From assembly GCA_039679385.1 (NCBI GenBank), contig JBDKVB010000118.1:1-49086 (forward strand): a stretch of DNA of 49,086 nucleotides. The letters run 5' to 3'. Below, in pieces: positions 1 through 49,086 of the stretch. Origin of the DNA: Armatimonadia bacterium (GTDB taxonomy: Bacteria > Armatimonadota > Zipacnadia > Zipacnadales > JABUFB01). Made by a program: the position numbers and the translations under genes. Position 1 is the first letter of the stretch. Each line of letters opens with the position of its first letter. The notes beneath the pieces were generated by a model that was not told the origin of the DNA, did no database searches, and was given only the letters and a program-made list of their open reading frames with translations.

Positions 1-66
1 ACCGGCAAGACCGCCCTCGATGTGGCCCGGGAGATGCTGGAGGCCGATCGGCAGCGCAGGCAGTAA
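1..66 (+). CDS. C-terminal fragment of an unidentified protein
   Basis: The window opens inside an open frame that reads 21 residues (TGKTALDVAREMLEADRQRRQ) to a TAA at 64-66. The peptide is an amphipathic, charged helix ending in basic residues. Such a tail could close an oxidoreductase of the Gfo/Idh/MocA type, but 21 residues do not prove it. A strong hairpin follows three bases after the stop, which fits this being the true 3' end of a transcribed gene. Confidence 0.5.
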   Translation, partial: TGKTALDVAREMLEADRQRRQ

Positions 67-68
67 GG

Positions 69-102
69 CTCCGACCCGCCGGGATGCCCTGGCGGGTCGG
101 AG
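69..102. terminator. 12-bp perfect hairpin between convergent genes
   Basis: CTCCGACCCGCC (69-80) pairs perfectly with GGCGGGTCGGAG (91-102) around a 10-base loop. It lies between the stop of the leading partial gene and the stop of the convergent propeller gene at 169. There is no T-run on either side, so it is a stable stem without the classic intrinsic tail. It probably serves as a bidirectional 3' end or RNA-stability element. A weaker 5-bp stem (131-145) lies between it and the second gene. Confidence 0.55.
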
Positions 103-168
103 AGGATCGCCTGGATTGGTGCGCTCATCAGGACCAAAGGGGTCCCGCAGACTCGAAGAGCGCGGCGG

Positions 169-3100
169 TTACTCGGCGTCGTACTCCACGACCAACTCCG
201 GCGCCAGGATGCCCTCCTTGGACACGTAGGAGGCGCCGTCCGTCGTGGTGGGCACGATCACGATGCCGAGCTCGGTTAGGCCGGTCAGGTCAACGTTCAG
301 CTTCCGCGACTCCCACACATCCCGACCGACGCGTCCGAGAACCGCGATCTCTTTCCCCGGCTTCGGTCGGTTGGCGAAGGTGATCTTGTTCTCATCCCAC
401 GGCTCCGTGACGAGGTAGATGCGTCCCGAGTCGTTGCTCTCAGCCGCCTCGGACGCCGCACCGCGCAAGCGGAAGGTGACCGACACCGGCTTGCCCGGGA
501 TGCTGATCGGGAACTTGATGTAGGTGATGTTGTAGCTCTCGTCCTCCATCACGTTGTTCCCGCCGTCCACGAGCAGGTTCGCGGCCTGCCCGAAGTTGGT
601 GCTCGGGCTGCCGGCGCTCACGTAGGCATCACCGCTGGCCTTGATCGTGATGCGCCCTCGGTTGCCCAGGTACTCCACGCGACTGCTTCCTTTGGTCTCC
701 TGGCGCCCGTCGGCCCAGACCAGTTCCGCGTTGAGTGCCTTGTCGGCCTTCGGCCCCCTACTCCCGACCTTGATCTGCACCGGGACCGTCACCGTCTGGT
801 CGCGGGCAACCTTCACCGGCACTTGCGCCGGCGTCACCGAGATGCCCTCCGACGTCGTCAGACGCAGCACACCATCGAAGTCGCGGTCCGTGCTGTTGCC
901 AAGGGTCACAACGCCCGAAGCAGTGGGCTCCAGGTCGCTGACTGTGGCGGTCGGAAGGACCATCCCCATCTGAACCACCCGCTCGCGCTCGATCTCCAGG
1001 CAGTTCAGCAACGGCGCCTGCGCGGGGCTGCCCTGAGTCTTCGGGACGAACTCGAGCGCCAGGTCACCGGAGACCTCGATGCCGCGGAACTCCTTCGTCA
1101 CGACCCGGTTCGGCCCGCCCGCCGTGGCGTAGAGGTCGAAGTTCTGCGCCACGGTCTTCCCCTGGAGCTTGATGTCAAAGACACGCTGGCCGCGCTTCGT
1201 GCTCTCCGTGTCGACAAACCCCAGGCGCACGGTGTAGACCGCCGCACCGTCCTCGGGCTTCACCAGCGTCAGATTGCACTTCGACAGGCCCGCATAGCCC
1301 GAGGAGTACACCCACGGGGAGTCGGTGCCCGAAGCCTGGAAGGTGTCCGCCGACTTGCTGAAGTAGCCGCCACCGGCGAGGCCGCTCACCGACATTCCCA
1401 GCGCCAGTTGCATCCGACCGCTCGGGCGCGGGAAGGACAGCCACAGCTTGCCCTTGTCGTCGGTCCGGTCGCCGGGGCCACCGAGGTTCACCGACAGGTG
1501 CTTCACGGGCGTCGTCGGCGCACGGTCGCTGTACATGCCCCAGGCCTTCTCCTGCTTGCGGGGTGCCAGGACGGTCGTGCAGTGGATGGAGAAGAGACAC
1601 AGGCAGCCGGAACTGGCCTCCGGAACGACCACGAGCCCGTTGGCGGGGATCATGTTGATCCAGCATCCGGGACGCTGACCAGCGAAGTGTTCGGTCCCGC
1701 GCTCGGAGGCGAGGTCGTAGTAGCCCATGCAGTAAGACCGGAACAGCAGAGCGTTCGGACACCCCGAGATCGTGCCACAGTGGTGACCCGGGCGCTCGAA
1801 CTCCCAGATCGAGGATCGCCCGGTTACCGGGTTCTCACGCATCTTCTGCTCGCCGGTGTGCAGGTCGAAGGCCCAGGGCTCGGCGACCAGCATGTCACCA
1901 ATCGCCAGCGGACGGATGCGGTACCCGATCGCCTTGCTCCACAGCAGTGAGCCGTCCTTCTGCGCCAGGACCGTTGCACGTCGGGAAGCGTACTCGCCCG
2001 AAAGGAACTGCGGCCAGTAGTGGCCATTGCTGTGAGCGCCGCAGAACACGAGGACGTCCTTCGTGGCGATCAGCGACAGGATGTGCATGCCGCAGTCGGT
2101 CAGGTCGACCGGCTTCTCCCAGGCCGTAGCGCCCGACTTTGCATCGAGGGCCACGACCACCCGCACATCAGTGTTGCCCAGCAGCTTGAGGGCGGCTGCA
2201 GAGTCAACCTTCTCCCGCGCCATGATCTCCTGGATGCGGGTCTTCAGGGCGACTTCGCGCTGCTCCGGCGTCGCTCTGTCGTCGGGGAAGAACACCCGCC
2301 CACCATCGACGGCGATGGCGTTGTTGCGGATCTTGGTGCCGCGGTACACCCAGCGGGTCTCACCGCTGTCCGCGTCGATGGCGAAGAGCGCCTTGCTGTC
2401 CAAGGTGGCACTGGCCGCAGATCCATAGAGGATACCATTGACGACAGCCACATAGGACCAGCGGTTGTTGCCTTCCTGGACTTCGCTGGGGATGGCGTAG
2501 GTCGCCACGGTGTTGCCCGTGAGGTTGTCCAGGCGCAGGCACTTGTCCTTGGTAACGACGAACAGGCTGCGGTCGTCGGCGGCCAGGTTACTGCACTCGC
2601 GGACCATGCCCACACGGTAGGCGCCGGGAATCTCCCGCTCCCAGTTCATGAGCCCGTTGTAGGCGTCGAAGCACATGATCCGGTCGATGCCCTGCAGGTA
2701 GACGCGCCCGTTGATGGACAGCGGCGCGGCGTTGCCCGAGTGACGGCTCGGGACCTTGTCCGGACCCGGCTCGCCATACCACAGGACGCCCAGCGGGCAC
2801 TCGACAGCGGTGTCAGTCGAACTGGCGGTGTTGCCCGGAGTGCCGTACTGGTGTGTCCAGGCACCGGCGCCGGGCAGCGCTCCGCGAAGGTAGCTCATCC
2901 AGACCCCGTCGGCCGCGTCGATCCGGCAGCCCGTGAACTCCGGCGCTGCAGCCCATTGCCGGAGGGCTTGCTCATCGAGCCTCGCGACGGCCGAGGAGCT
3001 CACCTTCGGCTGGCCGAAGTACACCATGCCGCCGCAGGGCTTCAGAACCCGCAGCACCTCCGCGGCGGGCACGTCGACCTTCCCCCGGAGCAGCGCGTCT

Positions 3101-4854
3101 TCGGAGACAACCAGATTGGCGAAGTAGCCGGAGTAGGGGAGAGAGGCCAGGTTGCCCTGGTCCACCGTGATGCGCGACCCGTACATCCCGGTACGGTCCA
3201 GCGTCGCACGAGCCGCGGCGACCTTCTCCGGATCCGGGTCGACAGCGTAGACGTTGAGCTCACTGCGGCGTGCGAGCTCGTAGGCAAGCCTTCCGGTGCC
3301 GCATCCAAGGACGAGGCAGTAGCCTCGGGTGATCCCGGTTGTGTCGAGGATCTTCTTGGCAGCATACCGGCAGACCCGCGTCATCTCATCCTGGGGGAAG
3401 GGCTCCGCGGTGGTTGCCGGCGCCGGGGCTACCTGCGCCGGTCGAGGTCCGACGGCGAAACACTCCACGACACCCGTGTCGGTGCTCACGAACAGCTTGC
3501 CGTCCGAGACCGCCAGACCCTTCGCCGTGCCATCCACAGAGGCTTCCCACAGCTTCGCGCCCTTCGCACGGTCCAGGGCGATCACGCTGCCGGCACCGCC
3601 GGCGATGATCCCGTCCTTGGTGACGATCATGCACTCCAGGCCCTCGCGGGCGAAGTTGAACAGTGTGCAGGCGTCGATCCCCCTCTGGTTTGCCACCAGG
3701 TCATCATCGATCTGTTTGAGCTGGGCCTGGTAGTCCTTCGGACGGGGGCTGGCCGAACTCAGGTTGCTGCGCTTGGTCTCAAGTCCCTTGCGCAGTCGAC
3801 TGAGGTCCGGGTACTTGACGCGATCCAGGGCACTGATGCCACTGTCCTTGAGCATGTAGGAGACAGCCGGTGTGACCACCAGGCGCTTGCCGGGGTACCA
3901 GGCGAACCCGACCTTCCCTGTTGCCTGTTCGATACCCGCGACCTGGGCCTCCGTGCCCGAGTAGAGCTTGTCGCCCTCCAGAAGCGCGTAGGTGCCGCCG
4001 ACGATCCCCACGGAACGCCAGTTTCCACCGGACTGGTACAGCCACTTCCCATCAGTCCGGCTGAAGGCGGCAGGCATGTTGCGACCGGCAGCCAGGAACA
4101 GAGCGGTCTTGGAGGCGAGGGCATAGCCCTGCGGGGAGAACCCATCTCGTCCGCTGGACCTGTCGGAAAGGGTGTCATTGAGCCACACTCTTGACCCGTC
4201 AGAGGCCTTCACGGCGTGCAGGTAGATGCGCTCCCCTGGGAAGATCCCGGCGGCGAAGTAGGCGATGCCGTCGTCGACAACCACACTCGTCCGAACCGGC
4301 CATAGCGAGATCATCCGGCCATGCCCGAGGACACGCTCATCAGTCGGTCCGCCCTGACAGCGCCAGACCAATCCCCCGGTCGCCGCATCCAGGCAGTACG
4401 CGCAACCATCGTCGGAGCCGAAGTAGACACGCCCCTTATCGACCATCGGGGCCAAGCGAACCGGCCCTCCGGTGAAGTAGGTCCAGCGCACCCGACCGGT
4501 GGCTGCCTCTACGCAGTACAGCTTGTTGTCCGCAGAGGAGCCGAAGTAGAGCAGTCCGTCCGCCACTGCCACATGGAAGGCGTCGTCAAACCTGAGGCGA
4601 GGCCGTTCGAGCATGCCCTCGAGGGGCTCATGATGTGGGTCTGCCCAGGCGTTCTGTGGCGGGACCGGCGACTTGAAGGTCCAGTGCTCCTGCAGCGGCC
4701 ATGTCAGGGCTTCCTCCGACACGCCGCTGCGTGCAAGGTCGCGCATGTAGGTGGGCCAGTTCTCTGCACAGCCACAGGCTGTGAGCAGGATGGCTGCGCA
4801 GACGCACAGCACAGACACCAGCGGGAGTCGTCCTTGATAGGTGGTCCTTCTCAT
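169..4854 (-). CDS. PQQ-type propeller lipoprotein with an internal methyltransferase-like domain
   Basis: 1561 aa. Residues 1-27 form a lipoprotein signal ending in the lipobox LTAC, so the protein should be lipid-anchored outside the cytoplasm. Residues about 90-470 hold PQQ/BamB-like propeller strands (LYFGSSADNKLYCVEAATGRVRW, GRVYFGSDDG). Residues about 490-660 read as a class I SAM-methyltransferase fold: motif I VLGCGTGRLA (515-524), the acidic strand end VYAVDPDPE (535-543), then VLKPCGGMVYF. A second propeller region follows (about 665-1100), then a malectin-like sandwich, a NEW3-like Ig domain, and a C-terminal DNRLRE-like domain (about 1420-1560, with DAYVSAGSPSTNFG). The start is supported by GGAGG nine bases upstream. 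Secreted propeller proteins are common in this kind of genome. A Rossmann methyltransferase inside one is odd, because SAM is not expected outside the cytoplasm. The domain may be a degenerate binding fold. The function is unknown. Confidence 0.85.
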   Translation of the reverse strand: MRRTTYQGRLPLVSVLCVCAAILLTACGCAENWPTYMRDLARSGVSEEALTWPLQEHWTFKSPVPPQNAWADPHHEPLEGMLERPRLRFDDAFHVAVADGLLYFGSSADNKLYCVEAATGRVRWTYFTGGPVRLAPMVDKGRVYFGSDDGCAYCLDAATGGLVWRCQGGPTDERVLGHGRMISLWPVRTSVVVDDGIAYFAAGIFPGERIYLHAVKASDGSRVWLNDTLSDRSSGRDGFSPQGYALASKTALFLAAGRNMPAAFSRTDGKWLYQSGGNWRSVGIVGGTYALLEGDKLYSGTEAQVAGIEQATGKVGFAWYPGKRLVVTPAVSYMLKDSGISALDRVKYPDLSRLRKGLETKRSNLSSASPRPKDYQAQLKQIDDDLVANQRGIDACTLFNFAREGLECMIVTKDGIIAGGAGSVIALDRAKGAKLWEASVDGTAKGLAVSDGKLFVSTDTGVVECFAVGPRPAQVAPAPATTAEPFPQDEMTRVCRYAAKKILDTTGITRGYCLVLGCGTGRLAYELARRSELNVYAVDPDPEKVAAARATLDRTGMYGSRITVDQGNLASLPYSGYFANLVVSEDALLRGKVDVPAAEVLRVLKPCGGMVYFGQPKVSSSAVARLDEQALRQWAAAPEFTGCRIDAADGVWMSYLRGALPGAGAWTHQYGTPGNTASSTDTAVECPLGVLWYGEPGPDKVPSRHSGNAAPLSINGRVYLQGIDRIMCFDAYNGLMNWEREIPGAYRVGMVRECSNLAADDRSLFVVTKDKCLRLDNLTGNTVATYAIPSEVQEGNNRWSYVAVVNGILYGSAASATLDSKALFAIDADSGETRWVYRGTKIRNNAIAVDGGRVFFPDDRATPEQREVALKTRIQEIMAREKVDSAAALKLLGNTDVRVVVALDAKSGATAWEKPVDLTDCGMHILSLIATKDVLVFCGAHSNGHYWPQFLSGEYASRRATVLAQKDGSLLWSKAIGYRIRPLAIGDMLVAEPWAFDLHTGEQKMRENPVTGRSSIWEFERPGHHCGTISGCPNALLFRSYCMGYYDLASERGTEHFAGQRPGCWINMIPANGLVVVPEASSGCLCLFSIHCTTVLAPRKQEKAWGMYSDRAPTTPVKHLSVNLGGPGDRTDDKGKLWLSFPRPSGRMQLALGMSVSGLAGGGYFSKSADTFQASGTDSPWVYSSGYAGLSKCNLTLVKPEDGAAVYTVRLGFVDTESTKRGQRVFDIKLQGKTVAQNFDLYATAGGPNRVVTKEFRGIEVSGDLALEFVPKTQGSPAQAPLLNCLEIERERVVQMGMVLPTATVSDLEPTASGVVTLGNSTDRDFDGVLRLTTSEGISVTPAQVPVKVARDQTVTVPVQIKVGSRGPKADKALNAELVWADGRQETKGSSRVEYLGNRGRITIKASGDAYVSAGSPSTNFGQAANLLVDGGNNVMEDESYNITYIKFPISIPGKPVSVTFRLRGAASEAAESNDSGRIYLVTEPWDENKITFANRPKPGKEIAVLGRVGRDVWESRKLNVDLTGLTELGIVIVPTTTDGASYVSKEGILAPELVVEYDAE

Positions 4855-4896
4855 CGTTCGAGGCCTCCGTTGCTGCTCTGCAACCTGTCTCAGTGG

Positions 4897-4925
4897 TTGA
4901 TGCTGTCGGTTGAGTGTAGTATAGT
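4897..4925 (+). promoter_or_regulatory. Sigma70-like promoter for the ABC/pseudopilin operon
   Basis: TTGATG (4897-4902) and TATAGT (4920-4925) are separated by exactly 17 bases, in the gap between two divergent genes and about 65 bases upstream of the first operon gene. Both hexamers match the sigma70 consensus in five of six positions. The surrounding stretch (about 4900-4960) is AT-richer than the rest of the window. Confidence 0.55.
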
Positions 4926-4991
4926 GTCCTCACAACTTGTGAAACCTAATGACACAATTCCCGGGGTCGTCTTCCGGGTATGGAGTCGGCC

Positions 4992-6194
4992 ATGACGCTG
5001 CGTCCCGCTCTCCGCCTGCTCGCCCTACTCGCCGCGCCCTTACTTCTCTCTTCACTTCCCTCCGCGGTGACCGCGTGTCCCTATGACATCCGCGACGCGG
5101 GCTTCATTGTCCGCGACCCGTCTCCCTACAGGCTAGTATTCTATGTTAACGATACAACGCCCTCCCGGGAAAAGCTGCCCGTGTGGGTAGATTCTGCTGC
5201 CCGCAGTGAACTGGGCGAGGCCAACGTGGTTGCTGAGGTCGCCAACCTTGCACGCCTCGACAAGACAGACCCTCTGCGGGTTCACTTCGAGAGGCTCGCA
5301 CCCCAGAAGCTTCCCGCACCCGTCCTGATCTCTCCTCGCAACCAGGCCTTCCTCGTGCCTGGCTTCGACACGACCCAGATCACTGAGCAATCGGTGACGG
5401 ACTTCGTGCGCAGCGTCGTCCGCTCTCCAGTGCGAGAGCAACTCGCGCAGCACTTGGTCGACGCCTGGTGTACCATCCTCATCCTGCCCGGTGCTGACGC
5501 CGTCGAGAACCAGCGGGTGACGAAGGCCGTTGCCGAGGCGCGCAAGGCAATCGTGGGCACCACGACGCCCATGGGCACACAGATCCGGGTGCAGCCGTGG
5601 GTGATCACCACCTACGCCGGAGACCCCGTGGAGTCCGTCGTGCGGTGGTCCCTGGGGATGACCGACAAGGAGCCGCCGCTGCCTGAGGTCGCGGTCGTCT
5701 GGGGAATGGCCCGGCGCATCGGACCGGTCCTCAAGGGAGATCAGGTCAGCGCTTCCTCCGTGGGGAACCTCCTGCGTCTGCTGGGCGAGAACTGCACTTG
5801 TACTTCCGACCCCGCCTATCTGATCGGGCCGTCCGTTCCCTTTGTGTGGGACGAGAAGCTTCGTCAGGCCACGCGGGACGCGCTAGGTTTCGATCCCGAT
5901 AGCCCGCAGGCCCGCAGTACCCTGTCCGGTGTATGGACCACCCTTGAGCCCGGTGCCGAACCGAATGAGAACGTTTTGCCAAATCCCGGAGGAGGATACA
6001 TTGAGTTCCCCGCGGAACCGGGGCAGGGCGAGGGCGCACCCGAGGGCGATGACCCGGACGCAGTTGGTGCCGCGCCCACGTCGTGGGAGAACCGAGGCCT
6101 GAAGGTAGCAGCCATCACCGCTGTCGGCCTCGGCGGGGCAGCCGGCGGCGGCGGTGCTCTCGTGTGGTGGCTGCGTCGCAAGCGGTGCGTCTGA
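4992..6194 (+). CDS. Exported Cys-X-Cys protein with C-terminal membrane anchor, unknown function
   Basis: 400 aa from the ATG at 4992, chosen because GGAG lies six bases upstream. The in-frame ATG at 4980 has no such site. An N-terminal signal sequence ends at AVTAC, directly before CPYD (Cys29); VTAC could also act as a lipobox. Two further cysteines form Cys-X-Cys (Cys268/270, in GENCTCTSDP). A Pro/Gly/Glu-rich linker (about 320-360) leads to a C-terminal TM helix followed by WWLRRKR, so the body should face outside with a short basic tail inside. I do not recognise a catalytic domain. Conserved cysteines next to an ABC exporter suggest redox, metal or thiol-linked cargo handling, but this is inference. 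It is the first gene of a tight operon, 27 bases before the permease gene. Confidence 0.75.
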   Translation: MTLRPALRLLALLAAPLLLSSLPSAVTACPYDIRDAGFIVRDPSPYRLVFYVNDTTPSREKLPVWVDSAARSELGEANVVAEVANLARLDKTDPLRVHFERLAPQKLPAPVLISPRNQAFLVPGFDTTQITEQSVTDFVRSVVRSPVREQLAQHLVDAWCTILILPGADAVENQRVTKAVAEARKAIVGTTTPMGTQIRVQPWVITTYAGDPVESVVRWSLGMTDKEPPLPEVAVVWGMARRIGPVLKGDQVSASSVGNLLRLLGENCTCTSDPAYLIGPSVPFVWDEKLRQATRDALGFDPDSPQARSTLSGVWTTLEPGAEPNENVLPNPGGGYIEFPAEPGQGEGAPEGDDPDAVGAAPTSWENRGLKVAAITAVGLGGAAGGGGALVWWLRRKRCV

Positions 6195-6221
6195 AGCTAC
6201 TGAGTACAGGGTGGGCCACCT

Positions 6222-7364
6222 ATGTCCGCGCTCAAAGTCATGTTCAGTGAGATCCGCCATCGTCTGTTGAGTTTCCTTGTGGGCTTGCTCGCCGTCATCG
6301 GCGCAGTAACGCTCTTCGTCTCCCTGGTCACCATGGGCCGTGCCTCCAACACCGAGACGCAGCGCCTGATGCGTAACCTCGGCTTCAATCTCCTCATCGT
6401 CCCCGCCGGAACCGACCTCGCCGACTTCTGGGCCACGGACTTCGTCAAGGGTGACATGCCGGAGGAGTACGTCAAGCGCCTCGCACGTACCCACGGCATC
6501 ATGGCAGACCACTACGTCGCCACCCTCGAGAAGAAGATCGAGTGGCGCGGACGTGAGGTTCTGCTCACAGGTCTCCTGCCCGAGGTCCACGCCATCGACG
6601 CGCCTGCCACCAAAGCGCCAATGGGCTTCCAGATCAAGCCTGGAAGTTGTCTGGTGGGGTCTGCCCTGGCCAGATCGCTCAAGCTAGAATCTGGACAGAC
6701 CCTTGAGGTCCTCGGCAAGAAGCTGAAGGTCACCGAGCGCCTCGCAGAGGACGGCAGCAAGCAGGACATCCGCCTCTACGCCAACCTCCGCGACGTCCAG
6801 TCAATGCTCAAGATGCCCGACCGCATCAACCAGATTCAGGCCCTTGGGTGTCTGTGTGCCGGAGCGACCCTTGACGACCTGCGCAAGCAGATGGGAGCCG
6901 TGCTCCCGGACTCCTACGTCGCCGAGATCCGTTCCATCGCCACCGCAAGGTCGCAGACACGGAAGATGGTGGAGGAGCACGTCGGGTTCATCATGGCAGC
7001 CGCCCTGGTCGTCTGCGCGGTGTGGGTCGGACTGCTCTCGCTGCTCAACGTCAGGGACCGGCACCAGGAGATCGGCATCCTGCGTGCCCTCGGTTTTGGC
7101 TCTGGCCGGATCATGGCTCTCTTCCTTGGCCGGACCGTTCTGATGGGCGTGATTGGTGCCGCGATAGGATTCCTGATCGGGACGGGGCTGGCGCTGGAGT
7201 ACGGGCCTGACATCTTCAAGTTCACTTTCGCCAAGGTCAAGCCAGCCTACGACTTGCTGGTTTCTTCGCTGGTGGCTGCCAGTGTTATCTCCGCCCTGGC
7301 CGGGTTCCTCCCCGCCATGGTTGCCGTGACCCAGGATCCTGCAGTCACCCTTCTGGAGGAGTAA
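6222..7364 (+). CDS. FtsX/MacB-like ABC transporter permease
   Basis: 380 aa with the FtsX/LolC/MacB layout: one TM helix near the N-terminus (about 15-37), an extracytoplasmic domain of roughly 210 residues, then three TM helices (about 254-275, 300-325, 345-370). The NVRDRHQEIGILRALGFG segment after the second helix is the typical FtsX-family cytoplasmic coupling loop. Proteins of this family use ATP hydrolysis to move lipoproteins, lipids or peptides mechanically, or to control envelope enzymes, rather than forming a simple pore. It stops two bases before the ATPase gene and surely works with it. The periplasmic domain probably meets the Cys-X-Cys protein encoded upstream. Confidence 0.88.
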   Translation: MSALKVMFSEIRHRLLSFLVGLLAVIGAVTLFVSLVTMGRASNTETQRLMRNLGFNLLIVPAGTDLADFWATDFVKGDMPEEYVKRLARTHGIMADHYVATLEKKIEWRGREVLLTGLLPEVHAIDAPATKAPMGFQIKPGSCLVGSALARSLKLESGQTLEVLGKKLKVTERLAEDGSKQDIRLYANLRDVQSMLKMPDRINQIQALGCLCAGATLDDLRKQMGAVLPDSYVAEIRSIATARSQTRKMVEEHVGFIMAAALVVCAVWVGLLSLLNVRDRHQEIGILRALGFGSGRIMALFLGRTVLMGVIGAAIGFLIGTGLALEYGPDIFKFTFAKVKPAYDLLVSSLVAASVISALAGFLPAMVAVTQDPAVTLLEE

Positions 7365-7366
7365 GT

Positions 7367-8053
7367 GTGGTTCGTCTGGAGGGCATTACCAAGCGTTACC
7401 GTTCCCACCGAGGCGAGGTTCGAGCCCTGTCAGAGGTCTCCCTGGAGGTCACCCCGGGGGAGTTCGTCGCAGTTCGAGGTCCGAGCGGCAGCGGCAAGTC
7501 TACCTTGCTGCTGACCATCGGTGGGATGATCCGCCCCACAAGCGGCACCGTCAGTGTCAACGGGACGAACCTGTATTCCCTCAGCGCCCAACAACGCGCC
7601 GGCTTCCGCGCAGCGCATGTCGGGTTTGTGTTCCAGATGTTCCACCTGGTTCCTTACCTGACGGTGCTGGAGAACGTGCTCTTGCCCTCGTCGCTGGTTG
7701 CGCAGCCGGGGGCTCGCGACCGGGCGGCATCCTTGCTTGAGCAGTTTGGCATGGGCGCCCGGCTGGAACACCGGCCTTCGGAACTGAGCACAGGTGAGCG
7801 CCAGCGCACAGCCATTGCGCGAGCCCTCATCAACAAGCCGGAGCTGGTTCTTGCCGACGAGCCAACGGGGAACCTGGATCCGGACACCGGCCGTCAGATT
7901 CTGCAGTACCTGTCCGAGTTCCACCGGGGCGGGGGCACGGTTCTCGTGGTCACTCACGAACCGTGGGTCGAGGAGTACGCACAACGGACGCTTATCTTGC
8001 GCGAAGGCAGACTCGCCGAGGCCGTACCTGAACTGAGGTCAGCTAATGCGTAA
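7367..8053 (+). CDS. LolD/MacB-like ABC transporter ATP-binding protein
   Basis: 228 aa, complete nucleotide-binding domain: Walker [10 protein letters not shown] (38-46), Q-loop Gln90, signature LSTGE (140-144), Walker B LVLADEP (160-166) and H-loop His197. The signature reads LSTGE rather than LSGGQ, a variant seen in LolD/MacB-type proteins. The start is GTG with GGAGGA six bases upstream, two bases after the permease stop, which implies translational coupling. It energises the permease at 6222-7364. Its last 8 bases overlap the pseudopilin gene, so the transporter and pseudopilin are read from one message. Confidence 0.92.
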
Positions 8054-8705
8054 CGCACGAGCCGCCTTCACCCTGATCGAGTTGCTGGTCGTCATCGCCA
8101 TCATCGCCATCCTGGCGGCGATCCTTTTCCCGGTCTTCTCGCGTGCCCGGGAGCAGGCGCGGCGCACCCAGTGTCTGTCGAACCTTCGCCAACTCGGCAT
8201 GGCGGCACACATGTACTCCCAGGATTACGACGAGATACTGCCCTGCGACTACTACGCCTGCAACAGCAGCACGACTCACTCCCGTCTGGTCGCGCAGATC
8301 AGGCCCTACATCAAGAACCTGCAGGTCATGTACTGCCCGTCGGTCTACAGGGTCGCCACCTGGATGCCCGACTTCGCGCCGACGGAGGCGAACATGGCCG
8401 CGGGGAACATCAGCTACTACTGCTTCAGCTACGACCGTGTCCCCAACACCGTCAGCCCCGGCAAGTCGAACTACAGCACGTGGATCAGTTGGGGCTTCCT
8501 CCCTTCCAATGCCGGCAACACGCCCCGGGTTATGGATGAGTCCTGGGATCCCTCGTGCTGGCTCTTCTCTGACGGCTGGTGCAAGCTGACGCGGGACAAC
8601 TACGGGATCACGATCCACGAGTCCCACAACGGCTCCATCAACATCTGCTACCTCGACGGCCACGTGAAGTTCCAAGGCGGCGAAGCCAAAGCCGTGTTCA
8701 AGTAG
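8046..8705 (+). CDS. Type II secretion/type IV pilin-like pseudopilin, H-X9-DG family
   Basis: 219 aa. The N-terminus is a class III signal: a short basic leader (RNARAA), then FTLIELL with the conserved Glu5 of the mature protein and a long hydrophobic helix. The residue before the cleavage site is Ala instead of the usual Gly, which prepilin peptidases can accept. After the helix comes [20 protein letters not shown] and a C-terminal H-X9-DG motif ([12 protein letters not shown]), the mark of the large pseudopilin family of Armatimonadota/Planctomycetota genomes. Such proteins are thought to form fibres or secretion pseudopili and exist in many copies per genome. Here the gene overlaps the ABC ATPase gene by 8 bases, with GAGGT upstream, suggesting a link with that exporter. 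Confidence 0.9.
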
Positions 8706-8761
8706 CACCGGCGGCCCACACCTGCAACTACCCAGTCTCTGTCCCATCGCCTCCTCAGGGC

Positions 8762-8798
8762 TCACCTCCGGCGTCGCGGTCTCTCGCGCTGGAGGTGA
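8762..8798 (+). terminator. 12-bp hairpin after the pseudopilin gene
   Basis: TCACCTCCGGCG (8762-8773) pairs with CGCTGGAGGTGA (8787-8798) with one G-T pair and a 13-base loop. It follows the pseudopilin stop and precedes the next gene by 63 bases. No T-run follows, so it may be a stability hairpin or a Rho-dependent end. The right arm contains a perfect Shine-Dalgarno sequence, but no suitable start codon lies behind it. Confidence 0.4.
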
Positions 8799-8861
8799 CT
8801 GCACGTCTGGGGCGAAGTGGACCCGGTGACAGCCAACCTCCACGTTAGGGGGACGTGAATC

Positions 8862-10532
8862 ATGGTCACCGTAGACGGCCGCAAGGTTGTTGTCGACACG
8901 AAGACCCTCACGGCCTGCATCGAGAACGGTTTTCTCACCTCGCTCCGCAGCAAGCTCGACGGTGAGGAGTACCTGTCCCACTCCGACGTCAGTCGCTCGG
9001 CGCTCCAGCTCCTCTATCCCGGCCAGCCGCCGGTCGATGTGGTCGGCAACCTCGCCGCACAGATCACCGGCCACCAGCTCTCCAGCCATGCCGCTGAGCT
9101 CCGGTTCAGTGGCTGGGAAGCGGACGGGGTGCTGCACCTCAGCGAGGACCTCGAGACCGGCGACCTGATTGTCGAACCTTCTGCCTACTCCTCCCGCTCA
9201 GGCGTCCTGAGCTGCCGCTGGCTCATGCCCGGGCCACGCCGGGACCTCGAGCTCGTAGCCCCCTTCTTCCAGGGCATCAAGCTCCCCCTGAACGATCCCT
9301 TGCTGCAGCGCCGGTGGTTCTGGCCACAGTTCTGGGAGGCCGGTCTGGCGATCCTCCAGGGCCCCAAGGGCGGCTTCTGGGTCCACTGCGAGGATGACCA
9401 CTACCGCTACAAGGCGCTGAACATCGAGGCTGGTGTGCTGGGCTTCGAGACCGAAGCCTACGGGCCGCTGGATGGCAGCCTCGGCGCCGGCGGCCTTCAG
9501 TGGCGCCTCGGCGTCTACCAGGGCGACTGGCAGGTCCCTGCCGCCGCCTACCGTGACTGGCTGTGGCAGGCCTACGGTCTCGCCGAGGAGCAGCGCCGAC
9601 GCCTGGGCTGGGTGAAGGACATCCGCTTCGCGCTCTCCTGGTACGGTGGCGACCCGGCGATCCTCGACGCCCTGGCCCGCAAGCTCGATCCCCACAAGGT
9701 CCTGCTCCACTTCTCACAGTGGCGCACCGACGCCTACGACGAGAACTACCCGACCTACGTGCCCTCCGAGAAGGCGCGTGCAGTCTTCGCCAAGGCCAAA
9801 GAGATGGGCTTCCACCTCATGCCCCACTGCAACTCGGTGGACATGGACCCCACGAACCCGGCCTATCACTACCTCCGCGATTTCCAGTACCGCGATGTTC
9901 AGACCCGCCGCCTGATCGGCTGGGGCTGGGACAAGGACGCCGGTGGCGTGCTCGGAGTGCCCAACTCCTACCACTCGCTCTCCGAGAACCGCCGCCGCAA
10001 GGTCATGGTGAAGATCCATCCGGGTCTCGCCATGTGGCGCTCGATTCTCGCCGAGAGCATCCAGCAGGCCGTCCGCGACGTGCAGACCGATACCGTCTTC
10101 ATCGACGTCACGCTCTGCAGTCACAACCTGCACAACTGCCTGGTCGAGAACACCACCTCCAGCGAGGGAATGAAGCGGATCATCGCGCAGATCGCCGGGC
10201 TTGACGGTGGGCTGGCCGTGGGTGGCGAAGGCCTCAACGAGATCACCATGCAGGGGCTGTCCTTCGCGCAGGCCCACCTGTTCCAGAGCTGGCATGCCAG
10301 CGCCGAGGGTCTCGCACGCACTGGAGGCTGTGCGCTCAACGACTTCCTGTGGGGACGTCTCTGCCGCACCTTTGGCTACAGTGGCCTGTCGGGGAAGGAC
10401 GAGAACGAGCGGCTGCGGATGCGCATCCACGAGGAGCACGGCGCGATTCCGACCGTGGTCGTCCACAGCGCCGAGGAGATCGACAACCCCAACGAGGGCG
10501 TGCGACGTGCCCTTGACCTGGCCCGATCCTGA
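8862..10532 (+). CDS. DUF6259-type glycoside-hydrolase-like protein
   Basis: 556 aa without a signal peptide, so probably cytoplasmic. Residues about 1-250 look like a galactose-mutarotase-type beta sandwich. Residues about 255-550 look like a TIM barrel with strands ending in acidic residues: VLLHFSQWRTDAYDENYP, HLMPHCNSVDMD, TVFIDVTLC (candidate Asp) and LAVGGEGLNE (candidate Glu). The arrangement resembles clan GH-D/GH101-like glycosidases and the DUF6259 family. The substrate cannot be read from the sequence. The start has AGGGGG nine bases upstream. It meets the secreted DUF5696-like gene tail to tail, and the two could act one after the other on the same glycan, inside and outside the cell. 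The family call is from pattern recognition. Confidence 0.72.
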   Translation: MVTVDGRKVVVDTKTLTACIENGFLTSLRSKLDGEEYLSHSDVSRSALQLLYPGQPPVDVVGNLAAQITGHQLSSHAAELRFSGWEADGVLHLSEDLETGDLIVEPSAYSSRSGVLSCRWLMPGPRRDLELVAPFFQGIKLPLNDPLLQRRWFWPQFWEAGLAILQGPKGGFWVHCEDDHYRYKALNIEAGVLGFETEAYGPLDGSLGAGGLQWRLGVYQGDWQVPAAAYRDWLWQAYGLAEEQRRRLGWVKDIRFALSWYGGDPAILDALARKLDPHKVLLHFSQWRTDAYDENYPTYVPSEKARAVFAKAKEMGFHLMPHCNSVDMDPTNPAYHYLRDFQYRDVQTRRLIGWGWDKDAGGVLGVPNSYHSLSENRRRKVMVKIHPGLAMWRSILAESIQQAVRDVQTDTVFIDVTLCSHNLHNCLVENTTSSEGMKRIIAQIAGLDGGLAVGGEGLNEITMQGLSFAQAHLFQSWHASAEGLARTGGCALNDFLWGRLCRTFGYSGLSGKDENERLRMRIHEEHGAIPTVVVHSAEEIDNPNEGVRRALDLARS

Positions 10533-10557
10533 GGCCCCAGGGCTTCCGCCCTAACAC

Positions 10558-10592
10558 AAGGGGGCAGCGCCTTCCACAGGCGCTGCCCCCTT
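10558..10592. terminator. Strong bidirectional hairpin terminator
   Basis: GGGGGCAGCGCC (10560-10571) pairs perfectly with GGCGCTGCCCCC (10579-10590) around a 7-base loop. Flanking AA/TT extend the stem to 14 bp. It lies between the convergent stops at 10532 and 10634. It is the clearest intrinsic-type terminator in the window, though the T-run is only two bases. Confidence 0.75.
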
Positions 10593-10633
10593 CCCGCTAC
10601 ATGAGCTCTTGCGATTGCCTTTGAGGTGACCGC

Positions 10634-13600
10634 CTACAGGGCGATCTCGTAGGCGAAGGAGCTACCGTCGCATTCCATGGCCACTTCGTCGCCCTGCTGG
10701 TTGAAGCGGACCTCATGACGGCTTCCGGCGGCATCCACAGCCTGGGCCCCCTTGACCTGCATCCCACGGCAACCCAGAGCAGACAGGCGCAGCGTGAGAC
10801 CGAAGGCCGGGCTGTTCGGAAGCGGAGTGACCGTCAGTCCCGTGGCAACCTTCTGCACGCGGAAGGCCCCGTTCGTCACCGCGAAGCCGAAGTCCAGCAC
10901 CTTGCCCTCGGGATTCATGCGCTCCGGTCCTATCTCCTTGACACCCGCTGGCGGCGCGAGGGTGATCGCCGTGATTCCATCGGCATCGCGTTGAACCTTG
11001 AGCGTGCCCACCCATACTGCCTGGTCCGCGATCGGCACCGAGGGTCCGCGCAGCGACAGACGTCCCATGGAGTCGTACATCCCCAGGGCTGCCATGTACT
11101 CCCCGGCAGCCTGATCCGCCGGCACAGTGACAGTCCGGCTGTAGCGGATCTCGCCCTTCCACTGACTCGTGGGCGTGGCCGGTTCATGGTCATCCTGGAA
11201 GGAGATCTTGTCCTTACGCGCCGCCGACTCGTTGTAGAAGTGGTTGAAGATCCGCAGGTTTCTGGGAGCCGGGGCGTCGGCCTTCCACACAACGTCCCAG
11301 CGGAACTGGTTCCCGCCCAGGTAGGTGAAGTTCTCAACCTGCGGCTCGATTCTCGCCGCGCTGCCCACCGAGAAGCTCCGGGCGTTGCAGTACCAGCCAC
11401 TCGGGCCGGTAGTGCTCTCCGAGTACACGCCGTCACGCCGCTCCACCGCCGACATCAGCCCGCCCGTCGCAGCCGGACCCTTTACCAGGTACCCGTAGCC
11501 GGGCAGAACCCTACCCTCGACGCTCCAGTCCGTTGTCCCCCGGTTGACGTAGACCTTGGTGCCGTCACTCCAGGTCACGATCTGCCTATGCATGTCGCCG
11601 GCGGCATACTCGAACCCGACGATGTCCTTGAGTGCCAGGCCGCGAGCCACGTCCTGCGCCAGCCAGTACTTGCGCACAGCGTCGGTTCCCCAGCATCCCG
11701 CGTCCGCCATCAGCGCATGGCCGACCAGTATCTCATCGGATATGTAGTCGTCGGACATGATCCCGTGGTCGCTTCGCCCCAGACCGCCCTCGTAGCGGTT
11801 GGAGTACCCGACCCCATGCAGGATGAACCGGCTGTGGTTCACCGCGTCGTACCAGGGCACTCGTTCCCAATCCTCGCACTCCAGCCGGATCGTGCTCTGG
11901 ACACCCCGCTCGCTGGTCAGTCGCAGGTGCTGGGCGTCCGCGCCATCCAGGTACCCAATGAGCTGATCGTGCCCGGCCTCCGAGGTCGTCGGTGCGTTGT
12001 CCCCGAGCGTATCCCGGATGTAGGCGAAGGCCTCCCCGAACTTCTGCCGGGTCTCCGTGTTCGGATGGAACTTGCCCTCGTGGTCGTAGTAGTCCCAGCA
12101 GCCCGTCGAGGTGAACACGTCCAGGAAGTAGTGCGTCGGCGCAACGTTGTCGCGCACAAGCTTCAGGTTGCGCTCGATGAAGGGCATGATCCGGTCCGGC
12201 CGCCAGCGATAGGACTGCGCGTCGCGTCCTTCGTTCAGCCAGGCCTTGATCGGCTTGCCGTCCTGCGTGAAGCAGAGGTCGTCGTAGGTGTAGTCGGCGG
12301 CATCGGGGTAGAAGTCAATGTAGTTGTCATGCAGGCCCCAGAGAACGCCGGCATCGCGGCAGACCTGCCCCATGCGCCTCATGTCTTCCAGCGTCCCCAG
12401 GCTTGGATCGGGAGGCCAGATGTCGGGTAGTCGGTAGTCGTAACCCCAGCGCTGCCACACGTGCTTGGTCAGGAAGCTGTCCGTGAGCCCGTAGCGGATC
12501 ATCTTCTCCATCTGGTCGGCAACGTCCGCATAGCGGCCACCCCAGATGTCGAAGCAGAACCGACCCGCGAGCTTCTCTACTCCCGCTGCCGGCTTCTTGT
12601 CGTAGAGGGGGCGGTACCGCAGTGCGCAATCCATCGCACCCGTCTCCGCTGCCACCAGGGTGAGCATGCCGCTTCCCCGGGTATGGAGGGCGTAGCGCCG
12701 GGCATCCGGATCAACCTCGAGGTAGTCCGGAGGAACATCATAGGCCTGCAGGACCGAGAGTCCGGAGGAGAAGTCGAAGCCCACGTGACTCGTCGCCAGG
12801 GAGTGGCCGCCAAAGCCAGCCCGGAAGGCGCTGGGCTTGAGGACCCGGTACCCGTGCCCGAAGTAGACGGCCGGGGCTTCCTGGTCCGCCGCTCCGAGAG
12901 CGAAGTCCGTGATGCGGTCCGGGCAGTCGAACTTGACGCGCAGGCCATCGCCATCGGTCCAGAAGCTCAGGGTCAGGTCCACCGGCACGCCCGAGCGCTC
13001 CAGATGATGCACGTGTACCGCACGCCCGTTCTCGCGTCGAATCTCGTACCCGCGCGAGCTGTAGACGGTCGGCCACTTGAGGGCGTTCTGGTTGGCGATC
13101 TGTACCCCGAAGCCGTCGAAGCTGACCCGGGAGTTCCGCCCCACCAGGGTGACGACCCCATCAACCATCCCGCGCCGCGACGGACTCAGGACCACAGCGT
13201 AGCGCGAGTTGCCGGTCCCGACGACAAAGGTCAGGCGGCCGTCAGGCTGAAGGGTACCCGCCAGCAGCCGCTGGCCGACCTGTCCGTTCTCCGCCGCAAT
13301 GTCTCCAAAGGGCCGCGTCTCCTCAGCCGGTATCGCACCCACGACCACGGTCGGCTCTGCCCAGTAGCACTGATCGCAGGAGGTGTTCTTCGCAGGACCG
13401 GGATGGCTCTCCAGGCGCAGCAGGACCTGCTGCCCGGCAAAGCGGCTCAGGTCCACTTCCGCAGGCACCCAGGTCTTCGAGGCATGGAAGTTCTCATACA
13501 GCGGCTGAAGGCTCGTGCCGGGTGGAGGTCCGGCCAGTACCCGGAACAGCACGCCGTCGCTCTGGGGCTCGCTCGCGGTGCTGTCGCGGAGCGCCGTGGC

Positions 13601-14326
13601 GAAGGTCAGCTTCACCGGCTTCGTAGCCGGAAGCTGCAGCAGGTAGTCGCAGTAGACGCTGCCTCCGCCGGGGTTCCAGGTCGGGTGCATGGTGATGGCG
13701 GGCCTGCTCGTGCCTCGGTTGACGGTTGTGAAGTCGACGCTGGCCCGGGACACCGCGTCGCTACCGCGCCAGCCGCTCGGTTTGTACTGGACCGGCCCGT
13801 CGAAGTAGCGCCAGGCCACCCGTTGCTTGCCGAGGGTCCACAGCGGAAGTGCCCCGCGCTCCGGAGCCGCTACTGCGGTCATCTCGGTCGGTTGCGGGTA
13901 GGTCTCGTTCGCAGCCGCGAAGGCCGTTGTGACGATCCGCACCGCATGGGCCGTCATCGCCTGGCCGCCCTGCGTGAAGTCCAGGTAGACGTGCACCGGG
14001 TACAGCGCCGAGTAGCTGCCTGTCCCAAAGCGGACCGCGAACTCCAGTCGGGTCTTGCCCGCAGGGCCCAGCCGCCAGGACTTGTTGGCTGCACCATAGG
14101 TTCGCGTGTTGTCCACGAGGTCGCCGATCCGCGCAGTGCCGACCAACTCCGAGTTGCCCGTGTTCTCCAGCGCCACAAACACCGGCACAGGCTTCTCGAA
14201 CTCGGTGACGGTCGGGACCTCCTCGACGAGAACCTTCAGGTCGCCTGCGGTGGCCTGATGGCCATTCCACGCGAAAGCCAGGCAGGGCAGCAGGATCAGC
14301 GCGGCAAGTAAGGCAAGACGTTGCAT
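10634..14326 (-). CDS. Secreted DUF5696/GH101-like glycoside hydrolase
   Basis: 1230 aa from the ATG at 14326, which has AGGAGG six bases upstream. A longer frame reading back to 14407 lacks a signal peptide at its front. Residues 1-20 are a Sec signal ending at CLAFA. The first 500 residues are beta-rich (CARDB-like WRLGPAGKTRLEFAV, then sandwich domains). Residues about 590-990 form a TIM-barrel-like domain with candidate catalytic residues Asp736 (HYFLDVFT) and Glu783 (TTSEAGHD), placed as in endo-alpha-N-acetylgalactosaminidase-type GH101 relatives. The C-terminal about 230 residues are accessory beta domains. The likely role is cleavage of a complex glycan outside the cell. It is the last gene of a long minus-strand block, 71 bases after corA. 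Confidence 0.78.
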   Translation of the reverse strand: MQRLALLAALILLPCLAFAWNGHQATAGDLKVLVEEVPTVTEFEKPVPVFVALENTGNSELVGTARIGDLVDNTRTYGAANKSWRLGPAGKTRLEFAVRFGTGSYSALYPVHVYLDFTQGGQAMTAHAVRIVTTAFAAANETYPQPTEMTAVAAPERGALPLWTLGKQRVAWRYFDGPVQYKPSGWRGSDAVSRASVDFTTVNRGTSRPAITMHPTWNPGGGSVYCDYLLQLPATKPVKLTFATALRDSTASEPQSDGVLFRVLAGPPPGTSLQPLYENFHASKTWVPAEVDLSRFAGQQVLLRLESHPGPAKNTSCDQCYWAEPTVVVGAIPAEETRPFGDIAAENGQVGQRLLAGTLQPDGRLTFVVGTGNSRYAVVLSPSRRGMVDGVVTLVGRNSRVSFDGFGVQIANQNALKWPTVYSSRGYEIRRENGRAVHVHHLERSGVPVDLTLSFWTDGDGLRVKFDCPDRITDFALGAADQEAPAVYFGHGYRVLKPSAFRAGFGGHSLATSHVGFDFSSGLSVLQAYDVPPDYLEVDPDARRYALHTRGSGMLTLVAAETGAMDCALRYRPLYDKKPAAGVEKLAGRFCFDIWGGRYADVADQMEKMIRYGLTDSFLTKHVWQRWGYDYRLPDIWPPDPSLGTLEDMRRMGQVCRDAGVLWGLHDNYIDFYPDAADYTYDDLCFTQDGKPIKAWLNEGRDAQSYRWRPDRIMPFIERNLKLVRDNVAPTHYFLDVFTSTGCWDYYDHEGKFHPNTETRQKFGEAFAYIRDTLGDNAPTTSEAGHDQLIGYLDGADAQHLRLTSERGVQSTIRLECEDWERVPWYDAVNHSRFILHGVGYSNRYEGGLGRSDHGIMSDDYISDEILVGHALMADAGCWGTDAVRKYWLAQDVARGLALKDIVGFEYAAGDMHRQIVTWSDGTKVYVNRGTTDWSVEGRVLPGYGYLVKGPAATGGLMSAVERRDGVYSESTTGPSGWYCNARSFSVGSAARIEPQVENFTYLGGNQFRWDVVWKADAPAPRNLRIFNHFYNESAARKDKISFQDDHEPATPTSQWKGEIRYSRTVTVPADQAAGEYMAALGMYDSMGRLSLRGPSVPIADQAVWVGTLKVQRDADGITAITLAPPAGVKEIGPERMNPEGKVLDFGFAVTNGAFRVQKVATGLTVTPLPNSPAFGLTLRLSALGCRGMQVKGAQAVDAAGSRHEVRFNQQGDEVAMECDGSSFAYEIAL

Positions 14327-14397
14327 GACATACCTCCTAGATGCTGTGGGGGGCGGCAGAGGGACTGCTTTCCAGTTGTGAGGGCCGCAGTGGCTCC

Positions 14398-15462
14398 CTA
14401 GATCCATTGCTTACGCCGGAAGAACCGCAGCATGAGCACGGTGGCGAGAACGACCACGCCCCAGAACATCGCATACCCGTATCGCCAGCCGAGTTCGGGC
14501 AGGGTCTTGAAGTTCATCCCATAGACGCCGGCCAGGAAGGACAGGGGCATGAACACCGTCGCGATGATCGTCAGGACCTTCATGACCTCGTTCAGGCGGT
14601 TGCTGACGCTGGACAGGTAGATGTCGATCAAGCCCGACTGGATGTCCCTGAAGGTCTCGATGGTGTCGATGATCTGTATCGTGTGATCGTAGACATCGCG
14701 CAGGTAGACCTGCGTTTTCTCCTGCACCAGCGGCGTCTCACCACGTTCCAGGAACCCGAGGACATCGCGCACGGGCCACACAGACTTCCGCAGGGCGATC
14801 ATGGCGTTCTTGAGCTTGTGGATGTCCTGGAGGACCTCCGGGCTTGGGTCTTCGACGACGAGGTCCTCATACCGCTCCGTGTCGTCCTCAATCTGCTCCA
14901 GCACCACGAAGTACTGGTCGACGAGCATATCGATGAGCGCGTAGGCCAGATAGTCAGCGCCCATCTGGCGGAAGCGGCCGGTGCCGGCCTGGATGCGCTC
15001 CCGGATACTCTCGATGGCCGTTTCCTCATGCTCCTGGAAGGACACGACCCAGGTCGGTCCGAGCACCAGACAGACCTGGTCGCTGGTGATCTCGTCTTGC
15101 TCGTCGTCGTAGCCCGGAAGCTTGAGCAGGACGAAGATGTAGTCTCCGAAGTCCTCCACCTTCGGGCGCTCGGCGATGTTCATGATGTCCTCGAGCACAA
15201 GGGGGTGGAGGCCGAAGACGGTTCCCACTCGGTCGAGAACAGCGGGGTCCTGAACGCCGACAACGCTCAGCCAGGCCACCGGCTCGCCGCGGTTGATCTT
15301 GTCCAGATCGGGCAGGTGCCGGATCGTCCGCTTGGTGCAGTGCTCGTCATCGTAGGTCACCAGGCGCAGGCAAGTCGCTTCACCGCTGGGCTCACCAGTG
15401 TGTACCAGCGAACCCGGCGGCAAACCAGCCTTCCGTGCACTGCGTCGCATGTTGCGTCTCAT
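14398..15462 (-). CDS. corA: CorA-family divalent cation transporter
   Basis: 354 aa with a large N-terminal cytoplasmic domain and two C-terminal TM helices. The diagnostic GMN motif lies in VYGMNFKTLPELGW at the end of TM1, and the protein ends with a basic tail (RFFRRKQWI). The family forms pentameric Mg2+/Co2+/Ni2+ channels in the inner membrane. An alternative start four codons in (15450) is possible, and neither start has a strong ribosome site. The gene begins 17 bases after the cutA stop, so the two are probably co-transcribed. Both concern divalent metals. Confidence 0.93.
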   Translation of the reverse strand: MRRNMRRSARKAGLPPGSLVHTGEPSGEATCLRLVTYDDEHCTKRTIRHLPDLDKINRGEPVAWLSVVGVQDPAVLDRVGTVFGLHPLVLEDIMNIAERPKVEDFGDYIFVLLKLPGYDDEQDEITSDQVCLVLGPTWVVSFQEHEETAIESIRERIQAGTGRFRQMGADYLAYALIDMLVDQYFVVLEQIEDDTERYEDLVVEDPSPEVLQDIHKLKNAMIALRKSVWPVRDVLGFLERGETPLVQEKTQVYLRDVYDHTIQIIDTIETFRDIQSGLIDIYLSSVSNRLNEVMKVLTIIATVFMPLSFLAGVYGMNFKTLPELGWRYGYAMFWGVVVLATVLMLRFFRRKQWI

Positions 15463-15479
15463 ATCTGCTCAACTCGTCT

Positions 15480-15815
15480 TCATGCGTCGGAGAGTGGCAG
15501 CGCCGTCTCGCTGCGGATCCACCCCAGGTAGTCAGGGCTTCCGTCTATGATCGGCGTCGCAACGATCTCCGGCGTCTCATAGGAGTGAAGCTCGCGGATT
15601 GCCTTCGCGAGCGGCTCGAAGCACTCGGCCCTTGTCTTGAGCACCAGGAGCCACTCCTCGGCCGTCTCCAGCTCGCCCTTCCACCAGTAAGTGCTGACAA
15701 TCGGACCGATCCTCTGGCAGCAGGCGGCCAGGCGCCTCTCGACCAACTGCCGTGAGAGGCGCTCCGCGGCTTCACGGTTGTCCACCGTCGTTGTGACCAC
15801 GACGAACTCGGCCAT
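15480..15815 (-). CDS. cutA: CutA1 divalent-cation tolerance protein
   Basis: 111 aa, full length for the family. Hallmarks are FVVVTTTVDNREAAERLSRQLVERRLAACCQ and YWWKGELETAEEWLLVLKT, followed by the HSYETPEIVATPI strand. CutA1 forms very stable trimers linked to copper or other divalent-metal tolerance, with unclear biochemistry. I chose the ATG at 15815 because AGGAAGG sits eight bases upstream. A GTG two codons earlier is too close to that site. It is 16 bases from the heparinase-like stop and 17 bases before corA. Confidence 0.95.
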   Translation of the reverse strand: MAEFVVVTTTVDNREAAERLSRQLVERRLAACCQRIGPIVSTYWWKGELETAEEWLLVLKTRAECFEPLAKAIRELHSYETPEIVATPIIDGSPDYLGWIRSETALPLSDA

Positions 15816-15831
15816 CAGCACGTCCTTCCTG

Positions 15832-17685
15832 CTACTTGGCCTCAGCGAGCCACTCCTCCAGCGGACGCACCTTCGGCGCCTCGACCGAGGCCTCTCCAGG
15901 CGTCAGCAGAACCGCAATCCGTGCCTCGGTGACAGGCCCGGCCAGACGCACTACCAGCTTGCGCGTGCCTTCGTTCTGCTTCTGCGGCTCAGCGGGCTGA
16001 GTGCCGACCGTGTCGAAGGTGGCGCCTTCGGGCGACAAGAGGCGAGCCTGGAGGGTCTTGCCCTTGAGTGTGAGGGTAGCCCTTGCACCCTCGCACTTGA
16101 CCTCGGCCGCCGTCACCATGCCCCACAGCGCTTCCACCGGATCGTCGGCCTGAACCTCGTCCTGGACCAGTACCGCCTTGCGGTTCACCAGCGCCGTACC
16201 GCGCCAGAGCCGGGTGACTGCTGTCTTGTACGCTGACGTCAGGTCTGCCACCGCGTAGGACATCTCGGGGCCGGCATGAAAGCCCAGGATCGGCGCAGCC
16301 GCCTTCGGGTCCTGGTTCTCGTTGTTGATCAGAAGGGTGTTGTGGCTCTCGGTGCGCAGGCGGTAGTAGGTCCAGCGCTGCTTCCCGAAGTAGCCCGGCA
16401 TGTTGTAGTTGTCCGAGCCCAGGTCGCTGGCCCAGCGCTGTCCCAGGGCATCAAGGACGAAGCTGCCGAGGTCCAGGTGACTGTGGTTGGCCTTGTTGTC
16501 GCCGCCCTTGAAGCCGACGAAGATGGCGTCGGGGTCACTCCAGGAGCTGCGGAAGAAGGCTACCTGCACGCCCTTGAAGTAGGCGTCCAGCGGCTCGCCC
16601 GTCTCCTCCGGCGACTTCTCCTGCGGGTCATACCACACCAGATCGAGCGCCTCAGGCTTCGTAGCCCGCTGGCGCTGCTGCCAGGCGTAGAGGGGTTGAT
16701 CGAAGCGCTTCGCCAGCCAGAACATCTCGCTCGCGCTGCCGATGCCGTCACCTGCGTCGGCGTAGTTGAAGGTCTTCCCGACCGGTCCGCTAAAGTGCAC
16801 CCGGAACAGCCCGGCGCGGTCAAACCCCGGCGAGTTGCTGAAGCCCTGATCACTGCCCAGCGCCGTCTCCAGCGAGGCCAGGAAGTAGACCGTGTAGCGC
16901 GTCGCGTAGCCCCAGTAGCCGGGACCCTCAGCCCACCCACCATCAGGACCATAGGAGGCCATCGCCAGCGGCAGTGACTTGAAGGCGCCCGTCAGTATCT
17001 CGTTGGAGATCGCGGGTTCCTCGTCGCCGATTGCCAGGGCGCCGATGCCCAGGCCGCCGTTGCAGACCTGGTTCCAGTTGTGATTGCACTTCGCCCACCA
17101 GCCGCCGCCGTCGTAGACCTTCTTGCCCGGCATCAGGCCCAGGTTCACGATCGCCTTGCGGATCGTGTCGCGTTGCTCGGGGGTCATGACATCGTAGAGC
17201 CAGTCATAGCCGATCCCCAGCGCGTGGGTCATCTCGGCGGTATCCAGGAAGTGCGAGGGGTTCCAGTCCGGGAACCCGGCGGCCGCCAGCATCTCCTTCA
17301 GCGCACGGTCGGCGTACTGCTTGTCACCGGTCAGGCGGTAGGTCAGTGCCAGTGTGTAGACCCGGCTCACGCAGCGACGGCTCTGGTCCAGTAGACGCGG
17401 GCCAATCAGCTTGTGCTGGATGGTGTCCGGGGTCTTCAGCAGCTTGTCGGCCTCTGCCCGGATGCTCTCGAAGTAGGACTTCGCCGTCTCGTCCCGGGCG
17501 ATGCTGTCCTTGATCTTGGCGAGGTCCTCGTTTGTGCAGATCAGCCGTGGGTGCCCCTGGCGCAGTGTCTTGAGCACGTTGCTCACTTCCTTGGCAGGTG
17601 GTGTCGGAGCTGCAGCCGGCGGCTGCGCAACCGAGCAGCCGCACAGACCGAGAAGGATGAGGGCGACCAGCGTTAGCCGTACCAT
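15832..17685 (-). CDS. Heparinase II/III-like polysaccharide lyase, lipoprotein
   Basis: 617 aa. The signal peptide ends in a lipobox (LCGC, Cys17), followed by a Pro/Ala linker. Residues about 40-330 form an alpha/alpha toroid (GHPRLICTNEDLAKIKDSI, FLDTAEMTHALGIGYDWLYD, HNWNQVCNGG, GPDGGWAEGPGYWGYATRY). Residues about 360-600 are a beta sandwich with the family motif NHSHLDLGSFVLDALGQRWA. Conserved Asn, Tyr and His residues of heparinase II/III lyases are visible in these segments. It should eliminate uronic-acid-containing polysaccharide at the cell surface. The exact substrate is unknown. It is 16 bases before cutA and 98 bases after the UroD-like stop, with GGGAG eight bases before its ATG. 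Confidence 0.87.
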   Translation of the reverse strand: MVRLTLVALILLGLCGCSVAQPPAAAPTPPAKEVSNVLKTLRQGHPRLICTNEDLAKIKDSIARDETAKSYFESIRAEADKLLKTPDTIQHKLIGPRLLDQSRRCVSRVYTLALTYRLTGDKQYADRALKEMLAAAGFPDWNPSHFLDTAEMTHALGIGYDWLYDVMTPEQRDTIRKAIVNLGLMPGKKVYDGGGWWAKCNHNWNQVCNGGLGIGALAIGDEEPAISNEILTGAFKSLPLAMASYGPDGGWAEGPGYWGYATRYTVYFLASLETALGSDQGFSNSPGFDRAGLFRVHFSGPVGKTFNYADAGDGIGSASEMFWLAKRFDQPLYAWQQRQRATKPEALDLVWYDPQEKSPEETGEPLDAYFKGVQVAFFRSSWSDPDAIFVGFKGGDNKANHSHLDLGSFVLDALGQRWASDLGSDNYNMPGYFGKQRWTYYRLRTESHNTLLINNENQDPKAAAPILGFHAGPEMSYAVADLTSAYKTAVTRLWRGTALVNRKAVLVQDEVQADDPVEALWGMVTAAEVKCEGARATLTLKGKTLQARLLSPEGATFDTVGTQPAEPQKQNEGTRKLVVRLAGPVTEARIAVLLTPGEASVEAPKVRPLEEWLAEAK

Positions 17686-17783
17686 GGATATCGCTCCCTG
17701 GAGTGATGATGCTTTGGCCTATTCGGTAGCCTCTACCGGGCGACCTCCTGAGGCCAACCCGGGTCGCTCGGCGACCAAGGGCT

Positions 17784-18932
17784 TCAGTAGAGGCCCTCGG
17801 TGGAGGCGACGTCGTACAGCACCTGCAGATTCTCCGGCGGCACTCTCGGGGCCACGGAGCAGGCCGAGCTGAGGATGTAGCCGCCACCCGCCGCGGCCGC
17901 CTGGATGCGGCTCAGGGCACTGCGGCGAACCTCCTCCGGCGTCCCACGCAGGAGCACGTTCACCGAGTCGATGTTGCCCTTCAGGAAGAGCTTGCCACCA
18001 ACACGGGCCTTAGCATCCGCCAGGTCCGTATCACCCAGAGGCGGGGGATCCATGGTGTCGATCCCGTCGATCCCGGTGGCGGCCATGAACTCCAGACGGT
18101 CTCCGATGGCCCCGCAGGTGTGGGTGTAGGCCACGGTGCCTGCGCGGTGGATCGCAGCAGCGACCTCGTCCTCGTAGGGCAGCACGAACTCCTCGTACAT
18201 GGCCCGAGAGATGAACCCGCCTCCGGCGAAGGCCGAGGAGATCAGCACCGCATCGACGCCGCGGGAAGCCTGACGTGTGGCAAGATCGGCGGCTCCCCGG
18301 GCAAACTGCGCGAGGATCGCCTTGCACTTCGCCGGCTGTTCCAGCAGCGCCATCAGGCCCTGCTCATACCCCAGCCGCTCCATGAGTTGCGTGAAGGGGG
18401 AGAAGACCTCGCCATGGACCGAGAGCTCACCGGCCACGGTCTCAACCACGCGGTCAATCAGCGCGAACAGGTACTCCGGGAAGTAGTCGTCGCCTCGCTC
18501 GAAGTCATAGTGGAAGGGGTACTTGAGCCCGCCGAGGGTGTGCGGATCCTCGTAGTACAGCAGTCCGGGGTCGATCTCCTCCAGGCTCGGCTGCTCGCCC
18601 GACACCTGCGTTGGCAGGTCGGCTACCGGACACTTGCACTCACTGCCATCCCGGTAGTGGATCACCTGGCCCGTCGGAATCCGCTCGATGCTCTCCACAT
18701 AGGCCGCAGCGTCGGGCGTGCGTCCCGGCAGGTTCACCAGGATGCCGTCGAAGTGATAGCGCCAGGCCAGTTCCACATAGGCCTTGGCGATGAGCTCGTT
18801 GCTCAGCCAGTACTCGGCCGGGTCGAGGTCGAGGTTCACCAGGTAGTGGCCAATGCTAAGCTGGCACATCACCGGCACCCGGTCGGGCTGCTGCCGACGC
18901 AGGGCAGTCACAACTCGTTCTCGGGACGTCAT
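17784..18932 (-). CDS. UroD-family protein, MtaA-like methyltransferase type
   Basis: 382 aa, typical of the uroporphyrinogen-decarboxylase superfamily: it starts MTSRERVVTALRRQQPDRVP and continues through a TIM barrel. It carries THTCG and, later, SSACSVAP. This His-X-Cys and Cys pattern matches the zinc site of corrinoid:coenzyme-M-type methyltransferases (MtaA/CmuA) rather than heme-pathway HemE. Glycan-degrading bacteria carry many such paralogues of unknown substrate. AGGGAAGG lies seven bases before the ATG. The amidohydrolase gene upstream ends only 23 bases away, so the two are probably one transcript. I see no corrinoid protein in the window. Confidence 0.87.
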   Translation of the reverse strand: MTSRERVVTALRRQQPDRVPVMCQLSIGHYLVNLDLDPAEYWLSNELIAKAYVELAWRYHFDGILVNLPGRTPDAAAYVESIERIPTGQVIHYRDGSECKCPVADLPTQVSGEQPSLEEIDPGLLYYEDPHTLGGLKYPFHYDFERGDDYFPEYLFALIDRVVETVAGELSVHGEVFSPFTQLMERLGYEQGLMALLEQPAKCKAILAQFARGAADLATRQASRGVDAVLISSAFAGGGFISRAMYEEFVLPYEDEVAAAIHRAGTVAYTHTCGAIGDRLEFMAATGIDGIDTMDPPPLGDTDLADAKARVGGKLFLKGNIDSVNVLLRGTPEEVRRSALSRIQAAAAGGGYILSSACSVAPRVPPENLQVLYDVASTEGLY

Positions 18933-18955
18933 CGTAGTGCCTTCCCTCGCAGAGC

Positions 18956-20560
18956 TCAGTCCAGCAGACCTTCCGGGTCGTACACGGACTTGCCGCCCAT
19001 CACGGTTGCCAGCACCTGTGCTTCCGCAAGCTCCTCCGCAGGGGTGCTCAACAGGTCCTGGGACAGCACCACGAAATCGGCCACCTTGCCGGGCTCGAGG
19101 CTTCCCTTGAGGTGCTCTTCCCCGGAGGCATAGGCCGTCTGCAGTGTATAGCCCGCCAGCGCCTGCTGCGCCGTTAGCTTCTCCTCCGGGTACCAGCCTT
19201 CACGAGGGTTACCGTCATGCCCTTGCCGCAGCAGTGCCGAACGGATCCCCGCCAGCGGGTCGATGGTCTCCACCGGCGCATCGGACCCCATCGCCAGGTG
19301 CGTACCCAGACGCTGCAAGGACTGCAGGGGGAAGGCCCATCGGCCCCGCTCGCCGATCTGCCTCTCGCAGGTAGCGATGTCCGCCAGCATGTGAGCCGGC
19401 TGCACCGAGGCGATGACACCGAGTTGCGCGAGGCGCGGCTGGTCGTCCGGAAGGATGTGCTGGGCATGTTCAATCCGGTGTCGGGGCCACCGGCCCACGT
19501 GCCCTTCCTTTGCAGACGCAAAGGCGTCGAGGGCAATCCGAACGGCACGGTCGCCGATCGCGTGCAACGCAACCGCAAGGCCTCCCTCTGTGGCCCGGGC
19601 CACAAGCTCCGTCAGCTCCTCCGGCTGCATCACCAGCACGCCGGTATCCGAGCTGTTCTCGTAGGGCTCGAGCATCGCCGCCGTCCGACTACCGAGGGCG
19701 CCGTCCAGGAAGGCCTTGATGCCGCCGAGACGCACTTCCTCGTCGCCGAATCCCGAGGTGAAGCCCTGCTCGATCAGCGCCGTCAGTGACGAGGCTGGTG
19801 GATAGCGGACGATCCGCAGTGTCAGAGCGCCACTGTCCCGCAGCGCCTGAACGGCTCGCATCGAGTCGCCGCTCTCCACGTTGTGCAGGCCCGTTAGCCC
19901 CAGTGAGGCGGCAACAGGCATTGCCTCCCGCAGCGCAGTGACAAGCTCCTCCAGCGTGGGCGACGGAACCTGAGGCCAGATCAGCCCCATGGCTCCCTCC
20001 TGGAACACGCCACTGGGCCTTCCGTCAGCAAGCCGCAGCACCCGTCCGGCGGGTGGGTCAGTCACGTCATCGCTGATTCGTGCACGGCGCAGCGCCTCGG
20101 AGTTCACCCACACCGAGTGCCCGTCATGATTGGGGAAGGCCGCCGGTACATCCCCGGTCACGCGGTCAAGATCAGCAGCCGTGGGGAACATCTGGCCGGG
20201 CCAGCGGTTGCGATCCCAGCCTCGTCCACGCAGCCAGCCTCCGCGAGGCACCCTGTCGACCGCTTCCGCCACTCGTCCCAGCGCTTCCTCCAGCGACTGG
20301 GCACCTTCCAGGTTCACCGTCCGACCACTGGCAAGCAGCGCCCACTGCGTCAGGTGCGTGTGGCAGTCCGTGAATCCCGGGCACACGAAGCGACCGCCCA
20401 GGTCGACCATCTTCGTCTGGGGCCCGGCAAGCTCCCGAATCTCGTCGTCACTACCGACCGCGAAGACACGCCCCTTCCAGGTGGCCAGGGCCGTTACCCT
20501 TGTCCCGGCCGCGTTACAGGTTGCAAGGCGTGCGTTGTAGACAACCAGCTCCGGCCTCAT
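18956..20560 (-). CDS. Amidohydrolase family 3 (YtcJ-like) metal-dependent hydrolase
   Basis: 534 aa, cytoplasmic. The amidohydrolase-superfamily metal site is clear: the HxH pair His67/His69 in DCHTHL, KAFLDGALGSRTA (candidate bridging Lys), HAIGDRAV, HRIEHAQHI, and the catalytic Asp in MGSDAPVETIDP. It ends with the small beta-sandwich segment KVADFVVLSQDLL that completes the split N-terminal domain. Members hydrolyse amide or N-formyl bonds, but most, including YtcJ, have unknown substrates. It lies between the membrane-protease pair upstream and the UroD-like gene downstream. Confidence 0.9.
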   Translation of the reverse strand: MRPELVVYNARLATCNAAGTRVTALATWKGRVFAVGSDDEIRELAGPQTKMVDLGGRFVCPGFTDCHTHLTQWALLASGRTVNLEGAQSLEEALGRVAEAVDRVPRGGWLRGRGWDRNRWPGQMFPTAADLDRVTGDVPAAFPNHDGHSVWVNSEALRRARISDDVTDPPAGRVLRLADGRPSGVFQEGAMGLIWPQVPSPTLEELVTALREAMPVAASLGLTGLHNVESGDSMRAVQALRDSGALTLRIVRYPPASSLTALIEQGFTSGFGDEEVRLGGIKAFLDGALGSRTAAMLEPYENSSDTGVLVMQPEELTELVARATEGGLAVALHAIGDRAVRIALDAFASAKEGHVGRWPRHRIEHAQHILPDDQPRLAQLGVIASVQPAHMLADIATCERQIGERGRWAFPLQSLQRLGTHLAMGSDAPVETIDPLAGIRSALLRQGHDGNPREGWYPEEKLTAQQALAGYTLQTAYASGEEHLKGSLEPGKVADFVVLSQDLLSTPAEELAEAQVLATVMGGKSVYDPEGLLD

Positions 20561-20644
20561 CAGAAGGGTGCCCCCAGACTTGCTTGCGCAATCATGCTTC
20601 GTGTTCTTTGCCGCGGCGTGGCGAGCCCGTCGGTCCGCCGCCTA

Positions 20645-21499
20645 CTACTTACCTTCCTTGCCGCTCGGGGAGGGTGCCGGCGCTGCGGGTGCCTGGTAGG
20701 GCATCGGAACGTACTCCACTGAGGGCCGCCCACCCGTTGGCTGCGGGTACAGGTCCATCAGTTCGTGGACTGCCGGCGGCAGGTCGGTGCTTACTTTGAT
20801 CCCCAACGCCTGCGCCTTCTCAGCGGTGATCGGGTAGTCGTGGGTCCAGCGCCCGTCAGTAAGGGCCGTCGCGACCTGTGCAGCCTTCTCGCCGTCCACA
20901 CCGGCGGTCAGGTGGTCCATCAGGCACTCCCGCACCTGGTTGATCGCCTTCCGCGACATGTCGGCCAGCATCAGGGTCTGATCGTCGATGGCGCTGGCGG
21001 GCTTCTGGTCCAGGACCTTCAGGATGGACACCGCCGGTGTATTCCCAAGCTGTGGATCGACAGGCCCCAGCACGGCGTCGGGGTCCATCACGATCTCATC
21101 GGCCGCCAGGGCAATAAGCGTCCCTCCGGACATCGCATAGTGGGGGACAAGAGCCGTGACCTTGGCCGGGTGCCTCTTCAGGGCATGCGCGATCTGTCCC
21201 GCTGCCAGTACCATCCCACCGGGAGTGTGCAAGATGAGGTCGATGGGCATCTCGTCGGGCGTCATCCGAATCGCCCGCAGCACGCTCTCCGAATCCTCGA
21301 TGTCGATGTAGCGCATCAGCGGCAGGCCCAGGAAGCTGACCTTCTCCTGCCGGTGGATGATCGCGATCACCCGCGACTTGCGCTTGGTCTCCAGGCGTGA
21401 GAACAGGCGCAGGCGTCCCGCTTCCAGCATCCGCTGCTGCACCATTGGGTAGAACAGGCTGGCGAGGATGATGATCCAGATCAGGGCGCCGATGTCCAT
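20645..21499 (-). CDS. SDH-family ClpP/SppA-class membrane serine protease
   Basis: 284 aa from the ATG at 21499, which has GGAGGAG a few bases upstream. The longer frame to 21544 has no signal at its front. One N-terminal TM helix (about 5-22) anchors a Clp-fold domain. HTPGG (91-95) forms the oxyanion region and YAMSGGT carries the likely nucleophile Ser124. AADEIVMDPDAVLGPVDPQLG is typical of the SDH/SppA group. The C-terminal 30 residues are Pro/Ala-rich and disordered. Such proteins cleave membrane or signal peptides. It starts 59 bases after the rhomboid stop, suggesting paired intramembrane and membrane-surface proteolysis. Confidence 0.88.
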   Translation of the reverse strand: MDIGALIWIIILASLFYPMVQQRMLEAGRLRLFSRLETKRKSRVIAIIHRQEKVSFLGLPLMRYIDIEDSESVLRAIRMTPDEMPIDLILHTPGGMVLAAGQIAHALKRHPAKVTALVPHYAMSGGTLIALAADEIVMDPDAVLGPVDPQLGNTPAVSILKVLDQKPASAIDDQTLMLADMSRKAINQVRECLMDHLTAGVDGEKAAQVATALTDGRWTHDYPITAEKAQALGIKVSTDLPPAVHELMDLYPQPTGGRPSVEYVPMPYQAPAAPAPSPSGKEGK

Positions 21500-21558
21500 G
21501 GCATGCACTCCTCCGCCCACAAAGGGCCGGGTATCCGCCGGCAAGTGCTCTGCGTCGC

Positions 21559-22263
21559 TCAGCGGTAGTAGGGGCGTGGCTCCACCGGATGTCGGTCAAG
21601 GGCACACTCCCGGCACAGAAACCGCGCGAAGACGAAGCCCGCAGCAAATCCACCCACATGGGCCCACCAGGCAACTCCGCCGCCCACCTCGCCCATGGGA
21701 ATCGAGAACAGGCCGGGGATCAACTGCAGCAGGAACCAGTATCCCAGGAAGGCGACCGCGGGCAGGTCGATCACGTCGATGAAGAACCCGAGCCATATCA
21801 GAGTCGCCACACGAGCCCGGGGATACAGGACCAGGTAGGCTCCCAGAACCCCGGCGATCGCTCCACTGGCGCCGACCGTCGGCACGGTGCTGGCCGGGCT
21901 GAAGAGTATCTGCGTGATCGCCGCGACCACCCCGGCAAACAGGTAGAACCACAGGAAGCGCAGGCGCCCCATGCGGTCCTCGACGTTGTCCCCAAACAGG
22001 TAGAGAAACCACACGTTGCCCAGCACATGCATCCAGCTACCGTGCAGGAACATCGACAGGAAGATGGGCACGATCGGCCCCAGCGGCCCGGCAGGCACCT
22101 GGCCGGTCACCTGCGCCGGGATCATCGCGTAGGTTTGCAGGAATCCGTCCATGCCCTTGCCCAGGGACGCCTCCCACACGAAGACCAGAATGTTGATCCA
22201 CACCAGGGCCATCGTGACCAGGGGATAGCTGCGTGACGGTATGTTGTCGCGGAAGGGAAACAT
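21559..22263 (-). CDS. Rhomboid-family intramembrane serine protease
   Basis: 234 aa, six or seven TM helices. The catalytic dyad is visible as Ser133 in GASGA and His202 in AHVGGF. The L1/TM2 signature HGSWMHVLGNVWFLYLFGD (conserved Asn83) is present. Rhomboids cleave TM helices of substrates within the membrane. A C-terminal tail of about 20 residues contains CRECALD, two cysteines that might bind metal. It is the first gene of the minus-strand block and is divergent from the GH13-like gene, with 177 bases between the two starts. Confidence 0.93.
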   Translation of the reverse strand: MFPFRDNIPSRSYPLVTMALVWINILVFVWEASLGKGMDGFLQTYAMIPAQVTGQVPAGPLGPIVPIFLSMFLHGSWMHVLGNVWFLYLFGDNVEDRMGRLRFLWFYLFAGVVAAITQILFSPASTVPTVGASGAIAGVLGAYLVLYPRARVATLIWLGFFIDVIDLPAVAFLGYWFLLQLIPGLFSIPMGEVGGGVAWWAHVGGFAAGFVFARFLCRECALDRHPVEPRPYYR

Positions 22264-22380
22264 GGGGACTCGCTTCGTTCATCTCGCAGCAGCGCCGAGG
22301 GTCTGCTGCAAGGAATGCGGGTCGGCATCACCTGTGGTTTTCCACACATACCCCGGGATGTCCTTCGATGCAAGAGAGGA

Positions 22381-22435
22381 GGAACCTCCGGCCTGGTGCG
22401 CGAAGAGGCCTCCGACAACGTGTTTTGGAGGTTCC
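22381..22435 (+). promoter_or_regulatory. Inverted repeat that can pair with the ribosome site of the GH13-like gene
   Basis: GGAACCTCC (22381-22389) is the exact reverse complement of GGAGGTTCC (22427-22435). The second arm contains the GGAGG ribosome site (22427-22431) of the gene starting at 22441. A further CCTCC at 22409-22413 could also pair with it, and another GGAGG at 22378-22382 could compete. A leader RNA here could hide or free the ribosome site. The loop is 37 bases, so the pairing is only potential. Confidence 0.4.
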
Positions 22436-22440
22436 AGACC

Positions 22441-25400
22441 ATGCGATTCACAGCTCCACTCCTTCTGTTCCTGCTGCTTCCCTGCATCCATGCGGCGCCC
22501 CTTACCCGCGATCTCACCTGCGACGCCCGCGATGGTCGCCTGGTGTTCGCGAACAGTGCGCTTGCTCTTGAGATCGACCTCACCACGGGCTCCTGGTGCG
22601 GACTGCGCGACCTTGCCACCGGGCGCAGCCTCATGGCCGGCACACCTGGGCTTGCCCAGAAGGCCGGCAATGAGTGGCTCCCCGAGGCTACCAAAGCTGC
22701 CAGTCGCTACCTGAGCCACCGCGTCCAGGCCCAGGGCGACGGCGCAGTGCTGGAGGTCGACCAGGAAGCCGGTGACTGGCGAGCGACCACGACCTACCAG
22801 CTCTGGAGCGGACGCCCGGTCCTCAAGCGCGATCTGCAGCTACGTCCTCGCACCGACCTTCCCGGCTACATACACACAGTCTACCTGCCCCTGGACGGCC
22901 TGCGGCTGAGCGGCGTCACCGACGCCCGCTACAGCCTCCTCGCAAACTGGCCGCCGCAGGAGACGCTCTTCAGCGCACTCCAACCCGACCGCCAGGTGGG
23001 GGAGAGCTTCGGCGGACAGGCCGGGCACTTCCTCAGCCTCTACAGCCCCCAGGCACAGATGGGACTCGTGGCGACCCTGGTATGCGAGACCGATCAGGCC
23101 TCCCTCAAGGTCACCGAAGGTACCGGCTCTGTCCGGGCCGACCACATCGTCAGTACCACCTTCCGTCCTCGTCCCGACCGCACCGAGCGCTTCGGCAGTC
23201 AGCTCATCGCCGTCACCCACGGCTCCTGGCGCGAGAGCCTGCGGCAGGGACGCGACCTGTACAACCTGGTCGGCCTCAGGCCCCCGGAAGACATGCGGCA
23301 GGCGACCGAAGACGCCGTGATCTACTCAGCTCATCCTGGTGGCACCATCGATTCCAGCTTCCGCGATGTCGGCGGCTACCGCCAGTTCACCGAGTACCTA
23401 CCCCAGTTGAAGCGGCTCGGCGTGAACGTCCTCTGGCTCCTGCCCATCTGGAAGGGCCCCGTCTACGCTCCCGTTGACTACTACTCGCTCGATCCGCGCC
23501 TTGGCACCGAGGCCGAGCTGAAGACGCTGGTGGACACAGCCCACTCTCTCGGCATCCGCGTTCTGGGCGACCTGATCCCCCACGGTCCACGCGAGGAGTC
23601 AGGCCTTGCGGCCCAGCACCGAGACTGGATCTGCAGCAACGAAGACGGCAGCATGGCCTACTGGTGGGGATGTCTGTACAGCGACTACGCCCATCCGGGA
23701 TGGCAGAAGTACATGGGCGACCACGCCGCCGACTGGGTCAAGCGCGTCGGCCTCGACGGCTACCGGGTCGATTGCGCCGCAGGAGGACGCCCCAACTGGC
23801 GGCCCTACGGTGCGAACCGGGAGAGCATGTCGGGGATCTGCGGCGGCCTGGGCGTCCTGCGTGCCGCTCGGGAGTCCATGAACGCGGTGCCGAGCAAGTC
23901 CACCGCGCCGGGCGACTCCGGGCATATGCTCCTCGCTGAGGCCGGCGGCCCGGTGCTCCTGCGCTATGCAGACATGTACTACGACTGGCCGCTGTGCTCC
24001 TACATCCTGCGCGAGTACCCGACGACCCGTACCGAGGACTTCGTCCCACGCCTGGCCAAGTGGCTGGACAACGAGCAGTTCTGGATGCCCGAGGATGGCC
24101 ATGCGGTGCATTTCCTCGAGAACCACGACACCGTCCGGGCACGCATGGCCTTTGGCGCCGGTCCCGAGAGGGCGCTGATGGCTCTGTGTGCCCTGATCCC
24201 CGGCACTCCCTTCGTCTACCACCTGCAGGAGACCGGCCTCGCGCCTTACCTGCAGCGTCTCTACGAGCTGCGCCGCGAGCGACCTGAGCTGACCCGTGGC
24301 GAGGCGGACTACAGTGCAGTGCGCTGCAGTGACCCCTGCGTCCTGACCTTCGTGCGTCGCACTGGTGACAGTGCAAGTCTGGTTGCCCTCAACCTGAGCG
24401 AGAAGCCGATCGAGGCCACCTTGAGCCTTCCGCCCGAGTTGGCCGCCTTCAGTCAGGGCGTCTCGGACGCCCTCGCTCCAGCAGCAGGCGCTGAGACGAC
24501 CGTCACCGTCACCGGCCCTTCGGAGCTCAAGCTGACCGTCGGGCCCTTCGCCACGGCAGTGTTGGTCCCGCAGAAGGCTCCCGCTCCTTCGGTCACCCAG
24601 CCTTCCAAACCGGCTGCAACGACATCCGCAGCCACCAGGATCGACCGGGGTCCCGAGGCAGTGACAATCGAATCCCAGGGTCTCAAGCTCACCGTGAACC
24701 GCGCCACCGGCGGGCTTCTCAACTCCCTGCAAACCTCCGACGGCCGAGTGATCCTGCGGGGCGTCGGCTTCGGTGAGGGTTCGCGCCGTCTGTGGCTTGG
24801 GGGCCGGAAGCTGGCGCTCGAGCGCACACCGGCCACGCAGCTTACCGCCCAGGAGAACCCCGACGGGACGGTTCGCGTCGAGGCCCTGGCGACCATGACG
24901 CGCAGCGGCGAAGCCGCACAGACACCTCTTGCCGACCTGCGCACCACCTATGATCTAGGACGCGACGCGGCAACGGGTCGCCCGGTGCTGTCCGTATCCC
25001 GTGAGCTGACGGCCCGCGAGCCAATCAACAGAGTTCTCGGGTCACTGGTGGAGACGCTTGGGCTTGACCCGCAGGCCGGTGAGTGGCAGGTCGTCACTCC
25101 TGAGGGCACACTCCGCGATTGGACGGTGGCCCGCCTCCCCGGTGACTCGCGCTATGATGGCCGGTACTGGCGCGGCACCGGCGACCGGGTCTGGCAACTG
25201 ACCGACCAGCTAGCCGGTGTCGAACCCGCGCTCGTAGCGGTGCAAAGCACGCCCGGGCAGTGGACCGCCGTCGAGATCGCCAACGACGATGCCTCCCAGG
25301 TACCCGCCAACGCGCTGCTCAAGATCCGTGCGGGCGAGCAGGCCGGGCCGTACCTGCGCATCGACTGGCTCGATGGGGACCGCGCCGTCAACCTGAAGGC

Positions 25401-26262
25401 AGGCGAGAAGCTCGCCGTGCGCTACCGAGTCCTGTTCCTTGGCGACGCTGAGCTTGCCCGGGCCGCACAACGCACCACCTTCAGCCTGGGCGAGGCAGGG
25501 ACCCTCCAGGTACGCGGGACACAGTACCGCTTCCTGGGGAAGGGCCTCGATGCCACCTTCTCACGCTTCAGCGGCGGCAAGATCGGCGACCTGAGACTGC
25601 GGGGCGCTGACCGCCCGGCGGTCACTAGCAGTCGCCTCTACACCGACCAGGGGCTTTACGCCGACATCATCGCACCCGACACGCGCAAGGTTCGCAACAC
25701 GGTCACGACCGAGGGCGATCCCGAGGCCGAGGCTCGGCTGACTCGCGACGCCAACGGGGCGACTCTATCCTTCTACAGCGCCATGCGGACGCAGGATGGT
25801 CGGAACTGCGCCTGGCCGCGGACGATGTACCGCCTGCAGTACCGCCTCACAGATACCACCTCGCTCGACGTGAAATGGGCCACCAAGACCGCCTTCTCAA
25901 CACCCCAGGCGAAGGCCTTCATGGCCCAGACTCTGGGCATACCTCGCCTGACCACCTTCCGTGCCAACGCACGAGCGGGACTCGCGACCGGCGCTGTTCC
26001 TCCCAACTCGAACCGTGCCTGGCAGAGCTGGCAGGAGGGATTCGGTGCCGACCCCTGGCTGGAGCTTCTCAGCGACGATGGCACTGGTATCCGTCTCTCG
26101 GGTCCTGGTCTCGCCACGGACTTCCAGAACGTCTTCGCCCTGGCGGGCAGCAACAGTGCGGGCACCGCCTTTCTGGCGCTCTATGACACGCAGCCGGCAG
26201 ACATCGACCCCGTGTGGCACGAGGGCCAGTACACACTCACTCCACTGCGGGAGGCACACTAA
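22441..26262 (+). CDS. Secreted GH13 alpha-amylase-family protein with repeated accessory sandwiches
   Basis: 1273 aa from the ATG at 22441 (GGAGG nine bases upstream), with a Sec signal ending at CIHAA. A longer open frame begins at 22315 but buries the signal. Residues about 20-285 are a beta sandwich. Residues about 290-700 are a GH13 barrel with all three catalytic positions: nucleophile Asp444 (GYRVDCAAG), acid/base Glu500 (LLAEAGG) and Asp563 (ENHDTVR). Region I reads GDLIPHG instead of the usual DxxxNH form. Residues about 740-1270 hold two more sandwiches with a recurring pattern (LKLTVNRATGGLLNSLQTSDG; LDATFSRFSGG). It should act on alpha-glucans or related oligosaccharides outside the cytoplasm. 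The stop is one base before the next start. Confidence 0.86.
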   Translation: MRFTAPLLLFLLLPCIHAAPLTRDLTCDARDGRLVFANSALALEIDLTTGSWCGLRDLATGRSLMAGTPGLAQKAGNEWLPEATKAASRYLSHRVQAQGDGAVLEVDQEAGDWRATTTYQLWSGRPVLKRDLQLRPRTDLPGYIHTVYLPLDGLRLSGVTDARYSLLANWPPQETLFSALQPDRQVGESFGGQAGHFLSLYSPQAQMGLVATLVCETDQASLKVTEGTGSVRADHIVSTTFRPRPDRTERFGSQLIAVTHGSWRESLRQGRDLYNLVGLRPPEDMRQATEDAVIYSAHPGGTIDSSFRDVGGYRQFTEYLPQLKRLGVNVLWLLPIWKGPVYAPVDYYSLDPRLGTEAELKTLVDTAHSLGIRVLGDLIPHGPREESGLAAQHRDWICSNEDGSMAYWWGCLYSDYAHPGWQKYMGDHAADWVKRVGLDGYRVDCAAGGRPNWRPYGANRESMSGICGGLGVLRAARESMNAVPSKSTAPGDSGHMLLAEAGGPVLLRYADMYYDWPLCSYILREYPTTRTEDFVPRLAKWLDNEQFWMPEDGHAVHFLENHDTVRARMAFGAGPERALMALCALIPGTPFVYHLQETGLAPYLQRLYELRRERPELTRGEADYSAVRCSDPCVLTFVRRTGDSASLVALNLSEKPIEATLSLPPELAAFSQGVSDALAPAAGAETTVTVTGPSELKLTVGPFATAVLVPQKAPAPSVTQPSKPAATTSAATRIDRGPEAVTIESQGLKLTVNRATGGLLNSLQTSDGRVILRGVGFGEGSRRLWLGGRKLALERTPATQLTAQENPDGTVRVEALATMTRSGEAAQTPLADLRTTYDLGRDAATGRPVLSVSRELTAREPINRVLGSLVETLGLDPQAGEWQVVTPEGTLRDWTVARLPGDSRYDGRYWRGTGDRVWQLTDQLAGVEPALVAVQSTPGQWTAVEIANDDASQVPANALLKIRAGEQAGPYLRIDWLDGDRAVNLKAGEKLAVRYRVLFLGDAELARAAQRTTFSLGEAGTLQVRGTQYRFLGKGLDATFSRFSGGKIGDLRLRGADRPAVTSSRLYTDQGLYADIIAPDTRKVRNTVTTEGDPEAEARLTRDANGATLSFYSAMRTQDGRNCAWPRTMYRLQYRLTDTTSLDVKWATKTAFSTPQAKAFMAQTLGIPRLTTFRANARAGLATGAVPPNSNRAWQSWQEGFGADPWLELLSDDGTGIRLSGPGLATDFQNVFALAGSNSAGTAFLALYDTQPADIDPVWHEGQYTLTPLREAH

Positions 26263-26263
26263 C

Positions 26264-27100
26264 ATGGCTCCGCGATGGCTCCTGACACTCCTAGCCTTCT
26301 TGCTGCTCGCGGTCTGCGCCACAGCCGGCGCAGCCCCGAAGGTGACTCAGACCCCGGATGGCCTGGTGGTCACCACGCAGCACTTCACGGCGACTTTCTC
26401 CCGGCCGTCCGGGGGATTGCTTGCCTCGCTCACGACGCGTGACGGCCACAGCCTCCTCGGCGGGAGCACGGTGTACACGGACAACGGCCCCTATGGCGCC
26501 GGTGTCTACCTGGGCACCATGAAGGCCACCGCTCAGCTCACAACCGAGACGCGCGGCGAGCAGGTCATCGTCCGCGCCGAAGGCACTCTCGCCAGTCGTG
26601 AAGGCGTCCTGCCGACGAAGCCCGGCACAATCCGCTACCAGGTGGAGTACACCTTTGGCGATGGCCCGCAGATCGGTCTGGCCTGGAGCGCCGTGCCCAG
26701 CTTCAACGCTCCCGACACCGCCGGGTTCATGGCCCATCTCCTGTCGGTGGTCGACATCGCCGGCGTAGCCGCCAACACCGCGGAGGGCGTTCTCTTGCAG
26801 GACCCCCAGGATCACAGCACGCGCAGTTACCAGGCGTACTCGATGCCCCTGGACGAGAAGCGACCCTGGGTAGGAGTGCTTCGCACCGATGGCCGGTGGC
26901 TGCTCTTCACCGACCCACAGTCGACCCCGCCCTTCGTCAATGTCTTCCTGCACGAGCAGGGCAACGGCACAGCCGCGATGTTCTTCGCCTGGCTGGACGG
27001 AACCCAGACGCGGAGTCTCGAGGCCGGCAAGCCCTGGAAGGCAAGCTGCACAGTGCGTCTCCTGCACTCCCTGGAGGAACTCGGTGATGCCGGCGACTGA
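26264..27100 (+). CDS. Secreted stand-alone relative of the GH13 protein's accessory domain
   Basis: 278 aa from the ATG at 26264, with GGAGG nine bases upstream. The signal peptide ends at TAGAA. The body resembles the last domain of the preceding protein: FTATFSRPSGGLLASLTTRDG against LDATFSRFSGGKIGDLRLRG, and YTDNGPYG against YTDQGLYA, in the same order. The fold is probably a galactose-mutarotase-like sandwich of about 250 residues with no evident catalytic residues. It may bind glycan or assist the amylase-like enzyme. The start follows the previous stop after one base, and the end overlaps the next gene by 14 bases, so the three genes are translationally coupled. Confidence 0.75.
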   Translation: MAPRWLLTLLAFLLLAVCATAGAAPKVTQTPDGLVVTTQHFTATFSRPSGGLLASLTTRDGHSLLGGSTVYTDNGPYGAGVYLGTMKATAQLTTETRGEQVIVRAEGTLASREGVLPTKPGTIRYQVEYTFGDGPQIGLAWSAVPSFNAPDTAGFMAHLLSVVDIAGVAANTAEGVLLQDPQDHSTRSYQAYSMPLDEKRPWVGVLRTDGRWLLFTDPQSTPPFVNVFLHEQGNGTAAMFFAWLDGTQTRSLEAGKPWKASCTVRLLHSLEELGDAGD

Positions 27101-29711
27101 CCGCCGCAGGTCCGTCCTTTCGCCTCTGATCGCGACGCAGGTTCTCGCCCTGCTTCTGGCCGGTTGCGTCGCCTCAGCCGCTCCCGTGGCCTCGTGGAGC
27201 TTCAATAAGGACTCAGGGACCACGGTGCAAGACCAGGGGCCGGGCGGTCATGACGGCAAGTCGCGTGACGTGGAGTATGTCGTGGGTGCCGGCAACGAGG
27301 GTCAGGCTGCGCGATTCGCCGGCCCCTCAGCCAGGATTGATGTTCCCGTGGCCGCCGGTCTGGCCTTCAGCGACCAGAAGAGCTTCACGCTCAGCCTCTG
27401 GATCCGCGCGAGAGCGAACAAAGGCTTCGCCACGATCCTCATGACGAAGGACAAGCCGGGCGGCACCGTCAGCTACAGCCTCACGCTGGGCCGAGAACCG
27501 GGGAAGCTCTCCTTCGAGTTGTGGTCCTGGCAGACGGTCCGGCTGCTCAGCCGCGATCCCATCACGGACGGCGAGTGGCACTTCATCACCGCCGCCTACG
27601 ACGCCCAGACCAACACCGGCTACCTCTTCGTCGACGACCTCTTGCAGTGCAGAGCCAGGATCGGCAAGGGCGGCCCCGAACAGGCCCTACTCAGCCTTGG
27701 CAACAACCTGGATGCCGACCAACCTTTCACCGGAGAGATTGATGACGTGGTGATCGAGGCCGGTCTTTCGGAGGATGCGCAGAAGATGATTCGTGGGGCA
27801 GAACGCTGGACGTTGCTCACGCAGGACGAGATCCGCAAGGCCCAGCAAGCGTACCTGGACCGGATGGCGGCTCCCCGCTTCCACAACTCCGACACCGCTG
27901 ACGACTGGCGCGAGCATGCGGCTCAGGTCCGCCGCCACCTTCTGGAGTGCCTGGGCCTGTGGCCGCTGCCCGAGCGTGTGCCTCTCGACCTGCGAGAGGG
28001 CGGAAGCCTCGAGCACGAGAGCTACACCCTCAAGCGAATCTACTGGCAGACCTGGCCCGGCTACTGGGCCAGCGGCTACCTGTACCTGCCCAGGAAGGCC
28101 AAGTTCCCGGTGCCCGGCATCCTCTGTCCCCACGGGCACTGGCAGAACGGTGCGCGGCATCCCGTGGTTCAGGCCCGCTGCATCAGCCTGGCCATGAAGG
28201 GTTATGTCGTGCTGGCCGTGGACAGCGTCCATGCCTACGACTGGGCCGTCGGAATGGTCCCGATGACCCTCATGGCCTGGAACAACCTCCGCGGGATCGA
28301 CCTGCTCTGCTCCCTGCCCCAGGTTGATCCCGAGCGACTGGGCGTGACGGGCTGCTCCGGCGGCGGTCAGCAGACCTTCTACCTGATGGCCCTGGACGAC
28401 CGCCTCGACGTGGCAATCCCGGTCTGCATGGTCTCGGAGTGGCGCCGCATCCTCGCCATCGACAGCCACCACTGCCGCTGCAACCACGTGCCCGGCGTCC
28501 TCACCGAGACCGACACCCCGGAGCTGGCAGCCTGCTTCGCTCCCCGCCCGAGTCTGGACATCTGCGTCACCCAGGACTGGACGCGCTGGCTGCCCAAGGA
28601 GGGCTTCCCGCAGATCAAGCGTGTCTATGAGCTCTTCGGCGCGGGCGACAAGGTCAAGTGCACGCAGTACGACTGGGGGCACGACTACAGCCTGCCGATG
28701 CGAGAGGAGGCCTACGGGTACTTCAACCGCTACCTGCTGGGGACCGACGACCCGAAGGCCGCCCTTGAGCCTGCGCACGAGGCGGAGAGCCTCGAGACTC
28801 TGGCCACCCTCGACCGCCCCGTGCAAGAAGCCAAAGGCCCTGAGGTCGTTCGTGAGGAGCTGCTGCGCAGAACGGCGGCAAAACTGCCCACCACAGGTGA
28901 CACACGACCGTCACTGGAGAGCCTGCGCCAGGGCTTCCTGGCCCTGCTGCACGAGGACTCGGCGACCGACTCTCCCGCCACTCGCGAGGTGGGGGAGACT
29001 CTGGACGTATCCGGGTATGCTGTCGACCGCGTCATCGTAACCAGCGAGCAGGAGATACCGGTCCCTGCGGTAGTGGTCCGCAATCTCGACGCCGTCCAGG
29101 AGGGCACCAGGCACCCCGCAGTCCTCCTCGTCGATCCAGCCGGGAAGACGGAGCTCCTGATCGCCCGCTGGCAGCTCATCACTGCCCTGGCCGATCGTGG
29201 GCTGGTCGTGTGTCTCGCTGACCCTCGACCTTACGGTGAGCTGGGGCTGAACCGTGAGGCACAGGAGATGAACGGCACGGTCTTCGGCAGGCCGGAGCTG
29301 GCTGTGGCGGCTCACGATCTGAAGCGCGTTGCCCAGTACCTGCGCGGCCGTCCGGACGTCAGAGAGGATGGGGTGATGTGCGTGGGGTGGGGTGAGACAG
29401 CAGTGGCGGCCCTGGCCATCGGGCTCTTCGATTCCGCGCTGGCTCGAATCGTGGCACTCGATCTTGGACCCAACTACCTGCGGGAGGATCGTCTGCCAAG
29501 GGCGCCGCGTATCCTGACGGTCGGCGACCTGCCTCAGCTTGCTGCTCTGGTCGCTCCCCGGCCGCTGTGGGTGCAAGGCGTGCCAGACACTGCGAGCTTT
29601 GCCTGGACCGCCCGTGCTTACGCCGATCAGGAGGCGTCAGGGTCCTTCCTGCTGTCGACCCCTCACGTCTCCGATCCTGAACTGGTCGCCTGGCTCGCGT
29701 CCGGCTGGTAG
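27087..29711 (+). CDS. LamG-esterase lipoprotein with a second, degenerate hydrolase domain
   Basis: 874 aa from the ATG at 27087 (GGAGG nine bases upstream), overlapping the previous gene by 14 bases. The lipobox LLAGC is followed by a LamG/concanavalin-like domain (about 35-220: VASWSFNKDSG, SFTLSLWIRAR, EWHFITAAYD). Residues about 255-560 are an alpha/beta hydrolase of the acetyl-xylan-esterase/dienelactone type, with Ser424 in GCSGGG and His532 in WGHDYS. Residues about 640-874 look like a second alpha/beta hydrolase in which the nucleophile elbow reads GWGET (767-771), with no serine. The likely role is removal of ester groups from a polysaccharide at the cell surface, which the amylase-like partner or other enzymes then cut. 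Confidence 0.85.
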   Translation: MPATDRRRSVLSPLIATQVLALLLAGCVASAAPVASWSFNKDSGTTVQDQGPGGHDGKSRDVEYVVGAGNEGQAARFAGPSARIDVPVAAGLAFSDQKSFTLSLWIRARANKGFATILMTKDKPGGTVSYSLTLGREPGKLSFELWSWQTVRLLSRDPITDGEWHFITAAYDAQTNTGYLFVDDLLQCRARIGKGGPEQALLSLGNNLDADQPFTGEIDDVVIEAGLSEDAQKMIRGAERWTLLTQDEIRKAQQAYLDRMAAPRFHNSDTADDWREHAAQVRRHLLECLGLWPLPERVPLDLREGGSLEHESYTLKRIYWQTWPGYWASGYLYLPRKAKFPVPGILCPHGHWQNGARHPVVQARCISLAMKGYVVLAVDSVHAYDWAVGMVPMTLMAWNNLRGIDLLCSLPQVDPERLGVTGCSGGGQQTFYLMALDDRLDVAIPVCMVSEWRRILAIDSHHCRCNHVPGVLTETDTPELAACFAPRPSLDICVTQDWTRWLPKEGFPQIKRVYELFGAGDKVKCTQYDWGHDYSLPMREEAYGYFNRYLLGTDDPKAALEPAHEAESLETLATLDRPVQEAKGPEVVREELLRRTAAKLPTTGDTRPSLESLRQGFLALLHEDSATDSPATREVGETLDVSGYAVDRVIVTSEQEIPVPAVVVRNLDAVQEGTRHPAVLLVDPAGKTELLIARWQLITALADRGLVVCLADPRPYGELGLNREAQEMNGTVFGRPELAVAAHDLKRVAQYLRGRPDVREDGVMCVGWGETAVAALAIGLFDSALARIVALDLGPNYLREDRLPRAPRILTVGDLPQLAALVAPRPLWVQGVPDTASFAWTARAYADQEASGSFLLSTPHVSDPELVAWLASGW

Positions 29712-29726
29712 TCTGCGGACCCGGAG

Positions 29727-30689
29727 CTACTCCGCTGCGAGCTCCGCCTCTGTCTCTCGGGCCTTGCGCTTCAGCAGGCTCACGTTCGTGAACTCGCAGC
29801 CCCGGCAGAGCGGGTACCCGGTGTAGTTGTAGCCTAGGTGATGGGCACGCAGCTCCTGCAGAACGGGGTTGCGGGTCCACAGCGTCTCGATATCAGTGAG
29901 GGCGATGTCGTCCAGCGTCATATCGCCATTGATGTCAACGCAGCAGGGCACCACGCGGCGATCGGCAAGGATCACCAGGTAGTCCCACAGCGCCGGGCAG
30001 GGCCGCAGCTCATCGCCGGGCCGGATCTGCGTCGTACGCCCCGCCTCAACTCCCTGGTACTCCCGCAGGCACTGCACCTCCACACGGTCCGCCACTCCCT
30101 GCCAGCGTTCGCGAAAGGCCGGCACATGCTCCCGTGTGCTGCCCATGACGATGGTCTGGATGGTGGTGTGCGGTCCCTTCCCCTTGGCCTGCACGCGACG
30201 GCAGAAGTCCTCGACGTGCGCAGTGACCTCCTCGTACCTCCCGCCAACCCGGATACCCTCATAGGTAGCGGCATCGACGCCGTCCAGCGAGAAGACGATC
30301 TGGTCAAGCCCGGCCTCGATCACCGCCTCAGCCTTCCCGGGTGTCAGGAGCGCGGCGTTCGTATTGAACTCCACGCTCGGTATCCCGACGCTCTTCGCAT
30401 AGGCGATCATCTCGGCGAGTTCGGGGTGAAGCAGTGGCTCGCCCAGGAGGAAGAGGCGCAACCGCGGCACCGACGCCGCCCGGCACTTGTCGGCGATGTC
30501 GCGGAACTCCTCTATCGTCATGTACCGCGGCCTGCGCGTCATGGCCTCCCGCGGGCACATTACACATTTCAAGTTGCAGGTGTTGTTGATCTCCACCTGC
30601 ACCCACGACGGGGTCGCAGGCACGCCCTGACGACGCCGCAGGTAGGCACGACGCAGTTGCTTGAGATACCTCACTGGTGCGCCGACCAT
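29727..30689 (-). CDS. Radical SAM protein with SPASM-like C-terminal domain
   Basis: 320 aa. The CX3CX2C cluster motif is CNLKCVMC (Cys38, Cys42, Cys45), followed by LFLLGEPLLHPELAEMI, the GGEP-like SAM-binding strand. The C-terminal part has extra cysteines (RPCPALWDYL, VVPCCVDINGD, YPLCRGCEF) in SPASM order, expected to hold one or two auxiliary Fe-S clusters. SPASM proteins mature peptides or modify sugars or alcohols. The substrate is unknown. The gene lies downstream of a DegT aminotransferase and an FG-GAP protein in the surface-glycan block, which would suit a sugar or peptide modification. It meets the esterase gene tail to tail with 15 bases between stops. Confidence 0.88.
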   Translation of the reverse strand: MVGAPVRYLKQLRRAYLRRRQGVPATPSWVQVEINNTCNLKCVMCPREAMTRRPRYMTIEEFRDIADKCRAASVPRLRLFLLGEPLLHPELAEMIAYAKSVGIPSVEFNTNAALLTPGKAEAVIEAGLDQIVFSLDGVDAATYEGIRVGGRYEEVTAHVEDFCRRVQAKGKGPHTTIQTIVMGSTREHVPAFRERWQGVADRVEVQCLREYQGVEAGRTTQIRPGDELRPCPALWDYLVILADRRVVPCCVDINGDMTLDDIALTDIETLWTRNPVLQELRAHHLGYNYTGYPLCRGCEFTNVSLLKRKARETEAELAAE

Positions 30690-30731
30690 GTCCTCAGCCC
30701 TCGTCAGTAGGTCCGTCCGCGCGCGACTGCC

Positions 30732-32624
30732 TCATTGCGGTCCCGGGATTCTGCTTCGGTCATACCAGACGACCCAGCCCGTTTCCTCCATCCCGCACAG
30801 GATCCCCGGAGGGCCGCTGGTGAGACGGGCGGCCACCGCCGCCCAGGACAAGGGCAGGAGTGGCAGCGGGGTCCCGCTGGAGGAGGTTCTGAGCTCGAAG
30901 CGCGGATAGGACCGCCGGGAGGTCTCAGACCGGAACAGGTACGCGCCGTAGCGCGTGGTCATCAGAAAGTCCAGGACGGCGTCCCTGTCCCAGTGGGTCG
31001 GCTGCAGGTAGCTGATACCCAGCACATCCGCATCTCTGCCGTCTCCTGCGCCCTTCTCCGGAGCCAGGACGGCATCCATGCGTACCGCCTTCACGAACAC
31101 CGGCAGGGGTCTGCGTCCGCCGGTGCCTCGCTTGGCCTCGTTCTCCAGGTAGATGATCGCCTCGGCCGAGAGTCCGCTGTTCACCGCCGCTCCCGGGAAG
31201 AGCCGGTTACCCACGAAGACGTCCACGTCGCCGTCCTGGTCGTAGTCGATCGTGCTCACCGAGGTGGTCCCTGACAGTGACAGCGGAGCGCCGGCAACCT
31301 GCACCTCCGCGACGGCAGAGAAACCCCGGTCGTTGACCCAGATCCGGACACGCCCGTCGGCGCCGCCCAGCAGCAAGTCAAGGTCGCCGTCGCCGTCCAC
31401 ATCCGACACACAGGGCCAGGCGTACCGCAGGTGCTCGGAAAGCCCCTCCCGGGGTTGAGCCCGCAGGGCGCCGATCACCGCCATCACGCGACGCCCGGGA
31501 GCGAAGAGAGGTGGGTCCGCCTGGATGCGCTCATAGAGTTGCACGTACCCATCTTCGCCACCGACCACGAGGTCCAGGTCGCCGTCAGCGTCCCAGTCCA
31601 CCGCTGCCGGAACGGCACAACGTCCGACATCAATCGGCGGCATGGAGGCCTGCAGGTACCCTTGCAGCGCAGGCTTCTTCCCGGCAGCCGGTGACAGGAC
31701 AGCCACAAAGCCCCGGCGGTCGCCCACCAGTAGGCGCGGCCCCTGGGCCTTGCCGAACCAGTAGCTGAAGGCCGGGCTGAGGTCGAGGGGAGAGGCCGTG
31801 TCAGGCGGGAGCACCTCAGAGCCGACACCGTAGACCGCTTGCGGTGCCGCAGGCCCTTCTCGCGTTCCCTGACACAGAAAGACCGTCCCGCCGGCGCAGC
31901 CGACGAACAGGTCCGGCAAGCCGTCGCCGTCCCAGTCGCCCACTGCCACTCGGGCTCGTGAGCCCACCCGGAGGTTCTTGCCACCGGCGGCGAGTCGTCG
32001 CGGCTCCGCGAGTACAGGCGCCTTCGAGGTTCCCGTGTTCTGGACCCACCAGACCTGCCCCTCGTCGTCGCCGATCAGAAGGTCCAGGTCGCCGTCGAGG
32101 TCGTAGTCGGCCGCACAGGGCGCCAGGTTGCCGCAGTTCGGCGCTGCAGCCCGGACCAACTCGCTGAGCGTTTTGTCCCCGGACCGCAGTTCGACGGGCG
32201 GCTCAATGGCGCCCTCGGAGTGTCGGCACAGGTAGAGCCGGTCGCCGATTCCCACGAGCAGATCGAGCTTCCCATCGGCATCCCAATCCACGACAGTGGG
32301 GGAGACGGGCCTGGCAGGCAGCGGCTCCACCATCAGGGAGACCGCCTCCGGCAGCATCTGCGCCGGGTCGGTCAGGAGCCCGTCAGGCCTGCGCTCGAAG
32401 TACAGCAGGTCCCCGTAGCCCGAACCGGCTACAAGCTCCTCGTCACCATCCCCGTCCCAGTCCACACCAACCGGTGCTGCCCAGGCTCCTGCAGTGGCAT
32501 TCCCCGTCTGCTGCCGCAGCACAGTCCCCTGCAGATACGGGTAAGGCCCGCGTGCCATGACCTCCTGCAGCCGTCCAGCTTCGCTCCGGGATGCTCCCAG
32601 AGCCAGCAACGCAAGGACCGCCAA
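30732..32624 (-). CDS. Exported FG-GAP/VCBS repeat beta-propeller (start uncertain)
   Basis: About 630 aa if the TTG at 32624 is used. At least eight FG-GAP calcium-binding repeats are visible, each with D-x-D-x-D-G-x-x-D (VDWDGDGDEELVAG, VVDWDADGKLDLLVG, ADYDLDGDLDLLIG, VGDWDGDGLPDLFVG, VDWDADGDLDLVVG, SDVDGDGDLDLLLG, IDYDQDGDVDVFVG, and a decayed last one). They should form a seven- or eight-bladed secreted propeller. The signal-like stretch RQLRTLGRLAVLALLALGAS is clear, but the frame holds no ATG or GTG between the DegT stop and this stretch. An ATG at 32657-32659 sits one frame away. The gene is adjacent to the DegT gene and should be co-transcribed with it. Confidence 0.75.
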   Translation of the reverse strand: MAVLALLALGASRSEAGRLQEVMARGPYPYLQGTVLRQQTGNATAGAWAAPVGVDWDGDGDEELVAGSGYGDLLYFERRPDGLLTDPAQMLPEAVSLMVEPLPARPVSPTVVDWDADGKLDLLVGIGDRLYLCRHSEGAIEPPVELRSGDKTLSELVRAAAPNCGNLAPCAADYDLDGDLDLLIGDDEGQVWWVQNTGTSKAPVLAEPRRLAAGGKNLRVGSRARVAVGDWDGDGLPDLFVGCAGGTVFLCQGTREGPAAPQAVYGVGSEVLPPDTASPLDLSPAFSYWFGKAQGPRLLVGDRRGFVAVLSPAAGKKPALQGYLQASMPPIDVGRCAVPAAVDWDADGDLDLVVGGEDGYVQLYERIQADPPLFAPGRRVMAVIGALRAQPREGLSEHLRYAWPCVSDVDGDGDLDLLLGGADGRVRIWVNDRGFSAVAEVQVAGAPLSLSGTTSVSTIDYDQDGDVDVFVGNRLFPGAAVNSGLSAEAIIYLENEAKRGTGGRRPLPVFVKAVRMDAVLAPEKGAGDGRDADVLGISYLQPTHWDRDAVLDFLMTTRYGAYLFRSETSRRSYPRFELRTSSSGTPLPLLPLSWAAVAARLTSGPPGILCGMEETGWVVWYDRSRIPGPQ

Positions 32625-32688
32625 CCGGCCCAGAGTCCTGAGCTGCCGAATCGCTGCATACCACGGCCCGCGGGCCCTTCGCTCACCA

Positions 32689-33924
32689 CTATTCCCCGAT
32701 CTCGTCCAGGTTCTCCTTGACCTTGAGGATTGCGTCGGCAATGTCGTCCATGTCCTTCTGAGTGCCCAGGAGAATATGCTGCGGCATCCAGAACGCGCCA
32801 TCGTCGCAGACAAACTCGCAGTTCGGGCAGTTCGCATTGTTGTAGTCCACTTCGCCGCTGTACACGTTCGGCGAGAAGGGCGGCTTCGACGGATCCCAGC
32901 CGGCCCGGAACATGCCCTCGCGGTACAGCGGATTGTAGCCTGAGCTAGTAGGGAGCCCCTCTGCCGCAAGAGCCTTGAGGAAGCGGTTCCGAGAGACGTC
33001 CTTCATCTGCTTGCGGTCGTACTTGAAGATGAACAGGTGCCAGGCCGAGCGTGTCGCACCCTCGGGGAAGGCCTGGTAACCGATGCCGTCGATCTCATCC
33101 AGCCGCTTGCGCAGACACATCGCGTTCTCTTCCCGCCGCTTCATGTGGTCCGGGAGCAGCTCCAGACCGCGCAGGATGAGGGCTGCCTGGAACTCGCTGA
33201 GGCGCAGGTTGGTGCCGAAGACTCGGTGGTCGTACCAGCCGCCTTCGGGTACGCGACCAATGTTGTGGTAGCTCCACGCCCGCAGCCAGAGGTCGCTGTC
33301 GTTTGTCACCATGATGCCGCCTTCGCCCGCCGCGACGTTCTTGCTCGACTGGAAGGAGAACGCCCCGGTATCCCCGATGGCACCCACGCGCTTGCCCTGG
33401 TACTCCGCACCGTGCGCCTGTGCGCAGTCCTCGATGATCCCCAGGCCGTGCTTCTCGGCCATGATCTTCAGCGTCTGCATGTCGCAGGGCATCCCACCGA
33501 TGTGCACCGGGATGATCGCCTTCGTCCTGGGTGTGATCTTGGCCTCCGCATCCGCCACATCGAGGCAGAACGTGTTCGGGTCGATGTCGGCGAAGATCGG
33601 CACAGCTCCCATCGAGATCACAGAGCCCGCCGTGGCAATGAAGGTGTAGGCAGGAACGATGACCTCGTCGCCGTAGCCTACTCCGAGCGCCTCAAGGCAC
33701 AGCATCAGCGCTGTCGTCCCGCTCGTGCAGGCCACCGCATATTCCGCGTCCTGGAAGACCGCGAAGGTCTCGCACAGGCGCTTGCCCTGCGGTCCGCCGA
33801 CACCCCAGCGGCCGTCCTCAAGCACACTGCTGAGTGCACGCAAAAACCCGGGATCCTTCGGCGGCCAGGCCGCAAAGGGTTCCGTCCGTAGCTTCGGTCC
33901 GCCGTTCAACGCAAGTTTCGCCAT
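32689..33924 (-). CDS. DegT/DnrJ/EryC1/StrS-family PLP aminotransferase
   Basis: 411 aa, full length. The PLP-binding Lys195 sits in FSFQSSKNVAAGEGG. Other family marks are VACTSGTTALMLCLEALG, VPAYTFIATAGSV and IIEDCAQAHGAEYQGKRVG. These enzymes transfer an amino group to a keto sugar or cyclitol in the making of surface polysaccharides and natural products, or act as sugar dehydratases. A Cys pair (NNANCPNCEFVCDD) near residue 370 is unusual in the family. GGAG lies nine bases before the ATG. Neighbours are a GT39-like transferase upstream and an FG-GAP protein downstream, which supports a role in a surface glycan. Confidence 0.92.
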   Translation of the reverse strand: MAKLALNGGPKLRTEPFAAWPPKDPGFLRALSSVLEDGRWGVGGPQGKRLCETFAVFQDAEYAVACTSGTTALMLCLEALGVGYGDEVIVPAYTFIATAGSVISMGAVPIFADIDPNTFCLDVADAEAKITPRTKAIIPVHIGGMPCDMQTLKIMAEKHGLGIIEDCAQAHGAEYQGKRVGAIGDTGAFSFQSSKNVAAGEGGIMVTNDSDLWLRAWSYHNIGRVPEGGWYDHRVFGTNLRLSEFQAALILRGLELLPDHMKRREENAMCLRKRLDEIDGIGYQAFPEGATRSAWHLFIFKYDRKQMKDVSRNRFLKALAAEGLPTSSGYNPLYREGMFRAGWDPSKPPFSPNVYSGEVDYNNANCPNCEFVCDDGAFWMPQHILLGTQKDMDDIADAILKVKENLDEIGE

Positions 33925-34010
33925 TCTCGATCACTCCAACTTGTTCTGGAGGGCCCAAGGCCCTTGGCACTGCGTCTTTCCCGGAAGGTCGGTCGCGCAC
34001 CTTCCTCCGG

Positions 34011-35648
34011 CTACTCCCTCGACGGTACACGCTGCAACAAAGTCAGACGCGGGAAGGGGTACCGGCTATCCGGCGCAGTCCATCCCAGGAGGGGATGGTC
34101 GCCGATAGCAACCGGCCGAGCCCCGGCCGCGACCCGGTAGGTACGTTCCTCACCCCAGAGCTTGTCCGCAAAGACCTTATGGTCACGGCTAACGCTCTGG
34201 AAGCCATCGTCCATCTCAAAGTCGCTGATCAGCACACCACGGACGTCCTCTGCGAGCTTCGCCGCATCGACCCCGGTCACGGTGTAGTCTACCGCAGGCC
34301 GGTTGAAGCGCGAGTAGATCGGGTTGCTGCGCAGGACGTTGCCACCGTTGTTGTAGTCGACCGCGGGCAGGTTGAACCACGGTTCCCAGACGATCCCCAC
34401 AGGCTCGGTCTCGCTCCGCATGGCCTCCAACTTCGCCAGCATCTCCGCGCGCGGATCTACCCTCGCCATAGTGTAGTCGCGCTGCACACTGGTCAGCAGG
34501 GCCGCCACGCACCACAGGCTCAGCGCTCCAGCACCGAGCCACGCCAGGCCCTTCGCCGGCTTCCGCCACAACCCCACGATCGCCGTGGCTACGAGGACCG
34601 CTGTGAGTGGCTCAAGCGCCATCTCGTACCGAGCGTAGCGTACCCCGGCAGCACCGATCATGGCGAACCAGACAAGCCCGAAGGCCGCCAGGGGGGCCAG
34701 GTTCCTCCGGTCATGTCTGGCACTCACCCAGAGCGCAATCGCCCCCAGCACAAGGGACGGGTGCCAGTGGAACAGCCAGCCGTTCGGATAGAGCTCCTTG
34801 ATCGGCGACTCCCCGGCCCGCATGTGCTGAAGCTCAAAGCTGATGTCACGCCAGGCCTCCGGCCACGACAAAAACACGTAGGGCGAGGTCAGGGCGAAGG
34901 CCGCCAGCGCACCGGCTCCCAACACCAAGAATGCCTTCGCCGGGCGCAAGCCGCTGCTTCCACTCCTCCAGCTCAGCACGAGGACGGTCAGCGGCGCCAC
35001 CAGCACCACGATCCCATTGTACTTGACGCTGGCCGACAAGCCGGCCGCGATTCCGGCCCACAGATACCGACTCGGACGCGGATCGTCGAAAGCCACGAGC
35101 GACAGGTACAGACACAGCGCCATGAACAGCGCCTGCGGCACATCCACGGTCGCATAGTGGGAATGAAGCACGTGCAGCGGCAAGGCGGCCATGGCCAGTC
35201 CGGCCAGAAGGCCTCCCGCAGTGCCGGCCAGCCGACGGCCGATCAGCCATGCCACATACACCGTGACCAGGGCACAGACGACCACCACCAGGCGGGCGTC
35301 GAGCGTCCAGGCGGCCATCTCCATGTCCGCCCGGTTCCCGCGCACCAGGGCACTGATCAGGTCTGGGCCGCCCAGCACGGTCTGGTGCCACAGGCAGGCC
35401 ACCGCCACCAGGTACAGGTACAGACTCCCGTAGTTGAAGAAGTGAGGGTTCAGGTCACCGGTTGCGAGGGCGATCGCAGCACGCAGCGAGTGGTACTCGT
35501 CGGGATGGTACGAGAACAGGTGCGTCTCGTCGGGCAGTCCCCAGCGCAATCCCCATAGGCGAAGGAAGGCGCCCAGGGCCAGGGGTATGGCAAGGGTCCA
35601 CAGATCACTTCGCAGTCGCCTGGGCGTAGCACCCTCCATCCGCCCCAT
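34011..35648 (-). CDS. GT39/ArnT-like membrane glycosyltransferase
   Basis: About 545 aa from the ATG at 35648. An ATG at 35639 is also possible. The longer frame to 35690 runs through a terminator hairpin and is unlikely. It has about 11 TM helices and an acidic motif in the first outer loop (YHPDEYHSLRAA), as in GT-C enzymes of the PMT/ArnT type that use polyprenyl-phosphate sugars. The C-terminal part is a soluble outer domain of about 140 residues. Its role is probably transfer of sugar from a lipid carrier to protein or a surface glycan. It is 86 bases upstream of the aminotransferase gene. Confidence 0.82.
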   Translation of the reverse strand: MGRMEGATPRRLRSDLWTLAIPLALGAFLRLWGLRWGLPDETHLFSYHPDEYHSLRAAIALATGDLNPHFFNYGSLYLYLVAVACLWHQTVLGGPDLISALVRGNRADMEMAAWTLDARLVVVVCALVTVYVAWLIGRRLAGTAGGLLAGLAMAALPLHVLHSHYATVDVPQALFMALCLYLSLVAFDDPRPSRYLWAGIAAGLSASVKYNGIVVLVAPLTVLVLSWRSGSSGLRPAKAFLVLGAGALAAFALTSPYVFLSWPEAWRDISFELQHMRAGESPIKELYPNGWLFHWHPSLVLGAIALWVSARHDRRNLAPLAAFGLVWFAMIGAAGVRYARYEMALEPLTAVLVATAIVGLWRKPAKGLAWLGAGALSLWCVAALLTSVQRDYTMARVDPRAEMLAKLEAMRSETEPVGIVWEPWFNLPAVDYNNGGNVLRSNPIYSRFNRPAVDYTVTGVDAAKLAEDVRGVLISDFEMDDGFQSVSRDHKVFADKLWGEERTYRVAAGARPVAIGDHPLLGWTAPDSRYPFPRLTLLQRVPSRE

Positions 35649-35676
35649 GATAGCAGCAAGGACGTGCACACGGCAA

Positions 35677-35702
35677 ACGACGCCGTCCACAGACGGCGTC
35701 GT
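35677..35702 (-). terminator. 11-bp perfect hairpin after the TPR/repeat protein gene
   Basis: ACGACGCCGTC (35677-35687) pairs with GACGGCGTCGT (35692-35702) around a tetraloop. Read on the minus strand it follows the stop at 35728 by 25 bases and is followed by TTT. It probably ends the transcript of the large repeat protein. Its place argues against starting the GT39-like gene above it. Confidence 0.6.
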
Positions 35703-35727
35703 GTTCGACTCTGGGTTTCGCCGGGGC

Positions 35728-38700
35728 CTAGTCCGGCTGCAGGTGCATCAGGGCGTAGTGGGCCGCAGGACCCCAGTTGCCCGCACCATCGACCGCGCGG
35801 ACGTGGAAGTAGTAGCGTCCCCGGACCATTGCCTCTGTGTAGCGGAAGGTGGTCGCCGTTCCCATGGAGGTGGTCGGCGGTTCGGTGGACGGGCTGCGGT
35901 CGACGCAGTAGCTGTACCCCGAGACGCCCGTCGTGTCGGTTGCTCGCCAGCGGAACTGCGCCGGCTGCGTGCCGACCTTGCCGATGACCAGGTTGTCGAA
36001 CCAGGCTCGGGCTCCCACGGGGTTATCCATCTGGTTGCGGTCCGTCAGGTACAACGCAGCGACCTCGAGTGTCCCCTGGGTCTGCCGCTGGCGCAGGAAC
36101 TGGGTCACCTCTACCGTCGCATGCCGCCAGGTGCCGTCGGCGACGGCATTCCGGATCGCGCCCACGGAGCCACTGGGGTTGTCGGTGAAGCAGATCGGAT
36201 ACTCGTTCCCGTTGGTCATGCGCGCGACCAGGTCAAGTTTGACTGACGGGTCGAGACGGTAGTCGAAGCTGATGACCGGGTAGCTCTCCAGCGTGAAGGA
36301 AGTCGTCGTCATGTAGGCTGCCATCGGGCTGCCCTGCTTCTGCTGCGTCAGGCAGACTGAGTGGGTTCCTGCCCCGGACGTGGTGGCGTCGATCTCGACC
36401 TTCGCGCCGTTCTGGCCGAAGGTGCGCCATTCGCCGAGGCCGGTCTCGAAGGTGTCCGTCACGAAGGTCGGATGCGTGGTGCTCTGGAGCTTGGTCACCA
36501 CTGGTCCCTGGCGATCCTGCGACCAGTCCATCGTCCAGGTCAGGCTCGGCGGCTTGACGACCGGGTTGCCCGCGAAGTCCTTGGCCGCCACCAGTTGCAC
36601 CGTTACAGGCTGCTTGTCGGGCAGCACCACCGGGTCGGGTGAGACGTCCTCGCAGTTCCACACCAGGGAGCTCCGGGAAGAGGAGTAGCTGAGCCCGCGG
36701 TTCTCCATCGTGTAGTCCTTGCCGGCAACACGAAGGATGATACTCATCGGGTCCACGCCGGCCGGGCCCTGATCCGCCAGGTTCAGACGCACCATCGAGG
36801 TGGCGGCCTTCGTTCCCTCTTTGGGGTACGCGGCCGACGCTGTCGGGGCCTCGCCGTCCGCTAGCAGCCGCCAGTGACTTGCCTCGCTCCAGTTGCCGGC
36901 ACCGTCACGGGCTTTGGCGTGCAGCCAGCCGTCGACGTCGGCAACTCCCTCGGCAACGCCGCTGACCCCCGTGAGCTTGACCTCCTGCCCGGGGTCGCCG
37001 GTCGGGTTCTTGTCCACGGCCCAGCTCAGGCCGAAGGTCCCGCTTACGTCCAGAGCCTTCCACGCCAGCGGGAGGCCCTGCTGCGCGCTCACCACCGGGA
37101 TGATCTGAAAGTTGTCCAGATGGTAGCTCTGACCCTTGACGTTGGCAGTCCAATTCCAGTCCGCCATGACGAACTGCCGGACGATGTAGGAGGACGCCGA
37201 CGGGTCATCTTTGCGGAGCATGTCGTAGAGATTGAACTCCGCGTGGTGCCACTGGTTGTCGTCTACCACCTGCGGCACCGTTCCGATGTACCCCAGGTTG
37301 TTGTCGGTGTCCTTGAACTTGATGGCCTTCCAGTCGCCGTTCACATAGACCGCGAAGTCGGACCGGAGCCGAGGCGGAACCTTGTAGTCGAAGCTGACGA
37401 TGCGGTACTTGCCGGCATCGAAGGGACGCTTCTGCAGGTACACGCCGAAGCGTCCGCCCGTCAGGCGGTTGTAGACCTTGAGACTCGACTGCCCGGAGGC
37501 TGCCGTGGTGGAGTCTAGAGAGAGGTCGGCGCCCCCGGAGCCGCCGTAGCTCGATATCTCGCCCAGCGAGTGCTCGAAATCCTCATTGCACAGGTAGCCC
37601 TTGGCTCCGACGCTCACGATTGGGGCAGCCGGCGGCGTCTTGTCCTCAGCGAAGGCGACCCGGTAGTTCAGCACCTCCGGGGCCGCCGCCACATTCCCTG
37701 CCCAGTCCTTCAGGGGTCCCACAGACACCGTGACGGCTTCACCATCGCTGACGGGCACAAGGGCCGAGCGAGGATCAACCGTGAGGGTACCGGAGGCCGG
37801 GTCGTAGGCCGCTCCGTCGCCGTCTAGCGGCACCGCCTTGCCCTTGACGGCAACCTTGATCGACGCCGGATTCACACCGCCGGAGTCCCGCAACTCAAGG
37901 GTAAGCGGCGCGTCGCCAAGGACTGCTCCCGGCTTCGGAGTGACCGGCGTCACTTGCGGCGCCGTGTCGTCGACCATCGTCAGGTAGTTCGCCGTAGGGC
38001 TCCAGGTGCCGTCCGCCAGATTCGCCTTGACGTGGGCGTAGTAGATGCCGGGACCCTTGGCGCTCACCGAGAGTGCCCCGTCCGTCGCAGTGACGGTGTC
38101 CGGCGCAGCTCCGAGGGGATCGTCGTCCAGGGCGACGCTGTAGCCCTTGATGCTGGCGCCCTGTCGAGGCGTCGCAGCCAGCTTGATCTCTCGTCCTGCA
38201 GGGCGCAGGAGTGCGAAGTTGTCCAGCATCAGGGTCGTGCCGAGGGTGTTCCCGCCGAAGCCCGCCAGCAGGTAGTCGTCCTCGCACAGGTTCCCGATCC
38301 ACAGGTCACTGGCCCGGACCGTGCTCCCTGCCGGGAGGCGCAAGCGCAGCGCACCTAACAGGTCAAAGGTCGCGTGGTGCCACTGCCCATCGGCCTTCAC
38401 GTCCGAGATCGCGCCCAACTGCACCGCCTGAGGTGTGCCGGCGCGCGGACCGGAGAAAACGATCTCGTAGAGCGCGCCCACACAGGTGAGGTAGAAGTTG
38501 ACCTTGCAGCTACCCTCAGCCGGCAGGCAGTAGTCGAAGCACAGCATGGGGAGTTGATCGACGTCGAAGGACCCGGGGATCGCTGTCGTCGCGAAGGTCC
38601 CGCCGGAGACCGGGTTCGTGATCGTGAGGCAGTGCCCCGTGCCGGAAGCGCCCCTCGCAAGGCCGAGGGCGACCGGTCCCTGTGTGGAAGGCCCCGCAGT

Positions 38701-40065
38701 CGGACCGGGAAGGGCGATCACGCGGACCGCGGCGTTCACCACGACCGGGTCTTGATCGTTGCGCGGCGTCCAGGTGCCGAGGTCGGACTCGAAATCGTTC
38801 TGTACCGACAGGTGGGAGGGTGAGGATACGGTGAAGGGCAGGTCGGCCACCTTGCGCACCGGTGCCCTCAACTGGTCCATCCCCGGAATCGCCTTACGCT
38901 GCGCCTGTTCCTGGTCGTAGTAGACCTTCACCCGCGAGATGATGGTCCCGTTGTCGTAGGTCCACAAGCCGACATGGCCACCAGGCAGCGGGTCAGGATC
39001 GGTGGCTTCGCAAGCCAGCTTCTCATCGACGTAGAGCTGGAGCTTATTGCCCGTCTTGCGCGCGCGGATCGACCACCACCGGCGATGGAACTCATACGTG
39101 GAGGGGAACCCATCCTCGAACACCGGAAGCAGGTGGGCCAGGTCCGTGCTGGTCGCCAGGACCTTCGTGCCCTTCATGATCCGTGTCTCATTGTTCCGGT
39201 TCGCGCCCACCATGAAGGAGTAGCCGCTGGAGGGGTTCGCGCCGTCTCCATCGATGGTGATGTTCAGGTCGTTGGGGTTCTTGTAGGAGTTCGTGCTCCC
39301 GAGCCCCATCTTGAAGGCCATGTAGGCCTCGACCGTCACGTCGCCCTTGAACTCCCGCTTGTTCCACAGAGCCGCGATCCCATCGTCGGCATAGCCGCCC
39401 TGCCACGACCACTGGGGACTGCAGGTCCAGCGGTTCGTGATGGCCCAGAGGCCGCTGAGAGCGGTCCAGTCGCTGGGGGAGTCGCTGAAGGTGTAGTCGT
39501 ACAGGTTGGAGGACAGCAGATCGACCTGGCCCGGGTCGAGGCCAAAGGGGCCCGGGTCAAGCGATACACGACCACCGCCGGACATGGGACGTGCCAGAGC
39601 CAGGTCCACAGGTGCCGGGGTCAAGGCAAGGTCCGCCTTCTGCGCCTGCGCCAGTCCGTCACGGGCTGCCTGATTGCGCCCGTCAGCCTTCAACACCTGG
39701 GCAAACTGCGATCCCGCCTCCTGGCTGCGCCCCAGGGAAAGGTAGGTCATGCCCAGCCAGTAACGGCTATCGAGCGAGGCCGGCTTGTCGGCTAGAATGC
39801 CCTCAAAGGTCGAGGCTGCCTCGGCGGCATGTCCGGCCTGAAGCTGCGAACGCCCCAGCCAGAACCGCGCGGACAGGTTACCGGCGTCCTTCGCAACCAG
39901 GTCTGAGAAGCTGGCCACCGACGCTTCCCAGTCCCCGGCGCGGTACTTGGCCAGGCCCTCTTCCAGGGTCGCTGCCTGAAGGGCACCCGCGGCGCCAACC
40001 AGCAGCAGGACCCCGAGAGTCACCAGCGTAAGGGTCTGCTTCATGATGCGATCGCGTCTCCCCAT
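35728..40065 (-). CDS. Large exported TPR protein with LamG-like domain and three repeated binding modules
   Basis: 1445 aa from the ATG at 40065 (GAGGG four bases upstream); 40110 and 40044 are alternatives. The signal ends near residue 31. Residues 32-142 hold about three TPRs. Residues about 188-390 are a LamG-like sandwich (DWTALSGLWAITNRW). Three copies of a module of about 165-200 residues follow at about 420-623, 825-988 and 1200-1358. Each has DFE-x-L-G at the start, VISFDY-like strands, QWHHAEFNL-like strands and a final LDNF or FDNL strand. Each copy is followed by Ig/FN3-like segments ending in the WRATDTTGVSGYSY and AVDGAGNWGPAAHY motifs. No catalytic residues are evident. It looks like a carbohydrate- or surface-binding matrix protein. 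I do not know a named family for the triple module. It begins 35 bases after the previous stop, in one operon. Confidence 0.82.
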   Translation of the reverse strand: MGRRDRIMKQTLTLVTLGVLLLVGAAGALQAATLEEGLAKYRAGDWEASVASFSDLVAKDAGNLSARFWLGRSQLQAGHAAEAASTFEGILADKPASLDSRYWLGMTYLSLGRSQEAGSQFAQVLKADGRNQAARDGLAQAQKADLALTPAPVDLALARPMSGGGRVSLDPGPFGLDPGQVDLLSSNLYDYTFSDSPSDWTALSGLWAITNRWTCSPQWSWQGGYADDGIAALWNKREFKGDVTVEAYMAFKMGLGSTNSYKNPNDLNITIDGDGANPSSGYSFMVGANRNNETRIMKGTKVLATSTDLAHLLPVFEDGFPSTYEFHRRWWSIRARKTGNKLQLYVDEKLACEATDPDPLPGGHVGLWTYDNGTIISRVKVYYDQEQAQRKAIPGMDQLRAPVRKVADLPFTVSSPSHLSVQNDFESDLGTWTPRNDQDPVVVNAAVRVIALPGPTAGPSTQGPVALGLARGASGTGHCLTITNPVSGGTFATTAIPGSFDVDQLPMLCFDYCLPAEGSCKVNFYLTCVGALYEIVFSGPRAGTPQAVQLGAISDVKADGQWHHATFDLLGALRLRLPAGSTVRASDLWIGNLCEDDYLLAGFGGNTLGTTLMLDNFALLRPAGREIKLAATPRQGASIKGYSVALDDDPLGAAPDTVTATDGALSVSAKGPGIYYAHVKANLADGTWSPTANYLTMVDDTAPQVTPVTPKPGAVLGDAPLTLELRDSGGVNPASIKVAVKGKAVPLDGDGAAYDPASGTLTVDPRSALVPVSDGEAVTVSVGPLKDWAGNVAAAPEVLNYRVAFAEDKTPPAAPIVSVGAKGYLCNEDFEHSLGEISSYGGSGGADLSLDSTTAASGQSSLKVYNRLTGGRFGVYLQKRPFDAGKYRIVSFDYKVPPRLRSDFAVYVNGDWKAIKFKDTDNNLGYIGTVPQVVDDNQWHHAEFNLYDMLRKDDPSASSYIVRQFVMADWNWTANVKGQSYHLDNFQIIPVVSAQQGLPLAWKALDVSGTFGLSWAVDKNPTGDPGQEVKLTGVSGVAEGVADVDGWLHAKARDGAGNWSEASHWRLLADGEAPTASAAYPKEGTKAATSMVRLNLADQGPAGVDPMSIILRVAGKDYTMENRGLSYSSSRSSLVWNCEDVSPDPVVLPDKQPVTVQLVAAKDFAGNPVVKPPSLTWTMDWSQDRQGPVVTKLQSTTHPTFVTDTFETGLGEWRTFGQNGAKVEIDATTSGAGTHSVCLTQQKQGSPMAAYMTTTSFTLESYPVISFDYRLDPSVKLDLVARMTNGNEYPICFTDNPSGSVGAIRNAVADGTWRHATVEVTQFLRQRQTQGTLEVAALYLTDRNQMDNPVGARAWFDNLVIGKVGTQPAQFRWRATDTTGVSGYSYCVDRSPSTEPPTTSMGTATTFRYTEAMVRGRYYFHVRAVDGAGNWGPAAHYALMHLQPD

Positions 40066-40100
40066 GCTACCCTCACCGGTTACCGGGAGGATCCTTAGGC

Positions 40101-42110
40101 TTACGGCCACACGACGTTGATCGCGACCTTGTCCTGCGCCATCACCAGCACGCGACTGCCTCGCCGCCCGAAAGAGAAGCGGCAGGTGTCGCCCGCAGCT
40201 TCCACCTCGGCCTTCCCCAGTTCCTTGCCGTCGGCGGTCAGCGAGAGCAGGAGCTTATGCGACCCCTTCGTGCCACTGATCGCGAGCTGTGCGCCGGTCT
40301 TGGGGTCACCCTTCTCCGCCTCGAGGGACACCTTCATGGTCCCCTCGACCTGGCCGATCCTGGGAAGCTCTAAGCTGACCTCCAGCGGGCCGTACCAGTC
40401 CCCCTTGGTCCACCACACCTTCGGCGTGTCGCTGTCAGCAGGCTTCACCCAGGCATGGCGCGTGCTCGACCACTCCGCCATTTCGTAGTGCTCTTCCGTG
40501 TCGGTGTACTCCTTGGTTACGCGAGCCATCGAGCGCGGGGGAAGTGCGTCCACTCGTGCAAGGCCGAAGGAAGTCGACTTGTCGCCCTCGGCGTACAGGC
40601 CAACAGCGCCCTTCAGCGGCCCCTGCACCACCGCATCCACCAGTCTGCGTCCGTTGAGGGCGCAGGCCAGGTAGTCGCGCTCCACTGCCACGGTCGCGGT
40701 CACTGAGGCGGGGACGTCCGCCGGCAGCACGCTCTCACTGATGACCTGCTCCGTGGCTCCGAGCGCGACGATCTGGGCCTTCCCGGCGTAGGGAACCTTC
40801 GCACCCTTCGGCGCCCAGCGGAAGACGTAGCCGCTGTCTGGGCCGCCACAGCAGACAGCCAGACCTCGACCGCCCTGGCGGCCGTCAACGGTTGCGGTGA
40901 ACCCGTAGGAAGACCATTCGGGACTCCCCGCGACTAGTAGCGAGGGTGCAGTGCTTGTGGGCTTGGCGGTGCCGTCTGCCACCTGCCAGGTCCCTCGTTC
41001 CGGACGCCACTTGCCCGGCGCGGGCTGCTCGAAGTCCTCCACCATGTCCTGCCAGCCCACGACGCGCATGTCGTCAAACCAGGCCCCGCTCTTGCCTTCC
41101 ACATACATGCCGATCTTGCCCTGCCCGAAGGCGGCGCTTGTGGCCTGGAGCCAGACTTCTCCGTCGACCAGGCACACAAAGCGGTCGTCGCAGGCACGCA
41201 CCTGGAGCTTGTACCACTGGTAGGGGAGATACCCGCCGAGCTTCTCAGCGAGGAGCTTGCGCTGCCCCTTCACGACAGAGAAGAGCTGCAGTCGAGGGGC
41301 CTGTGCGCTGCTGGAGTACCGGCTCTCCCAGCGCAGGAGCATGTAGTTGTCCTTGTCCTGCACGTAGAAGGCCAGACCCACAGCCGGAGTGTCTTCGCGA
41401 GCCCGAAGGGAGACCGCGTAATCGGCGTTCCGCCAGAACCACGAGCCCATCGCGCACAGGGCACTGGTTTCGCTGCTGCCGAAGTAGCTGAAGGCATTGG
41501 CGGAGAGTTCCGCCCGCATCTGTCCTGCCTGGCGGTCCTCGCGCAGGGAGATCAACTGCCACCTGCCGGAGAGCTGCTCCCACTCGTCCTTGGCGCCCTC
41601 TTCACGCTCAAAGGTGTCGACGGCGTCGATCTCACCGACGTCCTGGAGCCAGGCATCGTCGATCTTGGCGCCGCCCAAAGCCTCATGGCCGACTACGCCG
41701 CCATGTAGCTCGGTGTCGTAGGCCTCCAGGACCACAGTCCCGTCCCACACGAAGGCGATGCCCCAGGAGTCACGGTGCAGGGCGAAGTCGACCTTCTGGT
41801 CCTTGGCCATCGCCGGCAGCTCGACAGGCCGGCCCAGTGCCACCGACTTCTGACCGTCGACCTTGCTGAGTGAGAGAGAGCGACCTCTGAGCTCGAGCAG
41901 GTAGTACCGCGAAGGGTTGTCCTGCTTCTCGGCCCCAAAGAGGATCCTGACCTGGGCCGAGGCCGGATCGGAGATCGCGACAACGCCACCCAGGGCAAAA
42001 GCAGGACCGACTTCTTCCTCCATCATCTGCCATGCCCCGGCCTGGAGAGCAGCGCCCACCACGAGCGCCAGGACGAGGGTGATCCGCGCCAGGCAAGGCC
42101 GCTTCGACAC
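40101..42110 (-). CDS. Exported protein with three LamG-like/3-keto-glycoside-hydrolase-like sandwiches
   Basis: 669 aa from a GTG start. The signal ends at LQAGA. Three similar concanavalin-type sandwich segments follow. The second (about 165-350: FEREEGAKDEWEQLSGRWQL, then YQWYKLQVRACDDRFVCLVDGEVW, then FDDMRVV) and the third (about 355-520: FEQPAPGKWRPERGTWQV, then GAVGLYAEGDKSTSFGLARV) are closest to each other. The pattern resembles DUF1080/LamG domains. The LSGRW strand also matches the LamG-like part of the next gene (LSGLW), so the two operon members are related by domain. A C-terminal sandwich of about 130 residues closes the protein. No enzyme residues are evident. It may bind surface glycans. 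Confidence 0.78.
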   Translation of the reverse strand: MSKRPCLARITLVLALVVGAALQAGAWQMMEEEVGPAFALGGVVAISDPASAQVRILFGAEKQDNPSRYYLLELRGRSLSLSKVDGQKSVALGRPVELPAMAKDQKVDFALHRDSWGIAFVWDGTVVLEAYDTELHGGVVGHEALGGAKIDDAWLQDVGEIDAVDTFEREEGAKDEWEQLSGRWQLISLREDRQAGQMRAELSANAFSYFGSSETSALCAMGSWFWRNADYAVSLRAREDTPAVGLAFYVQDKDNYMLLRWESRYSSSAQAPRLQLFSVVKGQRKLLAEKLGGYLPYQWYKLQVRACDDRFVCLVDGEVWLQATSAAFGQGKIGMYVEGKSGAWFDDMRVVGWQDMVEDFEQPAPGKWRPERGTWQVADGTAKPTSTAPSLLVAGSPEWSSYGFTATVDGRQGGRGLAVCCGGPDSGYVFRWAPKGAKVPYAGKAQIVALGATEQVISESVLPADVPASVTATVAVERDYLACALNGRRLVDAVVQGPLKGAVGLYAEGDKSTSFGLARVDALPPRSMARVTKEYTDTEEHYEMAEWSSTRHAWVKPADSDTPKVWWTKGDWYGPLEVSLELPRIGQVEGTMKVSLEAEKGDPKTGAQLAISGTKGSHKLLLSLTADGKELGKAEVEAAGDTCRFSFGRRGSRVLVMAQDKVAINVVWP

Positions 42111-42138
42111 GCTCTCACGTCCTATCCCTTATGAAATG

Positions 42139-42170
42139 CCCCTCACGCCGAGGGCCAGGTGGGTGAGGGG
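42139..42170 (-). terminator. 8-bp hairpin between the CBM-like gene and the LamG-like gene
   Basis: CCCCTCAC (42139-42146) pairs perfectly with GTGAGGGG (42163-42170), with a 16-base loop. On the minus strand it lies 88 bases after the CBM-like stop (42259) and 28 bases before the GTG start at 42110. It may be an operon-internal attenuator or mRNA-processing hairpin rather than a full stop. The rest of 42111-42258 holds nothing else I can name. Confidence 0.4.
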
Positions 42171-42258
42171 AATTGGCCGGAACCCGGGGCCTCGCGACGA
42201 CACCTTCCTATCGCCAGACCCCAGGGCTCCCTCGTGACCTTATCCACAGGTGCTGTGT

Positions 42259-42804
42259 CTAGCGTACCAGGTACTGCGGCGTCTCAGTTTCGATGCGCGA
42301 CGGCTGCCACCGACTCTTCGGTGTGGTTGTCAGGATGAACTGGTCCAGCTCAGACCCGTCCTCACGGTACTGGACGCGAATCTGGTGGGTCCCCTTGCTC
42401 AGCGTAAGGGTGGGCCCTGCGACCCAGTGCCACTTCCGGAACAACTGGTCGGTGATGTACGGGGTTGAGCTCGTTACGCTGGTCTTGTCGGCCATCGCGA
42501 AGAACGAGTTGCCGCAGGCGTCCCACCACCAGCAGCGTCCCCAGAACTGGTAGGTCCCAGGTGCGGGAACGCTGATCTTGAAGGTCGCGTGGCCGTCGTC
42601 TGCCGGGCCGGTCTCGGTGGTAGCATGCGGACGGCGAACTGCGACGCCGATGCACTTGCCACCCGAAGCCGCGGGGTCGGACATGACCTTCATGGACTTG
42701 GTGGTCCCCAGGCAGTGCTCGCCTTCAACCACGATCTTGGCGGCCATGGCGGCCGTGCAGCTGAAGACGAACACAAAGGCAATTGCTGCGACAAGGTACC
42801 TCAC
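42259..42804 (-). CDS. Exported CBM6/35-like carbohydrate-binding protein
   Basis: 181 aa from a GTG start with GAGGTGA six bases upstream. The signal ends at TAAMA. One beta-sandwich fills the rest: IVVEGEHC at the start, YQFWGRCWWWDACGNSFF with a cluster of aromatic residues, FRKWHWVAGPTLTLSKGTHQIRVQYREDGSELDQFIL at the end. This is the CBM6/CBM35 pattern with a Glu near the N-terminus and an Asp before the last strand for calcium. It has no catalytic partner in the same chain. As a single secreted module it may anchor the surface proteins or bind the glycan made by the flanking genes. Confidence 0.76.
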   Translation of the reverse strand: MRYLVAAIAFVFVFSCTAAMAAKIVVEGEHCLGTTKSMKVMSDPAASGGKCIGVAVRRPHATTETGPADDGHATFKISVPAPGTYQFWGRCWWWDACGNSFFAMADKTSVTSSTPYITDQLFRKWHWVAGPTLTLSKGTHQIRVQYREDGSELDQFILTTTPKSRWQPSRIETETPQYLVR

Positions 42805-42835
42805 GATGGGTCACCTCACTGCGAGTTTGTTTCGG

Positions 42836-44212
42836 CTATGCCGAAGAATCGGATGCCGTGCCACGCCTGCGCTCTACGGAGAGCCTCTCCCGCAGGAGCA
42901 CGGTCACCATTGCGAAGAGGAAGGCCCAGACTAGGCTCACTCCTCTGACGAGCAAACTGGTGAAAAGGTTTGCCAGGGTCAGCCCCAGAACTGCTCCGGG
43001 TAGACCGGCCGCCAATCCTCGTTCGACTGTTGACCCTGCCTTCAGCCACAGCACCCGTGACTGCCGCCAGAACCGCGTCAGGAACCCGACCAGGCATATC
43101 AGGGCCGCGAATCCCGTCGAAGCCCCCACCACCAGGTACAGATTGTTGGTATCCGGTTCGCTCTTCTTGACGTTCGGCAGCGGGCCGTAGTACTGGGCTT
43201 CCCCGATGCGTCGCTGATAGCTGCCCGCACCCACGCCCAGCGGGAAGTTCTCTGTGAGCATCTGCAGCGCGGGTTGCCACTCCAGCCACCGCTTCTTGAC
43301 GATCAGCGAGTCCTGCACGGGAGCCTGGGCGCCAGCTTCTAGCTTGTACAGCTCCCCGCGCTCGAAGGGGTCGAGGAACTCGGCAACGTTCGTCGCGCGG
43401 TTCATGGGTAGCCCGAGGTTCACCGCCACGGCGAACACTACCAGCGCCGGGGCCAAGTACGTCCGCACTCGCCCACCACGCACGTAGGCAATCCAGGCCA
43501 GAACCGCCGTCAGTATCCACACCTGCGGCGGGCCGACCATCGTCACCAGGGCCACTGCCACCAGGCCCAGTACCCACCACCGCTGCACCTTGTTCCGCTC
43601 GTGCAGGGCGACCCCAAACAGGAGCGGCAGCGTCATTACCAGAAACGCGCTGTAAACGTTGCGGTTCCCGAAACTTGACTTCACATCGAAGGGCTTCTCC
43701 GCCAGCAGCGCGTAGTCGGCTAGACCCCACAGGACCACCACCGTAACCGCTCCCAGGAGCACCGCCGCAGCGCGTCGCATCTTGGCCGTGCTGTTGAGCA
43801 CGTCCACGAAGAGCATGTACCCCGCGAAAAAGTACAGGCCCAACTGCGCGACCTCGACCACACCTGCCTTGATGCCGCCCAGCGACAGGTTCCCGTCCGC
43901 GTCGACCATCGACTTCGACATGGACAGCAGGCCCAGGACGAGCCATGCCCAGACCACGAAGGGCGGCCAGGTGAGGCTGCGCCAGCGACCCTCGCGAGTC
44001 ACCTTCCACACCCAGGCCACCGTCAGCAGCGCACACAGAACGTCGGCAGCAGCGATGAAGGGACCATAGCGCGGGTGCCCTACGTACCCCAACTGCGAGC
44101 ACGACAGGACCAGCAGTGCGAACAGTGCCACCTCAAAGCGCCGAGGCGGGGGAAGCTCGGACTGGTTGCCGGGCTGTTGGCTCATGGATTGGTCACTTCC
44201 GGTAGTCGCCAT
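42836..44212 (-). CDS. O-antigen ligase/Wzy-like membrane protein
   Basis: About 458 aa. The ATG at 44212 was chosen; 44185 has GGAAG at a better distance, and a longer frame reaches 44284. There are about 11 TM helices and one large outer loop (about 250-360) with EWQPALQMLTENFPLGVGAGSYQ, the Wzy_C/O-antigen-ligase signature region, and NNLYLVVGASTGFAALI after it. Such proteins join or polymerise lipid-linked glycans on the outer face of the membrane. Together with the DegT and GT39-like genes it points to a surface-glycan locus. The six-TM gene lies 81 bases upstream. Confidence 0.82.
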   Translation of the reverse strand: MATTGSDQSMSQQPGNQSELPPPRRFEVALFALLVLSCSQLGYVGHPRYGPFIAAADVLCALLTVAWVWKVTREGRWRSLTWPPFVVWAWLVLGLLSMSKSMVDADGNLSLGGIKAGVVEVAQLGLYFFAGYMLFVDVLNSTAKMRRAAAVLLGAVTVVVLWGLADYALLAEKPFDVKSSFGNRNVYSAFLVMTLPLLFGVALHERNKVQRWWVLGLVAVALVTMVGPPQVWILTAVLAWIAYVRGGRVRTYLAPALVVFAVAVNLGLPMNRATNVAEFLDPFERGELYKLEAGAQAPVQDSLIVKKRWLEWQPALQMLTENFPLGVGAGSYQRRIGEAQYYGPLPNVKKSEPDTNNLYLVVGASTGFAALICLVGFLTRFWRQSRVLWLKAGSTVERGLAAGLPGAVLGLTLANLFTSLLVRGVSLVWAFLFAMVTVLLRERLSVERRRGTASDSSA

Positions 44213-44293
44213 TCTCACCTGTCCCTGGAACTCCTGATGCCCGCCGGAACCCTCGCGACCTGCCACCACCCAGACTCGATGCAAGCCTCCCGC

Positions 44294-44998
44294 TCACTGC
44301 ATCGGAAAGGCCATGTTCCGCGCGCACGCCAGGATCAGCGTGAGCGCCAGGTACACATGTGGTGCGCGGCCAATCCCCGGCCGGCCACCGATCCCCAGCA
44401 GGATGACCGCCAGCGCGCCGCCCTGCACTGTGACCAGAATCGGCCGCAGGGCCTCGCTCAACGCCAGGTCGTGGGTTCCGTGCAGCAGGAAGTACAGGCC
44501 AACCGCCAGCAGACAGATCAGCCCTGTCGTCAGGCCGACCGCGGGACGCAGGGGAACGCCTTCTCTGGGCTCCTCGCCGCCAAAGCCACGATAGGCCAGC
44601 CAGGAGACCAAAGCGATCACGATGCCGACGAGACCGATGCTGGGATAGGTCGAGGCGAAGTCGGCCGGCAACTCCTCCCCAAGCCGCGGGATGGAGGCCA
44701 ACTGAGGGTCGTAGCACAGACTCAGGCACAGCAGCCCCGTCAGCATGAGAGTGAACCGAAGCCAGGTGCGCTTCACATTCCGCACACCGCAGCAGAACGC
44801 TCCCACTAGAAGCGTGGCAGCCACGAGCAGCATGACTCCCCACTGCGGCAGGCTCACCACAGCACGCTGCCAGCCCGTGTACACCGCCGAGACGCACATG
44901 ATCAGCAGCCCCAGGTGGATGCCCCCTGCGGCTACTCGTGCCTGTGATCGTCCCGGCGGCGAGACATGCAGCTCCGCCGTCCGGGTGTCCTGGGCCAT
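44294..44998 (-). CDS. Six-TM membrane protein of unknown function
   Basis: 234 aa. GGAGG lies seven bases before the ATG. About six hydrophobic helices are visible, with short polar loops and one longer loop (about residues 100-120, YDPQLASIPRLGEELP). I do not recognise the family. It lies between lipB (42 bases upstream) and the O-antigen-ligase-like gene, so it may assist glycan export or polymerisation. No catalytic motif is seen. Confidence 0.62.
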   Translation of the reverse strand: MAQDTRTAELHVSPPGRSQARVAAGGIHLGLLIMCVSAVYTGWQRAVVSLPQWGVMLLVAATLLVGAFCCGVRNVKRTWLRFTLMLTGLLCLSLCYDPQLASIPRLGEELPADFASTYPSIGLVGIVIALVSWLAYRGFGGEEPREGVPLRPAVGLTTGLICLLAVGLYFLLHGTHDLALSEALRPILVTVQGGALAVILLGIGGRPGIGRAPHVYLALTLILACARNMAFPMQ

Positions 44999-45040
44999 TG
45001 CTCACCCTCCCTGAAGGGAAAGACTCTCGACAACCTGATC

Positions 45041-45721
45041 TCACGTCTGCCGAAGAGCAGTCATCCCGAAGTGCTTCGCGAAGCGACCAACCACAGCCTC
45101 CGCAGCCTCAGCCACAGTCACCTCGCGCCCCAGTTCCACCGACATACTAGTCATCTCAACGTCCGGCAGGCCACAAGGTTCGATCAGCCTGAAGGGTGAC
45201 AGGTCATTGCATACGTTCAGGGCGAACCCGTGGTAGCTCACCCAGCCTCTCACTGCCACACCGATCGAGGCGATTTTGCGCGACTGTACCCACACACCGC
45301 GCAGCCCCTCTCGGGACTGCGCCGGGATACCCAGGTCCTGAAGAGCTTGCACCAGAACCGTCTCGATGCCCTGGATATAGGCGTGCAGGTCGGGCCTTCC
45401 GTCGAAGAGCCCGCGCAAGTCCAGAATCGGGTAGCCCACCAACTGCCCCGGGCCGTGGTAGGTGACCTTGCCGCCGCGGGTGATCTCGTGCAGTTCGATC
45501 CCGGCACGGTCAAGCGTCTCGGTGTCAGGCATGCCTGGCTCCTCGGTGCTGCGTCCGACGGTGACGACCGGCTCATGCTCAGTCAGCAGGAGCGTGTCCC
45601 CGACGCAGCCTCGACGGCGCAGACCCAGCAGGTCGGTCTGCCGGGCCAGCGCCTGAGCATAGCGTGTCCGTCCGAGGTCGATGACGGTGAGCGGTTTTCC
45701 CCCAGCCCGTGAAACGGTCAT
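45041..45721 (-). CDS. lipB: Lipoyl(octanoyl) transferase
   Basis: 226 aa from the ATG at 45721; a longer frame to 45826 has no homologous sequence. The enzyme moves an octanoyl group from acyl-carrier protein to lipoyl domains of E2 and GcvH proteins, in the cytoplasm. The family signature RGGKVTYHGPGQLVGYPI lies at 82-99. Catalytic Lys149 is in SRKIASIG and Cys183 in EPCGLPD. The length is normal. No lipA or dehydrogenase gene is nearby, so its place next to glycan genes is probably incidental. It is divergent from the ROK-like gene. Confidence 0.95.
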   Translation of the reverse strand: MTVSRAGGKPLTVIDLGRTRYAQALARQTDLLGLRRRGCVGDTLLLTEHEPVVTVGRSTEEPGMPDTETLDRAGIELHEITRGGKVTYHGPGQLVGYPILDLRGLFDGRPDLHAYIQGIETVLVQALQDLGIPAQSREGLRGVWVQSRKIASIGVAVRGWVSYHGFALNVCNDLSPFRLIEPCGLPDVEMTSMSVELGREVTVAEAAEAVVGRFAKHFGMTALRQT

Positions 45722-45853
45722 CTGATATCGCGGCGCGCCTGACCTGGATCGGCGGCACTCGCGCCCAGTCCTGTTATTCGCGCATCCCGACCGGCCAACC
45801 TCCCGGAGGCGGCGCCCGGTCGACACATATGCTCTGCTGCACGCATCTGAACC

Positions 45854-45883
45854 TTGACGGAAGGCGCCGCGAACATGTAGCCT
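45854..45883 (+). promoter_or_regulatory. Possible promoter for the ROK/PIG-L/ThuA cassette
   Basis: TTGACG (45854-45859) is five of six to the -35 consensus. Eighteen bases later TAGCCT (45878-45883) is a weak -10 (three of six). It lies about 50 bases before the start of the ROK-like gene in the lipB divergent gap. The remainder of 45722-45931 shows no RNA gene or repeat. Confidence 0.3.
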
Positions 45884-45931
45884 GCCTGATGAACAACGTC
45901 GTGCGCTCTACCCATCCGAGTAGGAGGCATG

Positions 45932-47338
45932 ATGCCCGTGCGACACCCGTTGCTCCTCGTCCAGCCCCCGACCCTTCCACCGCTTCACCCTGAGTTCCGT
46001 CCTGCGGTTCTGGGCAACCGCGCCTTCCGCAAAGCCGTTGACGAATCCGGTGTAGGCGTCCCGCTGAGAATCGCGCTCGAGCGTGGCGATGGGTCGGTAT
46101 CGACCTACGAGACCCGCGTGTTCCCCTCGGGGCATGAGCTCGCCGAGGCGAACCTGACCTACGCTGAGCGATTGCTCAAGTTCCTCCTCTGGCAGCGTGG
46201 CGGCTGGAAGGTCACCGTCGGCGGGCCGCCCGAGATCGCCCGCTACCTGCGCCGGGTCTACTCGCCCTCCGGTGACCGCGCCTTCGACTACGACTTCATG
46301 GGCATGACGGTGTACGAGAACCCCTTCACCGTAGTCGACACAGACGCGGAGAGCGTTCCCGAGACCAGCGAAGCCTCAGCACCTCTCGGACGCCATCTTG
46401 ACGGCTGCCGCATCGGCTTCGATCTGGGAGCCAGCGACCGCAAGACCAGTGCGGTGATCGACGGCAACGACGTCTTTACCGAGGAGGAGCCCTGGGACCC
46501 CAAGTCTGCCACCGACTGGCATTACCAGTATGAGGGCATCCGGTCCTCAATCCAGCGTGCCGCAGACCACCTTCCACGGATCGACGCCATCGGCGGCAGC
46601 TCCGCCGGGGTGTACATCAACAACCGCGTCATGGTCGCCTCGCTGTTCCGCGGCATCCCCAAAGACGACTTCGAGCAGCACGTGAAGCCCCTCTTCGAGA
46701 ACCTGGGCAGGGAGTTCGGCGTGCCCTTCGTGGTCGTCAACGACGGCGAGGTCACTGCCCTCGCGGGCTCGATGTCGCTGGAGGCCAATGCCGTTCTGGG
46801 TGTCGCCATGGGCTCAAGCCAGGCGGTCGGCTATGTCACGCCCGACGGTAACATCACCGGCTGGCTCAACGAGCTCGCCTTTGCGCCCATCGACTATCAC
46901 CCCCAGGCACCGGAGGATGAGTGGTCAGGCGATCTGGGCTGCGGCGTTCAGTACTTCTCCCAGCAGGGCGTGATGCGTCTCGCCGCGGCTGCCGGACTCG
47001 AGTTCGACGCTGCCCGGTCCGTGCCCGAGCGCCTCGAGGACGTGCAGGCCTGGATGAAGGAGGGCAACCCGAAGATCCCCGCGATCTACGAATCCATCGG
47101 CATCTCGCTGGGCTACGCCGTCGCCCACTATGCCGACTTCTACGACACCGAGAAGCTCCTCATCCTGGGGCGTGTGACCACCGGCGCCGGAGGAGACATC
47201 CTCCTCGAGAAGGCCCAGGACGTCCTCAGCCGTGAGTTCCCGGAGGTTGCCGAGCGTTTGGAGATGATGCTGCCGAACGAGAAGCTGCGGCGTGTAGGGC
47301 AGGCCATTGCCGCCGCAAGCTTGCCTGCTATCGTATAG
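45932..47338 (+). CDS. ROK/ASKHA-type sugar kinase-like protein with extra N-terminal domain
   Basis: 468 aa. AGGAGG lies four bases before the ATG at 45932; an ATG one codon upstream and a GTG at 45938 are alternatives. Residues 1-150 are not part of a normal ROK kinase. The kinase-like core begins at about 155: IGFDLGASDRKTSAVIDG (phosphate-1 loop), IGGSSAGVYINN, VVVNDGEVTALAG (equivalent of the ENDANAAALGE motif, Asp kept) and VLGVAMGSSQAVGYV. The zinc-binding Cys cluster of ROK proteins is reduced to DLGCGVQYFSQQG. Sugar phosphorylation is likely, but this divergent form might act on another polyol or be regulatory. It is followed 39 bases later by a PIG-L-type gene. Confidence 0.8.
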   Translation: MPVRHPLLLVQPPTLPPLHPEFRPAVLGNRAFRKAVDESGVGVPLRIALERGDGSVSTYETRVFPSGHELAEANLTYAERLLKFLLWQRGGWKVTVGGPPEIARYLRRVYSPSGDRAFDYDFMGMTVYENPFTVVDTDAESVPETSEASAPLGRHLDGCRIGFDLGASDRKTSAVIDGNDVFTEEEPWDPKSATDWHYQYEGIRSSIQRAADHLPRIDAIGGSSAGVYINNRVMVASLFRGIPKDDFEQHVKPLFENLGREFGVPFVVVNDGEVTALAGSMSLEANAVLGVAMGSSQAVGYVTPDGNITGWLNELAFAPIDYHPQAPEDEWSGDLGCGVQYFSQQGVMRLAAAAGLEFDAARSVPERLEDVQAWMKEGNPKIPAIYESIGISLGYAVAHYADFYDTEKLLILGRVTTGAGGDILLEKAQDVLSREFPEVAERLEMMLPNEKLRRVGQAIAAASLPAIV

Positions 47339-47377
47339 AGAATCGAGCCCGAGACAATCCCAGGAGGACCGACCCGC

Positions 47378-48229
47378 ATGGAACTGAAGAACCCTGGCGC
47401 TGAGCTCTTCATACCCGACGAGATTCCTGAGGACGAGGCTTTTGACCGAACTGTATGCCTGGGCATCGCCGCCCACCAGGATGACCAGGAGATCATGTCC
47501 TACCACGGCATCATTGAGTGCTTCCAACGCGACGACAAGTGGTTCGGCGGGGTCATCGTGACCGATGGCGCCGGCGCACCACGGGCGGATATCTACGCCC
47601 GCTACAGTGACCGGATGATGGTCAACGTCCGCCACAAGGAGCAGAAGAAGGCTGCCTACCTCGGAGAGTATGCCTTCCAGGCTCTCCTGCGCTATCCCAG
47701 CTCCTCCGTGAAGGACCCGGACGACGAAGCGGTCACCGAAGAGCTCTGGACCATCATCGACCGCGCTCGACCGCGACGCATCTACACCCACTGCCTGACC
47801 GACAAGCACGACACCCACGTCGCAGTGGCTGTGCGAGTGATCCAGGCCTGCCGTCAGCTTCCCGAGGAGGCGAAGCCCAGGGAGGTCTGGGGCTGTGAGG
47901 TCTGGCGCGACCTCGACTGGATGCCGGATGCCGAGAAGGTCATCCTGGACTGCTCCAGTCACGAGAACCTGCAGGCCGCGCTCCTGTCTCTCTTCGACTC
48001 CCAGGTCTGCGGGGGGAAGCGGTACGACCTCGCCACCATGGGCCGACGTCGCGCCCATGCCACCTACCACGAGTCCCACGGCGTCGACGTCGGTGAGCTG
48101 CTCAACTTCGCCATGGACCTCACGCCACTGATCTACGACCCCTCTCTGGACATCAAGCACTTCGTCGATGGCCAGATCAACCGGTTCCGAGAGGATGTCA
48201 TGGCCCGCTTGTCGAAGGCACTCAAGTAA
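47378..48229 (+). CDS. PIG-L/LmbE-family N-deacetylase
   Basis: 283 aa, cytoplasmic. The metal and catalytic motif AHQDDQE (32-38; family AHxDDxE) and the second metal site in DKHDTHVAV are present. These zinc enzymes remove acetyl groups from GlcNAc-containing substrates (GlcNAc-PI, mycothiol and bacillithiol precursors, chitobiose). CAGGAGG lies about ten bases before the ATG. Downstream of a sugar-kinase-like gene and upstream of a ThuA-like gene, the enzyme most likely deacetylates an N-acetylated sugar taken up by the cell. The exact substrate is unknown. Confidence 0.9.
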   Translation: MELKNPGAELFIPDEIPEDEAFDRTVCLGIAAHQDDQEIMSYHGIIECFQRDDKWFGGVIVTDGAGAPRADIYARYSDRMMVNVRHKEQKKAAYLGEYAFQALLRYPSSSVKDPDDEAVTEELWTIIDRARPRRIYTHCLTDKHDTHVAVAVRVIQACRQLPEEAKPREVWGCEVWRDLDWMPDAEKVILDCSSHENLQAALLSLFDSQVCGGKRYDLATMGRRRAHATYHESHGVDVGELLNFAMDLTPLIYDPSLDIKHFVDGQINRFREDVMARLSKALK

Positions 48230-48268
48230 GGCTGCGCTTCGCGCGGTGCAAGTCTGCTCGATCAACAG

Positions 48269-48305
48269 CACCCCGGCTCGGTCGCTTCGGCGTCTGGCCG
48301 GGGTG
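48269..48305 (+). terminator. 9-bp hairpin between PIG-L and ThuA-like genes
   Basis: CACCCCGGC (48269-48277) pairs with GCCGGGGTG (48297-48305), 19-base loop. It lies in the 99-base gap before the ThuA-like gene. No T-run follows, so it may reduce read-through rather than stop it. Confidence 0.4.
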
Positions 48306-48328
48306 TGTCTAGTGAGGTGACCCTCTCC

Positions 48329-49012
48329 GTGTCGGACACTTTCGATTCCACCCACGATGCCAGGGTAGCGGTGGTTACCGGCCATCACCCCTTCGATATC
48401 CCACACTTCCAGGACGCCTTCCGAAGCATGCCCGGGATTGTGGCCTACCCGCAGGACCTGTGCGAGTTCTCTTCCGATGTGGCCAAGCTGCGCGACGAGT
48501 ACGCGGCGGTCGTCTTCTATATGATGCCGCTGCAGACTCCCGGCTCAGAGACCGAGTGGTGGGACAGGGGCATCCCCGGCGCCCTCGATCGACTCGGTGA
48601 GACCGAGCAGGGCATCGTGGTGCTCCACCACGCTCTCCTGGCCTACCGCGAGTGGGACCGGTGGCACGACCTTATCGGTCTGGATAACCGCACCTACAAG
48701 TCCTACCACCCGGGAGAGCAGGTCACCAGCCGGATTGCCGACCCGTCGCATCCCATCACCTGCGGCCTCGCGTCCTGGACAATGACCGACGAGACCTATG
48801 TGATGGGTGACGCCGATCCCGACAGCCACGTCTTGGTCACCTACGACCATCCTCGCAGCTTGCATACGATTGCCTGGACGCGGACCTTCGGCAAGGCACG
48901 GGTCTTCTGCTACGCGGCGGGGCACGACCGCCTCACCTACGCAGACCCGAGCTTCCGCGAGCTTCTACGCCGTGGGATTCTGTGGGCTGCGCGGCGCGAG
49001 GACGCGATCTGA
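48329..49012 (+). CDS. ThuA-like (glutamine-amidotransferase-fold) protein
   Basis: 227 aa from a GTG at 48329, chosen because GAGGTGA lies eight bases upstream; a GTG at 48305 in the same frame has no such site. The Rossmann-like fold starts with RVAVVTGHHPFD, then AAVVFYMMPLQTPG, GIVVLHHALLAYREWDRWHDLIGLD, ITCGLASWTMTDETYVMG and VFCYAAGHDRLTYADPSFRELLRRGILWAA. These are the strands and the final helix of ThuA proteins, first seen in trehalose utilisation and common in sugar-catabolic clusters of Planctomycetota-like genomes. The biochemical role of the family is not settled. It is the last gene in the window. Confidence 0.85.
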   Translation: MSDTFDSTHDARVAVVTGHHPFDIPHFQDAFRSMPGIVAYPQDLCEFSSDVAKLRDEYAAVVFYMMPLQTPGSETEWWDRGIPGALDRLGETEQGIVVLHHALLAYREWDRWHDLIGLDNRTYKSYHPGEQVTSRIADPSHPITCGLASWTMTDETYVMGDADPDSHVLVTYDHPRSLHTIAWTRTFGKARVFCYAAGHDRLTYADPSFRELLRRGILWAARREDAI

Positions 49013-49057
49013 CGCCGCCGACCGTCGGTCCGGTGAGTCCCAGGCTGCCAACGGGAT

Positions 49058-49078
49058 GCGCTGACCACCCATCAGCGC
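49058..49078 (+). terminator. 7-bp GC-rich hairpin after the ThuA-like gene
   Basis: GCGCTGA (49058-49064) pairs with TCAGCGC (49072-49078) around a 7-base loop, 45 bases after the ThuA-like stop. There is no T-run within the window, and the window ends eight bases later. Confidence 0.4.
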
Positions 49079-49086
49079 TCTGGGCG

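Follow-up and report, generated by a model that had tools for sequence, protein, structure and literature searches.

The window (the entire stretch of 49,086 nucleotides that was analyzed) encodes, in a single intact ORF on the minus strand (169 to 4854; 1561 aa; free of internal stops), a putatively exported protein in which a domain of the class I methyltransferase fold (MT domain) appears to have been captured between two propellers of the BamB type. With middling confidence, we propose that the MT domain of this propeller-fused lineage is a re-used Rossmann fold in an envelope or surface protein that probably acts together with an ABC transporter and a second exported protein, here called A. 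At the sequence level, this proposal builds on the fold itself, the signal peptides, a conserved architecture, a gene association, and a shift of constraint within the domain.

A methyltransferase fold between two propellers

The window protein starts with a predicted signal peptide (residues 1 to 30; 4765 to 4854), followed by a first propeller of the BamB/PQQ_2 type (residues 31 to 482; 3409 to 4764), the MT domain (residues 483 to 668; 2851 to 3408), a second propeller (residues 669 to 1145; 1420 to 2850), a malectin domain (residues 1169 to 1263; 1066 to 1350), and a CBM96/DNRLRE domain (residues 1403 to 1557; 184 to 648), all on the minus strand. The two C-terminal domains, which the sequence-only reading had named, scored above the cut-offs of Pfam (malectin, 43.8 bits versus a gathering score of 23; CBM96, 61.5 versus 26) and NCBIfam (DNRLRE, 44.8 versus 34), and they may bind a glycan or the surface; a NEW3-like domain, also claimed there, found no support, the sole match being FixG_C, whose cut-off of 25.6 bits was missed at 13.5. 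The description as a PQQ propeller held as far as the fold is concerned, with a PQQ_2 match of 115 bits (Pfam, above the gathering score), but the cut-offs of the curated quinoprotein dehydrogenase models of NCBIfam were missed by the window protein (TIGR03075, 44 versus 480 bits), and the nearest fold was BamB, which was found by Foldseek for propeller 1 and as the first match of the full core model (1115 residues, pLDDT 77). Unlike BamB, the window protein has two propellers per chain with the MT domain between them and malectin and CBM96 at the C terminus; the likeness implies neither membership in BAM nor binding of PQQ.

The methyltransferase-like domain that had been noticed between the propellers proved to be a true seven-stranded Rossmann methyltransferase fold. 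Residues 514 to 608 matched Methyltransf_25 of Pfam (46.1 bits versus a gathering score of 27), and the AlphaFold2 model of residues 483 to 668 (pLDDT 91, pTM 0.90) has the full set of strands from β1 to β7. Its best structural match in the PDB was 3dlc (MMP1179), with a Z score of 18.2 across 172 residues; all 1000 of the 1000 re-aligned PDB chains reached a Z score of at least 8, and the matches listed were methyltransferases or methyltransferase-fold proteins throughout. The profile of the MT family likewise had 3dlc as its top PDB match (E = 2e-17), and MMP1179-like methyltransferases are, therefore, the nearest solved relatives of the window domain by both sequence and fold. In contrast to the exported, propeller-fused domain of the window, 3dlc is a free-standing protein of ~220 aa whose structure was determined with SAM (PMC5289526), and the window domain lacks the SRGSxFFW motif after β4 and the Asp after β3. 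The segment after β4 reads VVSEDALLRG in the window copy and SRGSIFFW, or a close variant of it, in an exported sister group. The corrinoid-associated CpaM family was considered and rejected, as the best match of its model reached 21.6 bits against a cut-off of 180 (60.7 versus 180 bits in a relative).

The architecture recurs in several phyla

A search for the same architecture elsewhere was successful. In the window's own genome (5.6 Mb, 96.6% complete, a draft of 184 contigs), paralogues built from these parts are located on contigs C177, C101, and C66, and several copies per genome are common in the phylum. Nine public records with the same domain order come from Armatimonadota/Zipacnadia, Pirellulaceae, other Planctomycetales, Verrucomicrobiota, Lentisphaerae, and Calditrichaceae; in Verrucomicrobiota, Lentisphaerae, and Calditrichota, the architecture is encoded by MAGs. 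Among the sampled genomes of Planctomycetota, 36 of 199 had a match at E ≤ 1e-15, with ORFs of nearly always 700 to 1900 aa and several genomes in a single contig, such as those behind L175 to L177 and L179 to L181; at E ≤ 1e-20, matches were obtained in 8 of 145 genomes of the phylum of the Verrucomicrobiota locus and in 1 of 40 of the phylum of the Calditrichaceae locus. A draft assembly in 184 contigs could, in principle, have merged two genes by error or chance, one of the two refutations proposed in the sequence-only reading. However, the gene is one continuous frame, and its domain order is shared by independent records and by single-contig genomes of Planctomycetota, which excludes an assembly error for all practical purposes. 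In the part of the literature covered, we found no description of exported, periplasmic, extracellular, or surface methyltransferases, of fusions of a PQQ propeller with a methyltransferase, or of the propeller-fused MT family as such; a paper on Zipacnadia (PMC10290634) mentions neither a methyltransferase nor a propeller.

Three variants of the architecture were distinguished: P, with signal peptide, propeller 1, MT domain, propeller 2, and often an added malectin; P2, with LamG or other modules before the MT domain and propeller 2; and M, with signal peptide, MT domain, propeller 2, and propeller 1. In all three, and in every relative seen, propeller 2 follows the MT domain directly, whereas propeller 1 stands before it, after it, or in a separate gene, and therefore, the MT domain and propeller 2 look like one unit. 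The order of MT domain, propeller 2, and propeller 1 in L108 to L118 (e.g., L108:821-4825) is a circular permutation of the window core, and L108 ends with LamG. A paralogue in the window's own genome (L124, G000:C66:15000-28000) is split into two genes, one for the MT domain with propeller 2 and one for propeller 1 only, the latter followed in the same frame by a phosphoesterase-like ORF.

A tree of 129 MT domains, calculated with a quick method and containing many weak forks, places the propeller-fused copies of all phyla in a single clade (98% SH-aLRT) and unites the exported propeller-less domains with 3dlc in a second (93% SH-aLRT). According to this tree, the exported state is common to two clades, with cytoplasmic relatives near the second, propeller-less one. 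The nearest relatives outside the propeller clade are exported as well, be it as free-standing proteins of ~240 aa, as a tandem MT protein, as fusions to SBP_bac_11, or as a fusion to ankyrin repeats. The fusions to SBP_bac_11, a periplasmic solute-binding domain, have an intact SAM pocket (L088, L090, L091:284-1687, L092, and L105:1418-2872), and L088 and L090 each have a pair of them next to each other. L106:667-2532 encodes an exported protein with ankyrin repeats before the MT domain, and L089:1684-3030 encodes an exported tandem protein in which the pocket of the second MT domain is degenerate.

Export across the membrane

By a simple rule that accepts M or V starts and is a heuristic rather than SignalP, a signal peptide was called in 77 of the 90 propeller-fused ORFs that could accommodate one and in all 23 exported relatives without propellers, compared to 1 of 12 cytoplasmic methyltransferases and neither of two signal-less MMP1179-like proteins of Planctomycetota (L195, L196). 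The claim of an exported protein is thus well founded, and the possibility that homologues are cytoplasmic and lack a signal did not materialize. Matters are different for the proposed lipoprotein character: the window copy does have LTAC/G at the end of its signal peptide, which could be a lipobox, but no more than 4 of the 117 family members have a lipobox-like site, and relatives have a signal-peptidase-I-type site in the same place (A/ENWPTY, AEDWPTY, etc.). A family of lipoproteins can, therefore, be dismissed. None of the 117 members has a Tat-like signal, which rules out Tat export of a cofactor-loaded domain; the protein should cross the membrane unfolded and cofactor-free, and the window protein would be exported by Sec to the envelope or the surface.

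It could be argued that the protein is truly cytoplasmic, or that its signal is unused, and that the domain is an ordinary methyltransferase, as motif I is intact in the window copy and the related family has signal-less cytoplasmic members (MMP1179, L195, and L196). We regard this as quite improbable in view of the contrast in signal peptides between both exported groups and the cytoplasmic controls and of fusion partners such as malectin, CBM96, and solute-binding domains.

The SAM pocket and a shift of constraint

The motif I that had been read from the sequence, VLGCGTGRLA, is present at residues 515 to 524 (3283 to 3312, minus strand), with the GxGxG (GCGTG, residues 517 to 521) contributing glycines 517, 519, and 521; the motif is variable within the propeller-fused clade. 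Strand β2 ends with Asp539 (3238 to 3240, minus strand), and an acidic residue in this position is the ribose-binding mark of such methyltransferases (PMC5289526). In the window copy, Asn568 (3151 to 3153, minus strand) takes the place of the Asp after β3 that is invariant in the exported sister group. An Asp in this position is the usual adenine-side residue of class I methyltransferases, although it varies between families. The question of whether the acidic residue is conserved had a divided answer: it is retained in most propeller-fused relatives and lost in 18 of 93, and over the whole tree it changed at least 15 times. In 69 of the 93 copies, the window's among them, the β2 acid is kept together with two or all three of the motif I glycines. 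In the exported propeller-less group (A4, n = 21 aligned), the first and third Gly of motif I, the Asp of β2, the Asp of β3, and the Ser-Arg after β4 are invariant.

The positions of the SAM core were not conserved beyond the rest of the domain in P (p = 0.13) or M (p = 0.54); they were more conserved in the cytoplasmic controls (p < 5e-5) and in the exported propeller-less group (p = 0.011). Since the groups differ in size, sites were also compared within each group. In the propeller-fused copies, conservation was higher at the edge of the sheet opposite the SAM site, as judged by JSD at 30 sites per edge with strand ends from DSSP, a comparison that measures conservation and not contact: the values for the SAM edge and the opposite edge were 0.365 and 0.571 in the P clade (p = 1.4e-5) and 0.441 and 0.527 in the M clade (p = 0.019). 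Because the pattern was first seen by eye and its definition then fixed by rule, inspection has some influence on these p-values, and the sites, coming from related sequences, are not independent of each other. The exported propeller-less group had no such bias (0.604 at the SAM edge, 0.566 at the opposite edge). Conserved residues of the edge are Y512, C513, R549, Y558, G559, R561, and Y577, all of which except R561 are specific to the P clade. The dN/dS of the MT domain in close pairs is 0.07 to 0.35; most pairs have a similar value for the remainder of the protein, and one, L175/L176, has a lower one. The domain is thus not decaying to junk, and pseudogene decay is ruled out.

Three options had been put forward for the domain: a re-used fold, a binder of another nucleoside, or an unusual localization. 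Repeated loss of the pocket, together with the constraint at the sheet edge that faces away from the SAM site, makes the re-used fold the best supported option for the propeller-fused lineage. The domain would then most likely no longer be a methyltransferase, and the conserved edge would pack on propeller 2 and probably also on a partner. Counting against the re-used fold, 69 of 93 copies with acid and glycines are more than a pure scaffold needs. With its Gly loop and β2 Asp intact, the window copy may still bind an adenosyl ligand, and the same residual ligand binding may persist in other individual copies.

A more far-reaching alternative is a working extracytoplasmic domain that binds SAM, SAH, or an adenosyl compound, either to methylate envelope or extracellular molecules or to sense a nucleoside. 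It draws on the pocket elements kept in the window and in most propeller-fused copies and, above all, on the 21 MT domains of the sister group, whose pocket is invariant, whose ORFs all have signal peptides, and whose nearest structure was solved with bound SAM. On the other hand, the pocket was lost repeatedly in the propeller-fused clade, the β3 Asp is absent from the window, and transport without Tat should deliver the protein empty. Furthermore, no supply of SAM outside the cytoplasm is known. We consider this alternative rather doubtful for the window protein and return to the re-used fold as the preferred reading, while noting that the sister group, which has kept the full SAM pocket, may bind SAM outside the cytoplasm.

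An ABC transporter as a recurrent neighbor

Divergent from the MT gene, three genes follow on the plus strand. Gene A (4980 to 6194) codes for a predicted exported protein with a C-terminal membrane anchor that matched no family in Pfam; B (6222 to 7364) is an FtsX/MacB-type ABC permease by synteny and by its match to FtsX (Pfam, 51.6 bits), although it stayed below the cut-off of MacB_PCD (23.0 versus 27); and C (7367 to 8053) is an ABC transporter ATPase by sequence and synteny. The A family has an invariant CxC pattern, with C33 at the mature start (CTCTS). B with its FtsX domain and C as ATPase resemble the ABC transporters of the MacB/FtsX family, but the partners differ from those of known systems, being a propeller-MT protein and the membrane-anchored A, for which Pfam has no family; we found no description of this pairing in the part of the literature covered.

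Of 94 propeller-MT genes, many of which are on cut contigs, 21 have a homologue of B or C no farther than 4.5 kb away, and B is near 5 of the 27 that are flanked by 2.5 kb of DNA or more on each side. A reverse search for B in 41 genomes of the order gave 23 places, 16 of them within ~5 kb of an MT gene as counted by hand. Hence, the transporter usually adjoins an MT gene, yet many MT genes are without a transporter. A turned up in 12 genomes and, again by hand count, mostly shared its contig with an MT gene. In Planctomycetota, A, B, C, and the MT gene lie in this order on one strand in L178 and L192, and C overlaps the MT ORF in L186. We infer that the window protein probably works with the MacB/FtsX-type transporter and A in envelope transport or assembly; a re-used fold seated on propeller 2 and, in part, acting with a MacB-like transporter in the envelope would explain the shift of constraint, the pocket losses, and the export.

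Implications for methyltransferase folds outside the cytoplasm

As their cofactor is cytoplasmic, class I methyltransferases are regarded as cytoplasmic, too. The MT domains described here comprise free-standing, tandem, solute-binding-protein-fused, ankyrin-repeat-fused, and propeller-fused exported forms. This family has repeatedly been recombined with modules of the envelope, and in one of its branches, selective constraint has shifted to the opposite side of the fold. It is, therefore, a natural test case for a cofactor enzyme turning into a structural module. The most surprising point concerns the exported propeller-less group, for which extracytoplasmic binding of SAM or an adenosyl compound is the natural reading of the invariant pocket, and whose intact pocket makes the question directly testable. 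It is imaginable, although we put this forward only tentatively, that the multiphylum radiation as a whole binds SAM or an adenosyl relative and performs methylation or senses nucleosides outside the cytoplasm, and that a dedicated transporter of the MacB type handles the propeller-fused forms. In any case, the recurrent ABC transporter offers a handle on function, and the labels "methyltransferase" and "PQQ enzyme" that annotation pipelines give to such genes may each mislead.

One free-standing exported MT gene of the window's own genome (L101, at L128:8634-9437, G000:C157) lies directly upstream of, and on the same strand as, genes for a FabA-like protein (FabZ), LpxA, and LpxB, a gene run hinting at a link to lipid A; the lpxA/fabZ neighborhood was absent beside the other free-standing exported MT genes within the flanks examined. 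Near the same gene, L128:12904-14520 encodes a methyltransferase domain before a URO-D domain and is 30% similar to positions 17784 to 18932 of the window.
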